Assembly (NCBI GenBank): GCA_020833645.1
Contig: JAJHRQ010000003.1
Location: 1 to 64,000, forward strand
Direction: 5' to 3'
From: Thermocrinis sp.
GTDB lineage: Bacteria; Aquificota; Aquificia; Aquificales; Aquificaceae
Length of the DNA: 64,000 bases
Shown here: in pieces, positions 1-64,000 of the stretch
Layout of the letters: the number at the start of each line of letters is the position of its first letter
Position numbering within the stretch: the stretch's first letter is position 1
Made by a program: the position numbers and the translations under genes
The notes under the pieces: generated by a model
Database searches by the model: none
The model's input: the letters and a program-made list of their open reading frames with translations, nothing else
Told to the model about the DNA's origin: nothing

Positions 1-167
1 AGCATTTGACCTTTCCATTCCACCAACGTAAGGCACACACCATTGACCGCCACGCTATCGCCCAACTTTAACTCCCCCAAAGAGCTCCTTACTACCAACC
101 TTGCACCCCCAGGTGTGGGCTTCAGGCTTTCAACGACTCCCACCTCTTCCACTATGCCGGAAAACAT
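1..167 (-). CDS. ribE: Riboflavin synthase alpha chain, N-terminal part (continues past window edge)
   Basis: Reverse-strand translation MFSGIVEEVGVVESLKPTPGGARLVVRSSLGELKLGDSVAVNGVCLTLVEW matches the riboflavin synthase N-terminal motif (MFTGIVEE...GDSVAVNGVCLT). Confidence 0.9.
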   Translation of the reverse strand, partial: MFSGIVEEVGVVESLKPTPGGARLVVRSSLGELKLGDSVAVNGVCLTLVEWKGQM

Positions 168-913
168 TATAGAACCACCTCCTCCGCAGGAAAGACAGGT
201 CCCTCGTAGCAAACCCTCAAAAATTTTCCATCTTTTGATGGCACCACACAGCCAAGGCATACACCCCAACCGCAAGCCATGTCCGCCTCCAGAGAAAGAT
301 AAACCTCCCTGCCCTCTGCCATCTCCTTGAGGGCTTTTAGCATCTTTTTAGGACCGCACGCATGAACAACCCAGGATTCATCAAAGTCCTTTAGGGCTTG
401 CAAAACGCTACCCCTTTGCCCCTCGGAACCATCGTCGGTAAAAAGTTTGTGCTCTATGCCATTTTCCTTTAGCCACTCCTTCATTACCAAAAGGTTTGAA
501 CTCCTCGCTCCGTAGCATACAAAGACCTCTTTGCCGAGGGCTTTTAACTCCTTTGCTAAAAGGGAAAGTCCAGGCATGCCTATGCCACCACCTAAAAGAA
601 GATGCCTCTGTCCGTCCAACCTAAAGAGTCTGTTTCCCAGAGGACCAAGAATTTCCACACTGTCGCCTTCCCTAAGCCTTGCCATTAGGGCGGTGCCCCT
701 ACCAACCACTTGGTAGTATATGCTTATGCGGTCCTCTTTTTTGTCCGCAATGGCAAAAGCCCTCCTACCCATAGGGTCAAGCCCACTCCAACCCTTCAAC
801 ATCACAAAATGTCCGGGTTTTATTTCCTCTGGAAAAGGAAACTCCAACTCCATAAGGTAGGTTTGCGGTCCCACCTCTAAGTTTTTTAACACTTTAACCC
901 TTAACTCTTTCAT
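167..913 (-). CDS. pyrK: Dihydroorotate dehydrogenase electron transfer subunit (PyrK-like FAD/2Fe-2S protein)
   Basis: 248 aa; ferredoxin reductase-like fold (GRRAFAIAD, GPLGNRF, GGGIGMPGL) and C-terminal Cys cluster MACGWGVCLGCVVP. Confidence 0.8.
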   Translation of the reverse strand: MKELRVKVLKNLEVGPQTYLMELEFPFPEEIKPGHFVMLKGWSGLDPMGRRAFAIADKKEDRISIYYQVVGRGTALMARLREGDSVEILGPLGNRLFRLDGQRHLLLGGGIGMPGLSLLAKELKALGKEVFVCYGARSSNLLVMKEWLKENGIEHKLFTDDGSEGQRGSVLQALKDFDESWVVHACGPKKMLKALKEMAEGREVYLSLEADMACGWGVCLGCVVPSKDGKFLRVCYEGPVFPAEEVVL

Positions 914-1880
914 TGCTCTTCCTCAAAAGCTGATCTCCAAGCAGGTTAAAGGCAAAGACCACCAAAAAGAGGGCAACACCCGGCGCCAAAAGCCACGGAT
1001 AGGCACTTATCAGAGGAATATTCCTTGCCTCGGACAGCATGTTGCCCCAGCTGGGTACAGGCTCCGAAACACCCAAACCCAAAAGGCTCAAAGCAGATTC
1101 CCCCAAGATAAAGCCCGGGAAGGAAAGAGTGGCAGAAACGATCAGATAGTAGTAGGTGTTCGGAAGGATATGCTTAAAGAGAATACGGAATGTGCCCGCA
1201 CCGTAGGTCTTCGCCGCATAGACAAACTCCTTTTCCCTCAAAGAGAGCACCATTCCCCTGACCACTCGCGCCAGCCCCGCCCATCCCACAAAGGAAAGAA
1301 TGAACACAATGGTAAGAAAGAGCTCAAAGCTACCCATGTTCAAAGGAAAGACAGACCTCAAAGAAAGCATAAGGTAGAAGGTGGGAATAGAAAGAAGTAC
1401 CTCCACAAGCCTCATCAAAATAATATCCACCCTGCCACCCAAAAGACCGGAGATTCCCCCTATAACCGAGCCCAAAATAGAGGTGGTAAGCACCCCCACC
1501 AAACCAATGGTCAAGGAGACCCTTGCCCCATACACAAGCCTTGAGAATATGTCCCTGCCCAGTTTGTCCGTGCCCAAAAGGTAAAGATGACAGGGCTCTG
1601 CCACCGAAAGGAGCTTAAAGCCGTAGGGTGTTTTACGGAAAAGCTCAAGCTTGCAGGTGGTGTTCGTTTTCTCATAGACCTTAAAGAGAGGGTCCTTTAG
1701 CTCATACTTATGCACGTAAGGTAGAGTAGGTCTGCCATCCTTGAAGAAATGAATACGTGTGGGTGGATGGTAAGGTGCCTGTCTGTTCTGCAGGGCGTAA
1801 GGATAGGGGGCTATGAAGTCTGCCAGAAGGGCAAAGATAACGAAGATAAAAATCACCGTGTACGCAAATCTCAAACCCAC
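894..1880 (-). CDS. ABC transporter permease (DppC/OppC family)
   Basis: 328 aa, multiple TM segments, LGTDKLGRDIFSRLVYGARVSLTIGL and GESALSLLGLGVSEPVPSWGNML motifs. Confidence 0.9.
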   Translation of the reverse strand: MGLRFAYTVIFIFVIFALLADFIAPYPYALQNRQAPYHPPTRIHFFKDGRPTLPYVHKYELKDPLFKVYEKTNTTCKLELFRKTPYGFKLLSVAEPCHLYLLGTDKLGRDIFSRLVYGARVSLTIGLVGVLTTSILGSVIGGISGLLGGRVDIILMRLVEVLLSIPTFYLMLSLRSVFPLNMGSFELFLTIVFILSFVGWAGLARVVRGMVLSLREKEFVYAAKTYGAGTFRILFKHILPNTYYYLIVSATLSFPGFILGESALSLLGLGVSEPVPSWGNMLSEARNIPLISAYPWLLAPGVALFLVVFAFNLLGDQLLRKSNERVKG

Positions 1881-1899
1881 CGCTTATATTTTAAAACTA

Positions 1900-3111
1900 A
1901 TGCTAACACTGATAAAAGAGCCAATCCTCCTTGCCTTCTTGATAGTCTCCTACAACTTTGCCCTGGTGCAACTGTCCCATATGTTGGATGTTAGGCTCTA
2001 TCCATCCTCTCTGTCTGAAAAACTTCACCTGATCTTCTTTTTATCCGCCCTGTATGTAGCCTGGCTCTTTGGTGAGAGGCTGAGGACTGTGGCGTGGATC
2101 GGTCTTCTGTTTGTGTTTAATGTGCTTTTGCAGGCAGTGGTGGAGCAGAGGTTCAGCGTTGTGTTGGAGCAAATGCCCGCCTTTTTAATAACCCTGCTTG
2201 TAATAAAGCTCTTTGAGTCGCCCGTGGAGAAAAGGTGGAGACAGCTCCAAGAGGAAAAGCATAGACTTGAGGAGGAACTTTCAGAAAACCAAAAGGAACT
2301 GATGGAAGCCCTAAAAACTAAAAAGCTATATAAAGAGTTAATTGAAAAGCTCACCAAAGAAAAGTCCGAGCTTGAAAAAAGAATAGAGAGGCTAACGGAG
2401 GAGGAAACAGCAGAAAAAGAAAGGCTCTTGAAGGAAAAGGAAGACATCGTAAAAAAGTTAAACTCCCTCAAAGAAACCCTTAAAGACTACGAGGAAAGGG
2501 TAGAGAGGCTAAAGGAGGCAAACAGAAGACTCTTTGAGATGTTGGAACTTCAACAGGAGAGAACAACCGATAGAGAAGACAGAGAACTTTCAAAGCTCAG
2601 AAGCGAAAGAAAAAAATTAATGAAGGAGCTTTTGGCTTTGGAGGAGCTTTTGAAGGAAGCCTCAAGGGAAAACTTAAGACTTAAAGAGGAAAAGGAAAAC
2701 TTACGCCATCAAGTGGAAGAATTGCAAAGGAAACTCTCTTTGACCCAGCTTCGCTTGGAGGAGTACGAAAGAACAAAATGCACAAAAAAAGAACTCTACC
2801 AAGAGCTGTTGGATTTGGTCCTCGACCGTATAGAGTGGGAAGATCAAGCCCTTGAGGAATTTATCCAATTGGACCACCAAAGAAAGAAGGAGTTTTTAAA
2901 GGAGCTCATGCTTTTAAACATGAAGGAACTGGGAGAGGTCTTTGAAACCATAAAGGGTGTAAAAAACACCTTTAAGCTAAAGCCAAAGGGTGGTAGGATT
3001 TACTTTACCTATGGCAAAGAAAAAACTTGGCGTATTCTCGGTATTCTTGATGAAGAGGACCAAAAGCACAAAGAGAGGTACATAAAGGAGCTTGCTAAAT
3101 GGAAAGAGTAG
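1900..3111 (+). CDS. Hypothetical membrane-anchored coiled-coil protein
   Basis: N-terminal hydrophobic helices followed by about 200 residues of Glu/Lys/Leu heptad-like sequence; likely start at internal ATG 1900. Confidence 0.7.
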   Translation: MLTLIKEPILLAFLIVSYNFALVQLSHMLDVRLYPSSLSEKLHLIFFLSALYVAWLFGERLRTVAWIGLLFVFNVLLQAVVEQRFSVVLEQMPAFLITLLVIKLFESPVEKRWRQLQEEKHRLEEELSENQKELMEALKTKKLYKELIEKLTKEKSELEKRIERLTEEETAEKERLLKEKEDIVKKLNSLKETLKDYEERVERLKEANRRLFEMLELQQERTTDREDRELSKLRSERKKLMKELLALEELLKEASRENLRLKEEKENLRHQVEELQRKLSLTQLRLEEYERTKCTKKELYQELLDLVLDRIEWEDQALEEFIQLDHQRKKEFLKELMLLNMKELGEVFETIKGVKNTFKLKPKGGRIYFTYGKEKTWRILGILDEEDQKHKERYIKELAKWKE

Positions 3112-4040
3112 CCATCACCGGTGCCACGGGTTTTGTGGGTAGGTATGTAGTCAAGGAGCTTTTAAACAAAGGATACAAAGTTTATGCACTTGTTAGAAAC
3201 GCCAAGAAAGTAAGGGAAATTTTCCCCCAGGGTGTTGATGCCCTTGAGGTGGATTTTTCCGACAAGGATTCTTTAAGGAAAGCCCTTGAGAAGACTCAGC
3301 CTAATTACGTTATCCATCTAATTGGCATACTAGTTGAAGACAGAAGGTCTGGCTCCACCTTTCAAAGGGTGCATTATCTATATGCAAAGAACTTGTATGA
3401 GCTATTAAGGGAGCTATCTCCCAAAAGGGTGGTTCATATGAGCTCCCTTGGTACCCACAAGGACGCCCCCTCTTTATACCACCAAACTAAGTTCATGGCG
3501 GAGGAGTTTCTGAGGACTTCCGGGCTAAAGCATACTATACTGAGACCTTCCATAGTTCTTGGTCCAGAGCAAAGGCTCTTTGCGGATATGTGGAACATTA
3601 CCAAATATCTGCGGGTGGTAGCCTTGCCCGGAGGTGGTGGGTATCTCTTTCAGCCGGTGGATGTTAGGGATGTAGCCTGTGCCTTTGTGAGCGCCATGGA
3701 AAAGGAGGAAGCAGTCAACAGAACTTACGAGCTATGCGGTCCAGACAGGGTTAGCTTTAAGGAACTCTTAGAAGACATCTTTTCCCACTGGAACAGAAAG
3801 GTTCTCCTTTTGCCCGTGCCAAAGGTTTTTATGTATATTGCGGGAAAAGTGGCGGAAAGGGTCCTCAGCCCACCACCCTTTAGCTCAGACCAAATGCTCA
3901 TGATGTGGAGGGATAACATCTGCGGGCTTGACAAGGATGTGGAGTCAGAGGGCGTTAGAAAGCTATGCAACAAAGAGCCCATACCATACAAAGAAAGCTT
4001 GGAGTGGAGTTTGAGGGAGTTTGCTAAAAGAATGGTATAA
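3099..4040 (+). CDS. NAD(P)-binding complex I NDUFA9-like / NAD-dependent epimerase family protein
   Basis: N-terminal ITGATGFVGRYVVKELL Rossmann motif; YHQTKFMAEE. Confidence 0.85.
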   Translation: MERVAITGATGFVGRYVVKELLNKGYKVYALVRNAKKVREIFPQGVDALEVDFSDKDSLRKALEKTQPNYVIHLIGILVEDRRSGSTFQRVHYLYAKNLYELLRELSPKRVVHMSSLGTHKDAPSLYHQTKFMAEEFLRTSGLKHTILRPSIVLGPEQRLFADMWNITKYLRVVALPGGGGYLFQPVDVRDVACAFVSAMEKEEAVNRTYELCGPDRVSFKELLEDIFSHWNRKVLLLPVPKVFMYIAGKVAERVLSPPPFSSDQMLMMWRDNICGLDKDVESEGVRKLCNKEPIPYKESLEWSLREFAKRMV

Positions 4041-4070
4041 TTTTCAGTCCAAATTTGCGGAGGTGTTGGT

Positions 4071-6347
4071 ATGAAAACTTTGGCTTATGGATTTCCAAAG
4101 CTCGGTGAAAAGAGGGAGTTCAAGTCTTTGCTTGAAAACTTTTGGAAAGGTAAGATAGACGAGACTCAGTTTATGGATGGAATGAACAACCTCCGTCGGT
4201 GGATGGTGGAGAACTACAGGCAAAATGTGGATATGATCCCCTCCAACGAGCTATCTTACTACGACTTTGTCTTGGACACTGCGGTGATGCTTTCTGCCAT
4301 ACCCTCCCGTTTTGGACAGTATGAAGGCTTAAAAACCTACTTTGAAATGGCAAGGGGCAAGTATGCCCTTGAGATGACCAAATACTTCAACACCAACTAT
4401 CACTACTTGGTGCCAGAGCTGGAAAATGCAGAGCTAAAGCTCTTGAAGAATTACCCCCTTGAGGAGTACAGGTTCTTTAAAGCTATGGGTGTGGAGACCA
4501 TCCCCAAAATCCTTTCACCCTTCACCTTCTTAAAGCTTTCAAAAGCCCTCAAAAGAAAAGAAGAGGGTCCATTCCCCATCCTTGAGCTTTCAAAAATAGA
4601 AGACCAGGCTACCTTTGAAAAATACTTCAACGCAGTTCTTGGAGTTTATGAGGAGATTTTTAAACAGTTAAAGGAGGAGGGTGTAAAAGAGGTTCTTGTG
4701 GAAGACCCAGCCCTCTGCTTGGAACTCGAAGACTATGAGTGGGACCTGGTGGAGGAGATGTATTCGTGCCTTTCAAAATATTTGGACATATACCTTTTAA
4801 CTTACTACGACAGCGTTTCCGACTACCAAAGGTATATAAAACTACCCGTGAAGGCTCTGGGCTTTGACCTTGTTTCCAACAAGGAAAACCTTGAGAATAT
4901 AAGAAGGTTCGGTTTTCCAGAGGACAAAGTGCTCATAGCGGGCGTTATAAACGGTAGGCAGGTTTGGAGGGCATGCTTGGATGAGAAGGTCCGGCTGGTG
5001 GAAGAGCTTAGCAAACATGCTAAGGATGTTATCATTGCTAACTCCTGCCCTCTCTTTCATCTACCCGTTAGCGTAGAGCCGGAAAATGAGTTGGATGCTG
5101 AGCTAAAAGAAAGGCTTGCCTTTGCAAAGGAAAAGCTTTTTGAACTGAGAACCATAAAGTCCGCCCTTGAGGGCGACCAACAGGCAAAGTTGGAGGTGGA
5201 AAGGGTTAAAAAGCTCCTCTCCATTAAGTTTGGAGAGGTTCCTGAGGTTAGGGAAAAGGTAAAGAATCTGCGGGAAGAGGACTTTGTGAGAGGGGTGCCC
5301 TACCAGCAGAGGATAAAGCTCCAGCAGGACATCCTAAAGCTTCCATTGCTCCCCACCACCACCATAGGCTCTTTCCCACAGACGGAGGAAGTCAGAAGGG
5401 CAAGAACCGAATACCGCAATGGTAAGCTAAGCCCCGAAGAGTACGAAAGGTTTATAAAAGAACAGATAGAGAAGGTCATAAGAATTCAGGAGGATATTGG
5501 ACTGGATGTTTTGGTGCACGGGGAGTTTGAAAGGACCGACATGGTGGAGTTCTTTGCAGAAAAGCTTGGTGGAATTGCCACCACCAAACACGGATGGGTC
5601 CTCTCTTACGGTTCAAGGGTCTATAGACCACCCATCATATACGGAGACGTTTATCGCCCGGAACCTATGACCCTCAAGGAAATCACCTACGCCCAGTCTT
5701 TGACCCAAAAGCCCGTTAAGGGCATGCTAACTGGACCCGTCACCATACTTAACTGGAGCTACTACAGAGAAGACATTCCCAAGGAAGAGATCGCATACCA
5801 GATAGCTTTAGCTTTGCTGGAAGAAGTAAAGGATTTAGAGAATGCTGGCATCAAGATAATACAGATAGACGAGCCCGCCTTTAGGGAAGGGGCACCCTTA
5901 AAGAAAAGGGATTGGCCCCATTACTTTAACTGGGCGGTAAAAGCCTTTAGGCTCTGCTCCAAGGCAAAACCTCAGACCCAAATTCACACCCACATGTGCT
6001 ACTCGGAGTTTAACGAAGTCATAGAGTACATATATCAGATGGATTTTGATGTTATATCCATAGAGGCATCTCGGAGCAAGGGAGAGATCTTATCTGCCTT
6101 TGAAAACTTCAAAGGTTGGGACAGACAGATCGGCATAGGTGTTTATGATATACACTCTCCCGCCATACCGGACAAGAACAGCATAAGGCAAATTTTGGAA
6201 AGGGCTATGAAGGTGTTGCCCGTGGAACTACTTTGGGTAAATCCAGACTGCGGGCTAAAAACAAGAAGGTGGGAAGAGGTGGTGCCAGCCCTCAAAAACA
6301 TGGTGGAATGTGCGGAAGAACTGAGAAAAGAGCTGGTTAGTGTTTAG
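4071..6347 (+). CDS. metE: Cobalamin-independent methionine synthase
   Basis: 758 aa; two-domain Met[48 protein letters not shown]. Confidence 0.93.
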
Positions 6348-7000
6348 GAAACATAGACCACTTCGTTCATGTGGAAGAGCTTCCCCACCACCCCGGGGGA
6401 AAGTCTCTCCTCCAAACTGTTTAAAAGGTCTTCCTCGGACTTCTTAAGCTGGTAGTTGGTGGTGATGAGAGTACTAAGTTGATGATTGTAGCGGTATGTG
6501 ATGAGCAAAGAAAGAACCTCTATGCTCCAATCGGAGAGCCTTTCACTGCCTAGGTCATCCAGCACCAAAACAGGAACCCTCATCAAAAACTTTAGCATCC
6601 TACTGTATTTATCTTCCTCGGAGCCTGCGTAAAATCTAAGTTGAAAGAGCATCTCCTTAGTATCAAAGAAAAAGCCTCTTACCCTTTTTTGTTTGTATAG
6701 TGCCTTTAGGATACCCACTACCAAATGGGTCTTTCCCATCTGGGGAGGTCCCACTAAGGTAATGCCCTTGCCCTCCTCGGGATTAAAATTGAAAACAAAT
6801 TCCTTACAGACTTCAAGGGCTCTCCTTTGGGCTGGGGAGATGGGTTGGTAGTTATCAAGCTCCGCACTCCAGAACTTTTTAGGAATGTTTAAAAGCCTTT
6901 GAAAGTTCTCCTCCTTAAACCTACATTGGCACAGTTCAACCACATTACCCTTATCCACAAAGCCCGTTCCCTTACAGATTGGACAGTTTTTGTCTGCCAT
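6344..7000 (-). CDS. DnaC/IstB-like AAA+ ATPase (helicase loader family) with N-terminal Cys motif
   Basis: Walker [12 protein letters not shown], Walker [12 protein letters not shown]-terminal [10 protein letters not shown]...CQC. Confidence 0.8.
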
Positions 7001-7042
7001 GGTATTATATATATATGAGGTTATTCTAAAAATATAAACCTA

Positions 7043-7070
7043 TTGAAAGGTTTTTGGAAAGTGATATAAT
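7043..7070 (+). promoter_or_regulatory. Promoter inside repeat element A
   Basis: TTGAAA (7043-7048), 16 nt, TATAAT (7065-7070); same arrangement in copy D. Confidence 0.6.
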
Positions 7071-7077
7071 TTTTTCC

Positions 7078-7324
7078 AATGCAAAGCTTTCAGAGCTTGC
7101 TGGATACCCGTTGTGGGGCCACTGGAAGGAACCCTGAAGACGGGAAGGATTGGACAATCCTTGCCATTGTCCAGCAGGTTCTGAAGGTAGCCCTCCTCTT
7201 CCCTGTTCTTGAGAGGAGAATACTCCTCTCCTCCCGCAAGGGAGCGTGGGACAGGGTGATGGAAGGGTTAGTTCCCTTTGAGGCTGGGGGGACGGTCCCG
7301 ATAAGGGATTTTTAGAACAGCCTC
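7078..7324 (+). ncRNA. Putative structured RNA of repeat element A
   Basis: CTTTCAGAGCTTGCTGGA pairs with TCCAGCAGGTTCTGAAGG; GAGAGGAG-AATA-CTCCTCTC; CTCCC-GCAA-GGGAG; CCCTGTTC/GGACAGGG; end hairpin. Confidence 0.65.
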
Positions 7325-7356
7325 TGGTATTATATTAATCCCACGGGGAGAAAAAG

Positions 7357-8289
7357 ATGAAAATAGTGATGCTTCTTGCCCTTGCCCTTTTGTCCTCCTG
7401 CACGCCCACTGTAAGGCAGAGCATATTCCCTTACAAAAACAGCAACATAGATGTGGTCAAAAAAGGAAACTTTGGCTTTTCGGAGGAGGAGGAGAGGTTT
7501 TTAGCACGAGAGGCTAAGGTCTTTAACATAGAGATCCCAGACAGAGAAGAAATTAGAAGGTTTGTCAATTACTTTCTAGCAAACAGGCAGTCTTTTGAAA
7601 ATACCCTAAGAAGGGCTAGCTACTACATACCAATAATAGTCCCTATACTGCAAAAGCACGGTCTGCCGGAGGAACTTGCCCTATTGCCCGCAATAGAGAG
7701 TGCCTTCAATCCCTTTGCAGTCTCCCGCGCTGGCGCTGCTGGGCTGTGGCAGTTTATACCCTCTACCGCGAGAAGGTATGGACTTAGGGTAGATGGAGAA
7801 ATAGACGAGAGGTTTGACGTGATAAAATCCACTGAGGCTGCCGCCATGTATCTGAAGGACCTCTACCAGACGTTTAAAAACTGGGAGCTTGCTTTGGCAG
7901 CTTACAACTGTGGAGAAAGTTGCGTAGCAAGGAGGACGGGTGGGGTCAACTTTTGGGAAACGCAGAACTTTCTCCCTCTCGAAACAAAAAATTATGTACC
8001 TGCCTTTTTTGCTGTTTTGCTTCTTACAAGATACCCAGAAAAGTATAGCCTGAACATCAACATGGAAAAGGTCGGCTTGGTGGTAAACAAAGTTCAGGAG
8101 GAAACAAAAGTAGAGAAGGTTTTAACGGACAAGAACCTGAAAGAGAGCGTCTTTAGAGACTTTAACCCTCACATAAGAGGAGATAAAATCCCAGCAGGAA
8201 CTTACATATATTTACCTAAAATGCAGACCGCCCTAAAAGAAGAAAAAACGATCCTACTGGAAAATGGTGCAAAAGTGATAATTAGATGA
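7357..8289 (+). CDS. Lytic murein transglycosylase, MltD-like lipoprotein
   Basis: Lipobox LALLSSC; SLT motif PAIESAFNPFAVSRAGAAGLWQFIPSTARRYGL and AALAYNCGE-type motif. Confidence 0.9.
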   Translation: MKIVMLLALALLSSCTPTVRQSIFPYKNSNIDVVKKGNFGFSEEEERFLAREAKVFNIEIPDREEIRRFVNYFLANRQSFENTLRRASYYIPIIVPILQKHGLPEELALLPAIESAFNPFAVSRAGAAGLWQFIPSTARRYGLRVDGEIDERFDVIKSTEAAAMYLKDLYQTFKNWELALAAYNCGESCVARRTGGVNFWETQNFLPLETKNYVPAFFAVLLLTRYPEKYSLNINMEKVGLVVNKVQEETKVEKVLTDKNLKESVFRDFNPHIRGDKIPAGTYIYLPKMQTALKEEKTILLENGAKVIIR

Positions 8290-9434
8290 TGGATTGGATT
8301 GAGGAGGAGCTACAGAAAATACAACAGCAAAAACTCCTCAGAAGGCGAACCTTAAGGGAGGGCCTAATAGACCTCTGCTCCAACGACTACTTGGGTTTAA
8401 GAGAACATCCAGAGGTAAAAGAAGAAGCCATCAGGGTAATAAAGGATTACGGTGTTGGTAGCGGTGCATCCGCCTTGGTTTCTGGCTACACGATTCACCA
8501 CAGGTCTTTGGAAGAAAAGCTGGCGGATTTTAAAGGAGTTCCCGCCTGCGTCCTCTTTGGCTCTGGATATCTGGCAAACCTGGGCACAATACCCGCCTTG
8601 ATCTCTGAAGGGGACATGATCCTCAGCGACCAGCTCAACCATGCGTCCATCATAGATGGTTGCAGGCTCTCACGGGCAAAGGTATTCGTTTTCCCACACC
8701 TTGATTACGAGAAGGCTGAGGAGATTTTAAAGGAAAACAGAAAGGCTTACAGAAGGTGTCTGTTAATCTCCGACAGCGTTTTTAGCATGGATGGAGACAT
8801 AGCCCACCTTCCCACCCTGCTAAAACTTTCTCTGGAGTACGATTGCATGCTAATGCTTGACGAAGCCCACGCAACGGGCACTTTGGGGGAGAAGGGTAAA
8901 GGAATACTTTATGCCTTCGGTATTCCTTGGCAGGAAAACATTATATTGATGGGGACCCTTTCAAAGGCTCTGGGCTCTTATGGCGCCTTTGTGTGCGGTT
9001 CCCAAAGGCTCGTGGATTACCTCATAAACAGGGCAAGAAGCCTCATCTTTTCTACCTCTTTGCCTCCCTCCCTATGTGCGTCCGCAAAAAAGGCTTTGGA
9101 GATTTTGGAGAGGGAAGAGTGGATGGTGCCCACTTTGAAGAGTGTGGCGGAGGAGATATACAGAAGACTCTTAGAGATTGGCTTCTTTGTGAAGTTCTAC
9201 GGCACTCCCATTTTACCCATAATGCTTTATTCGGAGGAAAAAGCCCTTGAGTTGTCCAAGTATCTACTTGAGAGGGGCGTTTTTCTGCAGGCTATAAGGT
9301 ATCCCACAGTACCAATGGGCGAGGCGAGGCTAAGGCTTACCGCAAGCTTGAAGTACAAAAAGGAGGACTTGGAATACTTCTACACGTTGCTAAAATCCCA
9401 TCTCCCTATTTCCAAGGAGTTTGAGTTAAAATAA
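8286..9434 (+). CDS. bioF: 8-amino-7-oxononanoate synthase
   Basis: 382 aa AOS-family PLP enzyme: NDYLGLREHPEV, GSGASALVSGYT, DEAHATGTLGEKGKG, GTLSKALGSYGAF. Confidence 0.88.
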   Translation: MMDWIEEELQKIQQQKLLRRRTLREGLIDLCSNDYLGLREHPEVKEEAIRVIKDYGVGSGASALVSGYTIHHRSLEEKLADFKGVPACVLFGSGYLANLGTIPALISEGDMILSDQLNHASIIDGCRLSRAKVFVFPHLDYEKAEEILKENRKAYRRCLLISDSVFSMDGDIAHLPTLLKLSLEYDCMLMLDEAHATGTLGEKGKGILYAFGIPWQENIILMGTLSKALGSYGAFVCGSQRLVDYLINRARSLIFSTSLPPSLCASAKKALEILEREEWMVPTLKSVAEEIYRRLLEIGFFVKFYGTPILPIMLYSEEKALELSKYLLERGVFLQAIRYPTVPMGEARLRLTASLKYKKEDLEYFYTLLKSHLPISKEFELK

Positions 9435-9462
9435 ATAGGTTAAAACTCTTCAGGAGGTGTGC

Positions 9463-10530
9463 ATGAAAACATTGGTGGAGCTTGCCAACAAGGCAAGGGA
9501 GTTAAGCGGAGTAAGGATTTACAAGAGGAATGTGGAAGCGGTACTTTCTGCAGTTTTGAAAAGTGGAGATTTCTGGGAGATAGTAGATATGTCAAGCCTG
9601 CCTGTGCCCGCCGCATCGGGCATAGTGAAGGTTTTAATTGACGAGGGCATCCTCTTTATTGACGATGAAGAGAACATAAAACTGACACAAAAAGGCTTTG
9701 ACTTTGTTAGAGAGCTGGGCATAGAAACCTTTGAAGACCACCTTTGCAAAGCCTGTGAGGGCAGAGGAATACCCTTTTATGCAGACATGGAACTGTACAG
9801 GGAGTTTTTACAGCTAACAAAGGACAGACCAAAGGCTATAAGGGACTACGACCAGGGTTCTGTTACTCCCGAGACTACCATATCTCGGGTACTTTTCATG
9901 GATTCAAGGGGAGACCTAAGAAACAAGGACATCATAGTTTTAGGGGCGGAGGATGATTTAACCGGTCTTGCAATAGCCCTCACCCGGAAGGCAAAGAGCG
10001 TTCTGGTCATAGACATAGACAAAAGGCTCATTGATTTTGACAATCAAATATTCAAAGAGTTGGGCATAGACAACGCTAGGGCGATGGTTTGGGACCTTAG
10101 GAACCCGCTACCTAAGGATATCCTGGGGAATTTTGATGTTTTTGTTTCGGACCCACCGGAAACATTGCCCGCCTTTAGGGCTTTCATAGGAAGGGGCATT
10201 GCTACCCTGAGGGAAGAGGGAGGAGTAGGATACTTTGGGTTGACCCTTAGGGACTCTTCTGTCTTCCGTTGGAGGGACTTTCAGATATCCCTCACGTCCG
10301 AGTTTGGCGTAGCCATCACAGACATAGTGCAGAACTTTAACCATTACATAAACTGGGATTATCACTCGGAGACAAAGGCAGCAGAGTTAGCCCCTGTAAA
10401 GAGGGAACCTAAGACCATATGGTATAAATCCGCTTGGTACAGGATAGAAGCCCTGCCCGGCTTTAAGAGGTGGAACGAACCTATTTCCGATGAAGTCTTC
10501 TATCTTGACGAGGAAGGCTCCACCACTTGA
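9463..10530 (+). CDS. bpsA: N4-bis(aminopropyl)spermidine synthase (branched-chain polyamine synthase, DUF43)
   Basis: VLGAEDDLTGLAIALT, VIDIDKRLIDF, FVSDPPETLPAFRAFIGRGIATL; SD aggaggtg upstream. Confidence 0.85.
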   Translation: MKTLVELANKARELSGVRIYKRNVEAVLSAVLKSGDFWEIVDMSSLPVPAASGIVKVLIDEGILFIDDEENIKLTQKGFDFVRELGIETFEDHLCKACEGRGIPFYADMELYREFLQLTKDRPKAIRDYDQGSVTPETTISRVLFMDSRGDLRNKDIIVLGAEDDLTGLAIALTRKAKSVLVIDIDKRLIDFDNQIFKELGIDNARAMVWDLRNPLPKDILGNFDVFVSDPPETLPAFRAFIGRGIATLREEGGVGYFGLTLRDSSVFRWRDFQISLTSEFGVAITDIVQNFNHYINWDYHSETKAAELAPVKREPKTIWYKSAWYRIEALPGFKRWNEPISDEVFYLDEEGSTT

Positions 10531-11428
10531 GGAAAGACTGAGGGAAATTTTAGAAAGGGAATATGGAATTTCTGACGAAGGGACCTACCAGGCCCTCCTC
10601 AAGCTAATGAAGGGCTGGCTAAAGCCTTCTGTGCCGGGGGAAGGTATTTCCCTCACAAAGGATGGCTCTTACACCTTAATAGCCAAAGAGTATGGTGAGC
10701 CCTACCATAGCCTTACCGCAGGAGCCATAGGCGAGTGCATAGAGAAGTTTCTAAGACCCTCTGGACTTCTTGAAAGGGCAGAAGGGAGTAGGATAATCAG
10801 GGTGGTGGACGTGGGTTTTGGGCTGGGCTACAATGTGGCGGTCATGCTCAAGCATCTAAGGGATGTGAAAAGGGACATAGCCATTGAAGTTATCTCCTTT
10901 GAAAAGGAGCTACCCAAAGAGGTTCCCCCACCGCCGGAGGAATATTTGCCATACTGGAAGCTACTTTGGGATAACCTACCCTCCTTTGAAAAGGATGGAA
11001 TTTCCTTCAGACTACTTTTGGGGGATGCAAGGGAAAGGGTAAAAGAGGTTGAAGGCTTTGATGCAGATGCCATTTTTCACGACGGGTTTTCTCCTTACAA
11101 AAATCCTGAGCTATGGACCTTGGATTTTTTAGCCTTTCTCACAAAGCTTTTAAAAAGGGATGGTGTGTGGGTCTCTTACACCTCTTCCCTTGCAGTTAGA
11201 AAAGCCCTAAAGCTTTTGGGCTTTAACCTGCAGAGCACTTTTCCTGTAGGAAGGAAGAGGGGAGGGACAAAGGCAGGCTTTGAAATTGAGGAGTCTTTGA
11301 CGGAAGTAGAAGCTCAAAAGCTCAAAAATTCCCCCTTTGCGGTGCCCTTTAGGGATCCCGCTTTGAACAGAGAACCCTTGCACATACTAGCAGATTATGG
11401 GCTTAGGGTGCTTTATAATAAAAGTTAA
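10490..11428 (+). CDS. mnmC: MnmC2/MnmD-like tRNA (mnm5s2U34) methyltransferase (DUF752)
   Basis: SLTAGAIGECIEKF, VDVGFGLGYNVA, AIFHDGFSPYKNPELWT; no FAD domain, like the Aquifex MnmC2-only form. Confidence 0.8.
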   Translation: MKSSILTRKAPPLEERLREILEREYGISDEGTYQALLKLMKGWLKPSVPGEGISLTKDGSYTLIAKEYGEPYHSLTAGAIGECIEKFLRPSGLLERAEGSRIIRVVDVGFGLGYNVAVMLKHLRDVKRDIAIEVISFEKELPKEVPPPPEEYLPYWKLLWDNLPSFEKDGISFRLLLGDARERVKEVEGFDADAIFHDGFSPYKNPELWTLDFLAFLTKLLKRDGVWVSYTSSLAVRKALKLLGFNLQSTFPVGRKRGGTKAGFEIEESLTEVEAQKLKNSPFAVPFRDPALNREPLHILADYGLRVLYNKS

Positions 11429-11439
11429 GGAGGTGCATT

Positions 11440-12585
11440 ATGAAGATCACACTGAGCGTAATAAAGGCAGACATAGGGGGATTTGTGGGGCACTCCGGTG
11501 TGCATCCGGAGGTTTTGCAGAAGGTTCAAGAGGTAGGACTTAAAGAAGTGGAAAAGGGCAATCTCATTGATTGTCAAACACTGGTCTGCGGTGACGATAT
11601 TGCCCTGGTTATGACCCATCAGCACGGCGTGGACAGCGAGCTGGTGCACGGCATAGCCTGGAGGGCCTTTGAGGAGGGAACGGCAGTTTCCAAAAAACTA
11701 AAACTGTATGGCGCAGGACAGGACCTGCTCTCGGACACCTTCTCTGGGAATGTTAAGGGTATGGGTCCGGGCGTGGCAGAGATGGAGTTTGAAGAAAGAC
11801 CCTCTGAACCTGTGATCGTGTTTTTTGCGGATAAAACCTCCCCCAGTGCGTGGAACTTGCCCCTTTATGAGATGTTTGCAGACCCAATGGTCTGCGCAGG
11901 CTTGGTCATAGACCCCAAAATGCACGACGGATTTACCTTTGAAGTGTTGGATACCTATACAGGAAAGGCAGTTAAGCTATCAACGCCCGCGGAGCTGTAT
12001 GACCTGCTAGCGCTGATCGGCAGTGTGGAAAGGTATGCGGTCAGGAGCGTGTGGAGGAATTCGGACGGAGAGATTGCGGCGGTTGCTTCCACCCAAAGAC
12101 TCTCCTTTATCGCCGGAAGGTATGTAGGAAAAGATGACCCAGTTCTGATCGTTAGGGTTCAGTCTGGTTTTCCTGCGGTTGGTGAGGTGCTTGAGCCCTT
12201 TGCCAGACCTTGGATCGTGGAAGGCTGGATGAGAGGGTCCCACAACGGACCTCTTATGCCCGTATCCTTTAAGCAGGCAACTCCCACCCGTTTTGATGGA
12301 CCACCGAGGGTAATAGCGGCGGGCTATCAGATCGCCAACGGCAAGCTGATAGGTCCCAGGGACCTCTTTGACGACCCAGCCTTTGACAGGGCAAGGGAAC
12401 AAGCCCAGCTTATCGCAGACATCCTCAGAAGGCAGGGTATTTTTGAACCCCACAGGCTACCCTCCGAAGAGATGGAATACACAACCCTTCCCAAGATCCT
12501 CAAGAAGCTGGAAGATAGGTTATACGAGTTGGAGGAGGGCAAAAAAGCCCCCACTGGCGAAGAGCATCACACAGAAACGGACTGA
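11440..12585 (+). CDS. fbp: Bifunctional fructose-1,6-bisphosphate aldolase/phosphatase (archaeal/type V)
   Basis: MKITLSVIKADIGGFVGHSGVHPE...GDDIALVMTHQHGVD...LAYGAGQD-type motifs. Confidence 0.93.
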   Translation: MKITLSVIKADIGGFVGHSGVHPEVLQKVQEVGLKEVEKGNLIDCQTLVCGDDIALVMTHQHGVDSELVHGIAWRAFEEGTAVSKKLKLYGAGQDLLSDTFSGNVKGMGPGVAEMEFEERPSEPVIVFFADKTSPSAWNLPLYEMFADPMVCAGLVIDPKMHDGFTFEVLDTYTGKAVKLSTPAELYDLLALIGSVERYAVRSVWRNSDGEIAAVASTQRLSFIAGRYVGKDDPVLIVRVQSGFPAVGEVLEPFARPWIVEGWMRGSHNGPLMPVSFKQATPTRFDGPPRVIAAGYQIANGKLIGPRDLFDDPAFDRAREQAQLIADILRRQGIFEPHRLPSEEMEYTTLPKILKKLEDRLYELEEGKKAPTGEEHHTETD

Positions 12586-12588
12586 AAG

Positions 12589-13017
12589 ATGGAAAAGGTC
12601 TATAGTATAGAAGAAAGGGTGGTCCTCATAGTGGAAGAGTTTCTGGATAATGTAAAGGAAAAGGAGCCTTTTGCCTATTATTTGGAGGATTATCGTTTTA
12701 TGCTCAGGGCAAAGCTGGTGGAACTTTTGGCTACTCCCGTCTTTGACGGTGCCTTGGAGAGTATGTTAAAGTGCATATAAGCCCGTATAAACAGGCTTGA
12801 CCTTGAAAACGAAAAGGAGCTTAGAAGGGTCCTAGAAGCGGTGGAAAAAACCAATGAACTTTTAAAGGAATTCCTTGAAGGAGACAAGGTAAAGGACAAA
12901 ACGGTGCTATCCAAAGTGTCCGGAAGGCTGGGCACCATAGCGGAGGAGCTAAGGCTGGAGGTAAACAGAAGGTTCGGAGGGCTATTCAACAGAATAAAGA
13001 AGCTCTTTGGTAGGTAA
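12589..13017 (+). pseudogene. Hypothetical ~142-residue Lys/Glu-rich protein interrupted by one in-frame TAA (12778-12780)
   Basis: The frame stays open for 78 codons on the far side of the stop in the same frame (ARINRLDLENEKELRRVLEAVEKTNELLKEFLEGD...FNRIKKLFGR*). Confidence 0.5.
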
Positions 13018-13020
13018 GCC

Positions 13021-16000
13021 TTATTGCTTTTCTTCCACTTTCACCGCAAGGATTTGGTCGTAAAGCTCCCTTAAAATTTTCACGTAATCCTCTTTGCCCT
13101 CCTCCACCAAGTCCATGAGGGCTTCCAGCTCCTTTGTCCATTCCTCAGAAAGAAACTTTCTTATGCTCTTTTCGGAGCTCAAAAATTCATATACCTTTTT
13201 GCCGAGGTTCGTAGGTATAAGAAAACCTTTCTTTTCTATCACATAACCCCTCTCTATGAGCTTGGCTATTATGGTGGCGTAGGTGGAGGGTCTGCCTATG
13301 CCCCTATTTTTCATCTCTTGAACTAACTCGCCGTGGGTGTAAAGGTAAGCCTTGGGCTGAACCTTTAGCGTCTTTCTATCTTTGACGTCTAACTCACCAG
13401 AAAGTGGAGGTTGCAGTTCAAACCTGAGGATTCTGTTCCAGCCATCCTCCAAAATATCCGTGACTAACTCCCGGGAGATTTCAAATTCCCCCGCCCTTAT
13501 GAGCACATCTACAACCTTAACCTTCACCGGTCTCATCTGGCTTGCCATGAACCTCTTAAAGATGAGCTCATACAACAGGAGGTGATCTTTGTTAAAGCCG
13601 TCCACTGTTAACTGACCGCTGAGCCATAGGGACCTTAGTTCTTCTGGTTCCAAAGCTTTGGTAGGTCTAATACACTCGTGGGCTCCGCCTTCTCCCCACA
13701 CCCTCGGGCTAAAGTACTCTTTTCCAAATTCCTCCTTTATGTATTCACCCGCTAAGGCTATGCCGTAGTCTGAGACCCTAATTGAGTCTGTTCTGTGGTA
13801 GGTTATAAACCCCCATTCAAACAGGCTTTGGGCGAGCTCCATGGTCTTTGGCAGAGAAAACCTGTACTTATCGCTGGCATCCTTTAGCATCGTATCCGTT
13901 CTGTAGGGTGGCGGAGGATTTCTTAGCTCCTCCCTTTCTCCGAGGACTTTTACATCCACCTTTTCCAAGCTTTCAAAGAAGGCTTTTGCTTTATCCTTTT
14001 CCTCAAAGGTAAGCTCAAGCAAAAACTTCCTGCCCTCTTGGGAAAGGTCTATTTGCACCTTATAAACTTTCTGCCTGTATTCCCTTTCCCTTTGTATGAT
14101 CCAACCCAAGACGGGCGTTTGAACCCTGCCCGCAGAGAGCCAGTTTTTGCCAAGGGCACTCCAAAGTCTTTGGGAAAATTCAAAGCCCACCCACCGGTCG
14201 GAGACCCTTCGGACCACCTGAGCCTTAACCTTGTTTTCGTCTATGTCCCTGAGTTCTTTTAGGGATTTGATTATTGCCTTCTTGGTGACCTCGTGAAACT
14301 CCATACGCCTTATGCTTTTGACGAAGGGTCTGAGCAGGTTCGCTATGTCCCAACCGATCTTTTCACCCTCCGCATCCGGGTCTGTGGCTATAAAAACTTC
14401 TTGGCTCTCAAGGGCTAATCTTCTAAGGCTGTTGATCACATCCTCCTTTCCTTCAATTGTCTGATAGATTGGGCTAATATACCCATCCACCAGAACCCCG
14501 TGAAAGCCACCCTCGGGCACCAGATCAAGGACATGCCCCAAAGATGCACTAATCATCAAATACAGGCTCTCGGTGGATGTTTCATAAACCTCATGCCCGT
14601 GTATCCTTCTTCTGACGGGCTTTCCAAAGAAGTTGGCTATGGTGCGCGCCTTGTTGGGAGACTCCACCACCAAGAGGATGGGCTTTAGCAGTGTGTTCCT
14701 TTCTTGAACCTCCTGTCCCTCAAGGAACCTTCTTATCAAAAGCCTATCCCTGTCTATTTCAGCAAGGACACCTTCAAGGTCAATCTGCCCTAGCTCCACA
14801 AACTCTATATCATCGCTGAACCATCGGACCTTTTTCTGTAAATGCATAAAAACCCTTCTGTCATCCACAAGCACCAGGCTTAGACCTTTGCTTATGCCAC
14901 CCGCAAACATACGGGAGGTCCTACCGCTGGCTTGAAGGTAGCCTGTGGCATCGGAAACAAAAAGCTTACCGCCATCCTCTTCAAGCTTAAGGGTAATATC
15001 CTCCGAAGTTTGCAAGAGCTTTGAGACCTCCTCCGAATTGAAAAATTCCTCTATTTCCCTCCTGAGGTTTTCAATCTTTTCCCTAAGCTGAGGTTTATCT
15101 TGCAGAAACTCTTCACTCAGGTATTGGTATTTTTTCAGGGCTGTGAGCCAATTGTCAATTTTTTGAGATAGATGCGGAAGCTTTTTGACGATCTCCGCCC
15201 TTATGCTACTCAAAGCCCAGAGTAGATGTGAGAGGTTCTCCTCAAACCTCAGAGAAACAACGATCTTTGGCACTCCATAAAAGATGGCATACCTTACCAC
15301 GTGAGGCATGTCAAAGCCCCTAGCCAGAGGGTTCCTATAGGACGCAATGCCTATGAGCACATCTACCTCTCCCTTTTCATAACGGGCTAAGTTCTCTTCT
15401 GAGAGCTCTTCGTAGGTTAAGCAGACTATCCCCTTTTGGGAGAGTTCCTCCTTTAGGACATCCACGTACTCCTTCCCTTTGTCGGAGGGAACAAAGACCA
15501 GCCCTCCCTTGCCAAGCTTTCTGATCCACTCCTCCAAGGGCAGTTTGTTTATGTCTTCGTAGGTGTCCAACACGTTCCTAAGGTAAAAGGTGGGAGTTCC
15601 CACTTCAAAGCCCAAAAGTTCCCTAAAGAGCTTGATCCTGCTTGACCTTGGGTTGGAGGTAGCGGAGGACACCACAAGAACGCCCTTTCTCTTTTGGGAC
15701 ACTCTGGCAACTTGTTCAGAGAGTTTCTTTATTTCCTCCCAATCCTCTTGACTCTTGTTTAGTTTTTCCTTCAATCGGATGAGCCATAGGGCTAGCTCTA
15801 TGTCCTCGGGAGAGAAGTTCAGAAGATAGAGGGCTTTGTCTATGTTTTTAGCAGTCTTCAAAAAGGAATCCACATCATCCACAAAGATAAAGGCAAAATC
15901 TTTTGGTAAGCTCTCGTAGTTTCTGTAAAGAAACATGGAGGTGGAAACAAGCACCAAAAAGTTACCCTCCTCTAACCTTTTCCTCTTCTCCCTTTTTTCC

Positions 16001-16458
16001 TTCTCTGTATCGTCTCCAAAATAGAGGATGTGCCTTTCGTCCAATCCAAAGCTTTTTAGCTTCCTTACAGTTTGTTCCACCAACAGCTTGGTGGGAAGGA
16101 TCACATAGGACTTTTTGTTTTTCTTTGCCAAAAAGGAAACCATCGAAAGACCGAAGGAGGTCTTGCCCACACCAGTAGGTGCCAGTAGCCCAAAAGAATG
16201 TCCCATAAGCACCCTCTTTGCCCATGTCCTTTGCAAATCCCACGGCTCCGCAGACACACCCCTTCTGAACTCCTCCACCCATTCTAAGAGTTCTTTTTCC
16301 ACTTGGCAAACTTCCCAAAGGGTCCCCTCTTTTAGACTTTTGCAAGGGTCCCCCTCTTTGGGCATACACCTCTCGCAGGGAAGCCCCTTCTCAAGCCTCT
16401 CTACGCTTATATCTCCACCACAGTTAGGACAAAGCTTGCTAAATATTGCCTTTATCAT
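13021..16458 (-). CDS. rgy: Reverse gyrase
   Basis: 1145 aa; N-terminal zinc finger CPNCGG...CERC, helicase Walker A LAPTGVGKTSFG, C-terminal topoisomerase IA (LVVESPNKARTIANFFG, YHRTDSIRVSDYG). Confidence 0.97.
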   Translation of the reverse strand: MIKAIFSKLCPNCGGDISVERLEKGLPCERCMPKEGDPCKSLKEGTLWEVCQVEKELLEWVEEFRRGVSAEPWDLQRTWAKRVLMGHSFGLLAPTGVGKTSFGLSMVSFLAKKNKKSYVILPTKLLVEQTVRKLKSFGLDERHILYFGDDTEKEKREKRKRLEEGNFLVLVSTSMFLYRNYESLPKDFAFIFVDDVDSFLKTAKNIDKALYLLNFSPEDIELALWLIRLKEKLNKSQEDWEEIKKLSEQVARVSQKRKGVLVVSSATSNPRSSRIKLFRELLGFEVGTPTFYLRNVLDTYEDINKLPLEEWIRKLGKGGLVFVPSDKGKEYVDVLKEELSQKGIVCLTYEELSEENLARYEKGEVDVLIGIASYRNPLARGFDMPHVVRYAIFYGVPKIVVSLRFEENLSHLLWALSSIRAEIVKKLPHLSQKIDNWLTALKKYQYLSEEFLQDKPQLREKIENLRREIEEFFNSEEVSKLLQTSEDITLKLEEDGGKLFVSDATGYLQASGRTSRMFAGGISKGLSLVLVDDRRVFMHLQKKVRWFSDDIEFVELGQIDLEGVLAEIDRDRLLIRRFLEGQEVQERNTLLKPILLVVESPNKARTIANFFGKPVRRRIHGHEVYETSTESLYLMISASLGHVLDLVPEGGFHGVLVDGYISPIYQTIEGKEDVINSLRRLALESQEVFIATDPDAEGEKIGWDIANLLRPFVKSIRRMEFHEVTKKAIIKSLKELRDIDENKVKAQVVRRVSDRWVGFEFSQRLWSALGKNWLSAGRVQTPVLGWIIQREREYRQKVYKVQIDLSQEGRKFLLELTFEEKDKAKAFFESLEKVDVKVLGEREELRNPPPPYRTDTMLKDASDKYRFSLPKTMELAQSLFEWGFITYHRTDSIRVSDYGIALAGEYIKEEFGKEYFSPRVWGEGGAHECIRPTKALEPEELRSLWLSGQLTVDGFNKDHLLLYELIFKRFMASQMRPVKVKVVDVLIRAGEFEISRELVTDILEDGWNRILRFELQPPLSGELDVKDRKTLKVQPKAYLYTHGELVQEMKNRGIGRPSTYATIIAKLIERGYVIEKKGFLIPTNLGKKVYEFLSSEKSIRKFLSEEWTKELEALMDLVEEGKEDYVKILRELYDQILAVKVEEKQ

Positions 16459-16545
16459 TTAGTTAAAGATTATACAAAACCTCCAAACTTAACCATTTCT
16501 TAACACACACCGCATAATTTCTCAAGTTGAAAGGAGGTGAAAAAA

Positions 16546-16698
16546 ATGAAAAGGTTGATAGTAAAGGACAGAAAGTTAGCCAAGAAGTTGGAAGATAGGC
16601 TAATAAAGAAGGGCTTGGTGGTAGCCCTCTGCGAAGGAGAGGAAAACTCTCCCCTTCTCAAAAAGGCACAGGTGGTTATACAAGTCAAAAACGCTTAA
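16546..16698 (+). CDS. Small 50-aa basic protein, unknown
   Basis: SD aaaggaggtg then ATG; MKRLIVKDRKLAKKLEDRLIKKGLVVALCEGEENSPLLKKAQVVIQVKNA*; below the ORF-track size cutoff. Confidence 0.6.
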   Translation: MKRLIVKDRKLAKKLEDRLIKKGLVVALCEGEENSPLLKKAQVVIQVKNA

Positions 16699-17176
16699 AG
16701 AAGTTAAGGGTGTAGTCAAAGGCGGAGAGGTAAGCTAAAAGGACCGAAAACCAAAGCACAGGGCTACCCAAAGGACTACCAAGGGCGAGCAAGACCAAGG
16801 TGGTGAATTCCGCAAAGGTCTTGAGCTTACCAAGGGAGGAAGCACTCATAAGGTAGCCCTTTTCCACCGTGAAACTTCTCAAAAAGGATATGTAAAGCTC
16901 CCTTATTAGCAAAAGGACAAAGGCGTAGGGAGAAACTTGCCCAAGGTAGAGATAGGCAGAAAGGCAAGAAAGTACAAAGACCTTATCCACAAAAGGGTCA
17001 AGGAGAACACCCAACTTGCTTACCTCATTCCTTTTCCGGGCGGTGTCTCCGTCCAACCAATCGCTGAAGGCTCCCAAAAGGATCAGAAGGAGGGCTAACT
17101 TGTGATGTTGGTTCAAGATAGAAGGTACAGCCAGAAAGGTAAGCAGGAATCTAAAGAGGGTTATGTAGTTTGCCAT
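16685..17176 (-). CDS. pgsA: CDP-alcohol phosphatidyltransferase (PgsA-like)
   Basis: CDP-alcohol motif FSDWLDGDTARKRNEVSKLGVLLDPFVDKVF. Confidence 0.85.
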   Translation of the reverse strand: MANYITLFRFLLTFLAVPSILNQHHKLALLLILLGAFSDWLDGDTARKRNEVSKLGVLLDPFVDKVFVLSCLSAYLYLGQVSPYAFVLLLIRELYISFLRSFTVEKGYLMSASSLGKLKTFAEFTTLVLLALGSPLGSPVLWFSVLLAYLSAFDYTLNFFKRF

Positions 17177-17263
17177 TTGGGAAGATTATAACACGCAAAA
17201 ATGTGCGTGTACTGATATTATGAAATCTTAGTCTTTTATGCTTAATTTTTTAAACAAGACCCC

Positions 17264-17292
17264 TTGACAAAGATGCAGTGTGTTAATATAAT
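17264..17292 (+). promoter_or_regulatory. Consensus sigma-70 promoter for groES-groEL
   Basis: TTGACA (17264-17269), 17 nt spacer, TATAAT (17287-17292); no CIRCE repeat seen nearby. Confidence 0.8.
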
Positions 17293-17328
17293 ATCTATTA
17301 GTAAAACCCCAATAAGGAGGTGGAAGAC

Positions 17329-17622
17329 ATGGCAAAGCTGAAACCACTTTACGACAAGATTGTGGTCAAAAGGCAAGAAGAACAAGAACAAAGAACTGCA
17401 TCAGGAATAATCATACCTGATACCGCCAAAGAAAAGCCACAAATTGGGGAAGTAATAGCAGTGGGAGAGGGCAAACGTCTAAACAATGGTGAGATTGCCC
17501 CCCTAAGGGTAAAGGTGGGGGACAAGGTAGTCTTTAACAAGTATGCAGGTACAGAAATAGAGCTTGACGGTGAAAAGTATCTCATAATGTCTGAAGATGA
17601 AGTTCTAGCAATCCTTGAATAA
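17329..17622 (+). CDS. groES: Co-chaperonin GroES
   Basis: [48 protein letters not shown]...; SD-spaced ATG at 17329 preferred over 17320. Confidence 0.96.
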
Positions 17623-19284
<1,662 letters not shown>

Positions 19285-19291
19285 CATAGCT

Positions 19292-19316
19292 AGCCCCCAT
19301 CAGGGGGCTTTTTTAA
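19292..19316 (+). terminator. Rho-independent terminator after groEL
   Basis: AGCCCCC-atca-GGGGGCT followed by TTTTT. Confidence 0.85.
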
Positions 19317-19317
19317 T

Positions 19318-19842
19318 TTAATCCACCGCATATATTCCCCTCAGGTTCCTACCCTCCTCGTCCCAATCCAAACCGTAGCCCACCAAAAACTTATCGGGCA
19401 CCTCAAAACCCACATAGTCCGCCTTGAGCTCCACCTTCCTCCTTTCTTTTTTATCAAGTAAGACGCAGACCTTGAGCACAGAGGGCTCCTTTTCTCTCAA
19501 AAACTCTACCACTTTCTTTAGGGTGTAGCCCGTGTCTAATATATCATCCACAAGGAGCACCTTTTGGTCTTTTATATCCATAGAAAGGTCCTGAAGGATA
19601 CGCACACTGCCCGAAGATTCCTGAGAGGAACCGTAGCTTGAAACCCACATAAAATCCACCTTTACGGGCACCGAAAACTCCCTTATGAGGTCTGCGGTAA
19701 AGACAAAGGAACCCTTAAGCAAAGACACCACCACAAAGTTTTCTCCCAGATCCTTCTCTATCTCCCTTGCAAGCTCTTTGACCCTCTCTTTTATCTTCTC
19801 CTCCGGAATTAAAAGGCTGAGGGACCTACCTTTTATGTGCAT
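19318..19842 (-). CDS. hpt: Hypoxanthine phosphoribosyltransferase
   Basis: VVSLLKGSFVFTADLIRE, VLLVDDILDTGYTLKKVVE PRPP motif, VGYGLDWDEEGRNL. Confidence 0.9.
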   Translation of the reverse strand: MHIKGRSLSLLIPEEKIKERVKELAREIEKDLGENFVVVSLLKGSFVFTADLIREFSVPVKVDFMWVSSYGSSQESSGSVRILQDLSMDIKDQKVLLVDDILDTGYTLKKVVEFLREKEPSVLKVCVLLDKKERRKVELKADYVGFEVPDKFLVGYGLDWDEEGRNLRGIYAVD

Positions 19843-19852
19843 GGTTTAAATT

Positions 19853-20602
19853 TTATTCGTAATCAAAGTTTTTCGCTTCCAGCCAAAGCTTATCCATCTC
19901 TTCCAGGGTCATATCCCTTAGTTCCCTTCCCATCTCCTTTGCCCTTTTTTCCATATATCTAAAGCGCTTTTCAAATCGGTCGTTTGCCTTTTGCAGGCAC
20001 TCCTCCGCATCCACCTTTAAAAACCTCGCCAACTCCACCACTGCAGTAAGCAGGTCTCCAATTTCATGCTCCACATCCCGCTTATCCCCCCTTTGAATTG
20101 CCTCCTTCAGTTCTTCCAGCTCCTCCGCTATCTTTTTAAAAACCTGTTCTATACTTTCAAAGTCAAAGCCAACAAGGCTTGCCCTGTCTTGCAACTTTTG
20201 AGACCTCATTAAGGCAGGAAGGCTCCTTGGCACTCCATCCAGAATGCTTTCTCTATCCTTAGCCTTCTTTTCCTCCCACCTTTTTAAAACCTCTTCCGCA
20301 CTTTCACACCCAAAAACGTGGGGATGTCTGTCTATAAGTTTTTGATTTAACGCCTTTATAACATCCCACACATCAAAGGCTGAACGCTCCTTTGCAATTT
20401 GGCTATGAAAAACCACCTGCAACAGTACATCTCCAAGCTCTTCCTTTAGTTTTTGGTCGTCTTTGCTGTCTATGGCGTCCAAAAGTTCATAAACCTCTTC
20501 AATGGCGTACTTCTTTAAGCTTTCGTGGGTTTGCTTTCTGTCCCAAGGGCACTTTTCCCTCAGGCTCTCCATTATCTTTAAAAGCTCCTCAAAGGGAGTC
20601 AT
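19853..20602 (-). CDS. mazG: Nucleoside triphosphate pyrophosphohydrolase MazG
   Basis: LREKCPWDRKQTHESLKKYAIEEVYELLDAI and EELGDVLLQVVFHSQIA; start at internal ATG 20602. Confidence 0.9.
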   Translation of the reverse strand: MTPFEELLKIMESLREKCPWDRKQTHESLKKYAIEEVYELLDAIDSKDDQKLKEELGDVLLQVVFHSQIAKERSAFDVWDVIKALNQKLIDRHPHVFGCESAEEVLKRWEEKKAKDRESILDGVPRSLPALMRSQKLQDRASLVGFDFESIEQVFKKIAEELEELKEAIQRGDKRDVEHEIGDLLTAVVELARFLKVDAEECLQKANDRFEKRFRYMEKRAKEMGRELRDMTLEEMDKLWLEAKNFDYE

Positions 20603-22404
20603 TGGTACTCCACCGTTTTTATGTGCACTTCCTTTAGCTGTTTGGGAGACACATAGTCCGGCGCACCCGTTAGGGGGCATATACCCTTTTGGGTTTTTGG
20701 AAAGGCGATCACATCCCTTATGGAGTCCAGCCCACGCATTATGGCAAGTAAGCGGTCCAAGCCTATGGCTAGACCTCCGTGGGGCGGTGCTCCAAAACCC
20801 AAAGCCCTCAAAAGAAAGCCAAACTTCTCCTCCGCCTCCAAAGGAGATATGTTTAAAAGTTTAAAGACCAGTTCCTGAAGGTCCCTGCGATGGATACGGA
20901 TGGAGCCACCACCCACTTCATAGCCGTTGATGACAAGATCATACGCCCTCGCCCTTACCGAATGCACAAGCCTTTTCCTCTCTTCCAAATCCTCCGTCTC
21001 TAAAGCTTTTTGTAAAATCGGAATATCCTCCTCCCTCGGGGAGGTAAAGGGATGGTGCAAAGACACAAACCTGCCCTCTTCTTCGTCCCACTCCATTAGG
21101 GGAAAGTCTACCACCCAGAGAAAATCAAAGCGGTCCTTTTGCTGAAGGTTAAATAGCTTGGCAAGATGAAGCCTTAAATTTCCAAGGATTTTATAAACCA
21201 TCTCCCTTTTGTCTGCGGAGAACAGGATTGTATCTCCGGGCTTTGCCTTTGTCCTCTCAAGGATTCCCTTGATCTCCTCTTCTTTTAAAAACTTGGTTAT
21301 AGGGGAGGTTAGCTTGTCCTTTTCAACCTTTATCCATGCCAAGCCCTTTGCCCCCAAAGATTGAACGAACTTGGTAAGCTCATCCAGGTCCTTCCTTGAA
21401 AGCTCTCCCAAGTTAAAGTTTATAGCCTTTATTACGCCACCCTTTTCTATGGCATCCCTGAACACTTTAAACTCGGTGTTTTTGAAAAGGTCTGTAAGCT
21501 CCACAAGCTCCAAGCCAAACCTTCTGTCGGGCTTGTCGGAGCCGAACCTCTCCATGCACTCTTGGTAGCTGAGCCTTTCAAAGGGTGTTTTTACCTCAAC
21601 GCCCAAAAGCTCCTCAAAGAGGGTCTTTATCAACTGCTCCGTGATGGCTATAACATCTTCTTCGTCCACAAAGGACATTTCAAAGTCTATTTGGGTGAAT
21701 TCTGGCTGTCTGTCTGCCCGCAGGTCCTCATCCCGCAGACATCTGACGATCTGAAAGTATCTGTCAAAGCCCGCAACCATAAGAATTTGTTTAAAGAGCT
21801 GAGGGGATTGGGGCAAAGCGTAGAACTTACCCGGATGCAACCTTGAGGGCACTATAAAGTCCCTTGCTCCCTCCGGTGTAGATTTGGTCAAGAAGGGCGT
21901 CTCCACCTCCACAAAGCCGTTCTCCACAAAGACCTTTCTTATTATCTGATAAGCCCTGTGCCTGAAGAGGAGGTTTTCTTTCATGCTTTCCCTTCTGAGG
22001 TCCAAGTATCTGTACTTGAGTTTTATCTCTTCTGAGACGGGTGTTTCTTCGTTCACCGGAAAGGGCAAAGGCTCCGCACTGTTTATAAGTTCCACATAGT
22101 TTGCTACAACCTCAAAGTTTCCCGTTTTTAGCTTTGGGTTTTCTGTGCCGGGTGGCCTTCTTCTGACGATCCCCTTTATGCATATAACATCCTCTGAGCC
22201 CAGCTTGTCTGCCACCTCGTAGGCGGAGGGCGAGTTCTGCTCCTCCACCACCACCTGCACTATACCCTCCCTGTCCCTTAGGTCTATGAAGACCACCCCT
22301 CCGTGGTTTCTGACCCTATGGACCCAACCGCAGAGAACAACCTCTTTGTCTAAGTCCTCTTGGGATATTTGCCCGCAGTATTTGGTGCGCTTAATCATAA
22401 GCAA
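20599..22404 (-). CDS. aspS: Aspartyl-tRNA synthetase
   Basis: 601 aa class II aaRS; CGWVHRVRNHGGVVFIDLRDREGIVQVV, FRDEDLRADRQPEFTQID, GLDRLLAIMRG. Confidence 0.96.
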   Translation of the reverse strand: MLMIKRTKYCGQISQEDLDKEVVLCGWVHRVRNHGGVVFIDLRDREGIVQVVVEEQNSPSAYEVADKLGSEDVICIKGIVRRRPPGTENPKLKTGNFEVVANYVELINSAEPLPFPVNEETPVSEEIKLKYRYLDLRRESMKENLLFRHRAYQIIRKVFVENGFVEVETPFLTKSTPEGARDFIVPSRLHPGKFYALPQSPQLFKQILMVAGFDRYFQIVRCLRDEDLRADRQPEFTQIDFEMSFVDEEDVIAITEQLIKTLFEELLGVEVKTPFERLSYQECMERFGSDKPDRRFGLELVELTDLFKNTEFKVFRDAIEKGGVIKAINFNLGELSRKDLDELTKFVQSLGAKGLAWIKVEKDKLTSPITKFLKEEEIKGILERTKAKPGDTILFSADKREMVYKILGNLRLHLAKLFNLQQKDRFDFLWVVDFPLMEWDEEEGRFVSLHHPFTSPREEDIPILQKALETEDLEERKRLVHSVRARAYDLVINGYEVGGGSIRIHRRDLQELVFKLLNISPLEAEEKFGFLLRALGFGAPPHGGLAIGLDRLLAIMRGLDSIRDVIAFPKTQKGICPLTGAPDYVSPKQLKEVHIKTVEYQ

Positions 22405-22419
22405 AAGATTATAAGGGGT

Positions 22420-23073
22420 TTAAAAGGGTTTTCCGGGCACCTTTTCCCAATCCTTGAGGAAAAGCTCTATGCCTTTGTCAGTTAGCGGATGTTGGAAGAG
22501 TTTTTTCATCACCTCAAAGGGCATGGTGCATATGTCTGCCCCTATGAGCGCTGCCTCCAACACATGCATGGGATGTCTTACGCTTGCCACTATTATCTGA
22601 GTGTCAAAATCATAGTTGTCAAAGATGGTTTTTATATCCCTTATAAGCTTCATGCCCTCGCTTGAGATATCATCCAACCTACCTACGAAGGGAGATACAA
22701 AGGTAGCCCCAGCCTTTGCTGCGATAAGTGCCTGAGTGGGAGAAAAGACCAAAGTAACATTGGTGGGTATTCCCTCAGATTCAAGCTCCTGGACCGCTAT
22801 TATACCTTCCGGCGTCATGGGGATTTTAACAACTACATTATCACCAAGCTCTGCCAACTTCCTTCCTTCTTCCGCCATACCCTTGGCATCCCTTGATACC
22901 GTCTCCAGGCTAACGGGACCATCCACCAACTGCAGTATTTCCTTTACAACTTCCATAAAGGGTCTTCCTGTCTTAGCTATAAGGGTTGGGTTGGTGGTGA
23001 CGCCATCCAGTATGCCCCATTCTAAAGCCTGCTTTATCTCATCCACATTTCCTGTGTCTAAAAAGAACTGCAT
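22420..23073 (-). CDS. tal: Transaldolase (small, TalC type)
   Basis: [46 protein letters not shown]. Confidence 0.92.
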
Positions 23074-23090
23074 AGCAAACCTCCTTTACC

Positions 23091-23759
23091 TTATTTTAAT
23101 TCCTTCTTGATCTTTTCGTAGGCACTCACCAAGTATCCTAGGAAGGCGTTTTCCGGTTGAGCCCCCACAAACTCTGCCACACCTCTGTTTATAACAATCT
23201 TTGGCACACCAACCACCTGATAGACCTCCGCTAGGTCCATGTTCTCGGTAGCATCCATGATCACTGCGCTTATGTAGTCGCTTGCGATGGCAAAGTTCAT
23301 AGCCATCAGCGCAGCAGAGGGACAGTAGCCACAGGATGTGGTCACAAAGACCAAAATTTCCATGGGTATGTCTATGGACTGGAGGATCTCTAAGGTTCTT
23401 TCGCTAAGTCTGGGCTTTCTCTTTGAAACCTGAATGATACCGTTTATAAGGGTTGAAAACTCAAGCCCCGCAGGAAGTCCCACATACCTTATGCCATAAT
23501 CCTTATCTCCCTCTATAACAATGGTAGGCACCCTTTCAATGCCATAGGCGGATGCCTTGTCTTTTTCTATCAACGGTGAGTATATTTCAAGCTTTACCTT
23601 ACCTTGGGATAGGCTTTCCACTTCCTTAAGAAGTTCTTCCGCAGTAGAGCATGTCTCACAACCTATGGCTTGGCTAAAAAGCTTTAGATTCACAGGGTTT
23701 TCAAGCTCCTTTTCGAACATATCCCTCAGTTGAACTCTAGCTTCCAAGCTCAAAAGCAT
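23091..23759 (-). CDS. Protein disulfide oxidoreductase (glutaredoxin-like, two thioredoxin folds)
   Basis: 222 aa with CETC and CGYC redox motifs. Confidence 0.88.
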   Translation of the reverse strand: MLLSLEARVQLRDMFEKELENPVNLKLFSQAIGCETCSTAEELLKEVESLSQGKVKLEIYSPLIEKDKASAYGIERVPTIVIEGDKDYGIRYVGLPAGLEFSTLINGIIQVSKRKPRLSERTLEILQSIDIPMEILVFVTTSCGYCPSAALMAMNFAIASDYISAVIMDATENMDLAEVYQVVGVPKIVINRGVAEFVGAQPENAFLGYLVSAYEKIKKELK

Positions 23760-23798
23760 TTTTTAACCTCCTTTATGAGTTTATAATTATAAGCTCAA

Positions 23799-24758
23799 AT
23801 GCTTAAAATCGGCATCACCATGGGAGATCCAGCAGGGGTGGGACCAGAAATAATAGTGCGTCTAACGGAACATCTGGACCCACAGTACGCATACATAATA
23901 TACGGAGAGGAGAAGATCTTAAAAGCCTGTGCAAAAGAACTTGGAAGGGATTTTACCGCCAATTTAATAAACAGCCCACAGGAGGTAAATGCTCCAGGTG
24001 TTTATCTCATTGACCTGAACATATGCAACGTAGAAAGACCATCCCCCTCTTACACTTCAGGAAAGGTGGCAGTAGCCTATTTGGGAAGGGCTGTGGTGGA
24101 TGCGGTTTATGGTAACATAGACGGGCTTTTGACCATGCCCATAAGCAAGTTTTGGGCTAAAATGGCGGGCTTTTCTTACGAGGGTCAAACCGAGTTTTTG
24201 GCACAGGCTTTTAGGGTAAGGGATTATGCCATGTTGATGTATTCAGAGACCATAAAAGTTGCCCTGCTCAGCACTCATATACCTCTGAAGGAGGCAATAG
24301 AAAGGGTTAAGAGGGAAAACATAGTAAAAAAGGTCAAACTATTGGCGGAGGAGTTTAAAAGGTGGTTTAAAAAATCCCCCCAGATTGGAGTTTTGGGATT
24401 GAACCCCCATGCGGGAGAGGGTGGAACCATCGGAGAGGAAGATATAAAAGAAATTGCCCCCGCGGTGGAGGAATTAAAGTCTATGGGATACATGGTGGAT
24501 GGTCCCCTATCCCCAGACACTGCCTTTTTAAACAGAGATTACGACCTATTTTTGTGCATGTATCATGACCAAGGGCTAATACCTTTTAAACTTTTAGCCT
24601 TCAGAGAGGGAGTAAATATGACCCTTGGAATCCCCTTTCCAAGGACTTCTCCCGACCACGGAACCGCTTACGATATAGCCTGGAAAGGAATAGCAGATAT
24701 TTCTCCCTCCCTACATGCTCTAAGGCTATGCGAAAGGTTGGCTAAAAACAACAGGTGA
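23799..24758 (+). CDS. pdxA: 4-hydroxythreonine-4-phosphate dehydrogenase
   Basis: GITMGDPAGVGPEI, CMYHDQGLIPFKLLAF, TSPDHGTAYDIAWKG. Confidence 0.95.
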   Translation: MLKIGITMGDPAGVGPEIIVRLTEHLDPQYAYIIYGEEKILKACAKELGRDFTANLINSPQEVNAPGVYLIDLNICNVERPSPSYTSGKVAVAYLGRAVVDAVYGNIDGLLTMPISKFWAKMAGFSYEGQTEFLAQAFRVRDYAMLMYSETIKVALLSTHIPLKEAIERVKRENIVKKVKLLAEEFKRWFKKSPQIGVLGLNPHAGEGGTIGEEDIKEIAPAVEELKSMGYMVDGPLSPDTAFLNRDYDLFLCMYHDQGLIPFKLLAFREGVNMTLGIPFPRTSPDHGTAYDIAWKGIADISPSLHALRLCERLAKNNR

Positions 24759-24786
24759 AAGGGGGCGCAAAGCCCCCACAGAAAGA

Positions 24787-25023
24787 TTACTTCTTCTCTT
24801 CCTGTTTTTGTTCCTGCTTTTGCTCGTGCTTTTGTTCGTGCTTCTGCTCATGCTTTTGCTCATGCTTTTGCTCGGCCTTCCTGTGTTTCCTTACCTTCTT
24901 GTGCCCTTGGGCAGCGGGCTTTTCCTCCTTCTTTTGCTCCGCTTGTGCGGGCTGGGTGGCTTGCTCTGCCATTGCGGCACCTGCAAAAGCTACTGCTAAA
25001 AGGGCTGCTAAAAGTTTCCTCAT
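24787..25023 (-). CDS. Small secreted protein with KHEQ tandem repeat tail
   Basis: Signal peptide MRKLLAALLAVAFAGAAMA then AEQATQPAQAEQKKEEK...EQKHEQKHEQKHEQKHEQKQEQKQEEKK; SD aggaggtg upstream. Confidence 0.7.
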   Translation of the reverse strand: MRKLLAALLAVAFAGAAMAEQATQPAQAEQKKEEKPAAQGHKKVRKHRKAEQKHEQKHEQKHEQKHEQKQEQKQEEKK

Positions 25024-25083
25024 GGCAACACCTCCTTATAGGGTTTTGATGTGATTTATATTACAGGTTCAAGGATGAAAATT

Positions 25084-25755
25084 TCATGAAAAAATGGCGG
25101 AGCCTATCCTAACTATGGTGGCACCCTCTTCTACTGCCACTTCAAAGTCCCCAGACATGCCCATGGAAAGGTGAGGAAGTTTTATCTTATACAAATCCTC
25201 CAGCTTTTCTTTTAGTTTTCTTAGCTTCACAAAGTAGGGTCTTACTTCCTCTGGGTTTTCCTTGTAAGGAGGAATTGCCATAAGACCGAGAACTCTCAGA
25301 TTTTTTAAACTCAGGCAGTATTCAAAGAGTTTTTCTAAGTCCTCCTCATAAACGCCTCCCTTCGTCTCTTCCTTTCCTACATTTACCTCAATGAGAACAT
25401 CCTGAACCTTTCCGAGCCTTTCTGCCCTCTTTTGAATTTCCTCCGCAAGGGATGGCCTGTCTAAGGAGTGGATGAGGGACACTTTGTCTATGATGTACTT
25501 CACTTTGTTGGTTTGCAAGTTTCCTATGAAGTGCCAGTCTATGGGTAGGTCCTTGAGCTCTTCAAACTTCTTAAGAAAGTCCTGGGCTCTGCTTTCTCCA
25601 AAGGCACGCACGCCACATTGATAAGCTTCCCTTATCTTTTGCGCGTTGGCGTACTTTGATGCACCAAGGAGCAGGACCTCCTCTCTTTTTCTTCCTGCCC
25701 TCTCGCAGGCCTTTGCGAGCCTCTGTTTAATCTCTTGGATTTTGTGGCAAATCAC
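25084..25755 (-). CDS. yggS: YggS family PLP homeostasis protein
   Basis: LLGASKYANAQKIREAYQCGVRAFGESRAQDFLKKFEEL, DWHFIGNLQTNKVKYI, LSMGMSGDFEVAVEEGATIVRIGSAIF. Confidence 0.93.
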   Translation of the reverse strand: MICHKIQEIKQRLAKACERAGRKREEVLLLGASKYANAQKIREAYQCGVRAFGESRAQDFLKKFEELKDLPIDWHFIGNLQTNKVKYIIDKVSLIHSLDRPSLAEEIQKRAERLGKVQDVLIEVNVGKEETKGGVYEEDLEKLFEYCLSLKNLRVLGLMAIPPYKENPEEVRPYFVKLRKLKEKLEDLYKIKLPHLSMGMSGDFEVAVEEGATIVRIGSAIFS

Positions 25756-25773
25756 ATTATAATTATATCCTTA

Positions 25774-25857
25774 GCCGGAGTGGCGGAACTGGCAGACGCG
25801 GGAGATTCAAAATCTCCTGCCCGCAAGGGCGTGGGGGTTCGAGTCCCTCCTCCGGCA
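25774..25857 (+). tRNA. tRNA-Leu(CAA)
   Basis: Acceptor GCCGGAG/CTCCGGC, anticodon loop ATTCAAAAT, long variable arm CCCGCAAGGGCG, T-loop GGTTCGAGTCC; CCA not encoded. Confidence 0.93.
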
Positions 25858-25867
25858 TAAAAAAACG

Positions 25868-26509
25868 ATGAAAAGCATAATAGTTCTCTTTTCTGGAGGA
25901 TTGGACAGCACCACCCTTCTGTGGCTTGCAAAGAAAGAGTTTGACAGGGTTATTGCCATATCCTTTAATTACGGACAAAGGCATAAGGTAGAGCTGAAGT
26001 ACGCAAAGGAGTTAGCAAGGCTGGCGGGCGTTGAGCATCTAATAGTGGATGTGCCATCTTTGAAGGGAATAACCACCTCCGCCCTTTTGGAGGGAGGTCC
26101 AGAGGTACCCTCAGAAGAATACTCCAATGCGCCACCCATTACCACAGTGCCCATGAGAAACCTGATCTTTTTAGCCATTGCGGGGGCTTACGCGGACGCC
26201 TTGGGGATAGACACGGTGGGCATAGCAGTGCATTCTTTGGATACTCCTTATCCCGACTGCAGACCCGAGTTCATAATCTCCGCCCAAAGTGCCCTCACTG
26301 CAGGCTCTATCTTAACTGCTACAAAAAAGGTTCCCATGAAAATTTACGCACCCTTTCTGGGCATGACAAAGAGGGAAATTGCCCTTTTAGGAAAGGAACT
26401 GGGAGTTCCCTTTGAAAAAACATACTCCTGTTATAGGGGCACAGAGCCACCCTGTAGAGAGTGTGCCACCTGCAAACAAAGGGAGGAAGCCTTAAAAGGA
26501 CTTTTATGA
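25868..26509 (+). CDS. queC: 7-cyano-7-deazaguanine synthase
   Basis: LFSGGLDSTTLLWLA PP-loop; C-terminal CYRGTEPPCRECATCKQREEA. Confidence 0.94.
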   Translation: MKSIIVLFSGGLDSTTLLWLAKKEFDRVIAISFNYGQRHKVELKYAKELARLAGVEHLIVDVPSLKGITTSALLEGGPEVPSEEYSNAPPITTVPMRNLIFLAIAGAYADALGIDTVGIAVHSLDTPYPDCRPEFIISAQSALTAGSILTATKKVPMKIYAPFLGMTKREIALLGKELGVPFEKTYSCYRGTEPPCRECATCKQREEALKGLL

Positions 26510-27249
26510 ACAGCCTTGAGCCAAGCCACTTACCTCAAGCTTTTATTTTGGTCCTCTTTGCGGTAGCCCTCTCTTACTTTTACAACCTACGGGCAGAAAG
26601 GGATTTACTTGAGAGCTCCATAAGGACTACAGTCCAACTTCTTTTGGTGGGCTATATCCTCCAGTTTGTCTTAAGAGTGCAATCCTTTGCCTTTCTGATG
26701 CTGATCCTCTTTTTGATGTCTATCTTTGGGAGCATAACTGCAGTGGAAAGGCTCAAGCTACAGGGTAGCTTTGTGAGGCTCTTTTTAAAGAGCTACTTAG
26801 CTCTGGTGGTTCCGTCTTCCTTTGTGTTTGTTCTGCTCTATCTGATGGGCTACGTTAGAAAGGACCCGGTTAGTATGATCACCCTTTGGGGATTGGTGCT
26901 TGGCAATTCCCTCAGCAACGTTTCTTTGACCTTTGAAAGGATGAGCTCAGAAGCCTTCAACCGAATAAGGGAGATAGAGGCAAAGGTTGCCTTGAGGGCT
27001 CCGTTAAAGAAGGCTATGGAGGAGATGGTCCAAAACGCCATTAGGGTGTCTATGATGCCAAAATACAACATGCTCAGGTCTGCGGGGCTTGTGCACATAC
27101 CGGGCGTGGCGGTGGGCATGATCGTGGCTGGTGCGGACCCAATCGGTGCAGTGGTCTTTCAGGTGGTGGTGATGTTTGTCTTGCTTTCGGTATCCTTCTT
27201 CACTTCCTTTTTAACAGCCCTTTTGACTTACAGCTCTGTGCTTGGATAG
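26506..27249 (+). CDS. UPF0014/FetB-family ABC transporter permease
   Basis: RTTVQLLLVGYILQFV, GNSLSNVSLTFERM, LVHIPGVAVGMIVAGADPIGAV. Confidence 0.88.
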   Translation: MNSLEPSHLPQAFILVLFAVALSYFYNLRAERDLLESSIRTTVQLLLVGYILQFVLRVQSFAFLMLILFLMSIFGSITAVERLKLQGSFVRLFLKSYLALVVPSSFVFVLLYLMGYVRKDPVSMITLWGLVLGNSLSNVSLTFERMSSEAFNRIREIEAKVALRAPLKKAMEEMVQNAIRVSMMPKYNMLRSAGLVHIPGVAVGMIVAGADPIGAVVFQVVVMFVLLSVSFFTSFLTALLTYSSVLG

Positions 27250-27258
27250 TATAATACT

Positions 27259-29493
27259 ATGCCTGTGGAAGAGGTTTATAAACTTTACGGACTCACAAAG
27301 GAGGAGTATGAGAGTATAGTCAAAAGGCTTGGTAGAGAACCAAACCATGTGGAGCTTGGTATTCTTGGTGCCCTTTGGTCGGAGCATTGCTCTTATAAAT
27401 CTTCAAAGAGGCTTTTGAAGCTCCTTCCCACCCAAGGAGAACACGTAATTCAGGGACCGGGGGAAAATGCGGGCGTTGTAAAGCTTGATGATAAAGTCTG
27501 GCTTGCCTTTAAGATAGAAAGCCACAACCATCCTTCCTTTATAGAACCCTTCCACGGAGCCGCCACGGGTGTGGGTGGGATCATAAGGGATGTTCTCTCT
27601 ATGGGTGCAAGACCTATAGCCTTGATGGATTCTTTGCGGTTTGGTTTGCCACTGGACTCAAGGACAAAGCACATAGTCAAAGGTGTAGTAAAGGGCATAT
27701 CCCACTATGGCAACTCGGTGGGCATTCCCACGGTGGGCGGAGAGACCTTCTTTGAGGAGTGCTACAAGACCAACCCTCTGGTGAATGCCTTTTGCCTTGG
27801 CATAATCCCTGCGGGTAGGATGTTCCGGGCGAGGGCAACAAAACCCGGACAACTGCTCTTTTTAATAGGCTCTTCCACTGGAAGGGATGGCATACACGGT
27901 GCGGTTATGGCGTCCGGTGAGTTCAGCGAGGACACAGAGAGCAAAAGACCCAACGTGCAGGTGGGAGACCCTTACTTTGAAAAAAAGCTCATAGAAGCCC
28001 TTATGAGGATAATAGAGGAAGGTCTGGTGGTGGGTATTCAGGACCTGGGCGCCGCAGGTCTTGCGGGTGCATCCTCCGAGCTGGCAAACAAATCCAAAAT
28101 GGGCGTGGTGCTATATCTTGAAAGGGTGCCTCTCAGAGAAGAGGGAATGAACCCTTATGAAATACTCCTCTCTGAGAGCCAAGAGCGGATGCTTTTGGTG
28201 GTAGAAAGGGACAAGGTTCAAAGGCTGAAGGGGTTGGCAAAGGATTTCCACTTGGAGGGTGAGGTGGTGGGGGAAATGACCGACGATGGTATGTTCCGTG
28301 CCTACTTCCATGGGGAGCTGGTGGCAGAACTGCCCGTAAGTCTAATAACCGAGGAGGCACCCGTCTACGAAAGACCAAGCAGGGAACCCGATTACATAAA
28401 GCAGGTTAGGTCCTTCAAAGAAGAGGAGTTAGAACAGAAGGACATAAGGGATTCCCTTCTTAAGCTTTTGTCCTCTCCCAACGTGTGCTCCAAGGAGTGG
28501 GTTTACAGTCAGTACGACTATCAAGTGGGGACAAACACGGTGTTGGTGCCGGGGGGAGATGCTGCGGTTCTACGTATAAAGTGGGTGGTAAGCCCGGAGA
28601 TAAAAAGCGAAAAGCTCGTAGCTTTGAGCTGTGAAGGGAACGGCAGGATGGTCTTTTTGAACCCTTATGAAGGCGGAAAGTACGTAGTGGCGGAAGCCCT
28701 CAGAAACCTCGCCTGTGTGGGTGCACAGCCTTTGGCCATAACGGACTGTCTGAACTTTGGAAATCCAGAAAGGCCGGAGGTAATGTGGCAGTTGGAGATG
28801 GCAATAAGGGGGATGGCGGACGCCTGCAAGTTCTTTGGGGTGCCCGTAGTAAGTGGAAATGTGTCCCTCTACAACGAGACGGTGGAGGAGAAGGAAATCA
28901 GAAACATATACCCAACTCCCATTTTGGTGGCGGTGGGTGCCATAGAAGGGAAAAGGTTCGTAACCCATAAGTTTGAGGAGGAGGGTAGTCTGGTCTTTTT
29001 GATAGGAGACCTGAAAAGAAGCTGGAGTTTGGGTGGTAGCGAATACTTAAAGGTGGTGCACGGAATTGTAGCTGGAGATGTGCCCGCGGTGGACCTGAAG
29101 AAAGAAAAACTACTGCATGAAACCCTAATAAAGCTAATAAGAGAGGAAATAATCCTTTCCGCCCACGATGTATCCACCGGCGGACTTATTATTGCCCTCT
29201 TAGAGTGCCTCTTTGGCACGGGGCTCGGTCTGGAGCTAAACCTTTACACCGAGGAAGCCCTTGATAGATTCTTCTTCTCTGAAAGTCCCACAAGGGTGGT
29301 AGTTAGCATAGAAAAGGATAAGGAAGAACTTTTGAAAAACTATGTGGAAAGCGTGGGATTGGACTGGCTCCTTTTGGGCAAAGTAAAGGGTGAGCCAGAG
29401 CTTATTGTGAAACTCTACGAAGAGCCCATACTCAAAGAGAATGTTGAAGATCTAGAAAAACTATGGAGAGATTCTTTAGCCAATATGCTTTAA
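27259..29493 (+). CDS. purL: Phosphoribosylformylglycinamidine synthase subunit PurL
   Basis: 744 aa; GALWSEHCSYKSSKRLL, GPGENAGVV, KIESHNHPSFIEPFHGAATGVGGIIRD. Confidence 0.96.
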   Translation: MPVEEVYKLYGLTKEEYESIVKRLGREPNHVELGILGALWSEHCSYKSSKRLLKLLPTQGEHVIQGPGENAGVVKLDDKVWLAFKIESHNHPSFIEPFHGAATGVGGIIRDVLSMGARPIALMDSLRFGLPLDSRTKHIVKGVVKGISHYGNSVGIPTVGGETFFEECYKTNPLVNAFCLGIIPAGRMFRARATKPGQLLFLIGSSTGRDGIHGAVMASGEFSEDTESKRPNVQVGDPYFEKKLIEALMRIIEEGLVVGIQDLGAAGLAGASSELANKSKMGVVLYLERVPLREEGMNPYEILLSESQERMLLVVERDKVQRLKGLAKDFHLEGEVVGEMTDDGMFRAYFHGELVAELPVSLITEEAPVYERPSREPDYIKQVRSFKEEELEQKDIRDSLLKLLSSPNVCSKEWVYSQYDYQVGTNTVLVPGGDAAVLRIKWVVSPEIKSEKLVALSCEGNGRMVFLNPYEGGKYVVAEALRNLACVGAQPLAITDCLNFGNPERPEVMWQLEMAIRGMADACKFFGVPVVSGNVSLYNETVEEKEIRNIYPTPILVAVGAIEGKRFVTHKFEEEGSLVFLIGDLKRSWSLGGSEYLKVVHGIVAGDVPAVDLKKEKLLHETLIKLIREEIILSAHDVSTGGLIIALLECLFGTGLGLELNLYTEEALDRFFFSESPTRVVVSIEKDKEELLKNYVESVGLDWLLLGKVKGEPELIVKLYEEPILKENVEDLEKLWRDSLANML

Positions 29494-29942
29494 CCTACTT
29501 GGCGGTCTGCTTTTTTGTATTGATGGCAGACCTTTATACAAAACACCTAGCGGAGCAGTTTATAGAGGGAAAGGTCCAAATACTACCTTTTCTCAAGCTG
29601 GTTATGGTCTATAACAAGGGCGTGGCCTTTGGACTCTTTTCCCAAGCTCCCGACTGGCTGAGGCTTCCCATCTTGCTACTTTTCCCACCCATTGCGGTCC
29701 TTATAACCTTTGCATATTCCATCAAACAAAAGGATCCTGTGGTTTCCCTTTGCATGGGTGCTATAGGTGGGGGGGCCCTTGGCAACCTACACGACCGCCT
29801 CTTTTTGGGACAGGTAAGGGACTTTATCTACCTTTCCTATGGGAAATTTTCTTACCCTGCCTTTAATTTGGCGGATGCCTCAATATCCGTTGCCATAGCT
29901 GTCTTTCTTTTTTATGAGTTTTTCAGGAAAAGAAAGGCTTAA
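29463..29942 (+). CDS. lspA: Lipoprotein signal peptidase
   Basis: ADLYTKHLAE, YNKGVAFGLFS, GGALGNLHDRLFLGQVRDFI, FNLADASISVA. Confidence 0.92.
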   Translation: MERFFSQYALTYLAVCFFVLMADLYTKHLAEQFIEGKVQILPFLKLVMVYNKGVAFGLFSQAPDWLRLPILLLFPPIAVLITFAYSIKQKDPVVSLCMGAIGGGALGNLHDRLFLGQVRDFIYLSYGKFSYPAFNLADASISVAIAVFLFYEFFRKRKA

Positions 29943-30013
29943 TTATCCACGCTGAAAATTTTCATCTTTTATTCATGTAAAAGTCGTAAGCTATAAATTA
30001 AGGAGGTGAAAAG

Positions 30014-30262
30014 ATGAGAAAGTTGGTTTTGGCACTTCTTCTGGTTGTTGGGCTGTCCTTTGCAAAGGATCACGTTTTCTTTTCCGTGGGAATAAACCTA
30101 GGCACTCCTTACCATTGCCCTGAGAAGGTTGTATACGTGGAAAGACCAGTGGTTTATCGTTCCTACTACACTCCCGTCTATTATGTCCCAGTGGAGGAGA
30201 GGATCATCATAATTCACAAACACAAGCACAAACATTGGAAGCACTGGAAAGAGTGGGAGTAA
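30014..30262 (+). CDS. Small secreted Tyr/His-rich protein
   Basis: SD aaggaggtg; signal peptide; tail HKHKHKHWKHWKEWE. Confidence 0.65.
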   Translation: MRKLVLALLLVVGLSFAKDHVFFSVGINLGTPYHCPEKVVYVERPVVYRSYYTPVYYVPVEERIIIIHKHKHKHWKHWKEWE

Positions 30263-30321
30263 TTTAGAAAATTTGACAACCCATATCCTGTGGATTAAGC
30301 TTTTTGGGAAGGGGGTTTATT

Positions 30322-30780
30322 ATGACTGAAATCTACATCAACGGAAAGTTATACAAGGTAAGCTTGCCTGAGGATACTCCTCTTCTTTGGGTGATAAGGG
30401 AGCATATTGGCTTGACTGGCACCAAGTTTGGATGTGGCAAGGGTATATGTGGAGCTTGCACAGTCCTTTTGGAAGAGGAGCCTACTCGCAGTTGCATAAC
30501 TCCCTTAAAGGCGGTGAAGGGTAGGAGGATAACCACCATAGAGGGTATTCCCGCCGACCATCCGGTAAAGAGGGCTTGGGTGGAGTTGAACGTGCCCCAG
30601 TGTGGTTATTGCCAGCCCGGTCAGATAGTGGAGGCTTACGCACTCCTTAAGAAAAACCCAAGGGCGAGCAGGGAGGAGATAGTAAAAACCATGTCTTCCC
30701 ACCTTTGCAGGTGTGGAACCTATCCAAGAATTTTGAGGGCAATACTTAGAGCCCAAGGTATGATGGGGGTTAAAACATGA
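30322..30780 (+). CDS. 2Fe-2S subunit of aldehyde/isoquinoline oxidoreductase (xanthine dehydrogenase family)
   Basis: GTKFGCGKGICGACTVLLEE, QCGYCQPGQIVEAYALL, LCRCGTYPRILRAI. Confidence 0.9.
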   Translation: MTEIYINGKLYKVSLPEDTPLLWVIREHIGLTGTKFGCGKGICGACTVLLEEEPTRSCITPLKAVKGRRITTIEGIPADHPVKRAWVELNVPQCGYCQPGQIVEAYALLKKNPRASREEIVKTMSSHLCRCGTYPRILRAILRAQGMMGVKT

Positions 30781-32894
30781 TAGACAGAAGGGATTTTATA
30801 AAGCTTACTGGTTTGAGTTTGGCACTTGTCTTAACAGAGGGAGGTTTCAAGATAATCAAGGCGACACAAGAAGAAATAATAAACCCAGTCCTCTGGGCAA
30901 ACATAACCAAAGACAACCACCTTGTTCTTTTGATTAACAAATCGGAGATGGGGCAGGGGGTATGGACAGGGCTTGCAATGTTGGTGGCAGATGAACTGGA
31001 CTTCCCTTGGGAGAGGGTAAGGGTAAGGTCTGCACCCGCAGGACCTCAATACATAGACAGAAAGTTGAGCATGCAACTGACGGGTGGAAGCACCAGCGTA
31101 AGGAATATGTACGACTTTTTAAGACAGCTTGGTGCCACAATGAGGGAGATGCTAATAAATTACGCCTCTGAAGAGTGGAAGGTACCAAGGGAAAAGCTAA
31201 AGGCACAGGAGGGCTATGTTTTTGGAGATGGAAAAAGGGCTTCTTACGGAGAGCTTTGGGAAGGGGCGGTAAAGCTTCCTATTCTACATAAGGTTAAACT
31301 AAAGGAGCCCTCCAAGTTTAAATACATTGGCAAAAACATTCCAAGAATAGACGCCAGAGAAAAGGTGGATGGGAGCGCTATCTTTGGTATTGATGTAAGG
31401 CTTAAAGATATGGTCTATGCGGTGGTGGAAAGACCTCCCGCTTTTGGCTGTAAGCTAAAGGGTTTTGACCCAAGTCGGGCAAAGCAGGTGGAAGGAGCGA
31501 TAGATGTGTTTGCCATATCCACTGGGGTGGCATTGTGTGGCAAGGATTTCTACTCAGCCCAAAAGGGAAGGGAGAGCTTAAAGGTAGAATGGACCGAAAG
31601 CCCAATAAAGGATTTTAACGACCAAAAGTTAGCACGCTACTACCTTAATGCCTTAAACAGAGCGGGTGCAGTGGCAAGGCATAATGGAAACCCAGAGGAT
31701 GTAATATCAAAGGCTAAGGTAAAGGTAGAAAGCGTTTATCTTTTGCCATATCTCTACCATGCTACTATGGAACCCATGGCCTGCGTGGCGGATGTGAGAA
31801 AGGATAGGTGTGTGGTTTATGCACCCATTCAATCCCAAACTTGGGCTTTAAAAACCGTCAGCAGAATAACGGGCTTGGACGAAAAAGACGTTGAAATATA
31901 CACCACCTATTTGGGTGGAGGCTTTGGAAGAAAGGCAAACGTGGAGTTTGTAAGAGAGGCAGTGGAGATATCCAAGAAGCTTGGAAGACCAGTAAAGCTA
32001 ATATACACAAGGGAGGATGATGTAAAATCCGGCTGGTATAGACCTATGAACGCCACAAAGTTTGTGGGAGCCTTGGATGAAAAGGGGAGAGTAGTAGCCA
32101 TACACCATAAAATAGCGGTGCCCGCAGTCTTTAAGTGGGCAGGAATGTTTTCAAAAATAGACAGGGCGGCGGTGGAAGGAATAGAAAACATGCCCTATTC
32201 GGTTCCTAACCTGCGTGTGGAGTTTGTAAGAATTGACCTTCCTATACCTGTTTGGTTCTGGCGTTCGGTGGGAAGCTCCCATAATGCCTTCACCCTTGAG
32301 ACGTTCATAAACAGGCTCGCCAAGGCGGGTGGCAGAGACCCAGTGGAGCTAAGGCTTGAACTACTCTCCAAAAATCCAAGGGCTCGGAGGGTAGTAGAGG
32401 TGTGTGCTGAAAAATCGGGATGGGGCAAGGGTTCCCACAGGGGAAGGGATATGGGATTAGCTTATCATTTTTCCTTCGGAAGCCACGTAGCCCAATGTGC
32501 AGAGGTTTCCTTGGACAAAAAAACGGGCAAAATAAGGGTGCACAAGGTTGTATGCGTGATAGATCTGGGTCCCACAGTGGTGCATCCGGATTTGGTGGTT
32601 TCTCAGATGGAGAGCGCCATAGTTATGGGCTTAAGTGCGAGCCTAAAGGAGAGGGTGAGCTTTTCAGAGGGAGGTCCTCAGAGCCTTAACTTTGATACAT
32701 ATCCTCTCCTCACCATGGAAGAGACGCCAGAGATAGAGGTGCATATAGTAAAAGGGCAAGGACCCATGGGTGGCGTGGGAGAGCCCGGTCTTCCACCCAT
32801 AGCACCCGCGGTGGCAAACGCATTACTCTGGGGGTATGGCATAGAGGTCAATCAACTACCCATGACTCCCGATTATGTAAAAACTCTCCTATAA
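30777..32894 (+). CDS. Molybdopterin-binding subunit, xanthine dehydrogenase/isoquinoline 1-oxidoreductase beta-like
   Basis: 705 aa; INKSEMGQGVWTGLAMLVADEL, YLGGGFGRKANVEFV, GPMGGVGEPGLPPIAPAVANAL. Confidence 0.88.
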   Translation: MIDRRDFIKLTGLSLALVLTEGGFKIIKATQEEIINPVLWANITKDNHLVLLINKSEMGQGVWTGLAMLVADELDFPWERVRVRSAPAGPQYIDRKLSMQLTGGSTSVRNMYDFLRQLGATMREMLINYASEEWKVPREKLKAQEGYVFGDGKRASYGELWEGAVKLPILHKVKLKEPSKFKYIGKNIPRIDAREKVDGSAIFGIDVRLKDMVYAVVERPPAFGCKLKGFDPSRAKQVEGAIDVFAISTGVALCGKDFYSAQKGRESLKVEWTESPIKDFNDQKLARYYLNALNRAGAVARHNGNPEDVISKAKVKVESVYLLPYLYHATMEPMACVADVRKDRCVVYAPIQSQTWALKTVSRITGLDEKDVEIYTTYLGGGFGRKANVEFVREAVEISKKLGRPVKLIYTREDDVKSGWYRPMNATKFVGALDEKGRVVAIHHKIAVPAVFKWAGMFSKIDRAAVEGIENMPYSVPNLRVEFVRIDLPIPVWFWRSVGSSHNAFTLETFINRLAKAGGRDPVELRLELLSKNPRARRVVEVCAEKSGWGKGSHRGRDMGLAYHFSFGSHVAQCAEVSLDKKTGKIRVHKVVCVIDLGPTVVHPDLVVSQMESAIVMGLSASLKERVSFSEGGPQSLNFDTYPLLTMEETPEIEVHIVKGQGPMGGVGEPGLPPIAPAVANALLWGYGIEVNQLPMTPDYVKTLL

Positions 32895-32903
32895 ACCGCA
32901 AAA

Positions 32904-32996
32904 AGCCCATAGGGGTGTGGGGCAGGGTGAGGAGTAGGTTAGTCCCTTTATCCGCTGGAGGCTTTTTGATAAGGGATTTTTGAAAGTATCCTCCAG
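32904..32996 (+). repeat. 3' remnant B of the structured repeat element
   Basis: gtggggcagggtgagg...ttagtcccttta...CTGGAGG ctttttgataagggatttttgaaagtat CCTCCAG; end hairpin with compensatory stem. Confidence 0.7.
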
Positions 32997-33020
32997 AAGA
33001 AGGGCTTATATTTAAAACTC

Positions 33021-33527
33021 ATGGAGCTAAAAACCCAAAGCCTAAAAGAACTTTATGAAAAGGACTTTTACCTATGGGTGTTGGAGAACCTAAAGCTTCT
33101 CAAAAATAAAGAGTTTGAGCTTGTAGATTGGGAGAACCTTTTAGAGGAGATAGAGGATATGGGACGGAGATATCTGGACAGTGTTGTTAGCCTGATGGCG
33201 GTAATTTTGGAACACCTTTACAAACGGGAAAACTTTAAGTACAACGAGTATGTAGGGCACAGCTGGATAAAGAGCATAAACAACGCAAGGAATGAGCTTG
33301 ATACCATCTTTGAGAGACACCCAAGCATAAGGAAAAAATCAATGGAGGAACTCTCCATCGCTTGGCGCATTGCTATGAAAAGGCTTACGAGGTGGTTTGA
33401 AGAGCCTCAAAACCACCACATAGCTAAAAAATACTTTGGAAAGCTTCCCACAGAAAAGGATTTTCCACAAGAATGCCCTTATACCTTTGAGCAGGTGATG
33501 GAGTACAAGCCTTGGGTTGATGAGTGA
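33021..33527 (+). CDS. DUF29 family protein
   Basis: LYEKDFYLWVLENLKLLKNKEFELVDWENLLEEIEDMGRRYLDSVVSLMAVILEHLYKRE is the DUF29 signature. Confidence 0.85.
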   Translation: MELKTQSLKELYEKDFYLWVLENLKLLKNKEFELVDWENLLEEIEDMGRRYLDSVVSLMAVILEHLYKRENFKYNEYVGHSWIKSINNARNELDTIFERHPSIRKKSMEELSIAWRIAMKRLTRWFEEPQNHHIAKKYFGKLPTEKDFPQECPYTFEQVMEYKPWVDE

Positions 33528-33580
33528 GACTGTCGTTATTCCGCCGGGGTATCCCGATGAGGGATTTTTAGAACAGCCTC
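33526..33580 (+). repeat. 3' remnant C of the structured repeat element
   Basis: GAGACTG...TCCCGATGAGGGATTTTTAGAACAGCCTC overlaps and follows the DUF29 stop. Confidence 0.65.
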
Positions 33581-33815
33581 AAAAGTCCGTTGCCTGAAAA
33601 AGGCTACTGGCTTATACTTAATCAAAACCTACAAAGGAGTTTTGCCATGAGAGAATGCCTAAGGCTGATAACCGAGAGGCGGTCAATTACATTCTTTGAC
33701 CCAAACAGAGAAGTTCCCAATGAACTTATAAAGGAGATTTTAGAGATCTCCACCACCGCACCCTCCGGATACAACCTCCAACCTTGGGAAGTGGTAGTAG
33801 TAAAGGACAAGGCCG

Positions 33816-34113
33816 TTCTAAAAAACAAACCTATTGAAAAGTTTCTGGGAAGTGATATAATTTTATCTGTGCAAAGCTTTCAGAGCTTGCTGGATGCCCG
33901 TTGTGGGACCACTGGAAGGAACCCTGAAGACGGGAAGGATTTTAAAATCCTTGCCATTGTCCAGCAGGTTCTGAAGGTAGCCCTCCTCTTCCCTGTTCTT
34001 GAGAGGAGAATACTCCTCTCCTCCCGTGAGGGAGTGTGGGACAGGGTGAGGAAAGGGTTAGTTCCCTTTGAGGCTGGGGGGACGTCCCGATGAGGGATTT
34101 TTAAAACAGCCTC
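33816..34113 (+). mobile_element. Full-length copy D of the structured repeat element, inserted in the nitroreductase gene
   Basis: Near identical to copy A; left hairpin, TTGAAA-N16-TATAAT, long structured RNA, terminal GAGGCTG...CAGCCTC hairpin; no ORF of recognisable family. Confidence 0.8.
33869..34113 (+). ncRNA. Putative structured RNA of element D
   Basis: 18-bp stem 33877-33894/33960-33977, CTCCC-GTGA-GGGAG, GAGAGGAG-AATA-CTCCTCTC, AAAGGG-ttagtt-CCCTTT, TCCC-gatga-GGGATTTTT. Confidence 0.65.
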
Positions 34114-34501
34114 ACATAGTGTTTATCGCAAACCCAAGGGCAGGCTTTGAGCACGTGGATAAGGTTTTGGACAGCTGGGTGGAGCTTGGCTACATACCCA
34201 AAGAAGCAAAGGAGAAGCTAAAAGAGAACATCCAGAGGGGATGGACCGACAGAGAGAAGGCTGTGAGAAAGGCTATAAGGGATACCGCCCTCTTTTGTAT
34301 GACGGTTATGATCGTAGCAAGGGCTTATGGGCTTGAGACCCATCCGATGGAGGGCTTTGACGAAGAGAGATTAAAGGAGTTCTTGGGGGTAGATAAGGAT
34401 AAGGTTATACCCGTTATGCTTGCCATAGGATACAAGGACCCTCAAAGGGAGCTACTTCCAAGGGCATACCGCTTTAAGTTTGAAGAATTTGGCAGGTTTC
34501 T

Positions 34502-35845
34502 ATGAGGTTTATAAACACAGACCTAACCTGCAGGCTTGACGCCCTTCCCTGGACGGGCTTTCACACCAGGTTTGTTTTAGCCCTTGGCATCACTTGGGTC
34601 TTGGACGCCTTTGAAGTAGTCATAGTAAGTGCAGTCCTAAAGCCCATGGCAAAAGCCCTCCAATTTACCACCCAGCAGGCTTCTCTGATGGTAAGCGGTT
34701 TTCTCATAGGTGCCATATTAGGGTCCTTGATCTTTGGCTACTTGGCAGACAGGTTCGGCAGGAAAAAACTCTTTATTCTTACATTACTTCTGTATGCTGG
34801 GGGCACTTTTTTAACGGGCTTTGCCAATAGTTTTGAATCCGCCTTGCTCTTTAGGATCTTGGCGGGTGCTGGCTTGGGTGGAGAGTTTGCAGCGATCCAG
34901 TCCGCAATAGACGAGTTTGTGCCCGCCCGCCACAGGGGAAAGGTGGATGGCACCATCACCGCCCTTTGGAACTTGGGAAGTATTATGGCTTCTTTATCTG
35001 CTTTGTATCTTTTAAAGCAATTTGACGAAGGCTTTGCTTGGAGGATTGCCTTTTTTATTGGTGGTCTTTTGACCCTTTTGATCATATACATAAGGATATA
35101 TGTGCCCGAATCTCCCAGATGGCTCATCTCCAAAGGAAGGCTGAAGGAAGCGGAGGAGATCGTCAAAAAAGTGGAAAGAGAGGCGGGCATCTCTCCAAAG
35201 GTGGAAAGTTGTCAAATTCCCGTTTTTGAGGGTAGCATATGGGATGCCACCAAGCTGATCCTAACCAAATACTGGTGGAGGTTTCTCTTTAGTGCGTCGA
35301 TGAGTTTTACCATACTTACCACCTACTACGGCATGCTCGCCTTTCTACCCTTGGTTCTTTCAAAGGTCTATAATCTTAGCTCCAAGCAGGTCTCCGAGGT
35401 GCTCTTCTTCGGAAGTGTGGGGGGACTGATTGGGGGTCTTGTGGTAGCCTTTTTAAACGACCGAGTGGGTAGAAAGGTGCTTGGGGTTAGCATAAGCGGG
35501 CTCTCCGCTTTGGCGGTTTTTCTGTTTTTGCTAACGGACGCAAACCCTAAAGTTCTTTACTTTTTGTATTCGTTGATCGCTTTTTCCTTTGCCTCTGTGG
35601 CATACGTGATCGCAACGGAGATATACCCATCCTACATAAGGGCATACGCCATAGGGGTGCTCTCCGTTGTGGGAAGGCTCTCGGGTGCCTTTGCACCGGT
35701 GCTTGTGATAGCTTTGGCAAACCAAGACTACCGGCTTGGACTTTTGTGTATATCCCTCTTTTGGCTTGTGGGATTTTTTGCCTTTGTGATATACGCCATC
35801 AAGGGAAAAGAGACCAAGGGCATGCCCATAGAACAGATAAGTTGA
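34502..35845 (+). CDS. MFS transporter
   Basis: 447 aa, 12 TM; GYLADRFGRKKLFILTLLLYAGGTFLTGFA, FLNDRVGRKVLG. Confidence 0.9.
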   Translation: MRFINTDLTCRLDALPWTGFHTRFVLALGITWVLDAFEVVIVSAVLKPMAKALQFTTQQASLMVSGFLIGAILGSLIFGYLADRFGRKKLFILTLLLYAGGTFLTGFANSFESALLFRILAGAGLGGEFAAIQSAIDEFVPARHRGKVDGTITALWNLGSIMASLSALYLLKQFDEGFAWRIAFFIGGLLTLLIIYIRIYVPESPRWLISKGRLKEAEEIVKKVEREAGISPKVESCQIPVFEGSIWDATKLILTKYWWRFLFSASMSFTILTTYYGMLAFLPLVLSKVYNLSSKQVSEVLFFGSVGGLIGGLVVAFLNDRVGRKVLGVSISGLSALAVFLFLLTDANPKVLYFLYSLIAFSFASVAYVIATEIYPSYIRAYAIGVLSVVGRLSGAFAPVLVIALANQDYRLGLLCISLFWLVGFFAFVIYAIKGKETKGMPIEQIS

Positions 35846-35918
35846 GGGTGATTTTCCTCAGTTTGTTGACCTGAAGTTCAGCTTATTTTATAAAAAAAAC
35901 CTTTTTAGGAGGGGTATC

Positions 35919-37433
35919 ATGGAAGCGGTAAGCTTTGAGTATAAAGCCTACAAGCCAAGACCCTTTACCAAGGAGGAAAGACCATACACTACCATACTAT
36001 TTGGTGGGCTTACCTTTAAACACGAACGGCTCATAACGGGTGCCTTGGAAAACATGGGCTATAAAGCAAAGCCCTTGCCCAACATAGAGAGGATAGATTT
36101 GGACATAGGGAAGGAATACATAGATGTAGGTGCTTGCTGTCCTACCACCTTCACCGCAGGAAACTTAGCAAGGACCCTTATGGACATTGAAAAGAAAGAG
36201 GGAAGGGAGGCGGTAAGGGATCGGTACGTGTTTGTTACGATCGGTGCCTGCGGACCTTGTAGGTTCGGACAGTATCACGAATCCTACGAGAGGGTCCTTG
36301 AAGGGCTAAACCTACGGGACTTTAGGCTCTTTCTTTTGGACCTTTTGCAGCTTGAACAATCTGTAGAGGGTGGTGGCTTGGAAATAAGCATGCCTCTTAC
36401 CCTTGGGCTCGTCTATGCCATGTTTATGGGAGACCTGATAACCGACATGGAATACGCCACAAGACCTTACGAAGTAAAAAAGGGTCAAACGGACCAAGTG
36501 GTAAAGGACAGTGTAGAAGTGCTTTACGAAAAACTCAAAAAGAGACCCATAGTGGGCAAAAAGCTCGGGAACTTCCTTTGGCACATATTCACCGATTACT
36601 TCGTGGATGCCCTAAAGGAGGTTAAAAAGCTCTGGGATGAGATAGAGGTGGATAGACTTCAGCCAAAGGCAAAGGTAAAGATCACCGGAGAGTTTTGGCT
36701 TCAGACCCACGAAGGAGACGGAAACTACAACATAAAAAGATGGTTGGAGGAACAGGGTGCGGAAGTTATCCCGCCACCAGTAGCGGTCTGGATGGACTAT
36801 CTTATAAACATGGAACTTTTCAAGCTTGAAGACGCCAAGCCCTTTGTAAAGAACTATTACCTTAAAAAATTTGCCATCTCATTTTTTGCGTGGCTATACA
36901 GGAGAACCTACGACAAGCTCAGAAAGGCTTTAAATAACATTCCCAATCCATTGCCCTCCCAGAGGGAACTGAAGGAACTGGCAAGACCTTACTTTTACTA
37001 CAGGCTAACTGGGGGTGAGGGGCATATGCTCATTGGCAAAGCCCTCTACGCACTAAAACACAAGCAAGCCCATATGATCTGCGAGCTGTCTCCCTACGGA
37101 TGCCTTCCCAACACTATGTCTGTTGGTGCCATGGCAAAGGTGCTGGCAGACTATCCAGAGCTCCTGTATGCACCAATAGAAATCAAAGGAGACTCGGAGG
37201 TGCATGCATACTCCCGCTGTCAGATGGTTCTTACAGAAGCCAAGAGGAGGGCAAAAGAGGAGTTTGAACAAGCCTTGGAGAAAACGGGCTTGAGCTTGGA
37301 GGATATCAGAGACTTTGAAGAAAAACATCCACAGCTCAAAAGGGCAACCTACAAGGTGCCAAACTACGGCTATGCGGGAACATCTGCCAACTATGTAATG
37401 CACGTAGCAAAACTCATGGGGAGGCTAAAATGA
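35919..37433 (+). CDS. 2-hydroxyglutaryl-CoA dehydratase/DUF2229-like double-cubane-type Fe-S protein
   Basis: VGACCPTTFTAGNLARTL, TIGACGPCRFGQYHE, ICELSPYGCLPNTMSVGAMAKVL. Confidence 0.75.
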   Translation: MEAVSFEYKAYKPRPFTKEERPYTTILFGGLTFKHERLITGALENMGYKAKPLPNIERIDLDIGKEYIDVGACCPTTFTAGNLARTLMDIEKKEGREAVRDRYVFVTIGACGPCRFGQYHESYERVLEGLNLRDFRLFLLDLLQLEQSVEGGGLEISMPLTLGLVYAMFMGDLITDMEYATRPYEVKKGQTDQVVKDSVEVLYEKLKKRPIVGKKLGNFLWHIFTDYFVDALKEVKKLWDEIEVDRLQPKAKVKITGEFWLQTHEGDGNYNIKRWLEEQGAEVIPPPVAVWMDYLINMELFKLEDAKPFVKNYYLKKFAISFFAWLYRRTYDKLRKALNNIPNPLPSQRELKELARPYFYYRLTGGEGHMLIGKALYALKHKQAHMICELSPYGCLPNTMSVGAMAKVLADYPELLYAPIEIKGDSEVHAYSRCQMVLTEAKRRAKEEFEQALEKTGLSLEDIRDFEEKHPQLKRATYKVPNYGYAGTSANYVMHVAKLMGRLK

Positions 37434-39583
37434 TTTTGGGCATAGATGTAGGAAGCACCACCTGTAAGTATGTTTTGGTGGATGATCGTGGGAACATCTT
37501 AGATAAAGCCTACGAAAGGCACAACACAAAGACCGCAGAGAAGGTGTATGAGTTCTTAAAAAAGCTTGAAGAGAACTTTGGTTTTAAGCCCGGAAGGGAC
37601 AGGGTCTATTTTACCGGCTCTGGTGCTACACTGATCGCTCCGTTGGTAGGAGGAAAGTTTGTTCAAGAGGTGGTTGCGGTATCCATTGCAGTGGAAAAAC
37701 TCCATCCGGATGTGAGGTTTGTTAGCGAAATCGGTGGGGAGGATATGAAGGCGATCTTTTTCAAAGAGGTTGATGGAAAAAGGGTAAAACAGGTCTTTAT
37801 GCAAAACGCCTGTGCGGGAGGAACGGGCACCTTTATAGAAAAGACCGCAAGGAAGCTTGGAATTCCTCAGGAAAAGCTGGGTTCTATGGGATACAAAGGC
37901 TACAACCTCCACAAGGTAAGTGCCAAATGTGGCATCTTCGCGGAGGCGGATGTGAATACCCTGCAAAAGGCTGGAGTGCCACCGGAGGAGATCATGGCTT
38001 CCCTCTTTGACGCGGTGGTCTATCAGAACCTCTCCCAGCTTGCCAAAGGGAACACTCCCATGTGGAAGGTACTACTGTTGGGAGGTCCCAATCTATTCTT
38101 TAGGGGGCTTAGGGAGGCTTGGCGTGTGCACCTTCAGAGAATATGGAAGGAGAAGGGCTTGAGGGATTGCACAGACCAAGAGATGGAGGAACTGGTGGTA
38201 GTTCCTGAAAATTCCCTTTACTATGCAAGCCTTGGCTGTGTCTTTTATGCCATGGAGGAGGAAGGCGGAGTTTACGAGGGCTTGGATAGGCTCAGGTGGT
38301 GGATAGAGGAGGGGCAATATCAGGAAAAACTAAAGGAGGGAAAGAGAGGGCTTGTGTCCTCTGAGGAGGAGCTAAGGGAGTTTTTGAAAGAGTACGAAGG
38401 GCAGTATAAGAAGATCGTTCCCAAGAAGGTTAAAAGGATAGCCATAGGGTGTGATTTTGGCTCCACCACCGCCAAGGCGGTGTGCGTCTCTGAGGAAGGA
38501 GAGCCGGTCTTTTCCTGCTATCAGATCAGCAAGGGCAATCCCATAGAGGATGCCAAAAGCATCTTCAGACAGATAAGGGAATTCTTTGGGGATGATGTAG
38601 AGGTTATAGGCTTGGGGCTTACGGGCTATGGAAAGGACCTTTTGAAGGATGTTTTGGGGGCGGACTGTGCGGTGGTGGAGACGGTTGCCCACGCTACGGG
38701 TGCCATGCACTTTTTTAAGGATGCGGACTGTATATGCGATGTGGGTGGAGTGGATGTAAAGATCCTCATCCTTCGCAACGGCTCTGTGGTAGATTTTAGG
38801 CTAAATTCTCAGTGTTCCTCCGGAAACGGTGCCTTTTTGCAAGGAGTGGCAGAAAGGTTCAACATACCACTGGAGGACATTGCCAAGCTTGCCTTTAGTG
38901 CAAAGGCCATTCCCAATTTTACCATGGGCTGTGGCGTGTTCTTACAAAGCGATATAGTCAATCAGCAGAGGAAGGGTTGGAAGGCGGAGGAGATCCTTGC
39001 GGGGCTATGCGCTGTCCTGCCCTTGAACGTGTGGATCTATGCGGGCAACATAAACAACTTGGCGCAGGTGGGCAAAAAGTTTGTACTTCAGGGTGGAACC
39101 CACAAGAACTTGGCGGTGGTAAAAGCCCAAAGGGACTTTATAAAGTCCAAGGTGCCAGATGCACAGGTATTTGTGCATCCCTACCCGGGAGAGGCGGGAG
39201 CTTTAGGTGTAGCCTTACTTGCCCTTGAGACAAAGGGTAAAAGCCGGTTTAGGGGCTTTGACGCTGTAGAAAACCTAACCTACAGGGCAACCACCTCTCA
39301 AGAGACGGTCTGCAAATGGTGTCCTATGAACTGTCAGAGGACCTTCATAGATGTGTTTGTAGGAGAAGGGGAAGGAAGACCTTGGAGTAAGGTGCCCTTG
39401 GAGAGGGGTTGGCTTAGGCTCATAGTGGGCAACGCATGTCCAAAGGGACTTGTAGAAGACGAAAGCGAGCTCAAGCTCCTTCAACAGGAGTTGAGGAGGG
39501 TGCAGGATGAGTTTCCTAACATTGCCCAAATTGTTAGGAAAACTGCGTTCAAACCAAAAAGGGCAAACCAGAAGGTCCATTAA
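37430..39583 (+). CDS. CoA-substrate-specific enzyme activase (BadF/BcrA/HgdC ATPase, two ASKHA modules)
   Basis: GIDVGSTTCKYVLVDD and GCDFGSTTAKAVCVSE; NACAGGTGTFIEKTA and QCSSGNGAFLQGVAERF; KCGIFAEAD, GCGVFLQSD. Confidence 0.88.
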   Translation: MILGIDVGSTTCKYVLVDDRGNILDKAYERHNTKTAEKVYEFLKKLEENFGFKPGRDRVYFTGSGATLIAPLVGGKFVQEVVAVSIAVEKLHPDVRFVSEIGGEDMKAIFFKEVDGKRVKQVFMQNACAGGTGTFIEKTARKLGIPQEKLGSMGYKGYNLHKVSAKCGIFAEADVNTLQKAGVPPEEIMASLFDAVVYQNLSQLAKGNTPMWKVLLLGGPNLFFRGLREAWRVHLQRIWKEKGLRDCTDQEMEELVVVPENSLYYASLGCVFYAMEEEGGVYEGLDRLRWWIEEGQYQEKLKEGKRGLVSSEEELREFLKEYEGQYKKIVPKKVKRIAIGCDFGSTTAKAVCVSEEGEPVFSCYQISKGNPIEDAKSIFRQIREFFGDDVEVIGLGLTGYGKDLLKDVLGADCAVVETVAHATGAMHFFKDADCICDVGGVDVKILILRNGSVVDFRLNSQCSSGNGAFLQGVAERFNIPLEDIAKLAFSAKAIPNFTMGCGVFLQSDIVNQQRKGWKAEEILAGLCAVLPLNVWIYAGNINNLAQVGKKFVLQGGTHKNLAVVKAQRDFIKSKVPDAQVFVHPYPGEAGALGVALLALETKGKSRFRGFDAVENLTYRATTSQETVCKWCPMNCQRTFIDVFVGEGEGRPWSKVPLERGWLRLIVGNACPKGLVEDESELKLLQQELRRVQDEFPNIAQIVRKTAFKPKRANQKVH

Positions 39584-40643
39584 AGTAGGCATTCCCAAGT
39601 TTTTAAACATCTGGGGCACAGCGCCCTTTTGGGTGGGCTTTTTTGACAGCCTGGGTATGAAAGTGATTTTTAGCTCGGACACTTCCGAGGAGCAATACAG
39701 AACTTACGGCAAGGGTAGGATCACCATGGATAGCTGTTTTCCAGTGAAAGCCCTTGCGGGACACATAGGAGAGCTCCTGCACAAGGACATAGACATCCTC
39801 TTTGTGCCCATGATCTATTCCCTGCCCTCCTTTTTGAGGGGGCATGTGATGGATACACTGTGTTGCACTCGGGTGATGATGGCACCGGAGAACATAAAGG
39901 CGGGCTTTCTTAAAGAGAGGGACGAGTTCAAAGAGAGGGGTATAAAGTACGTTTCTCCCTTTGTGCCCTTTGGGGAGCCAGAGCTTTTGCCCAAGTATCT
40001 TTTTGAAAGCTTAAAGCCAGCGGTGGAGGACCTCACCTACGAAGAGGTGGTAGAGGCGGTAAGGGAAGGCTTTGCATCCCTTGAGGAGTTTGACAAAAGC
40101 ATGCGGGAAAAGTCTTTGGAAATTCTGCGATGGTGCGTCAAAAACAACAGACCTGCCCTCTTGGTGCTGGCAAGACCTTACCATATGGACCCGGGCATAG
40201 GACACGAAATAGACGCAGAGCTTCAGCTTTACGGCTATCCGGTCCTTTGGTACAACTACCTACCGATAGACAAGTGGCTCTTGGACTGGCTTGGCATTTC
40301 CCTTGATATATCGGATGTGTGGACCTCCTCTTACAGCTCTAACACCAACGAGATCATCTGGGGGGCCAAGTTTGCCAGCAGATTTCCCTGGATCACAGGG
40401 GTCATAAGGCTCTCTTCTTACGAATGCGGTATGGACCAGCCAACCTTTACGCCCGTCCAGAGGATCGTAGAGTCCTCCGGCACCCTCTTTTTCAAGTTTG
40501 GGGAGCTGGACGAAACAAAGCCCGCAGGCAGTGTAAAAATAAGGGTGGAGACTATAGTTTATTACCTTGAAAAGTACTCCCAGGACATCATCAAAAAGAA
40601 GCTAAGCAGACTGAGGGAGGTGCCAAAAGAGTTGACACTATAA
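39507..40643 (+). CDS. Acyl-CoA dehydratase activase-related (DUF2229-like) protein
   Basis: KVGIPKFLNIWGTAPFWVGFFDSLGMKVIFS, ARPYHMDPGIGHEIDAELQLYGYPVL; start uncertain, 77 bp overlap with upstream gene. Confidence 0.8.
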   Translation: MSFLTLPKLLGKLRSNQKGQTRRSIKVGIPKFLNIWGTAPFWVGFFDSLGMKVIFSSDTSEEQYRTYGKGRITMDSCFPVKALAGHIGELLHKDIDILFVPMIYSLPSFLRGHVMDTLCCTRVMMAPENIKAGFLKERDEFKERGIKYVSPFVPFGEPELLPKYLFESLKPAVEDLTYEEVVEAVREGFASLEEFDKSMREKSLEILRWCVKNNRPALLVLARPYHMDPGIGHEIDAELQLYGYPVLWYNYLPIDKWLLDWLGISLDISDVWTSSYSSNTNEIIWGAKFASRFPWITGVIRLSSYECGMDQPTFTPVQRIVESSGTLFFKFGELDETKPAGSVKIRVETIVYYLEKYSQDIIKKKLSRLREVPKELTL

Positions 40644-40666
40644 TTAAGCCCTCATTGTGTGTTACT

Positions 40667-41008
40667 TCAGCCTCCCTCCTCTGGGGTGCATCTATTCACA
40701 TTCCCAAAGCATTGGGGACAAAGGTCAAAGAAAACCAAGAGCCCAAGTCCTCCCAACATCATGTTCACCTGCGTGATCTCCAGGTTTTCCTGCCTTTCCG
40801 GGAGGATTTGATACTTTTCTAACCTTTTCCCGCAGGCAGTCAAAACCCCCTCCTGTCCGAGCTTGTGAAACTGGAATACGAGCCTTCTTGTACGCCTGCA
40901 TTTCATCCACCTTGGCTGTAAGTCAAGCATTACAAAGTTTATCTGAACATTCGGATCCACCAACTGTGCCCTTTGCAACAGCTTTTCATACTTTTCCTTT
41001 TCCGTCAT
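40667..41008 (-). CDS. Hypothetical protein with Cys pairs
   Basis: 113 aa ORF overlapping the ispG stop; FFDLCPQCFGNVNRC. Confidence 0.55.
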   Translation of the reverse strand: MTEKEKYEKLLQRAQLVDPNVQINFVMLDLQPRWMKCRRTRRLVFQFHKLGQEGVLTACGKRLEKYQILPERQENLEITQVNMMLGGLGLLVFFDLCPQCFGNVNRCTPEEGG

Positions 41009-42050
41009 AGTTTAGTACCTCTTCCAGCAGGGCTTGAACCATCTCCTCTTCGCTAACTCTCTTTATGGGCTTTCCTTCCTTAAATAGCCATGCAAAGCCT
41101 CTTCCGCAGGCAAGACCCAAGTCTGCTTCCCTTGCCTCTCCTATGGCATTAACCACACAGCCCATTATGGCAACCTTTAAGGGCTTTTCAAGACCCTTTA
41201 GCTTTTCTTCCACCTCCTTTACCACCTTTGGTAGATCTACTTCAATCCTTCCGCAGGTGGGACAGGCTATGATCTCTATGCCTCTCCGCCTTAAACCCAA
41301 AGACTGCAAAATGGCGTAAGCGGTTTCCACCTCCACCTCCGGGTCGTCCGTTAAAGAGACCCTAATCGTGTCTCCTATGCCCTTGTAAAGAAGTATGCCT
41401 ATGCCCACCGAGGATTTTACTATGCCCTTCAGTCCCATGCCCGCCTCTGTGATGCCTATGTGCAGAGGAATGTCTGTGTGCTGTGCGAAAAGTTCGTTTG
41501 CCCTGATGTTTTCCAACACATCGGAGCCCTTTATGGAGACCTTAAAGTTATAAAAGCCCCACTTTTCAAACTTTTCCGACCAACGCATAGCACTTTCAAA
41601 GAGCGCCTCCGCCTTCGGATAGCCATACTTTTCCAAGAGGTCCTTTTCCAAAGAGCCCGAATTGACGCCGATCCTTATGGCAACACCCTTCCTCTTTGCC
41701 TCTTGGACGATATCCCGGACGATCTCTTCCTTTCCTATGTTCCCCGGGTTTATGCGGATTCCATGAACGCCCGCCTCCATAGAGCCAAAGGCGTAAGAGG
41801 GTGCAAAGTGTATGTCCGCTACCACTGGTATGGGAGAGTTCTTGACTATATCCGGAAGAGCCTCCAGGTCCTCCCGATGGGGAACCGCAACCCTTATTAT
41901 CTCACAGCCTGCCTTTGCGAGCCTTTTTATCTGAGAAAGGGTCTCTTCCACTTGGTGGGTCTTGGTGGAAGTCATAGACTGCACCACTATGGGGGCATCC
42001 CCTCCAACCTTAACCCATCCTACGCTTATCTGCCTCGTTTTTCTTCTCAT
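40986..42050 (-). CDS. ispG: 4-hydroxy-3-methylbut-2-enyl diphosphate synthase
   Basis: VQSMTSTKTHQVEETLSQI, HFAPSYAF, ISCPTCGR-type motif IIACPTCGRIEVDL, MGCVVNAIGEAREAD. Confidence 0.95.
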   Translation of the reverse strand: MRRKTRQISVGWVKVGGDAPIVVQSMTSTKTHQVEETLSQIKRLAKAGCEIIRVAVPHREDLEALPDIVKNSPIPVVADIHFAPSYAFGSMEAGVHGIRINPGNIGKEEIVRDIVQEAKRKGVAIRIGVNSGSLEKDLLEKYGYPKAEALFESAMRWSEKFEKWGFYNFKVSIKGSDVLENIRANELFAQHTDIPLHIGITEAGMGLKGIVKSSVGIGILLYKGIGDTIRVSLTDDPEVEVETAYAILQSLGLRRRGIEIIACPTCGRIEVDLPKVVKEVEEKLKGLEKPLKVAIMGCVVNAIGEAREADLGLACGRGFAWLFKEGKPIKRVSEEEMVQALLEEVLNYDGKGKV

Positions 42051-42060
42051 AAACTAAAAG

Positions 42061-43263
42061 TTATTCCTCATCGTCCAAAACTTCAATGCAGGGGAGGGTT
42101 TTACCCTCCAAAAGCTCCAAAAAGGCACCACCACCGGTGGAAACAAAGTCTATGGCATTATAAACTCCAGCCCTGTGGATGGCGTGGTCTGTGTCTCCAC
42201 CACCGGCGATGGTTAAAGCGGGAGACTCTGCCAGCATTTTTGCAGTTTGATAGGTGCCATCCTTGAACCGGTCCAGCTCAAAAACACCCATAGGACCGTT
42301 CCAAATTACCGTCTGGGCGTCTGAGAGGATCTCCCTCAGTAGACTGACGGAAACGGGACCTATGTCAAGCCCCATCCAGCCATCAGGAATCTCTTGCCAG
42401 GGAACCACCTTGGTGGGTGTTTTGTCGGACACCTCCGTTCCTATCACAAAATCCACAGGCAGGTAAAACTTGACCTCAAGCTTCTTTGCCACATCCATTA
42501 TGTCCTTGGCGGTTTCTAAAAGTTCCTCCTCCACCAAAGATTTGCCCGTAGGATAACCCAAAGCCCTTATGAAGGTAAAAGCCATGGCTCCACCCACAAA
42601 GAGCTTATCCACCCTCCGCAGAAGGTTTTTCAGAATACCCAACTTGGAGGAGACCTTGGCACCCCCTATGATGGCAACCACCGGTCTTTGGGGGTTGATC
42701 ATTGCCTTTTCAAAGTAGCTTATTTCCTTTTCCAGCAAAAAGCCCATGACTGCGGGCTTGAGAAACTGTGGCACCAAATAAACGGAGGCATGCTTTCTGT
42801 GGCAGGTGCCAAAGGCATCGCTAACGTATATATCTCCGTAGCTTGCCAGCTCCTTGGCAAACTCTGGGTCTTTATCCTCTTCTCCAGGATGAAACCTCAA
42901 GTTCTCCAAAAGCAAAACCTCTCCTTCCTTTAGGTTCTCCACCATCCTCTTGACCTCTTCTCCCACGCAATCTGGTGCCATTTTAACCTCTCGGTTCAAA
43001 TACCTTGAGAGCCTTTTGGCTACCGGCTGTAAGCTGAGCTTAGGGTCCCTTTTGCCATTAGGTCTTCCAAGGTGAGACATCAGAATAACCTTTGCCTTTG
43101 CGTCCAAAAGGTACTCAATGGTGGGCAAAGAAGCTTTTATCCTTGTGTCATCCTCAATGTTTCCAAACTCATCCATGGGCACATTAAAATCCACCCTAAC
43201 CAAAACCCTCTTACCAGAGACGTTTTGACCCCTTAGAGTTTTCTTCCTAAAGGGCATGGGCAT
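42061..43263 (-). CDS. pgk: Phosphoglycerate kinase
   Basis: VLVRVDFNVPMDE, SHLGRPNGKRDPKLSLQPVA, GGAKVSSKLGIL, GGGDTDHAI. Confidence 0.96.
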   Translation of the reverse strand: MPMPFRKKTLRGQNVSGKRVLVRVDFNVPMDEFGNIEDDTRIKASLPTIEYLLDAKAKVILMSHLGRPNGKRDPKLSLQPVAKRLSRYLNREVKMAPDCVGEEVKRMVENLKEGEVLLLENLRFHPGEEDKDPEFAKELASYGDIYVSDAFGTCHRKHASVYLVPQFLKPAVMGFLLEKEISYFEKAMINPQRPVVAIIGGAKVSSKLGILKNLLRRVDKLFVGGAMAFTFIRALGYPTGKSLVEEELLETAKDIMDVAKKLEVKFYLPVDFVIGTEVSDKTPTKVVPWQEIPDGWMGLDIGPVSVSLLREILSDAQTVIWNGPMGVFELDRFKDGTYQTAKMLAESPALTIAGGGDTDHAIHRAGVYNAIDFVSTGGGAFLELLEGKTLPCIEVLDDEE

Positions 43264-43270
43264 GCCTCAC

Positions 43271-43603
43271 TCAAAAGTCTAAGTCTATGTCCTCGTCGTC
43301 AAACTCGGTATCTGGCTCAGGAGAATAAACGCCCCTCATCTGAAGGGCAAGGTTCTTCAAAAGCTCCAGATAGTAAAGCACATCCTCATAGAGTTCTATC
43401 ATAGACTTGTACTTGGACACTTCCTCATAGGATGCCTTCTTTGTTCTCAAAAGCTTTTTGATGGCGATCCGGGTCATGTATGCCCGGGAGAACTTATCCT
43501 GCCACTCCTTCCAAAAATCCCTTGAGTTCAATGGGGCTTTCACTATAAAATACTCCAGGTTAGAGAGCTCTTCTAGGAGTTGAACATCAAGAGGATTTTT
43601 CAT
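43271..43603 (-). CDS. Hypothetical protein
   Basis: 110 aa with SD (taggaggtgtg) upstream; acidic C terminus. Confidence 0.55.
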   Translation of the reverse strand: MKNPLDVQLLEELSNLEYFIVKAPLNSRDFWKEWQDKFSRAYMTRIAIKKLLRTKKASYEEVSKYKSMIELYEDVLYYLELLKNLALQMRGVYSPEPDTEFDDEDIDLDF

Positions 43604-43689
43604 TTACACACCTCCTAAGGGATATTTTAACTTATTCCTTATAGGCTTCCAACTTTTCCGGCTTAGATTTTAAAATTAAAAAAGGAATA

Positions 43690-45197
43690 ATGGAAAAGCC
43701 CTTAGAGGTTGGCATACTTTCTGTAGTTAATCAAACCGCACGGATCCTTAGCAAAAGCCTGAGCTTTGAAGAGGGTGCGGAGGAGTTTCTCAAAATACTG
43801 TACTCCTTTTGGGACGTGCCCTACAGCTACATAGCCCTCTACGATAAACCCAATAAGGTTCTCAGAATAGTCAAATCTTTTGGCTTGAGTAGGGAGGAGG
43901 CAGAAAGAGGAGTGTTCAAAAGAGGAGAAGGGATCATAGGAAAGGTTTATAAAATGGGCGTGCCGGTCGTGCTCTCTGACCTTCACGTAAGCCAATACCT
44001 AAACAAGACGGGCTTGAGGGATAGGCTGAGCGGAAGGGAAACCTTTGTGGCGGTGCCCATAAAGGTAGGTGAGGAAACTGTGGGTGTGCTGGCGTTTTTT
44101 AAGGAGTTCAAAAGGGAAAGCGTAGAGGAAGGAATAAAACTCGCCATGATCTTAGCAACCATGTTAGGGATGCTGTACAAGATAAGCCAGAGGGTGGAAC
44201 AGGAAAAGCAGGAGTGGGAAGAGGAAAAGAGAATGCTAACGGAAGCCCTCTCGGAGAATTTCCGCATCAAAGGGATCGTGGGCAACAGTCCGGCCATAAG
44301 ACACTTGGCTGAGCTTGTCCGAAAGGTGGCACAAACGGACATAACCGTTTGATCACCGGAGAGAGCGGAACTGGGAAGAGCCTTATTGCCAAGGCTATAC
44401 ACTTTGCAAGCGTCAGAAAATCAAAACCCATAATAACCATAAACTGCTCAGCCATACCCGAAAGCCTCTTAGAGGCAGAGCTCTCCGGATATGAAAAGGG
44501 TGCCTTCACGGGTGCCTATGCGCCAAAGAAAGGAAAGTTTGAGCTTGCCAACGGTGGCACCCTCTTTTTGGACGAAATAGGAGACATGCCCCTGTCTATA
44601 CAGCCCAAGGTCCTGAGGGCCATACAGGACAAAGAGATTGAAAGGCTGGGTGGAGAAAAGACCATAAAGGTGGATTTGCGTATCATACGTGCTACCAACA
44701 AAAACTTGGCGGAGATGGTGGAAAAGGGAGAGTTCAGGGAGGACCTCTTCTATAGGATAAGCGGGTTTCCTATACACATTCCGCCCCTCCGGGAAAGAAA
44801 GGAGGACATTCCTTTGCTCGTGGAACACTTTTTAAGGATCTTCAACCAAAGATACAAAAAGAATGTGCGGATCAGCTGGAGGGCTACGGAAAAGCTGATG
44901 GAGTATCCTTGGTATGGAAATGTGAGGGAGCTGGAGAATTTCATAGAAAGGCTCGTTATTTTGAGGGATGGGTTGCTAACAGAAAAGGATATTCCTGAAT
45001 ACTTTCATCCGGAGCATGGAAAGGTGAGCTTTAAGCACCTGCCGAGCTTTGTAGAGGCCACGGAGAGAGAAGAGATCATAAAGGCTTTGGAAAAAACCGG
45101 ATACGTAAAATCCCGCGCTGCAAAGCTCTTGGGTCTTACCCTAAGGCAACTTGACTACAGAATAAAGAAATACAACATAGAATTGAAAAAGTTCTAA
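43690..45197 (+). pseudogene. nifA: NifA-family sigma-54 activator (GAF + AAA+ + HTH) split by a frameshift at about 44348-44350
   Basis: ORF1 ends ...VRKVAQTDITV*, ORF2 continues in another frame ITGESGTGKSLIAKAIHFASVR..., GAFTGA (GYEKGAFTGAY) and C-terminal HTH AAKLLGLTLRQLDYRIKK; one added T restores the frame. Confidence 0.85.
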
Positions 45198-45867
45198 ATT
45201 AACCTTCTTAGAAGACTTTCAATAAGCCGGTAATTTCTTTCATACACCCAGTCCTCCACCCGTAGCATGTCTTCCCCGACCTTCTCCTCCTGAAGCTTAT
45301 CGCGGTAAAGCTCCGCCCACTCTTTAACCATACTCTGATCCACCTCTATGTGAAACTGCAAGCCTACAGCCTTTCCATACACAAAGGCTTGGTTTTCATA
45401 CTTTTCGGATGCATAAACCCTTACTGCACCCTTTGGAAGCCCAAAGGTGTCCCCGTGCCACTGAAAGACCTTTAATGTGCTTGGAAACTCTTGGAAAAGC
45501 TCATGCTCTCCCACCTTAAAAACATCCATCCAACCTATTTCCTTCCCCTTATCGCCCTTAAAGACCCTTGCCCCAAAACCTTTGCGAGCATTTGGGCTCC
45601 CAAGCATATGCCCAAAATAGGAATGTTCAATTTCAGGGCTTGTTCCATGAGCCTAAACTCGTAAGAGAGAAAGGGATAAAGGTTCTCTTCGTAAGCACCC
45701 ATATACCCGCCGAGGACAACAAGAAGGGAGTATTCTTCCAAGGGCTCTTTTAAAGTTTCCCCCTTTGCGGTGTCCAGATATTCCACTTTAAAGCCTAAAT
45801 TTCTCAGAGCCCTTTCCATCATTCCCAGGTGTTCCGCAAGCACATGCCTTATGGCTAAAGCCTTCAT
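45194..45867 (-). pseudogene. Type 1 glutamine amidotransferase (GMP synthase-like) with a frameshift at about 45571-45574
   Basis: GICLGAQMLAKVLG in one frame, ARVFKGDKGKEIGWMDV...FQWHGDTF...GLQFHIE in another; one added base in the C4 run joins them. Confidence 0.8.
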
Positions 45868-45868
45868 T

Positions 45869-45952
45869 CTAAAGCGCCTCCATTGGAACTTGCCCTTCCG
45901 CAAAGGCTAAGCTTGAGAGCAGTAGTGGTATAATACTTGCTACGCGACGCAT
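45869..45952 (-). CDS. 27-aa signal-peptide-like ORF between glnA and the amidotransferase
   Basis: SD aaaggagg, MRRVASIIPLLLSSLAFAEGQVPMEAL*; possible remnant of a secreted/membrane protein. Confidence 0.4.
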   Translation of the reverse strand: MRRVASIIPLLLSSLAFAEGQVPMEAL

Positions 45953-46000
45953 TCTATCTCCTCCTTTGCCCCACCTTGGAGGGCGGGGCGGTTTTTTTAA

Positions 46001-47410
46001 TTAAATGTCAAAGTAAAGTTCAAACTCCTTGGGATGAGGTATGAACCTTATCTCGTCTATTTCCTTTCTCTTGGCTTCTATCCAAGTTTGGATTAGATCC
46101 TCGGTGAAGACACCACCTTTCAGAAGGAACTCAAAATCGTTCTCGAGGGCTTTTAGGGATTCCTCCAAGGAGCCGGGCAGTTGGGGTATGTCCTTTAGCT
46201 CTTCCGGAGGCAGTGAGTATATGTCCTTGTCAAGGGGTTCTCCGGGATGGATTTTGTTCTCTATCCCGTCTATTGCAGCCATCAGTATGGCGGCAAAAGC
46301 CAAGTATGGGTTGCAGGTGGGGTCTGGGAACCTGATCTCAATCCTCTTTGCCTTGGGAGATTGGGAGTAGGTGGGTATTCTTATTGCAGCGGAACGGTTC
46401 CTCGCAGAGTAGGCGAGCCTTACAGGTGCCTCAAAACCGGGCACGAGCCTGTGGTAAGAGTTTATGGTGGGGTTTGTGAAGGCGGTCAGTGCAGGTCCAT
46501 GTTTTAGAATACCACCTATGGCATAAAGGCATATCTCAGAGACACCCGCATACTCGGAGCCAGCAAAGAGGTTTTGCCCATCCTTCCATATGGAAAAGTG
46601 GGTGTGCATACCGTTTCCGTTATCGTTGGGAAGAACCTTGGGCAAGAAAGTGGCAAACTTACCGTGCTTATGAGCCACCATTCTAACCACATATTTGTAG
46701 ATGAACAGCTTGTCCGCCTGATTTACCAAGGAATCGTAGCGTATGTCTATCTCTCCTTGCCCAGCAGTGGCAACCTCGTGGTGGTGCAGTTCTACCACAA
46801 TACCAAGCTGGGACAAAATGGATACCATCTCGTTGCGGAGTGCGTGGGTCTTATCCCAAGGTGGCACTGGGAAGTAGCCCCTCTTGTGAGGTATCTTGTA
46901 GCCAGAAGAAGTAATCTCCCTATTCCACCATCCTTCCTCTGAGTCTACTCTCCAGAAGGCGTAGTTGGCGGAAGTGCCAAACTCCACCGAGTCAAAGATG
47001 AAAAACTCCGCCTCAGGTCCAAAGTAGGCGGTGTCTCCTATGCCCGTTTGTCTCAGATACTGCTCTGCCTTTTGGGCTATATAACGGGTGTCTCTGCCAT
47101 AGCGTTCTCTGGTGATGGGGTCGTAAATGTCGCATATCATCACAAGGGTTTTTGGCTCCATGAAGGGGTCTATGAAGGCGGTGGTTGGGTCGGGAATGGC
47201 GATCATGTCCGACTCGTGTATGGACTGCCAACCCCTTATGGAGGAGCCATCAAAACCTCTACCCTCTTCAAAGGTAGAGAGAGACAGCTCGTAGGCTGGG
47301 ATGGTAAGGTGTTGCCACTGACCAAAAAGGTCAGAGAATCGAAGGTCCACATACTGGACCCCTTCCTGCTCAATGAGGCTCAGCACCTCCTCCGGTGAAT
47401 ACTTTGGCAT
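46001..47410 (-). CDS. glnA: Glutamine synthetase type I
   Basis: 469 aa; FDGSSIRGW, GNGMHTHFSIWK, NRSAAIRIP. Confidence 0.97.
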   Translation of the reverse strand: MPKYSPEEVLSLIEQEGVQYVDLRFSDLFGQWQHLTIPAYELSLSTFEEGRGFDGSSIRGWQSIHESDMIAIPDPTTAFIDPFMEPKTLVMICDIYDPITRERYGRDTRYIAQKAEQYLRQTGIGDTAYFGPEAEFFIFDSVEFGTSANYAFWRVDSEEGWWNREITSSGYKIPHKRGYFPVPPWDKTHALRNEMVSILSQLGIVVELHHHEVATAGQGEIDIRYDSLVNQADKLFIYKYVVRMVAHKHGKFATFLPKVLPNDNGNGMHTHFSIWKDGQNLFAGSEYAGVSEICLYAIGGILKHGPALTAFTNPTINSYHRLVPGFEAPVRLAYSARNRSAAIRIPTYSQSPKAKRIEIRFPDPTCNPYLAFAAILMAAIDGIENKIHPGEPLDKDIYSLPPEELKDIPQLPGSLEESLKALENDFEFLLKGGVFTEDLIQTWIEAKRKEIDEIRFIPHPKEFELYFDI

Positions 47411-47437
47411 GCTTTGACCTCCTTTATAAGGATTTTT

Positions 47438-47917
<480 letters not shown>

Positions 47918-47920
47918 CGG

Positions 47921-48334
47921 CTAAAAGCTAACCGTATCAAGAAAGAGCATAAGAAGAACTCCCGCCAAAAAGCCAAGGGTGGTGGCACAAGCATGCTAAC
48001 CACCAAGCCCTCCGGTATATCCTGAAGGGATATATAGCCAAAAAGGCAGTATGCCCTCCTGTCCTATGGTAGGGTGTTCGTGAGGAAAGAGCTTCTCTAC
48101 AAGAGCCATAACTCCAAAGCCAAGAACTACACCCAAGGCGGTTTTGAAAAAGCCACCCTTTTCCACTGCGGGCAGTATAAGGCTTGTAAAGCTGGCGGTT
48201 AGCATTACACCGCCCGCAAAGGACAGGCTAACGTTCAAGGAGGGAGGAGTTTTTCCTCTGAAGAACAAAACCATAAAACTGCCAAGGGCGGTGCCTATTA
48301 CCAAAAGCAAAGAACTCAGCCAAATTTCCATCAA
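47921..48334 (-). pseudogene. ZIP-family metal transporter remnant
   Basis: N-terminal ...SLSFAGGVMLTASFTSLILPAVEKGGF in frame, then IPEGLVVS motif in another frame and C-terminal TTLGFLAGVLLMLFLDTVSF* after an apparent internal deletion. Confidence 0.65.
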
Positions 48335-48873
48335 ATCAACTGGGAGAGCTTAAAAAGAGAATAAAGTTCAATACCCTCTTTACCCAAGTTTTCTTGAGCC
48401 CCCTCCTCTCTATCCACCACCGCAAAAACGCCCACCACCTCCAAGCCTTCCCTTCTGCAAGCTTGCACCGCCTTTAAGGAGGAACTACCGGTGGTGATCA
48501 CATCCTCCACCACCGCCACCCTTTCTCCCGCCATCAGGAGGCCCTCCAGCTGCTTTCCTGTGCCGTGTCCCTTTGGCTCCTTTCTGACCACAAAGGGCTT
48601 TATAGGATTTCCGTCCAAATAGGATACAAAGGCTACCGCGTAGGCTATGGGGTCCGCGCCAAGTGTGAGCCCACCCACTCCTTGAACGCCAAACTGCCTG
48701 ACCAACTCATACATGAGCTTGCCCACCAAATAGGCTCCCTCCGGGTCAAGGGTAACCTGCTTTAGGTCTATGTAGTACCTACTGAGTTTCCCGGAAGAGA
48801 GCATAAAGATGGGCTCCTCTGCCACCTTTAGGGCTCTGCTGAGTATGAGCTCCTTTAACTTATCCGCTGACAT
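48331..48873 (-). CDS. pyrE: Orotate phosphoribosyltransferase
   Basis: SRYYIDLKQVTLDPEGAYLVG, FVRKEPKGHGTGKQLEG, VAVVEDVITTGSSSLKAV. Confidence 0.93.
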   Translation of the reverse strand: MSADKLKELILSRALKVAEEPIFMLSSGKLSRYYIDLKQVTLDPEGAYLVGKLMYELVRQFGVQGVGGLTLGADPIAYAVAFVSYLDGNPIKPFVVRKEPKGHGTGKQLEGLLMAGERVAVVEDVITTGSSSLKAVQACRREGLEVVGVFAVVDREEGAQENLGKEGIELYSLFKLSQLI

Positions 48874-49375
48874 TCTTGCTCAGTTTTGCTTTTGCATACT
48901 CCATAAGCCCACCAGCCCGCAGGATCGCCTGAAGCTCCTCCGGAAATTTGGCAGCCTTGTACTCCTTGCCCGTGGTAAGGTTTCTTATTACGCCACTGTC
49001 CAAATCCACCTCCAGCTCATCACCGTGATTTATCTCATCCACCGCCTCTTGTGCCTCTACAATAGGAAGCCCTATGTTTATGGCATTTCTGAAAAAGATC
49101 CTCGCAAAGGACTTGGCAACCACCACAGGAACCCCCGCATACTTTATGGCAATGGGCGCATGCTCCCTTGAAGAGCCGCTGCCAAAGTTTCTACCCGCCA
49201 CTATTATGTCTCCCGGTTGATGTTCCTTGGCAAAGTTGGGATGTTCTGAATCCTCCATAACACGCTGTGCCAGTTCATAAGGGTCCGAGGTGTTCAAATA
49301 ACGGGCTGGTATGATCTGGTCTGTATCCACATTATCCCCAAACTTCCAAACCTTCCCTCTAAAGCGCATGGGCAT
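48860..49375 (-). CDS. leuD: 3-isopropylmalate dehydratase small subunit
   Basis: [51 protein letters not shown]. Confidence 0.92.
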
Positions 49376-49434
49376 ATTTTAACACCGAATTTCTGAATAT
49401 AACCTTCTATTTAATAATGTTATAATCTATTGCT

Positions 49435-50532
49435 ATGCGTCTGTTTGTGGATAGGGTGGAGCTGGAGGATGTGCTTACAAAGGCAAAATCTGCTACGGAA
49501 AAGAAGTCAGCCCTTCCTGTTCTAAACAACTTTAAGCTGTTAGCAACGGAAAATCGGCTGATCATTTACGCCACAGACCTGGAGAACTTCTTGGTTTTAA
49601 ACCTGCCCGCAAGGGTGGAATCTCCCGGAGAGACCTCCGTCAACGCAGACAAGCTGACATCCATAATAAAGAATCTGTCCTCCGCTGAGGTGTATATGGA
49701 GCTGGAAGAGGATAAGCTGATTATCAAAGGAGGAAAGAGCCAGTTCAAGCTGGTTTGTGGTGACCCTTCCGAGTTTCCTGAATTTCCTGAGGTTGTGTGC
49801 AAGGGTGATATTCCGAGCAGTTTGCTTTTAAAGGGTATATCCAAGGTAGACTATGCAATATCCAAAGAAGACACTAGGTATGCCCTTCAGGGCATGTATG
49901 TGGGAAGTAAAGAAGGTAGGCTTCACTTTGTGGGTTCTGATGGACACAGGCTTGCCCTCTATATGCCCGAGGGTGCTTCCTTTGACGAGGAGCTTTTGCT
50001 TTCCCGTAAGAGCCTAAAGGTCTTAGAAAAGCTTTTAAAGGACACTATAGGCTCTGTGGAAGTGGGCAAAGACGAGAATTTTGCCCATGTGAAGGGAGAA
50101 AACTGGTCCCTCTCTGTTAGACTTTTAGAGGGAGAGTATCCCGACTATATGGCAGTTATCCCTACTGAATATACGTTAAACGTTCTTCTTGACAGGACTG
50201 AGTTTGAACGTGCCCTAAAAAGACTTTCTGCAATAGCATCTGCCAAAGCCTTTCCTGTGAAACTTTCATTCTCCTCTGAGGTCATTTTGATGGAGATCTC
50301 TGAGCCCGAGTTTGGTGAAGGTAAGGATGAGGTGGAAATACTGGAGAGCCTTTCCGCCATTGAGCCCATGGACATAGGTTTTAACGGAAAGTATCTTTTA
50401 GAAGCCCTGGGAGAGTTTGACTTTGATAGGGTGTATCTAAAGGCAATAGATGCAGACAGCCCTGTTATACTTGAGAGCGCAAACTTGGAAAAGGATCCCT
50501 ATCTTTGCATAATCATGCCAATGAGACTCTAA
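49435..50532 (+). CDS. dnaN: DNA polymerase III beta subunit (sliding clamp)
   Basis: 365 aa; VLNNFKLLATENRLIIYATDLE, VGSDGHRLALY, C-terminal LCIIMPMRL. Confidence 0.95.
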   Translation: MRLFVDRVELEDVLTKAKSATEKKSALPVLNNFKLLATENRLIIYATDLENFLVLNLPARVESPGETSVNADKLTSIIKNLSSAEVYMELEEDKLIIKGGKSQFKLVCGDPSEFPEFPEVVCKGDIPSSLLLKGISKVDYAISKEDTRYALQGMYVGSKEGRLHFVGSDGHRLALYMPEGASFDEELLLSRKSLKVLEKLLKDTIGSVEVGKDENFAHVKGENWSLSVRLLEGEYPDYMAVIPTEYTLNVLLDRTEFERALKRLSAIASAKAFPVKLSFSSEVILMEISEPEFGEGKDEVEILESLSAIEPMDIGFNGKYLLEALGEFDFDRVYLKAIDADSPVILESANLEKDPYLCIIMPMRL

Positions 50533-51933
50533 GGATCGGCTTTCTGTTGGCTTCCGCCTCCTTTATTCTTCTCACCGGTGTATTTTTTGGACTGGTTTTT
50601 ACCTCCTCCAGGTCCTGCTGGAGTATTTCCTTTATGGCGTTGGCAAAAGCCCTTATAGTTCTTGGGCTCTCTGTTTCCGTGGGTTCAATCATGACTGCAT
50701 CCTTGACCACGAGGGGGAAGTATATGGTGGGTGCGTAAAAGCCTTTGTCCAAAAGGGCTTTAGCCAAGTCTAAGGGGCTTATGCCGGTTTTTTGCATAGA
50801 AAAGACCACTTCGTGCATTTTGGGTGAGTTTGGGTATGGATCCCACAGAACATCCTTAAGAAGGCTGTATAAATACCTTGCGTTCAAAACTGCATGCTTT
50901 GATACCTTGTCTATCTCCTTGCCGTAGGACAGGATGTATGCCAGAGCCCTAAGCATCACACCCACATGTCCGTAGAATGTAAGCACCTTACCCACGCTTT
51001 TGGGAATGTTCCAGTTGAGGTAATACCTTTGACCGTCAAACTCCACCTGTGGCACAGGCAGGTAGGGCTTTAACTTTTCTGAAACTCCCACGGGACCAGC
51101 ACCCGGACCACCCCCTCCGTGGGGTGTGGAAAAGGTTTTGTGGAGGTTAAAGTGCATAACATCCACTCCCCAAGTAGCGGGCTTTGCTACACCAACTAAG
51201 GCGTTAAAATTGGCACCGTCCATATAAAGGAGCGCATCCTTTTGATGCAGGGCGTCTGCGAGCTTTTTGACCTTTCTCTCAAAGATGCCCAGGGTGTTCG
51301 GATTTGTTAGCATAAGCCCTGCGGTTCTGTCGTCAAGCTTCTTTATAAAGTCCTCCCAGTCCAACTTCCCGTTTGCGTCGCTTTTTACGCTTACCACCTC
51401 CAAACCACATATGCTTGCAGAAGCTGGGTTTGTACCGTGGGCGGAGTCTGGCACCAATATTTTGTTTTTGTGGGTGTTTCCTTTATCTCTGTAATAGGCG
51501 GTTATGAGGAGTAAGCCAAGGAGCTCTCCCTGTGCACCGGCGGCGGGCTGGAGGCAAACCTCTGCAAAACCACTAAGCTCCTTTAAAAGCTCCTTGAGTT
51601 CGTATATAAGCTTGAGGGTACCCTGGACATAATCTTCTGGCGCAAAGGGATGCATCTGTGTGAAGGCTTCTATCCTAGCCAGTTCTTCGTTGATCTTGGG
51701 GTTGTATTTCATGGTGCAGGAGCCGAGGGGCACCATGGTGGTGTCTATGGCGTAATTTCTCTGGGAGAGCTTTGTGTAATGTCGTATCGGTCAAGCTCCG
51801 AGACCTCCGGAAAGTTCAAGTCCTCCCTGTAGTATTCACCAAGGTACTGGGCTACATCCACCGCCGGCACGTCCAACTTGGGTAGCCTGTAGCCTTTCCT
51901 TCCTTTCTCAGAAAGTTCAAATATCAACTCCAC
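50513..51933 (-). pseudogene. gcvPB: Glycine dehydrogenase (decarboxylating) subunit 2 with an apparent frameshift at about 51771-51773
   Basis: ORF1 GRKGYRLPKLDVPAVD...FPEVSELDRYDIT; continuing frame KLSQRNYAIDTTMVPLGSCTMKYNPKINEELA... needs one added base; main ORF 50513-51736 otherwise intact. Confidence 0.85.
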
Positions 51934-51949
51934 CTTTCTACCTCTTTTG

Positions 51950-52306
51950 CTATTTTCTTTCTACGGGTTGTTCCAGAGTTCGTGGCAATCTCTCCGTCAA
52001 AGGCTTACAGCTTACTGTATTTATTATAAAGGTATCTCTAGAGGTCGTGTAGCATCCGTAGGCGTTGTATGGCACGCATTCATCAGTTTCCGCCACCACA
52101 AGCCTATTCCTCTGGGGTTCAAAGGTTATCCTGCACCTCCCACACACCTGAGGTCTAAGGCTTTCCTTCTTTAGCAAGCTCTCGCAGTTTTCCACGTTTT
52201 CTATAATCGTAGTACGCAGGCTGTATTTGTAAAGTCCTTCTTCGCCCGTTCTCACCGTTCCACAGGAGGCAGAAAGTATTAACAAAGCTAAGGTTAGCTT
52301 TCTCAT
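51950..52306 (-). CDS. Hypothetical Cys-rich lipoprotein
   Basis: Lipobox-like LALLILSASC; several Cys pairs. Confidence 0.6.
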   Translation of the reverse strand: MRKLTLALLILSASCGTVRTGEEGLYKYSLRTTIIENVENCESLLKKESLRPQVCGRCRITFEPQRNRLVVAETDECVPYNAYGCYTTSRDTFIINTVSCKPLTERLPRTLEQPVERK

Positions 52307-52347
52307 AACTATAAAAGTTTAACAGAAAAGCGTTTAAAATTTTACCC

Positions 52348-53532
52348 ATGCTCTCTCCTGAAGAACAGTTGAGCATAATAAAAAGGGGCACTGTTGAGAT
52401 CATTGAAGAGGAAGAGCTTTTGAAAAAGCTGAAGGAGGGAAGACCCCTGAGGGTAAAGGCGGGCTTTGACCCAACCGCACCGGACCTGCATCTTGGTCAT
52501 ACGGTTTTGCTTCAAAAACTGAGGCAGTTCCAACAGCTTGGACACGAGGTCTACTTTGTGATTGGAGACTTTACTGCCATGATAGGGGACCCCACAGGCA
52601 GGAGCGAAACAAGGCCTCCCCTCTCAAGGGAGGAGGTGTTGGAAAACGCCAAAACTTACGAGCATCAGGTTTTCAAAATCCTTGACCCAGAAAAAACCAA
52701 CATAGTTTTCAACAGCACCTGGCTTTCCGAGCTTGGAACCGAAGGGATCATAAAGCTGGCAGGAAAATACACGGTGGCAAGGATGTTAGAAAGGGACGAC
52801 TTTTCAAAGCGCTTTAAAGAAGGCATTCCCATATACATTCATGAGTTTATATACCCCCTACTGCAGGGCTACGACTCAGTTTTTTTAAAGGCGGATGTGG
52901 AGCTCGGCGGCACAGACCAGAAGTTTAACCTTCTGGTGGGAAGGGACCTGCAGAGGGCCTTTGGACAGGAACCGCAAGTTTGCATAACCCTGCCACTGCT
53001 TGTAGGCTTAGACGGCGTGAGAAAGATGTCCAAATCTTACCAAAACTACATAGCCATACAGGAAGAGCCAGAAAGCATGTTTGGCAAGATCATGTCCATC
53101 TCAGACGACCTTATGTGGGAGTACTACACCCTCTTAACTGACTACACAGAGGAGGAAATAGAGAACTTTAAGAAAAACTTGCACCCAATGGAGGCTAAAA
53201 AGAAGCTTGCCCACTATATAGTAGAGCGTTTCCATGGCAAAGAGCAAGCGGATAGGGCTTTAGAGTTTTTTGTTAAAACCTTCTCCCAGAGAGAATTTCC
53301 CGAAGATGCCCCCATCATAGAGGTTCCCTATGGTCTTAAAAGGAGGGCTTACGAGCTTTTGTTTGAGCTTGGTATAGAGAGCTCCAAAAACTCCGCCCGA
53401 AGGGTGGTGGAAGGAGGAGGCTTAAGGATAAACGGCACAAAGGTGGAGGACCCAAACCAAGAGATAGAGATAAAAGAAGAACTTCGCCTTCAGGTGGGTA
53501 AAAAAAGATTTTACAGGGTGGTGCCCAAATGA
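52348..53532 (+). CDS. tyrS: Tyrosyl-tRNA synthetase
   Basis: [38 protein letters not shown]-terminal S4 domain. Confidence 0.95.
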
Positions 53533-54500
53533 GGTTTAACTCTAAGGATATTGCAGACTTGGTGGGTGGTTTGCTTTTTGGTGAAAACTTAGAACTTGTA
53601 GGCGTGTCTTCTCTGGAGAACCCAAAGGAGAGAACTTTGATATTTTGCCCTTCTGAGAGGGATGCGGAGAGGGTAAAGGATGTAAAAGACACCACCTTGG
53701 TGGTTTCAAAGCCAGTAGAACATCCAAGCTACATACTGGTAAAAGACACAAAGCTCGCCTTGGCTATTGTTCTGGAAAAGCTATATCCAGAAGAGCATCC
53801 CACGGGCATTTCCGAAAAGGCCCACGTGGAAAGCTCAGCAGCGTTGGGAGAAGATGTCTATGTGGGACCCTTTGCCTACATTGGAAAAAACGTAGTCCTT
53901 GAGAGAGGCGTAAAGGTTTATCCTTTTAGCTACATCGGAGACCACTCCTTTGTGGGAGAAAACACGGTTATCTTCAGCGGAGTTCATATATACCCAAGGA
54001 CCGTTATAGGAAAGAATGTGCGTATCCACAGCGGAGCGGTCATAGGAGCAGACGGCTTTGGCTATCACATAACCAAAGAGGGCATAATCAAGCTGAACCA
54101 TATAGGCAATGTGGTCATTGAGGACAATGTGGAAATAGGCGCAAACACTACCATAGACAGGGCACTGCTTGACAGCACCATTGTGGGAAAGGAAACCAAG
54201 ATAGATAACCTTGTTATGGTTGCCCACAACTGCAGATTGGGAGAGAGAAACCTAATAGTAAGTCAGGTTGGGCTCTCGGGAAGCGTGAAAACTGGCAAAA
54301 ATGTCATTCTTGCGGGGCAGGTGGGTGTGGCAGACCATGTAAACATAGGCGACAACGTGCAGGTTGCCGCAAAGTCCGGTGTCTCAAAGGACTTGGAACC
54401 CAACAAAACTTATGGAGCAAACCTGCCTGCCATAGAGTGGAGCAGGTGGAAGAGGATCTACATCTATCTTTTAAAACTTCCGGAGCTCTTCAAGAAATGA
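53529..54500 (+). CDS. lpxD: UDP-3-O-acylglucosamine N-acyltransferase
   Basis: Hexapeptide repeats; [46 protein letters not shown]. Confidence 0.93.
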
Positions 54501-55132
54501 TCCTAAAGGTTATCCCTGTGGGACCTTTAAGTTTGAACTGTTCTGTGATAATAGATGAGGACACGGGGCAGTCGGTGGTAATAGACCCGGGGGCAGATTT
54601 GGGGGCGATTTTAAAAGCATTGGAGGGAACCACGCCCAAGTGTATCCTTGCTACCCACGGACACATAGACCATGTAGGACAGGTTAAGGGTTTAAAGGAA
54701 AGGTTGGGTGTTCCCTTTTTGGTGCATAAGGAAGACCTTTTCTTGCTTAACGACCCGATATGGAAGGGCTTTGACCTTTATGTAGGTGCAGACCTGCCCT
54801 GCCCTGAGCCCGATGACTTTTTGGAGGAGGGTATGGAACTTAGCTTTGGAAAGATAAGGTTAAAGGTCCTGCACACACCCGGGCATACACCCGGACACTG
54901 CTGTTTTTATTCAGAAGAAAAACTGCTCATTGCGGGCGACTTGCTCTTTAGGGGTTCCGTAGGACGCTGGGACCTACCGGGTGGTAGCTTGGAGGATTTG
55001 AAAAAATCCTTGCGTAGGGTAGTTTTGGAGCTTCCGGAGGATGTGCGCGTGATCACCGGACACGGAGAGGAGACCACCATAGGAAGGGAGAAAAAGTTCA
55101 ACCCACTGCTGAGGGAGCTCTTGAGCCATTGA
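54497..55132 (+). CDS. MBL-fold hydrolase (hydroxyacylglutathione hydrolase-like)
   Basis: ATHGHIDHVGQ, LHTPGHTPGHCCFY, AGDLLFRGSVGRWDLPGG. Confidence 0.9.
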   Translation: MILKVIPVGPLSLNCSVIIDEDTGQSVVIDPGADLGAILKALEGTTPKCILATHGHIDHVGQVKGLKERLGVPFLVHKEDLFLLNDPIWKGFDLYVGADLPCPEPDDFLEEGMELSFGKIRLKVLHTPGHTPGHCCFYSEEKLLIAGDLLFRGSVGRWDLPGGSLEDLKKSLRRVVLELPEDVRVITGHGEETTIGREKKFNPLLRELLSH

Positions 55133-55899
55133 TGGGTCTGTCTGTTTTGATCCTAACAAAAAACGAGGAGAAGAACATAAAAAGGGCAATTGAGAGTGTA
55201 AAAGATATTGCCGACGAAATTGTAGTTCTTGATTCTGGCTCCACCGACAGAACGGTAGAAATTGCCAAAAGCCTTGGGGCAAAGGTATTTTTCCACCAGT
55301 GGGACGGATATGCACAACAACTCAATAGAGGTATAGGACTATGCTCAGAGGATTGGGTTTTGGTCTTGGACGCAGACGAGGAAGTTTCGGAGGAGCTGAA
55401 AAATTCCATATCAAAAGCCATATCTTCCCATACTGCTGAGGTTTATATGGTTTGCAGAAAAACCTACTACCTCGGTAAATTCCTTGAGCACACTTGGTAT
55501 CCCGAATGGAGGGTTCGGCTTTTTAAAAAGGGGTTGGTGAGGTTTGAGGGAGATCTCCACGAGCAAGCGGTCTTCAAAGGAAAGGCGCACAAGCTAAAGG
55601 GAGACCTCTATCACTACTCTTATGAGAGTCTGTACCATCAGTATGAAAAGACCTTAAAGTATGCAAAGATAATGGCGGAATCTTACCATAAGAAGGGCAA
55701 AAAGTTTAGGCTTTACAACCTTCTGTTTAATCCACTGTGGAGCTTTTTTAAGGTTTATTTTCTTCAAAGGGGTTTTCTGGATGGTGTTAGAGGCTTTTTG
55801 GTAGCCTTTTCCTCATTTTTTTATACCTTCTTAAAATACCTGTTTCTCCTTGAGCTTGAGCTAAAAGAGAAACACAAAGAGAACCTTTGGAAGAGATAA
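55129..55899 (+). CDS. Glycosyltransferase family 2 (LPS core KdtX/WaaE-like)
   Basis: LTKNEEKNIKRAIESVKDIADEIVVLDSGSTDRTVEIA, DADEEVSEEL. Confidence 0.88.
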   Translation: MMGLSVLILTKNEEKNIKRAIESVKDIADEIVVLDSGSTDRTVEIAKSLGAKVFFHQWDGYAQQLNRGIGLCSEDWVLVLDADEEVSEELKNSISKAISSHTAEVYMVCRKTYYLGKFLEHTWYPEWRVRLFKKGLVRFEGDLHEQAVFKGKAHKLKGDLYHYSYESLYHQYEKTLKYAKIMAESYHKKGKKFRLYNLLFNPLWSFFKVYFLQRGFLDGVRGFLVAFSSFFYTFLKYLFLLELELKEKHKENLWKR

Positions 55900-55998
55900 T
55901 TACCTGCTCAGCATACTTCTTAGCCATCTAAAGGCAAAGCCGGAGAGAAAAAGAACAGTTATCAGACCTATGAAAGCTAAGATCAAAAACCACTTCAA
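55900..55998 (-). CDS. 32-aa membrane microprotein, TTG start, coupled to the fumarase stop
   Basis: GGAGGTGG then TTG: MKWFLILAFIGLITVLFLSGFAFRWLRSMLSR*; overlaps fumarase TGA as TTGA. Confidence 0.4.
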   Translation of the reverse strand: MKWFLILAFIGLITVLFLSGFAFRWLRSMLSR

Positions 55999-56843
55999 AG
56001 CTCCACCTCCGCGTGCCTTGATGCATGACATTGAATATTCACCGCTACGGGCAAGGACGCTATATGGCACGGATAAAGCTCCACCTTCACGTCAATGGCT
56101 GTTGTGGTACCACCAAAGCCCATGGGTCCCCATCCGATCTTGTTGATCTCCTCAAGGAGCTCCTCCTCTATCCTTCTCGCTACAGGGTCTTTGCTTCTCT
56201 CTCCCACTGGTCTAAACAGGGCTTTTTTTGCAAGCAAAGCACAATACTCAAAGTTTCCACCTATGCCCACACCCACCGTAAAGGGAGGGCACGCATTGGG
56301 ACCTGCCAGCTTTACCGTTTCCAGGACGAATCTTTTTACTCCCTCCCATCCATCGGCAGGCTTTAGCATTGCCAAGCGTGAAGTGTTTTCTGAACCCGCA
56401 CCCTTTGGAGCAAAGATGAGCTTTAACTTATCGCCGGGAACAACTTCATAATGTATTATGGGTGGTGTGTTGTCCTTTGTGTTCTTTCTTTCAAAAACAG
56501 GGTCATAGACCATAGAAGCCCTAAGGTAGCCTTCCGTGTATGCCCGCCTGACGCCCTCCTCTATAGCATCCCTCAGAGAGCCTCCCACCACGCAGACATC
56601 CTGCCCTATCTCCACAAAAACCACCGCCACACCCGTATCCTGACAGTAAGCCATCTCCTCCTTTTCTGCAGCCTCTGCGTTTAGCAAAATTTGCCTGAGA
56701 ACCTCCCTTCCCAGTTCAGACTCTTCCCTTTCCAAAGCCTGCTGGAAAGCATGGACCACATCTCTGGGCAATTTATAGTTTGCCCTAAGGGCAATTTCCT
56801 TCACTGCTTCCACTATCCTTTCATATTCAATTTCCCTCGGCAT
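55995..56843 (-). CDS. fumA: Fumarate hydratase class I, alpha subunit
   Basis: AYCQDTGVAVVFVEIGQ, NTKDNTPPIIHYEVVPGD, PKGAGSENTSRLAMLKPADG, ACPPFTVGVGIGGNFEYCALLAKKAL. Confidence 0.92.
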   Translation of the reverse strand: MPREIEYERIVEAVKEIALRANYKLPRDVVHAFQQALEREESELGREVLRQILLNAEAAEKEEMAYCQDTGVAVVFVEIGQDVCVVGGSLRDAIEEGVRRAYTEGYLRASMVYDPVFERKNTKDNTPPIIHYEVVPGDKLKLIFAPKGAGSENTSRLAMLKPADGWEGVKRFVLETVKLAGPNACPPFTVGVGIGGNFEYCALLAKKALFRPVGERSKDPVARRIEEELLEEINKIGWGPMGFGGTTTAIDVKVELYPCHIASLPVAVNIQCHASRHAEVEL

Positions 56844-56889
56844 AGCTTATATATTAACGCATCATGAGAAATACGCAAGAACGCACCAT

Positions 56890-57861
56890 TTAGTAAAGTC
56901 CCACCGACTTTAAAAACTCTTCCCAACTACTGCGTGTGTATTTTAGCTCATCTATCCTAACCAAGTGCCTTTCTTCTCTTACTACTCCTAAATATTCAAG
57001 TATTTCTCCCTCTTTTCTCAGGTTTTCATCCGAAACTTCAAAATACCCACAAACATAACATGCAAAGTTTGTCTTTATATGACCGCATTGCGCATTGCTA
57101 AACATTCTATTTCTAATGTTATCAACGTAGAAGGCTTCTGGACCTAACCTTTCTTTAGCGAAGTCTAAGAGATTTCTAAAACCACACACCTCAATAAAGA
57201 ACTGCAGAAGAGGATGAAGTGGAACGGAACATTTAACCATTATTCCGTAATCGCATCCTTTATCCGCCTCAGCCCATATACCTGCCAAACTTGGAGAAGT
57301 TTTTATGCTTATAAGTTTATTTGCGTTCTTTATATCGTTTACGTGCCTTTCCCTTTGCGGAGAAATATCCCAGTCCAGCTCCACATTTACATTGAACTGA
57401 TCTTCCAAAAATCTTTTAACTGCAACCTCTCCGAGCTTTCCTACAAATTGATCCACCACTATTGCCTCAAAGCTTCTTCTCCTTTCCCTAAATCCCTTTT
57501 GCATTACAGTAGCCCTACTCTCTCCTAAAAACATGCTATAAGTGATCTCAATAGAAAAGAGTAGTAGCTTAAGAATTTCAGGATCGTCCATCCGTAATAC
57601 TACTGTGTTGGGTATGAGATTTTCCTCTAACCACGCTTTTACTTTTAATTCATCTATATATCTTCTTTTCCCTTTTTTCTTCAGTATGCTATAACTACCG
57701 CTAATATCATCGCATCTAAGAACGGACAGTAAAAGCATTGATAAATCTTCTTCGTCAAAGGGAAGTTTATAATCTGCCTTAAGCTTGGACAAAAAGTTCC
57801 TTAAATCTTCTAACCCCTTAAACTTGTTGGGAGAAGCTAAATGTCCCTTTGTTAAGAACAT
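56890..57861 (-). CDS. Putative type II restriction endonuclease (PD-(D/E)XK-like)
   Basis: Directly downstream of a DNA methyltransferase; GKLGEVAVKRFLEDQFNVNVELDWDIS...LISIKTSPSLAG fits an E...D...xxK core; C-terminal CGH...CYVCG. Confidence 0.55.
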   Translation of the reverse strand: MFLTKGHLASPNKFKGLEDLRNFLSKLKADYKLPFDEEDLSMLLLSVLRCDDISGSYSILKKKGKRRYIDELKVKAWLEENLIPNTVVLRMDDPEILKLLLFSIEITYSMFLGESRATVMQKGFRERRRSFEAIVVDQFVGKLGEVAVKRFLEDQFNVNVELDWDISPQRERHVNDIKNANKLISIKTSPSLAGIWAEADKGCDYGIMVKCSVPLHPLLQFFIEVCGFRNLLDFAKERLGPEAFYVDNIRNRMFSNAQCGHIKTNFACYVCGYFEVSDENLRKEGEILEYLGVVREERHLVRIDELKYTRSSWEEFLKSVGLY

Positions 57862-57866
57862 CCAGC

Positions 57867-59105
57867 TTATCTCCTTTTCAAAACTACTAAATACTCTCTA
57901 TCCATCCTCTGGTCTTCTATTCCTGTGGCAGGGTTCTTTTCAGTGGAAAACATAACCCTTGATACGATCTTGTCTATGTAAGTTTTTTCATGCACCCAAT
58001 CCTCCTTGCTTTCCATGTGTTCTATGACGATCCGATGTATTGGAATCCTTTGTCCTCTTATTTTTGCTGGTCCCACAAAGATAAACATATAATCCAACAC
58101 TTTCTTGGATAGCCTCTCAAATACAGAAAGAATCGCAAAAAAGTAATTGTCATAAAGTTCAAGCAAATGTTTTTCCTCAATAAGTGTTCTGTAGGTATGG
58201 TATGTATCAGAAAAAATTTCAACTTTTGGAACATCTCTGTATGGAATTTCTTTCTTTGCTAAGCTACGAATATAGTCCTCCTTAAAGCCCAGCCAAAAAA
58301 GTTCTAACTTTGTAGTCCTTATGTACTCCTGAGCTTGCAAGTAGGGTGGAGAGGATATTAGAATATTCACAGGTTCCACTAGGTCCTCCTCCAGAACATC
58401 AACGCCTGCCTTTACCTTGCAATGGACCTTTTTGGGATTCAGGCTTTGATACTCCTTTAGCCTTTGCTCCAGATTTCCGAGTTCCTTTTCAAGTAGGCTA
58501 TAAAATAGTGCTTTGTAATCTTCCTTTAACAGCCTTTCAATCTTCTCTTTGGCATACCTTGATTTATACAGTTTATGAACCTTCTCATCTGCATAAGAGA
58601 AATATTTTGTAAGCTTTAGAAGTGGAACTAGTAGAAGCTTTTTGGTGTATTCGTCCGCAGCCTGATGGTAAAAGCCCCAAGCCTTAGAGAGAAGTGAAAT
58701 AAACTCCACCGGATGCCAGTATTCAAGGTTGGACCAGTCTGGAATAAACTCTTGAGAGTGGGCTTTGATTTTATCAATCAAGCTTTTGTCTAAAGGTTTA
58801 GGTTCTATCTCACAAAGGGAGTGAAAATATTCAAGCAGTGGGTTTAAGTCCCAAAGTTCATACTCAAGTCCATACACCCTTGCGGTATAACCCACCGTTC
58901 CAAACCCTGCAAACGGATCAAAAACCTTCATGCCCTTTTTAGCATAGTTTTCCATCACAAAGGCGGGCACCTGTGGGATGAACTTTGCGGGATACTTGTA
59001 AAGTGAAAACACCCCAAAGTTAGAACTTGGGATTTTTAAAACCGCTTTTCGGAGAAGGATTTCGTATTCCAAAACATTTGACCCAGTTAACAATTTGCCA
59101 AGCAT
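57867..59105 (-). CDS. Amino-DNA methyltransferase (m4C/m6A)
   Basis: SAM motif KVFDPFAGFGTVGYTARVYG and catalytic ISSPPYLQAQEYIRTTK. Confidence 0.87.
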   Translation of the reverse strand: MLGKLLTGSNVLEYEILLRKAVLKIPSSNFGVFSLYKYPAKFIPQVPAFVMENYAKKGMKVFDPFAGFGTVGYTARVYGLEYELWDLNPLLEYFHSLCEIEPKPLDKSLIDKIKAHSQEFIPDWSNLEYWHPVEFISLLSKAWGFYHQAADEYTKKLLLVPLLKLTKYFSYADEKVHKLYKSRYAKEKIERLLKEDYKALFYSLLEKELGNLEQRLKEYQSLNPKKVHCKVKAGVDVLEEDLVEPVNILISSPPYLQAQEYIRTTKLELFWLGFKEDYIRSLAKKEIPYRDVPKVEIFSDTYHTYRTLIEEKHLLELYDNYFFAILSVFERLSKKVLDYMFIFVGPAKIRGQRIPIHRIVIEHMESKEDWVHEKTYIDKIVSRVMFSTEKNPATGIEDQRMDREYLVVLKRR

Positions 59106-59180
59106 TTAGTAGAGATTTTAAACCTCAGACCAAGCCCGCTTCAAATAGTTTTCTACCACTCTTAAAAAAGCCTGCCCAAG

Positions 59181-60897
59181 CTAAGAAACTTCTGAGATCC
59201 TTATGCCAGTGCCCTCAAAGTACTCTTCTATGTAGTTTTTCTCTTTTCCCACACCCACGCCCACTACGGGAAACTTCCCCTTAACTTCCCTCACAAGGGA
59301 CCTCAGGGCTTCCCCCTTTAGTCCCCTCGTAGGCTCTCCGTCCAAGAAGGCTATGAGTACGCCCCTAAGATGGTCCTTTTTGCAAAAGAGCTCCAGCTCC
59401 TCCGAGCCTTGAAGTATAGCCTTTTCTAAGTTGGTGCCACCGCCCAAAAGGTTTGGAAGGTTCAAGAGCTTGGATTTAACCTGCTTGTAGTCCTCGTCAA
59501 AGGACTTTAGGCTAAAAACATCCTCGCTAAAGGCAGATATGGAGAAGGGCATGTTTAAGGCGTTCAGTGTTTCACAAAAGAGCAGGAGTGCCTTTAGGGC
59601 GTTTATGGCTTTGTTTTCCTTCTTCATAAAAGAAGAAAGGTCTATTAGAAGCTTAAAGGCGAGCTTTTTTTCCTGTGGCACTTCCCTTCTCATAAAAAAC
59701 TTCCCCCTCTTTATGGGCACCTCCCTTTGAATTCTTTTGTAATCTATCCGCTTGCCGATGGCATAAGAGGATTGCCAACCCTCTTCCTCCTTTGGCAAGA
59801 ACTTTCCAAACTTCCTTTTAAAGGCATCCACATAGATCCTCACATCCTTCAGGAGCCTACTGTAAGTTTTGAATTCCTCCTCGCTTAAGCCATGCTCTTT
59901 AAAGCACTGCTTAGATCCTAAGGCTTTATCAAAAACAGCAAAAAGCCCTTGTGCTCTAAATCTGTCTCCAAGGTTTTGGGCAAAAAGTTTGTTATGAACC
60001 TTAGGTCCCTCTCCACCATATCTAAGTAAGACATCTGTTTTATGTAATCCCTCATCCACTCAGGGAGGTTTTTAAGATGGGCAAGCACCTTTTCCCTTAT
60101 ATCTTCAGGGATCTCTTCAGCCCTGAGTTCTTTGCTATTTTGAATCACCGTCTGCAAACTTTCAGGGAGCTTTTTCAAAATATCGGTCATAATTCTGCCC
60201 TTGTGGGCATCCTTTCTTACCCTTCCCTTTGCCTCTTCCAAAAATAGGTCTATGTAGTTCAACCTTTGGGCTTGCTCAATGTAAGCCCTATATCTGCCAA
60301 AGATTTCACCCATAAGGACTTCGTAGGCGTCCTTGCTTTTGCTCTGCAAATACTGCTGAAGGCTCCTGTAAAGTTCCCTTGAAAGTCCCGAAGAGCCAAG
60401 CCAAGCTCTTGCGAACTCCACCGCAAAACCCTGATGTGGATATAGATCCCTCAGGTTCTTTAGGATCTCCTCCCACCTTTGCTTTAGAGCTCCCTCTGAA
60501 GAAGGATGGCTCCTTAAAATCTCCTCATCCACCCTCAAAGACTCCAAAAGGGAATATAGCACCAAAAAGACAGTGGGCGGGTAGCCAAACTTGAAGACTT
60601 CCCTTTGCCCCAGCCTCCACAAAAAGAGGTCCGTGTGCAAAAGATAGTATATTTCGTGCCTCACTGAGTTTATGGCATAATCTTTGCTCTTTTTTGAAAG
60701 CTCCAACGCATTAAAGACTACACCCTTTGGCACCTTTGCAATGGGGGGATCTCCTCAAGCTCTCCCCTTGCCCACATCTCCAAGAGTGGAACATAAACAG
60801 GGTCATATCCAGCCCCCCAGCCCTCATAAGAGGGTTCCACCATTACGCCCGTTTCCTTCTCCAAAAGGTTGGCGATAGCTTTCCACTTGTCCTTCAT
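59181..60897 (-). pseudogene. VWA domain protein (CoxE-like) in three frame segments
   Basis: Segments MKDKWKAIANLLEKETGV...EEIPP (60897-), ...PKGVVFNALELSKKSKDYAINSVRHEIYYL..., and ...GLFAVFDKALGSKQ...LLIDLSSFMKKENKAINAL...; joins need one extra base at the G6 run 60743-60748 and one at an A5 run around 59931-59944. Confidence 0.75.
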
Positions 60898-60903
60898 CCA
60901 ACC

Positions 60904-62397
60904 TTAAAAATATAAGCAAACCCCAAACTGAGAGAAGTTCTTCTTTCTTTTGGTGTCTAACATAAACTTAAAGAGTCTTGATTCAGAGCCTTTATACAGT
61001 TCAAAGGTCTTCAAAGGCGTACAGCGGTCAAAAGAACCAAGCTCAAAGATCACTATTGAACCCTGCTCGGGCGCTTGATCCCTTATGATCTTCCTCTTTG
61101 CATAAAAAGGTAGATTATGGTTAAAGTGTCCCACCTGATAGGTTTTTAGCTCGCCCTTTGGGTCCAGCTCCACTATAAAACTTCCCAGCTCTCTGTAATG
61201 CCTGCGTACTTCTAAGTAAGGAAGGATGGCTCCCAAAAGGAAAAGGTAAAAGACTACCGCACCAAACAGAGGTGCGAGCTTTCTTTCGAAAAGTAGTGCC
61301 AAAAGTGGCACCAAAGAGAGCAAAACCCAACCCTTGGCAAGGTCAAAGTAAAATACACCCAAAAGGATCACCAGCGAAAAGAGAGAACACACAAAGACCG
61401 CCCAGAAGCTTTTGAGCCTTTCCCATGAACCTTCCATCAAAAAGTGGGCGGTAATTATTGCCATGGCAGGATAGGCAGGCATCACATAAACAGGAATTTT
61501 TTGCTTTATCAGGCTAAAAACCAGAAAAAAAGAAAGGGTCCAAACAACCGCAAACCTAAGCTCCCTTCTTGAAAAAGCCCAAATCAAGGCAGGGAAGAAC
61601 AGCACAGAGTAAGGCAAAAAGCTAATTAATGTATCCAAAAGATAGAAATAGATTGGGTCTTCCCCCGCATACACCCTTTTAAGGTTCTCTGAAAGAAAAA
61701 CATTCAAAAAATCCCTTCCATTAACCAAAGCTTGGTATATATGCCACCAAAGACCCAAAAGTAAGGCAAAGGGCGTCAAAAGATAATACTTTTTGTTCAG
61801 AATTTCCCTCCTGTCCTCTAAAAGAAGGAAAATAAAAATAATCAACGCCGGCATTACAAAAGCTACTGGACCCTTTACCAGCATGCCAAGGGAAGAAGAG
61901 AGAAAGGCAAAGACCAAAAGGGCTGTGTTTTTTGTTATGTAATAGCTATACCAGAGGGTCAGATTAAGGGCAACAAAAAAGGCTAAAGGTATCTCCGGAG
62001 ATGCGTAATGGGCATTGGCAAAAAATTGCAAAGAGAGAACCACAACAAGAAAGGAGAGCAGGGCGGTTTTAAGGTTTTTTGTTAAAAGCCACGCCAAAAT
62101 TCCAGACAAAAGCCCAGTGCCAAGCCCCAAAAGGGCATGAAAGAACCTCAGGGCAAACTCATTTACACCAAAGATATAAAAGCCCAAGCTAACTAACCAA
62201 TAGGTTAAGGGAGGCTTTTCTAACCTCAGCTCCCCGTTGTATATGGGCGTTATAAAGTCCTTTGTTTCTAACATACGCCTGCTTGCGTCCGCATAAAAGG
62301 CTTCGTTGGGTTGCCAAACCTGAAAGGCACCAAGGTTGAAAAAGTAAATCAAAAGAGAGAGAATGATCAAAAGGTAAACAGCCATCCTATATATCAT
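60904..62397 (-). CDS. ArnT/GT83-like glycosyltransferase (polyisoprenyl-phosphate sugar transferase)
   Basis: 497 aa, multiple TM; WQPNEAFYADASRRMLETKDFITPIYNGELRLEKPPLTYWLV. Confidence 0.88.
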   Translation of the reverse strand: MIYRMAVYLLIILSLLIYFFNLGAFQVWQPNEAFYADASRRMLETKDFITPIYNGELRLEKPPLTYWLVSLGFYIFGVNEFALRFFHALLGLGTGLLSGILAWLLTKNLKTALLSFLVVVLSLQFFANAHYASPEIPLAFFVALNLTLWYSYYITKNTALLVFAFLSSSLGMLVKGPVAFVMPALIIFIFLLLEDRREILNKKYYLLTPFALLLGLWWHIYQALVNGRDFLNVFLSENLKRVYAGEDPIYFYLLDTLISFLPYSVLFFPALIWAFSRRELRFAVVWTLSFFLVFSLIKQKIPVYVMPAYPAMAIITAHFLMEGSWERLKSFWAVFVCSLFSLVILLGVFYFDLAKGWVLLSLVPLLALLFERKLAPLFGAVVFYLFLLGAILPYLEVRRHYRELGSFIVELDPKGELKTYQVGHFNHNLPFYAKRKIIRDQAPEQGSIVIFELGSFDRCTPLKTFELYKGSESRLFKFMLDTKRKKNFSQFGVCLYF

Positions 62398-62431
62398 AAA
62401 CCTAAACTTCCCTTAAAATTTACTCTTGCAG

Positions 62432-63268
62432 ATGGGCCTTTTAGACAGGTTTAAGAAAAAGGATCAAGAGAAAGAGACACTATGGACCAAATGTCCCTCC
62501 TGCAAGTCTATACTCTATGTGCCAGAGCTAAAGGAGAACCTAAACGTTTGTCCTAAGTGCAACTATCACTTTCCCATGGGTTCAATGGAAAGGGTCAAGT
62601 CCCTACTTTCTGACTATTCCGTGCTCTTTGAGAACATTCTTCCCACGGACCCTTTGAACTTTAAAGACAGCAAACCATACAAAGAAAGGCTAAGCCAAGC
62701 TCAAAAGGAGACAAACCTCACAGAGGCGATTATAATTGCTCGTGGAAAGCTAAAGGATATAGAGCTAATCCTCTGTGTGATGGATTTTAACTTTATAGGT
62801 GGCAGTATGGGTTCGGTGGTGGGTGAAAGGTTTTACAGGGCATGTATGCTAAGCGCAGAGCAAAAGATACCTCTCTTTGCTGTCATAACCTCCGGTGGTG
62901 CAAGGATGCAGGAAGGCATACTTTCCCTTATGCAGATGGCAAAGACCTCCATCGGAGTGGGCTTTTTGAAGGAAAGGAGAGTACCCTACATAACCCTGCT
63001 AACAGATCCCACCATGGGTGGAGTATCTGCCAGCTTTGCCTTCCTCGGAGATATTATCATAGCAGAGCCGGGTGCTTTAATAGGCTTTGCGGGACCCCGG
63101 GTAATAGAGCAGACCATAAAACAACAGCTTCCAGAGGGTTTTCAGACCGCAGAGTTTTTGCTTGAAAAGGGTATGATAGACATGATCGTGCATAGAAAGG
63201 ATATAAAAGATACAGTCTATAAACTCCTTAAGATAGCCACCTACAGGAAAGGATGCCATGCTGTATGA
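62432..63268 (+). CDS. accD: Acetyl-CoA carboxylase carboxyltransferase beta subunit
   Basis: N-terminal zinc finger CPSCKSILYVPELKENLNVCPKCNYHFPM; TSGGARMQEGILSLMQMAKT. Confidence 0.95.
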   Translation: MGLLDRFKKKDQEKETLWTKCPSCKSILYVPELKENLNVCPKCNYHFPMGSMERVKSLLSDYSVLFENILPTDPLNFKDSKPYKERLSQAQKETNLTEAIIIARGKLKDIELILCVMDFNFIGGSMGSVVGERFYRACMLSAEQKIPLFAVITSGGARMQEGILSLMQMAKTSIGVGFLKERRVPYITLLTDPTMGGVSASFAFLGDIIIAEPGALIGFAGPRVIEQTIKQQLPEGFQTAEFLLEKGMIDMIVHRKDIKDTVYKLLKIATYRKGCHAV

Positions 63269-63866
63269 AGAAGAGCACCCCTTTGCCATAGCCTACCGGT
63301 TGGTGGAGGAAGGGAAGTTGGACCCTTGGAATGTGGATATAGCACAGCTTGCAAACCTATACATTCGAGAAATAAGAAGAATGGAGCTTCTTGATCTAAG
63401 GGTTCCCGCAAGGGCACTTTCTGCGGCAGTCTTTTTGCTAAAAAAACAGGTGGAAGTTCTCTTTCCAGAACCCAAAAAGAGGAGGGAGAGAAAATACACC
63501 TTGGAAGAAATCGTCCAAATGTTTGAAGAGGAATCTGGAGAATCAACACAGCAGGAAAACCAAACAGACACCAACGGAATTGTGGAGGAACAGATAAAAA
63601 CCATAAAAAGAAAGCTACAGGCTTACAAGAGGGAAGTAAAGAAAAAAGGGAAAAAAATACCCATACATGTATCCAAGTTTGAAGACGCCCTGAGGGAGAT
63701 TGAAGAACTAATAATGAAAGGCATCAGAAGATTTTCCTTTTTGGGCTTTGTGGCAAGCAGAAATCCAGTTCCCTATCTTATTGGTCTGATGGTCCTATAT
63801 CAAGAGGGTAGAGTGAATGCCTACCAAAGAGAGCCATATTCAGACATTGAGGTGGAGGTGATATGA
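63258..63866 (+). CDS. scpA: Segregation and condensation protein A
   Basis: PFAIAYRLVEEGKLDPWNVDIAQLANLYI...RVPARALSAAVFLLKKQVEVLFP. Confidence 0.85.
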   Translation: MLYEEEHPFAIAYRLVEEGKLDPWNVDIAQLANLYIREIRRMELLDLRVPARALSAAVFLLKKQVEVLFPEPKKRRERKYTLEEIVQMFEEESGESTQQENQTDTNGIVEEQIKTIKRKLQAYKREVKKKGKKIPIHVSKFEDALREIEELIMKGIRRFSFLGFVASRNPVPYLIGLMVLYQEGRVNAYQREPYSDIEVEVI

Positions 63867-64000
63867 AACATAAGAAAATTACTGCCGACATTTTTTCTTC
63901 GGTTAGCAGGCATTACGACGCTTTTTTGAACCTTATAACCTTTAGAAGGATCAAAGATTGGCAGAGGACCATGTTGAAAGAAGTTGAAGGAGCAAAGACC
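63863..64000 (+). CDS. UbiE/MenG-like methyltransferase N terminus (continues past window)
   Basis: MKHKKITADIFSSVSRHYDAFLNLITFRRIKDWQRTMLKEVEGAKT. Confidence 0.75.
   Translation, partial: MKHKKITADIFSSVSRHYDAFLNLITFRRIKDWQRTMLKEVEGAKT

What the first reader, a model, noticed from the sequence alone, without database searches (positions are those of the whole stretch)
7158..7324. Covariation within the repeat family supports RNA-level selection
Seen: the apical tetraloop changes GCAA (A) to GTGA (D), both GNRA, with the CTCCC/GGGAG stem unchanged. The end hairpin is GAGGCTG/CAGCCTC in A and D but CTGGAGG/CCTCCAG in remnant B, changing both sides of the stem. The inner TCCC-gatRa-GGGA hairpin is kept in A, C and D.
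Basis: seen in the sequence. Interest (0 to 1): 0.7.

Follow-up and report, generated by a model that had tools for sequence, protein, structure and literature searches.

The report
Guide-RNA-only mobile elements in hot-spring bacteria

Summary
Window 7158-7324 is the 3' part of a 308-bp MITE (7017-7324) in a Thermocrinis-group (Aquificaceae) genome. It has 17-bp terminal inverted repeats (TIRs), a target-site duplication (TSD), its own extended -10 promoter, and a structured RNA filling the rest (z -5.7). Full-length 1642-bp elements with the same TIRs encode a TnpB-family protein whose 3' end overlaps the same RNA; a 934-bp IS with the same TIRs encodes a DDE transposase. The RNA is therefore best read as a TnpB guide (omega) RNA.

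Covariation is real across relatives: 97.4% of cells paired, 14 pairs changed on both sides (shuffled mean 6.5, 0/500), and the top of 15,533 column pairs is a helix pair. MITE copies alone, which are noncoding, show it more weakly.

Decisive extra: at 22 of 22 sites with a TSD, CA (21/22 GNCA) lies directly 5' of the TSD on the side where a TnpB target motif belongs; GNCA is never mirrored (0/22). Inferred mechanism: TSD plus right flank is the guide, and TnpB supplied in trans cuts empty sites. Nuclease activity and RNA expression are untested.

The parts
6996..6999 (+). GCCA, putative TAM (GNCA) directly 5' of the target-site duplication
   Evidence: GNCA directly 5' of the TSD at 21/22 insertion sites; present at the empty site in four congeners
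7000..7010 (+). left copy of the target-site duplication TGGTATTATAT (followed by an extra ATATAT, 7011-7016)
   Evidence: identical to 7325-7335; a single copy at the empty site in G053-G056
7017..7324 (+). MITE copy A: TIR-bounded, noncoding, omega-RNA-only element
   Evidence: TIR pair (I4); empty sites in congeners; family members
7017..7033 (+). left terminal inverted repeat
   Evidence: 17 nt, 88% complementary to 7308-7324
7043..7070 (+). promoter: TTGAAA, 16 nt, TATAAT with TG before the -10
   Evidence: 11 of 12 consensus bases; kept in most MITEs of the genus and of G027
7078..7324 (+). predicted solo omega-RNA scaffold (start inferred from the promoter); transcription would run on into the flank
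   Evidence: fold z -5.7; covariation; homologous to the 3' end of tnpB elements; no terminator-like site found
7086..7188 (+). P1 long helix 7086-7106/7168-7188 enclosing two small hairpins
   Evidence: 99.5% paired, 6 of 17 pairs changed on both sides in A1; A-U to G-C changes among MITEs
7194..7262 (+). P4 helix with two apical hairpins, including the GNRA hairpin 7231-7244
   Evidence: GNRA loop seen as GCAA, GUGA and GUAA
7271..7293 (+). P5 stem GTTCCC/GGGGAC with loop holding GAGGCTG
   Evidence: top covarying pair of the whole alignment; 99.5% paired
7280..7286 (+). pseudoknot strand GAGGCTG, pairs with the right TIR CAGCCTC (7318-7324)
   Evidence: 98.3% paired in A1; only GCTG/CAGC kept in half of the MITEs
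7296..7308 (+). P6 inner hairpin TCCC-GATAA-GGGA
   Evidence: replaced by ACTCTACGTGAGTAGAGT and ACTCTACGGAAGTAGAGT hairpins in G033/G030
7308..7324 (+). right terminal inverted repeat, also the 3' end of the RNA scaffold
   Evidence: 20-nt TIR pattern found 53 times in the genome against 1 for the control
7325..7344 (+). predicted guide: TSD plus right flank (TGGTATTATATTAATCCCAC)
   Evidence: lies directly 3' of the scaffold; GCCA directly 5' of it at the empty site
33809..34113 (+). MITE copy D (92.7% identical to A), inserted in a nitroreductase-like gene
   Evidence: same insertion in G054
33552..33580 (+). remnant C: last 29 nt of an element
   Evidence: 96.6% identical

Best explanation
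The structured RNA is the guide (omega/re) RNA of a TnpB-family nuclease whose transposon has been taken over by a DDE transposase. SHOWN: (a) parent elements of 1642 bp with TIRs and 9-13-bp TSDs encode a TnpB-family protein; (b) the MITE is the same kind of element with the gene missing but a promoter, the RNA and both ends kept; (c) a DDE transposase IS has the same TIRs; (d) the RNA structure covaries; (e) CA/GNCA lies directly 5' of the TSD, on one side only. INFERRED: DDE transposase acting in trans moves all three element types. Transcription from the MITE's promoter runs off the right TIR into the flank, so the duplicated target plus right flank becomes the guide. TnpB made by full-length copies binds the MITE's RNA in trans, and the complex recognises GNCA followed by the unoccupied target and cuts it, so that repair from an occupied copy restores or spreads the MITE. 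The MITE would thus be a parasite of both the transposase and the nuclease.
For: Parent protein: TIGR01766 E 6e-15, 55.5 bits against cut-off 32; RuvC D/E/D kept in relatives; eight full-length copies without stops in the genome. The open frame runs through the RNA to the TIR, as known for IS200/IS605 TnpB. Same TIRs on tnpB elements, MITEs and the DDE IS (PF01609 E 2e-12); composite L107 joins the DDE end, tnpB and RNA ends with one TSD. GNCA directly 5' of TSD 21/22, mirrored 0/22; over all ends, left 39/45, right 0/24, DDE IS 3/10 and 8/16. Real empty sites in four congeners. Covariation. A 3' pseudoknot with the terminal bases and PK-dependent activity are reported for IS607 TnpB (PMC10711439; PMC11061315). 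Promoter kept in MITEs. MITE insertions shared between species.
Against: No expression or cleavage data. The protein lacks the Zn-ribbon cysteines and scores below NCBI's guided_TnpB cut-off (49 against 100); the AlphaFold model is poor (pLDDT 50) and gives no support. The DDE IS alone also prefers GNCA, so the motif may be partly transposase preference; only its one-sidedness (p 0.008, few DDE copies) points to TnpB. No Rfam family matches. The left junction (GNCA + TSD) would match the first 9-13 guide bases, so the nuclease must need a longer match to spare the element itself. That the MITE RNA still fits TnpB is inferred: it differs from the tnpB-linked RNA by a closed internal loop in P1 and a shortened apical P4.
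Confidence: 0.78

Rival explanations
1. Ordinary MITE: the RNA is a passive relic of an internally deleted tnpB element, moved by the DDE transposase; structure and motif are hitch-hiking and transposase preference, with no guide function.
For: DDE IS copies show GNCA at some ends too; some MITEs are decayed (L172, L195); G056 has only tnpB fragments yet carries MITEs.
Against: Pairs are kept in 98.2% of cells among noncoding MITEs across two genera, with double changes; promoter kept; GNCA never on the wrong side.
Confidence: 0.2
2. The MITE RNA is a decoy or regulator: it binds TnpB without productive targeting and protects or tunes the system.
For: MITE scaffolds differ from tnpB-linked scaffolds in P1 and P4; half of the MITEs carry a shortened pseudoknot.
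Against: MITEs keep GNCA plus TSD in the guide orientation as strictly as tnpB elements (12/14 and 27/31).
Confidence: 0.1
3. The fold acts as DNA (transposase recognition of hairpins at the element end), not RNA.
For: One pseudoknot strand is the TIR itself (7318-7324).
Against: Invariant or frequent G-U pairs on one strand (P1 columns 1-104, 10-95, 12-93, 20-85) would be A-C mismatches on the other strand; the DDE IS with the same TIRs has a different inner sequence at its ends; the helices extend over 200 nt from the end.
Confidence: 0.04

Closest known systems
IS200/IS605 and IS607 TnpB with omega/re RNA (e.g. ISDra2, ISXfa1, ISFba1)
   Same: TnpB-family protein with RuvC D/E/D; structured RNA overlapping or following the gene at the right end; 3' pseudoknot with the terminal bases; target motif 5' of the guide; role in keeping or spreading the element (PMC10278001, PMC10711439, PMC11061315, PMC11870625)
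   Different: Here the element has TIRs and 9-13-bp TSDs and shares its TIRs with a DDE IS; no Y1 or serine transposase in the element; no Zn ribbon; the motif sits 5' of the TSD, so the duplicated target itself should begin the guide
Fanzor1 / Fanzor2* in eukaryotic cut-and-paste transposons (PMC10711439)
   Same: TnpB relative carried by a TIR/TSD transposon, sometimes non-autonomous; TIR bases form part of the RNA scaffold
   Different: Bacterial, and without the Zn ribbon; in Fanzor1 the TSD is reported to be absorbed in the scaffold, whereas here the TSD varies in sequence and length and lies 3' of the motif, so it should be guide
Bacterial MITEs
   Same: Short, TIR-bounded, TSD-flanked, noncoding, related to longer elements with the same ends
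   Different: Keeps a promoter and a complete, covarying guide-RNA scaffold

Membership tests
TnpB RNA-guided nuclease family | Sequence match to curated TnpB models | tested here: met
   TIGR01766 55.5 bits, cut-off 32; but NF040570 guided_TnpB 49 bits, cut-off 100, is not reached
TnpB RNA-guided nuclease family | RuvC catalytic D, E, D | tested here: met
   IDxNA, (V/I)E(N/K/R)L and KDxAxAxVI(G/A)R conserved across 28 aligned proteins
TnpB RNA-guided nuclease family | Zn-ribbon CxxC motifs next to RuvC-III | tested here: not met
   The stretch NPAYTSVIGMLKYAPQ..DKD has no cysteine pair, in this clade or its relatives
TnpB RNA-guided nuclease family | Structured RNA at the 3' end of the gene and right end of the element | tested here: met
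   Covarying RNA overlapping the ORF end and ending at the TIR
TnpB RNA-guided nuclease family | RNA-guided DNA cleavage | not testable with these tools
   Needs an experiment
IS200/IS605 or IS607 element | No TIRs or TSDs; Y1 or serine transposase | tested here: not met
   TIRs, TSDs of 9-13 bp, single 523-aa ORF
MITE | Short noncoding element with TIRs and TSD sharing its ends with a transposase-encoding IS | tested here: met
   308 bp, no gene, TIRs, TSD and empty sites; DDE IS with the same TIRs
IS4/IS5-type DDE insertion sequence (the presumed mobiliser) | DDE transposase domain | tested here: met
   PF01609 47.8 bits, cut-off 23; NCBI equivalog cut-offs for IS4/IS5 subfamilies are not reached
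Any described Rfam RNA family | Match above the gathering score | tested here: not met
   Only a tRNA at 25774-25857 in the whole window; nothing credible at relaxed thresholds

The most novel reading that the evidence does not exclude
Bacteria contain guide-RNA-only selfish elements: MITEs with their own promoter whose sole product is a TnpB guide RNA that records the insertion site through the target-site duplication, using transposase and nuclease made by other elements. The parent lineage is a bacterial TnpB captured by a DDE transposon, a prokaryotic parallel to Fanzor but with the TSD used as guide rather than scaffold.
Probability: 0.6. Interest if true: 0.85.

Novelty: new variant of a known kind. 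Interest (0 to 1): 0.76.

Why it matters
The papers read here place TnpB in bacteria in IS200/IS605 and IS607 elements, and cut-and-paste (TIR) elements with TnpB relatives in eukaryotes (Fanzor). This lineage would be a bacterial capture of TnpB by a DDE transposon, showing how such capture works: the transposase's target motif doubles as the nuclease's target motif, the TIR becomes a pseudoknot strand, and the duplicated target becomes the guide. Guide-only MITEs would be among the simplest RNA-guided selfish elements and would allow use of guides in trans to be tested directly. The clade is thermophilic and lacks the Zn ribbon, so it may also interest those looking for compact heat-stable nucleases.

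Tried and rejected
Rfam at gathering and relaxed thresholds: nothing. AlphaFold of the TnpB from eight close homologues: pLDDT 50, pTM 0.30, too poor to search. phmmer against the PDB: no significant hit. The GNCA motif as proof of TnpB targeting: tempered, because DDE-only copies carry it too. GAGGCTG/CAGCCTC as a simple hairpin: it competes with P5, the best-covarying stem, so a pseudoknot is more likely; counted as such. The MAFFT alignment misplaces P3 and P6 in some rows, so those helices were not relied on. Literature searches for a bacterial TnpB in a DDE element or a guide-only MITE found none in the open-access library; most subscription papers were not searchable.

Full report
OBSERVATION. 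The claimed both-sided change in remnant B is not: B matches A only weakly (E 0.19) and its CTGGAGG/CCTCCAG stem is offset, sharing only GAGG/CCTC. The region is the 3' part of a 308-bp element, 7017-7324, bounded by 17-nt inverted repeats.

FAMILY. The genome holds about 30 matches to 7158-7324 and 53 matches to the 20-nt TIR pattern, against one to the reversed control. Three kinds of element share the TIRs: (i) tnpB elements of about 1642 bp with one 523-aa ORF; (ii) MITEs of about 305-308 bp, four in this genome and more in congeners and in Hydrogenobacter sp. RSWP5; (iii) an IS of 934 bp with a DDE_Tnp_1 transposase.

PARENT PROTEIN. It matches TIGR01766 (TnpB-related) above cut-off, keeps D/E/D and lacks the Zn ribbon. 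The TIR-bearing copies form one clade with support 1.000. Relatives at about 45% identity, some in the same genomes, end in ...GGTNACCAGG without these TIRs and look IS607-like by eye (that label is my reading of the ends, not a test).

RNA STRUCTURE. Alignment A1 holds 33 right ends from the window's genome and six relatives in three genera. A blind scan of 15,533 column pairs puts P5 pair 225-237 first (C-G, U-A, A-U, G-C), and helix pairs rank far above others (Mann-Whitney p 5e-9; pairs are not independent, so read this as a rank statement). With the named structure, 97.4% of cells pair and 14 pairs change on both sides (shuffled 6.5; 0/500; slid structures 3-6). Part of this is one split between MITEs and tnpB copies. 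Among 18 MITEs alone, which code for nothing, 98.2% of 1335 cells pair and 17 cells are double-changed (shuffled 7.0; 0/500), but the number of double-changed pairs, 5, is unremarkable (204/500). RNA 7078-7324 folds at z -5.7. G-U pairs fix the strand as +.

PSEUDOKNOT. GAGGCTG lies in the loop of P5 and pairs with the terminal CAGCCTC of the TIR (98.3% of cells). In 9 of 18 MITEs it reads TCCGCTG or TTCGCTG, leaving GCTG/CAGC. A pseudoknot with the terminal bases is reported and tested for IS607 TnpB (PMC10711439), and PK mutations abolish ISFba1 TnpB activity (PMC11061315).

ENDS AND MOTIF. At 22 insertions with a recognisable TSD (9-13 bp; 9 MITEs, 13 tnpB elements), the two bases 5' of the TSD are CA in all and the four are GNCA in 21; the mirrored TGNC 3' of the TSD occurs in none. 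For all ends, GNCA sits 9-13 nt from the left end in 39/45 (6% expected by shuffling) and from the right end in 0/24; DDE-only IS ends show it in 3/10 (left) and 8/16 (right). The transposase therefore probably prefers GNCA itself, and the guide-bearing elements are found only in the orientation that puts it 5' of the guide. The end lists were compiled by hand, and the right-end list is from this genome only. Copy A's empty site survives in four congeners: GCCA|TGGTATTATATTAATCCC.

PROMOTER. TTGAAA-16-TATAAT with TG before the -10 (7043-7070; 11/12) recurs in most MITEs and differs in detail from the tnpB promoter TTGACA-17-TAAAAT. No terminator-like site lies in the element, so transcription would enter the flank.

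MECHANISM. Shown: architecture, covariation, motif, TSD, shared TIRs. Inferred: mobilisation in trans by the DDE transposase, guide = TSD + right flank, TnpB in trans, cutting of empty sites and retention or spread, as shown for IS200/IS605 TnpB in plasmids (PMC11870625). Because the left junction repeats GNCA plus the TSD, the model needs a match longer than the TSD for cutting; an effective guide of only 12 nt, as reported for Dra2TnpB (PMC10278001), would endanger the element. This is a sharp test.

COMPARISON. In Fanzor1 the TSD and TIR are reported to be part of the scaffold (PMC10711439). Here the TIR is scaffold, but the TSD varies in sequence and length and lies directly 3' of the motif, so it should be guide. 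I found no report of a bacterial TnpB in a DDE element or of guide-only MITEs in the searchable library; absence there is not proof of novelty.

VERDICT. The finding is a new variant of the TnpB/omega-RNA theme; its activity is untested.

Noticed in passing
window 33590-34505: MITE D splits a nitroreductase-like gene: both halves match PF00881. The same insertion is present in congener G054.
   Followed up: partly
L064:563-1496 (G000:C50:35362-36295): The DDE IS sits in a sequence that matches the left end of an IS607-like TnpB element (compare L137), so one TnpB transposon family appears to have been hit by the mobiliser of another.
   Followed up: no
L107: Composite element: DDE-IS right end, part of the DDE gene, tnpB and omega-RNA right end, flanked by TSD TGAACATTT; possibly a trace of the original fusion.
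   Followed up: partly
L201: An 84% identical TnpB of this clade lies on a contig labelled Candidatus Caldipriscus sp. T1.2: horizontal transfer or a binning error.
   Followed up: no
L003/L179, L004/L169, L181/L172, L193/L189/L183: MITE insertions shared at the same site between different species, i.e. kept through speciation.
   Followed up: partly
L119, L120 (G033, G030): The inner 3' hairpin is replaced by a different, longer hairpin (ACTCTAC..GTAGAGT) while the flanking stems are kept.
   Followed up: partly

What the first reader, a model, noticed from the sequence alone, without database searches (positions are those of the whole stretch)
33816..34113. Minimal mobile element encoding only a promoter, a structured RNA and hairpin ends
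Seen: copies A (7024-7324) and D share about 300 bp with roughly a dozen differences by eye. Each has a left-end hairpin (AAACC..GGTTT type), TTGAAA-N16-TATAAT, then an RNA starting about 7 nt later that folds into an 18-bp stem, a GAGAGGAG-AATA-CTCCTCTC hairpin, a CTCCC-GNRA-GGGAG hairpin inside CCCTGTTC/GGACAGGG, an AAAGGG..CCCTTT hairpin, and a TCCC-gatga-GGGA-TTTTT terminator-like hairpin nested in GAGGCTG..CAGCCTC. No transposase or recognisable ORF. Inference: a non-autonomous IS200/IS605-like derivative (terminal hairpins, no obvious target duplication) that keeps a functional RNA, possibly omega-RNA-like; the sequence just 3' of each copy would then be the guide. I could not confirm membership of any named RNA family.
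Basis: partly seen in the sequence, partly recalled or inferred. Interest (0 to 1): 0.87.

Follow-up and report, generated by a model that had tools for sequence, protein, structure and literature searches.

The report
Mobile guide-RNA element riding DDE-type ends
The repeat is a short jumping element that has kept little more than a promoter and a folded guide-type RNA taken from a larger element encoding a TnpB (Cas12-ancestor) protein; both travel on the ends of an ordinary DDE-type insertion sequence, a combination that a 2023 paper said bacterial TnpBs do not show.

Summary
The 300-bp repeat (copies A and D in the window, 5 in this Thermocrinis-group genome, more in sister genomes) is a MITE with 17-bp terminal inverted repeats and 9-13-bp target duplications. 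It is not a hairpin-ended IS200/IS605 element. Its last ~245 bp is the 3' end of a 1.64-kb element (20+ copies) that encodes only a TnpB-family protein. Those elements share their ends with a 934-bp DDE_Tnp_1 insertion sequence. The MITE keeps a promoter and this 3' RNA, which folds far better than chance, shows compensatory changes and is not under coding selection (dN/dS 1.35). The RNA looks like a TnpB omega-RNA, so the sequence after the right end would be the guide. Uninterrupted sites in sister genomes support this: the four bases just 5' of the guide sequence are GNCA in 19 of 24 loci, against 4 of 456 at other offsets. TnpB elements and MITEs carry this TAM-like motif on the left (25:1 where the duplication is intact), whereas the DDE insertion sequence carries it on either side. 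Best model: DDE-mobilised TnpB elements plus guide-RNA-only MITEs served in trans. Cleavage, expression and the motif's role are untested.

The parts
33809..34113 (+). MITE copy D (whole element, inserted in a nitroreductase-like gene)
   Evidence: TIR and boundary analysis; uninterrupted homologous gene in sister genome G053
33809..33825 (+). left terminal inverted repeat of D (degenerate, AAGGCCGTTCTAAAAAA)
33834..33861 (+). promoter-like TTGAAA-N16-TATAAT
   Evidence: -10 box kept in most aligned MITEs
33869..34113 (+). predicted omega-RNA scaffold of copy D (start inferred from promoter)
   Evidence: folding z=-6.8; covarying helices; RNA model match 33965-34113
34097..34113 (+). right terminal inverted repeat of D; scaffold is inferred to end at 34113
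34114..34133 (+). predicted guide of copy D (ACATAGTGTTTATCGCAAAC); the uninterrupted G053 allele has GCCA directly 5' of it
   Evidence: guide length of about 20 nt is an assumption from known TnpBs
33590..33808 (+). 5' part of the interrupted nitroreductase-like gene
   Evidence: product name from my reading of the translation, not searched
34114..34505 (+). 3' part of the interrupted nitroreductase-like gene; about 66 bp are missing between the two parts
7017..7324 (+). MITE copy A (whole element)
6996..6999 (+). TAM-like motif GCCA left of copy A; kept at the uninterrupted sites in G053 and G054
7000..7010 (+). target duplication, left copy, of A (TGGTATTATAT; 6 extra bp ATATAT follow)
7325..7335 (+). 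target duplication, right copy, of A = first bases of its predicted guide
7043..7070 (+). promoter-like TTGAAA-N16-TATAAT of A
   Evidence: read directly
7078..7324 (+). predicted omega-RNA of copy A
   Evidence: RNA model match 7175-7324; promoter position
33552..33581 (+). remnant of another right end (97% over 30 bp)
   Evidence: L028
32912..32985 (+). degenerate right-end remnant (74%)
   Evidence: L030

Best explanation
The repeat is a miniature inverted-repeat element whose only cargo is a promoter-driven omega-RNA. It derives from 1.64-kb elements that encode a TnpB-family RNA-guided nuclease and no transposase. Both are moved in trans by a DDE transposase (IS4/IS5-like, PF01609) that recognises the shared 17-bp ends and makes target duplications of 9-13 bp. 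Transcription from the left end makes an RNA scaffold ending exactly at the right end; the host sequence after it (duplication plus flank) is the guide. TnpB, supplied by the full-length elements, binds the RNA and cuts the uninterrupted allele next to a 5'-GNCA motif, so repair copies the element back in. The inserted allele is spared because its left side matches the guide only over the 9-13-bp duplication. Shown here: shared ends, target duplications, homology of the RNA to the 3' end of tnpB, RNA-level conservation, intact RuvC residues, a GNCA-type motif exactly 5' of the guide sequence, and the orientation bias. Inferred: expression, TnpB-RNA binding, cleavage, trans-mobilisation, trans-use of MITE RNAs and retention by repair.
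For: Ends and vehicle: same 17-bp inverted repeats on MITEs, 1.64-kb elements and a 934-bp IS with a 10-bp duplication encoding a DDE_Tnp_1 protein (E 2e-12). Cargo: the 522-aa protein hits TIGR01766 (1.5e-16) and guided_TnpB NF040570 (3.8e-12, below its curated cut-off); D225, E288 and D357 invariant in 20 relatives; dN/dS 0.09; AlphaFold model matches Cas12k, Cas12f and ISDra2 TnpB. RNA: dS falls from 0.573 to 0.214 where the RNA overlaps tnpB, and MITE dN/dS is 1.35; 34 two-sided pair changes against 7.7 shuffled and 7-21 when slid; z=-6.8; the MITE RNA model finds the 3' ends of TnpB genes at 45% protein identity, mostly at E 1e-7 to 1e-12, and nothing in TnpB-free G051. Motif and guide: duplication-verified TnpB elements have GNCA directly 5' of the left duplication in 15/16 and on the right in 1/16; MITEs 10/13 and 0/13. 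At empty sites GNCA is exactly 5' of the guide sequence in 19/24 loci, versus 4/456 at other offsets, C at -2 in 24/24. Orientation 43:3 by ends versus 5:10 for the DDE IS (p=7e-6).
Against: No expression, cleavage or transposition data. The motif was read from insertion sites, not from a cleavage assay, and part of it (TGTCAA) is the DDE insertion sequence's own target preference. Only one DDE copy has both ends with a verified duplication, so its orientation is judged mostly from single ends. Genomes G053, G030, G033 and G039 carry such TnpB elements but none shows a relative of this DDE protein, a PF01609 protein or a Y1 TnpA, so the mover there is unknown or lost. The TnpB lacks a recognisable Zn-finger region, and the model is only moderately confident (pLDDT 73, pTM 0.49). 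L140 has the motif on the wrong side.
Confidence: 0.7

Rival explanations
1. An ordinary MITE of the DDE insertion sequence. The GNCA motif and its left position are a built-in target and end asymmetry of the DDE transposase, and the structured RNA is leftover tnpB sequence with no function.
For: The DDE insertion sequence itself inserts beside TGTCAA, at a distance that fits a 9-12-bp duplication. The two ends of TnpB elements and MITEs differ inside the inverted repeat, so an end-specific bias is conceivable.
Against: The DDE insertion sequence shows the motif on either side (5:10) while TnpB/MITE show 43:3 (p=7e-6). Position -3 is T in 14/15 DDE sites but 21/43 TnpB/MITE sites (p=0.002). 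Leftover sequence would not show synonymous-site constraint in tnpB or pair-preserving changes.
Confidence: 0.15
2. TnpB itself, with its RNA, takes part in choosing or making the insertion (RuvC-driven or RNP-targeted transposition at GNCA), and the DDE insertion sequence is a relative or parasite of the same ends.
For: Motif directly abuts the duplication and is orientation-specific; its base preference differs from the DDE sites; TnpB elements with intact duplications occur in genomes with no related DDE protein, PF01609 or Y1 transposase detected.
Against: No TnpB is known to transpose DNA (established knowledge); a DDE transposase with the same ends exists in the same genome; missing transposases can be lost, divergent or in other families not searched.
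Confidence: 0.1
3. The MITE encodes a short peptide (C-terminal piece of TnpB) that matters, rather than an RNA.
For: A frame starting at RTGCAAAGC stays open in many copies.
Against: dN/dS 1.35 in MITEs, stops and frameshifts in several copies; the corresponding protein tail is predicted disordered (residues 442-522).
Confidence: 0.03

Closest known systems
IS200/IS605 and IS1341-type elements with TnpB and omega-RNA (e.g. ISDra2)
   Same: TnpB-family protein; RNA overlapping the 3' end of tnpB and ending at the right end; presumed guide from the right flank; motif 5' of the target on the left side
   Different: Inverted repeats with 9-13-bp duplications and DDE-type ends instead of subterminal hairpins without duplication; the motif is separated from the left end by the duplication; no Y1 TnpA found in this genome
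Fanzor1 and Fanzor2* elements of eukaryotic DDE transposons (PMC3627910, PMC10711439)
   Same: TnpB homologue carried as sole gene by inverted-repeat elements with target duplications, presumably moved in trans
   Different: Bacterial; the variable duplication appears to be the first part of the guide rather than part of the scaffold; guide-RNA-only miniature derivatives are found alongside
Stand-alone omega-RNAs / HEARO RNAs of IscB (from memory, not tested here)
   Same: Mobile loci carrying the guide RNA without the nuclease gene
   Different: TnpB rather than IscB; moves on DDE-type ends
Bacterial MITEs derived from DDE insertion sequences
   Same: Short, inverted repeats, target duplication, no transposase
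   Different: Cargo is a conserved structured RNA with its own promoter, not just ends

Membership tests
IS200/IS605 (or IS1341) element | Subterminal hairpin ends, no inverted repeats and no target duplication | tested here: not met
   17-bp inverted repeats and 9-13-bp duplications
IS200/IS605 (or IS1341) element | Y1 TnpA available in the genome | tested here: not met
   PF01797: no match in G000 or nine of ten relatives; control genomes positive. Genome is 88% complete
TnpB-family RNA-guided nuclease (parent element's protein) | RuvC D-E-D residues and TnpB/Cas12f homology | tested here: met
TnpB-family RNA-guided nuclease (parent element's protein) | C4 zinc finger in the nuclease domain | tested here: not met
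   Alignment shows no cysteine motif between RuvC-II and RuvC-III; absent also in the IS605-like relatives
TnpB-family RNA-guided nuclease (parent element's protein) | RNA-guided cleavage | not testable with these tools
   needs biochemistry
omega-RNA | Conserved structure at the 3' end of tnpB, ending at the element boundary | tested here: met
omega-RNA | Guide sequence preceded by a TAM-like motif in the uninterrupted site | tested here: met
   GNCA at 19/24 empty sites, 4/456 at other offsets
omega-RNA | Transcript detected and bound by TnpB | not testable with these tools
   needs RNA-seq / pull-down
omega-RNA | Match to an Rfam family | tested here: not met
   no match up to E=1
MITE of a DDE insertion sequence | Inverted repeats identical to an autonomous IS, target duplication, no transposase | tested here: met
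MITE of a DDE insertion sequence | Mobilised by that IS transposase | not testable with these tools
   inferred from shared ends

The most novel reading that the evidence does not exclude
TnpB with its RNA is not just a passenger nuclease but helps choose (or make) the insertion: sites abut 5'-GNCA in one orientation, differ from the DDE insertion sequence's own TGTCAA preference, and are used by guide-RNA-only MITEs and in genomes where no related transposase was found. This would be RNA-programmed or TnpB-directed transposition outside Tn7/CAST and IS110.
Probability: 0.12. Interest if true: 0.95.

Novelty: new variant of a known kind. Interest (0 to 1): 0.74.

Why it matters
Yoon et al. [quoted passage not shown] Here TnpBs ride inverted-repeat, target-duplicating elements, a state that arose at least twice in Aquificales, and the insertion sites show how the guide logic could survive the change: the duplication becomes the first bases of the guide and the motif sits before it. 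The miniature elements suggest that a guide RNA alone can be a selfish mobile unit served in trans. Both ideas can be tested with existing TnpB assays, and the proteins come from thermophiles.

Tried and rejected
Rfam at gathering and E<=1 thresholds: nothing at the element. Peptide-coding reading of the MITE: rejected on dN/dS and broken frames. IS605 terminal hairpins: rejected once inverted repeats and duplications were found. phmmer of one TnpB against the PDB found nothing; a profile did. RNAalifold on the mixed gapped alignment was uninformative, so helices were counted on separate TnpB and MITE alignments. In MITEs three of the seven pairs of the terminal GAGGCTG/CAGCCTC helix are broken in half the copies, so it is not claimed as essential. 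The binomial used 21/25, a miscount; the corrected value is 19/24. A viral-contig scan with the nitroreductase piece gave nothing.

Full report
What is there. The repeat is real: copies A and D are 93% identical and BLAST finds 32 related places in the genome. Aligning all copies shows 17-bp inverted repeats (GAGGCTGTTCTAAAAAT / ATTTTTAGAACAGCCTC) at the ends of the 300-bp repeats and at the ends of a 1.64-kb element whose 3' 150-240 bp is homologous to the repeat. The 1.64-kb element has one 522-aa gene of the TnpB family and no transposase. Relatives found by name place the host group in Thermocrinis, Aquificales.

The vehicle. A pattern search for the ends found a third kind of element with the same repeats: a 934-bp insertion sequence with a 10-bp target duplication (GCGAAACAGT) and a DDE_Tnp_1 transposase. 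TnpB elements and MITEs have duplications of 9-13 bp wherever they can be read cleanly. No Y1 TnpA was found in this genome. So this is not an IS200/IS605 element; it uses DDE-type ends. A tree shows that the inverted-repeat state needs at least two changes, forced by well-supported branches; relatives without inverted repeats have IS605-like ends directly after GGAGG.

The RNA. The MITE keeps a promoter-like sequence followed by a strongly folding RNA (z=-6.8). Helices are kept through paired changes in TnpB elements (34 two-sided changes; shuffles 7.7; slid controls 7-21) and, with fewer sequences, in MITEs (10 against 4.2). These counts lean on one structure and related sequences, so they are supporting rather than final. 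Independent support comes from codon analysis: synonymous divergence in tnpB falls from 0.573 to 0.214 where the RNA overlaps, while the MITE reading frame has dN/dS 1.35, i.e. no coding constraint. A covariance model of the MITE RNA finds the 3' ends of TnpB genes in IS605-like relatives at 45% protein identity, and nothing in the TnpB-free sister genome G051. By sequence and position the RNA is therefore homologous to a TnpB omega-RNA.

The guide test. If the canonical TnpB rule holds (guide starts right after the right end; a TAM precedes the target in the uninterrupted site), a motif should sit exactly 5' of the right-flank sequence in alleles without the element. I took the right flanks of 27 elements of this genome to six sister genomes and could read 24 uninterrupted sites. 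The four bases before the flank are GNCA in 19 of 24, with C at -2 in all 24 and A at -1 in 22; GNCA occurs 4 times in 456 at the other 19 offsets. The motif had first been noticed in left flanks of some of the same elements, so the test is not wholly blind; but 16 of the 24 have no readable duplication in their own locus, and 11 of these 16 still show GNCA (my count). For copy D, which has lost its own left side, the sister allele reads GCCA|ACATAGTGTTTAT, as predicted.

Orientation. The DDE insertion sequence also inserts beside a TGTCAA-like motif, but on either side (left 5, right 10). TnpB elements and MITEs have it on the left (43 to 3 by ends; 25 to 1 among duplication-verified insertions). 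The base at -3 also differs (T in 14/15 DDE sites, 21/43 TnpB/MITE sites). A symmetrical transposase acting alone would not give this; selection by an RNA-guided nuclease needing a TAM would. The main weakness is that the DDE control rests mostly on single ends and could hide an end-specific bias.

The protein. RuvC residues D225, E288 and D357 are invariant in 20 relatives, dN/dS is 0.09, and a moderately confident AlphaFold model (pLDDT 73) matches Cas12k, Cas12f and ISDra2 TnpB. The last 80 residues, encoded by the RNA region, are predicted disordered, as expected if that stretch serves the RNA.

Mechanism (inferred). DDE transposase moves any DNA with the ends; TnpB plus RNA re-cuts empty alleles and so restores or fixes the element; MITEs supply only a guide RNA and borrow TnpB. 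The inserted allele escapes because its left side matches only over the 9-13-bp duplication. The retention step is borrowed from what is described for IS200/605 TnpB (PMC11870625).

Known and new. TnpB, omega-RNA, TAM and MITEs are known. Fanzors in DDE transposons are known in eukaryotes, where the duplication is predicted to be part of the scaffold (PMC10711439). [quoted passage not shown] subscription papers could not be checked.

Open. Genomes G053, G030, G033 and G039 have such TnpB elements but no related DDE protein, PF01609 protein or Y1 TnpA. Either the mover was lost or diverged, or TnpB does more than is assumed here.

Noticed in passing
L115-L135, L141-L142 (other Aquificales genera): TnpB relatives at about 45% identity have IS605-like ends that start directly after GGAGG (Shine-Dalgarno-like) and end in GGTTNACCAGG; they seem to insert at ribosome-binding sites.
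   Followed up: partly
L236:1501-1817 (G049): A MITE of a second inverted-repeat TnpB family in another genus, with duplication AGAACCCTTA preceded by GCCA.
   Followed up: partly
window 33590-34505: Nitroreductase-like gene disrupted by copy D with loss of about 66 bp; the same insertion is present in sister genome G054, and the gene is uninterrupted in G053.
   Followed up: yes
window 32912-32985 and 33552-33581: Two degenerate right-end remnants just upstream of copy D, suggesting repeated insertion in this stretch.
   Followed up: no
L320 (IMG/VR contig, 88 kb): A record classed as viral holds a TnpB 83% identical to this family; could be a phage carrier or a misclassified chromosome piece.
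   Followed up: no
G053, G030, G033, G039: Inverted-repeat TnpB elements with target duplications in genomes where no related DDE protein, PF01609 or Y1 transposase was found.
   Followed up: partly
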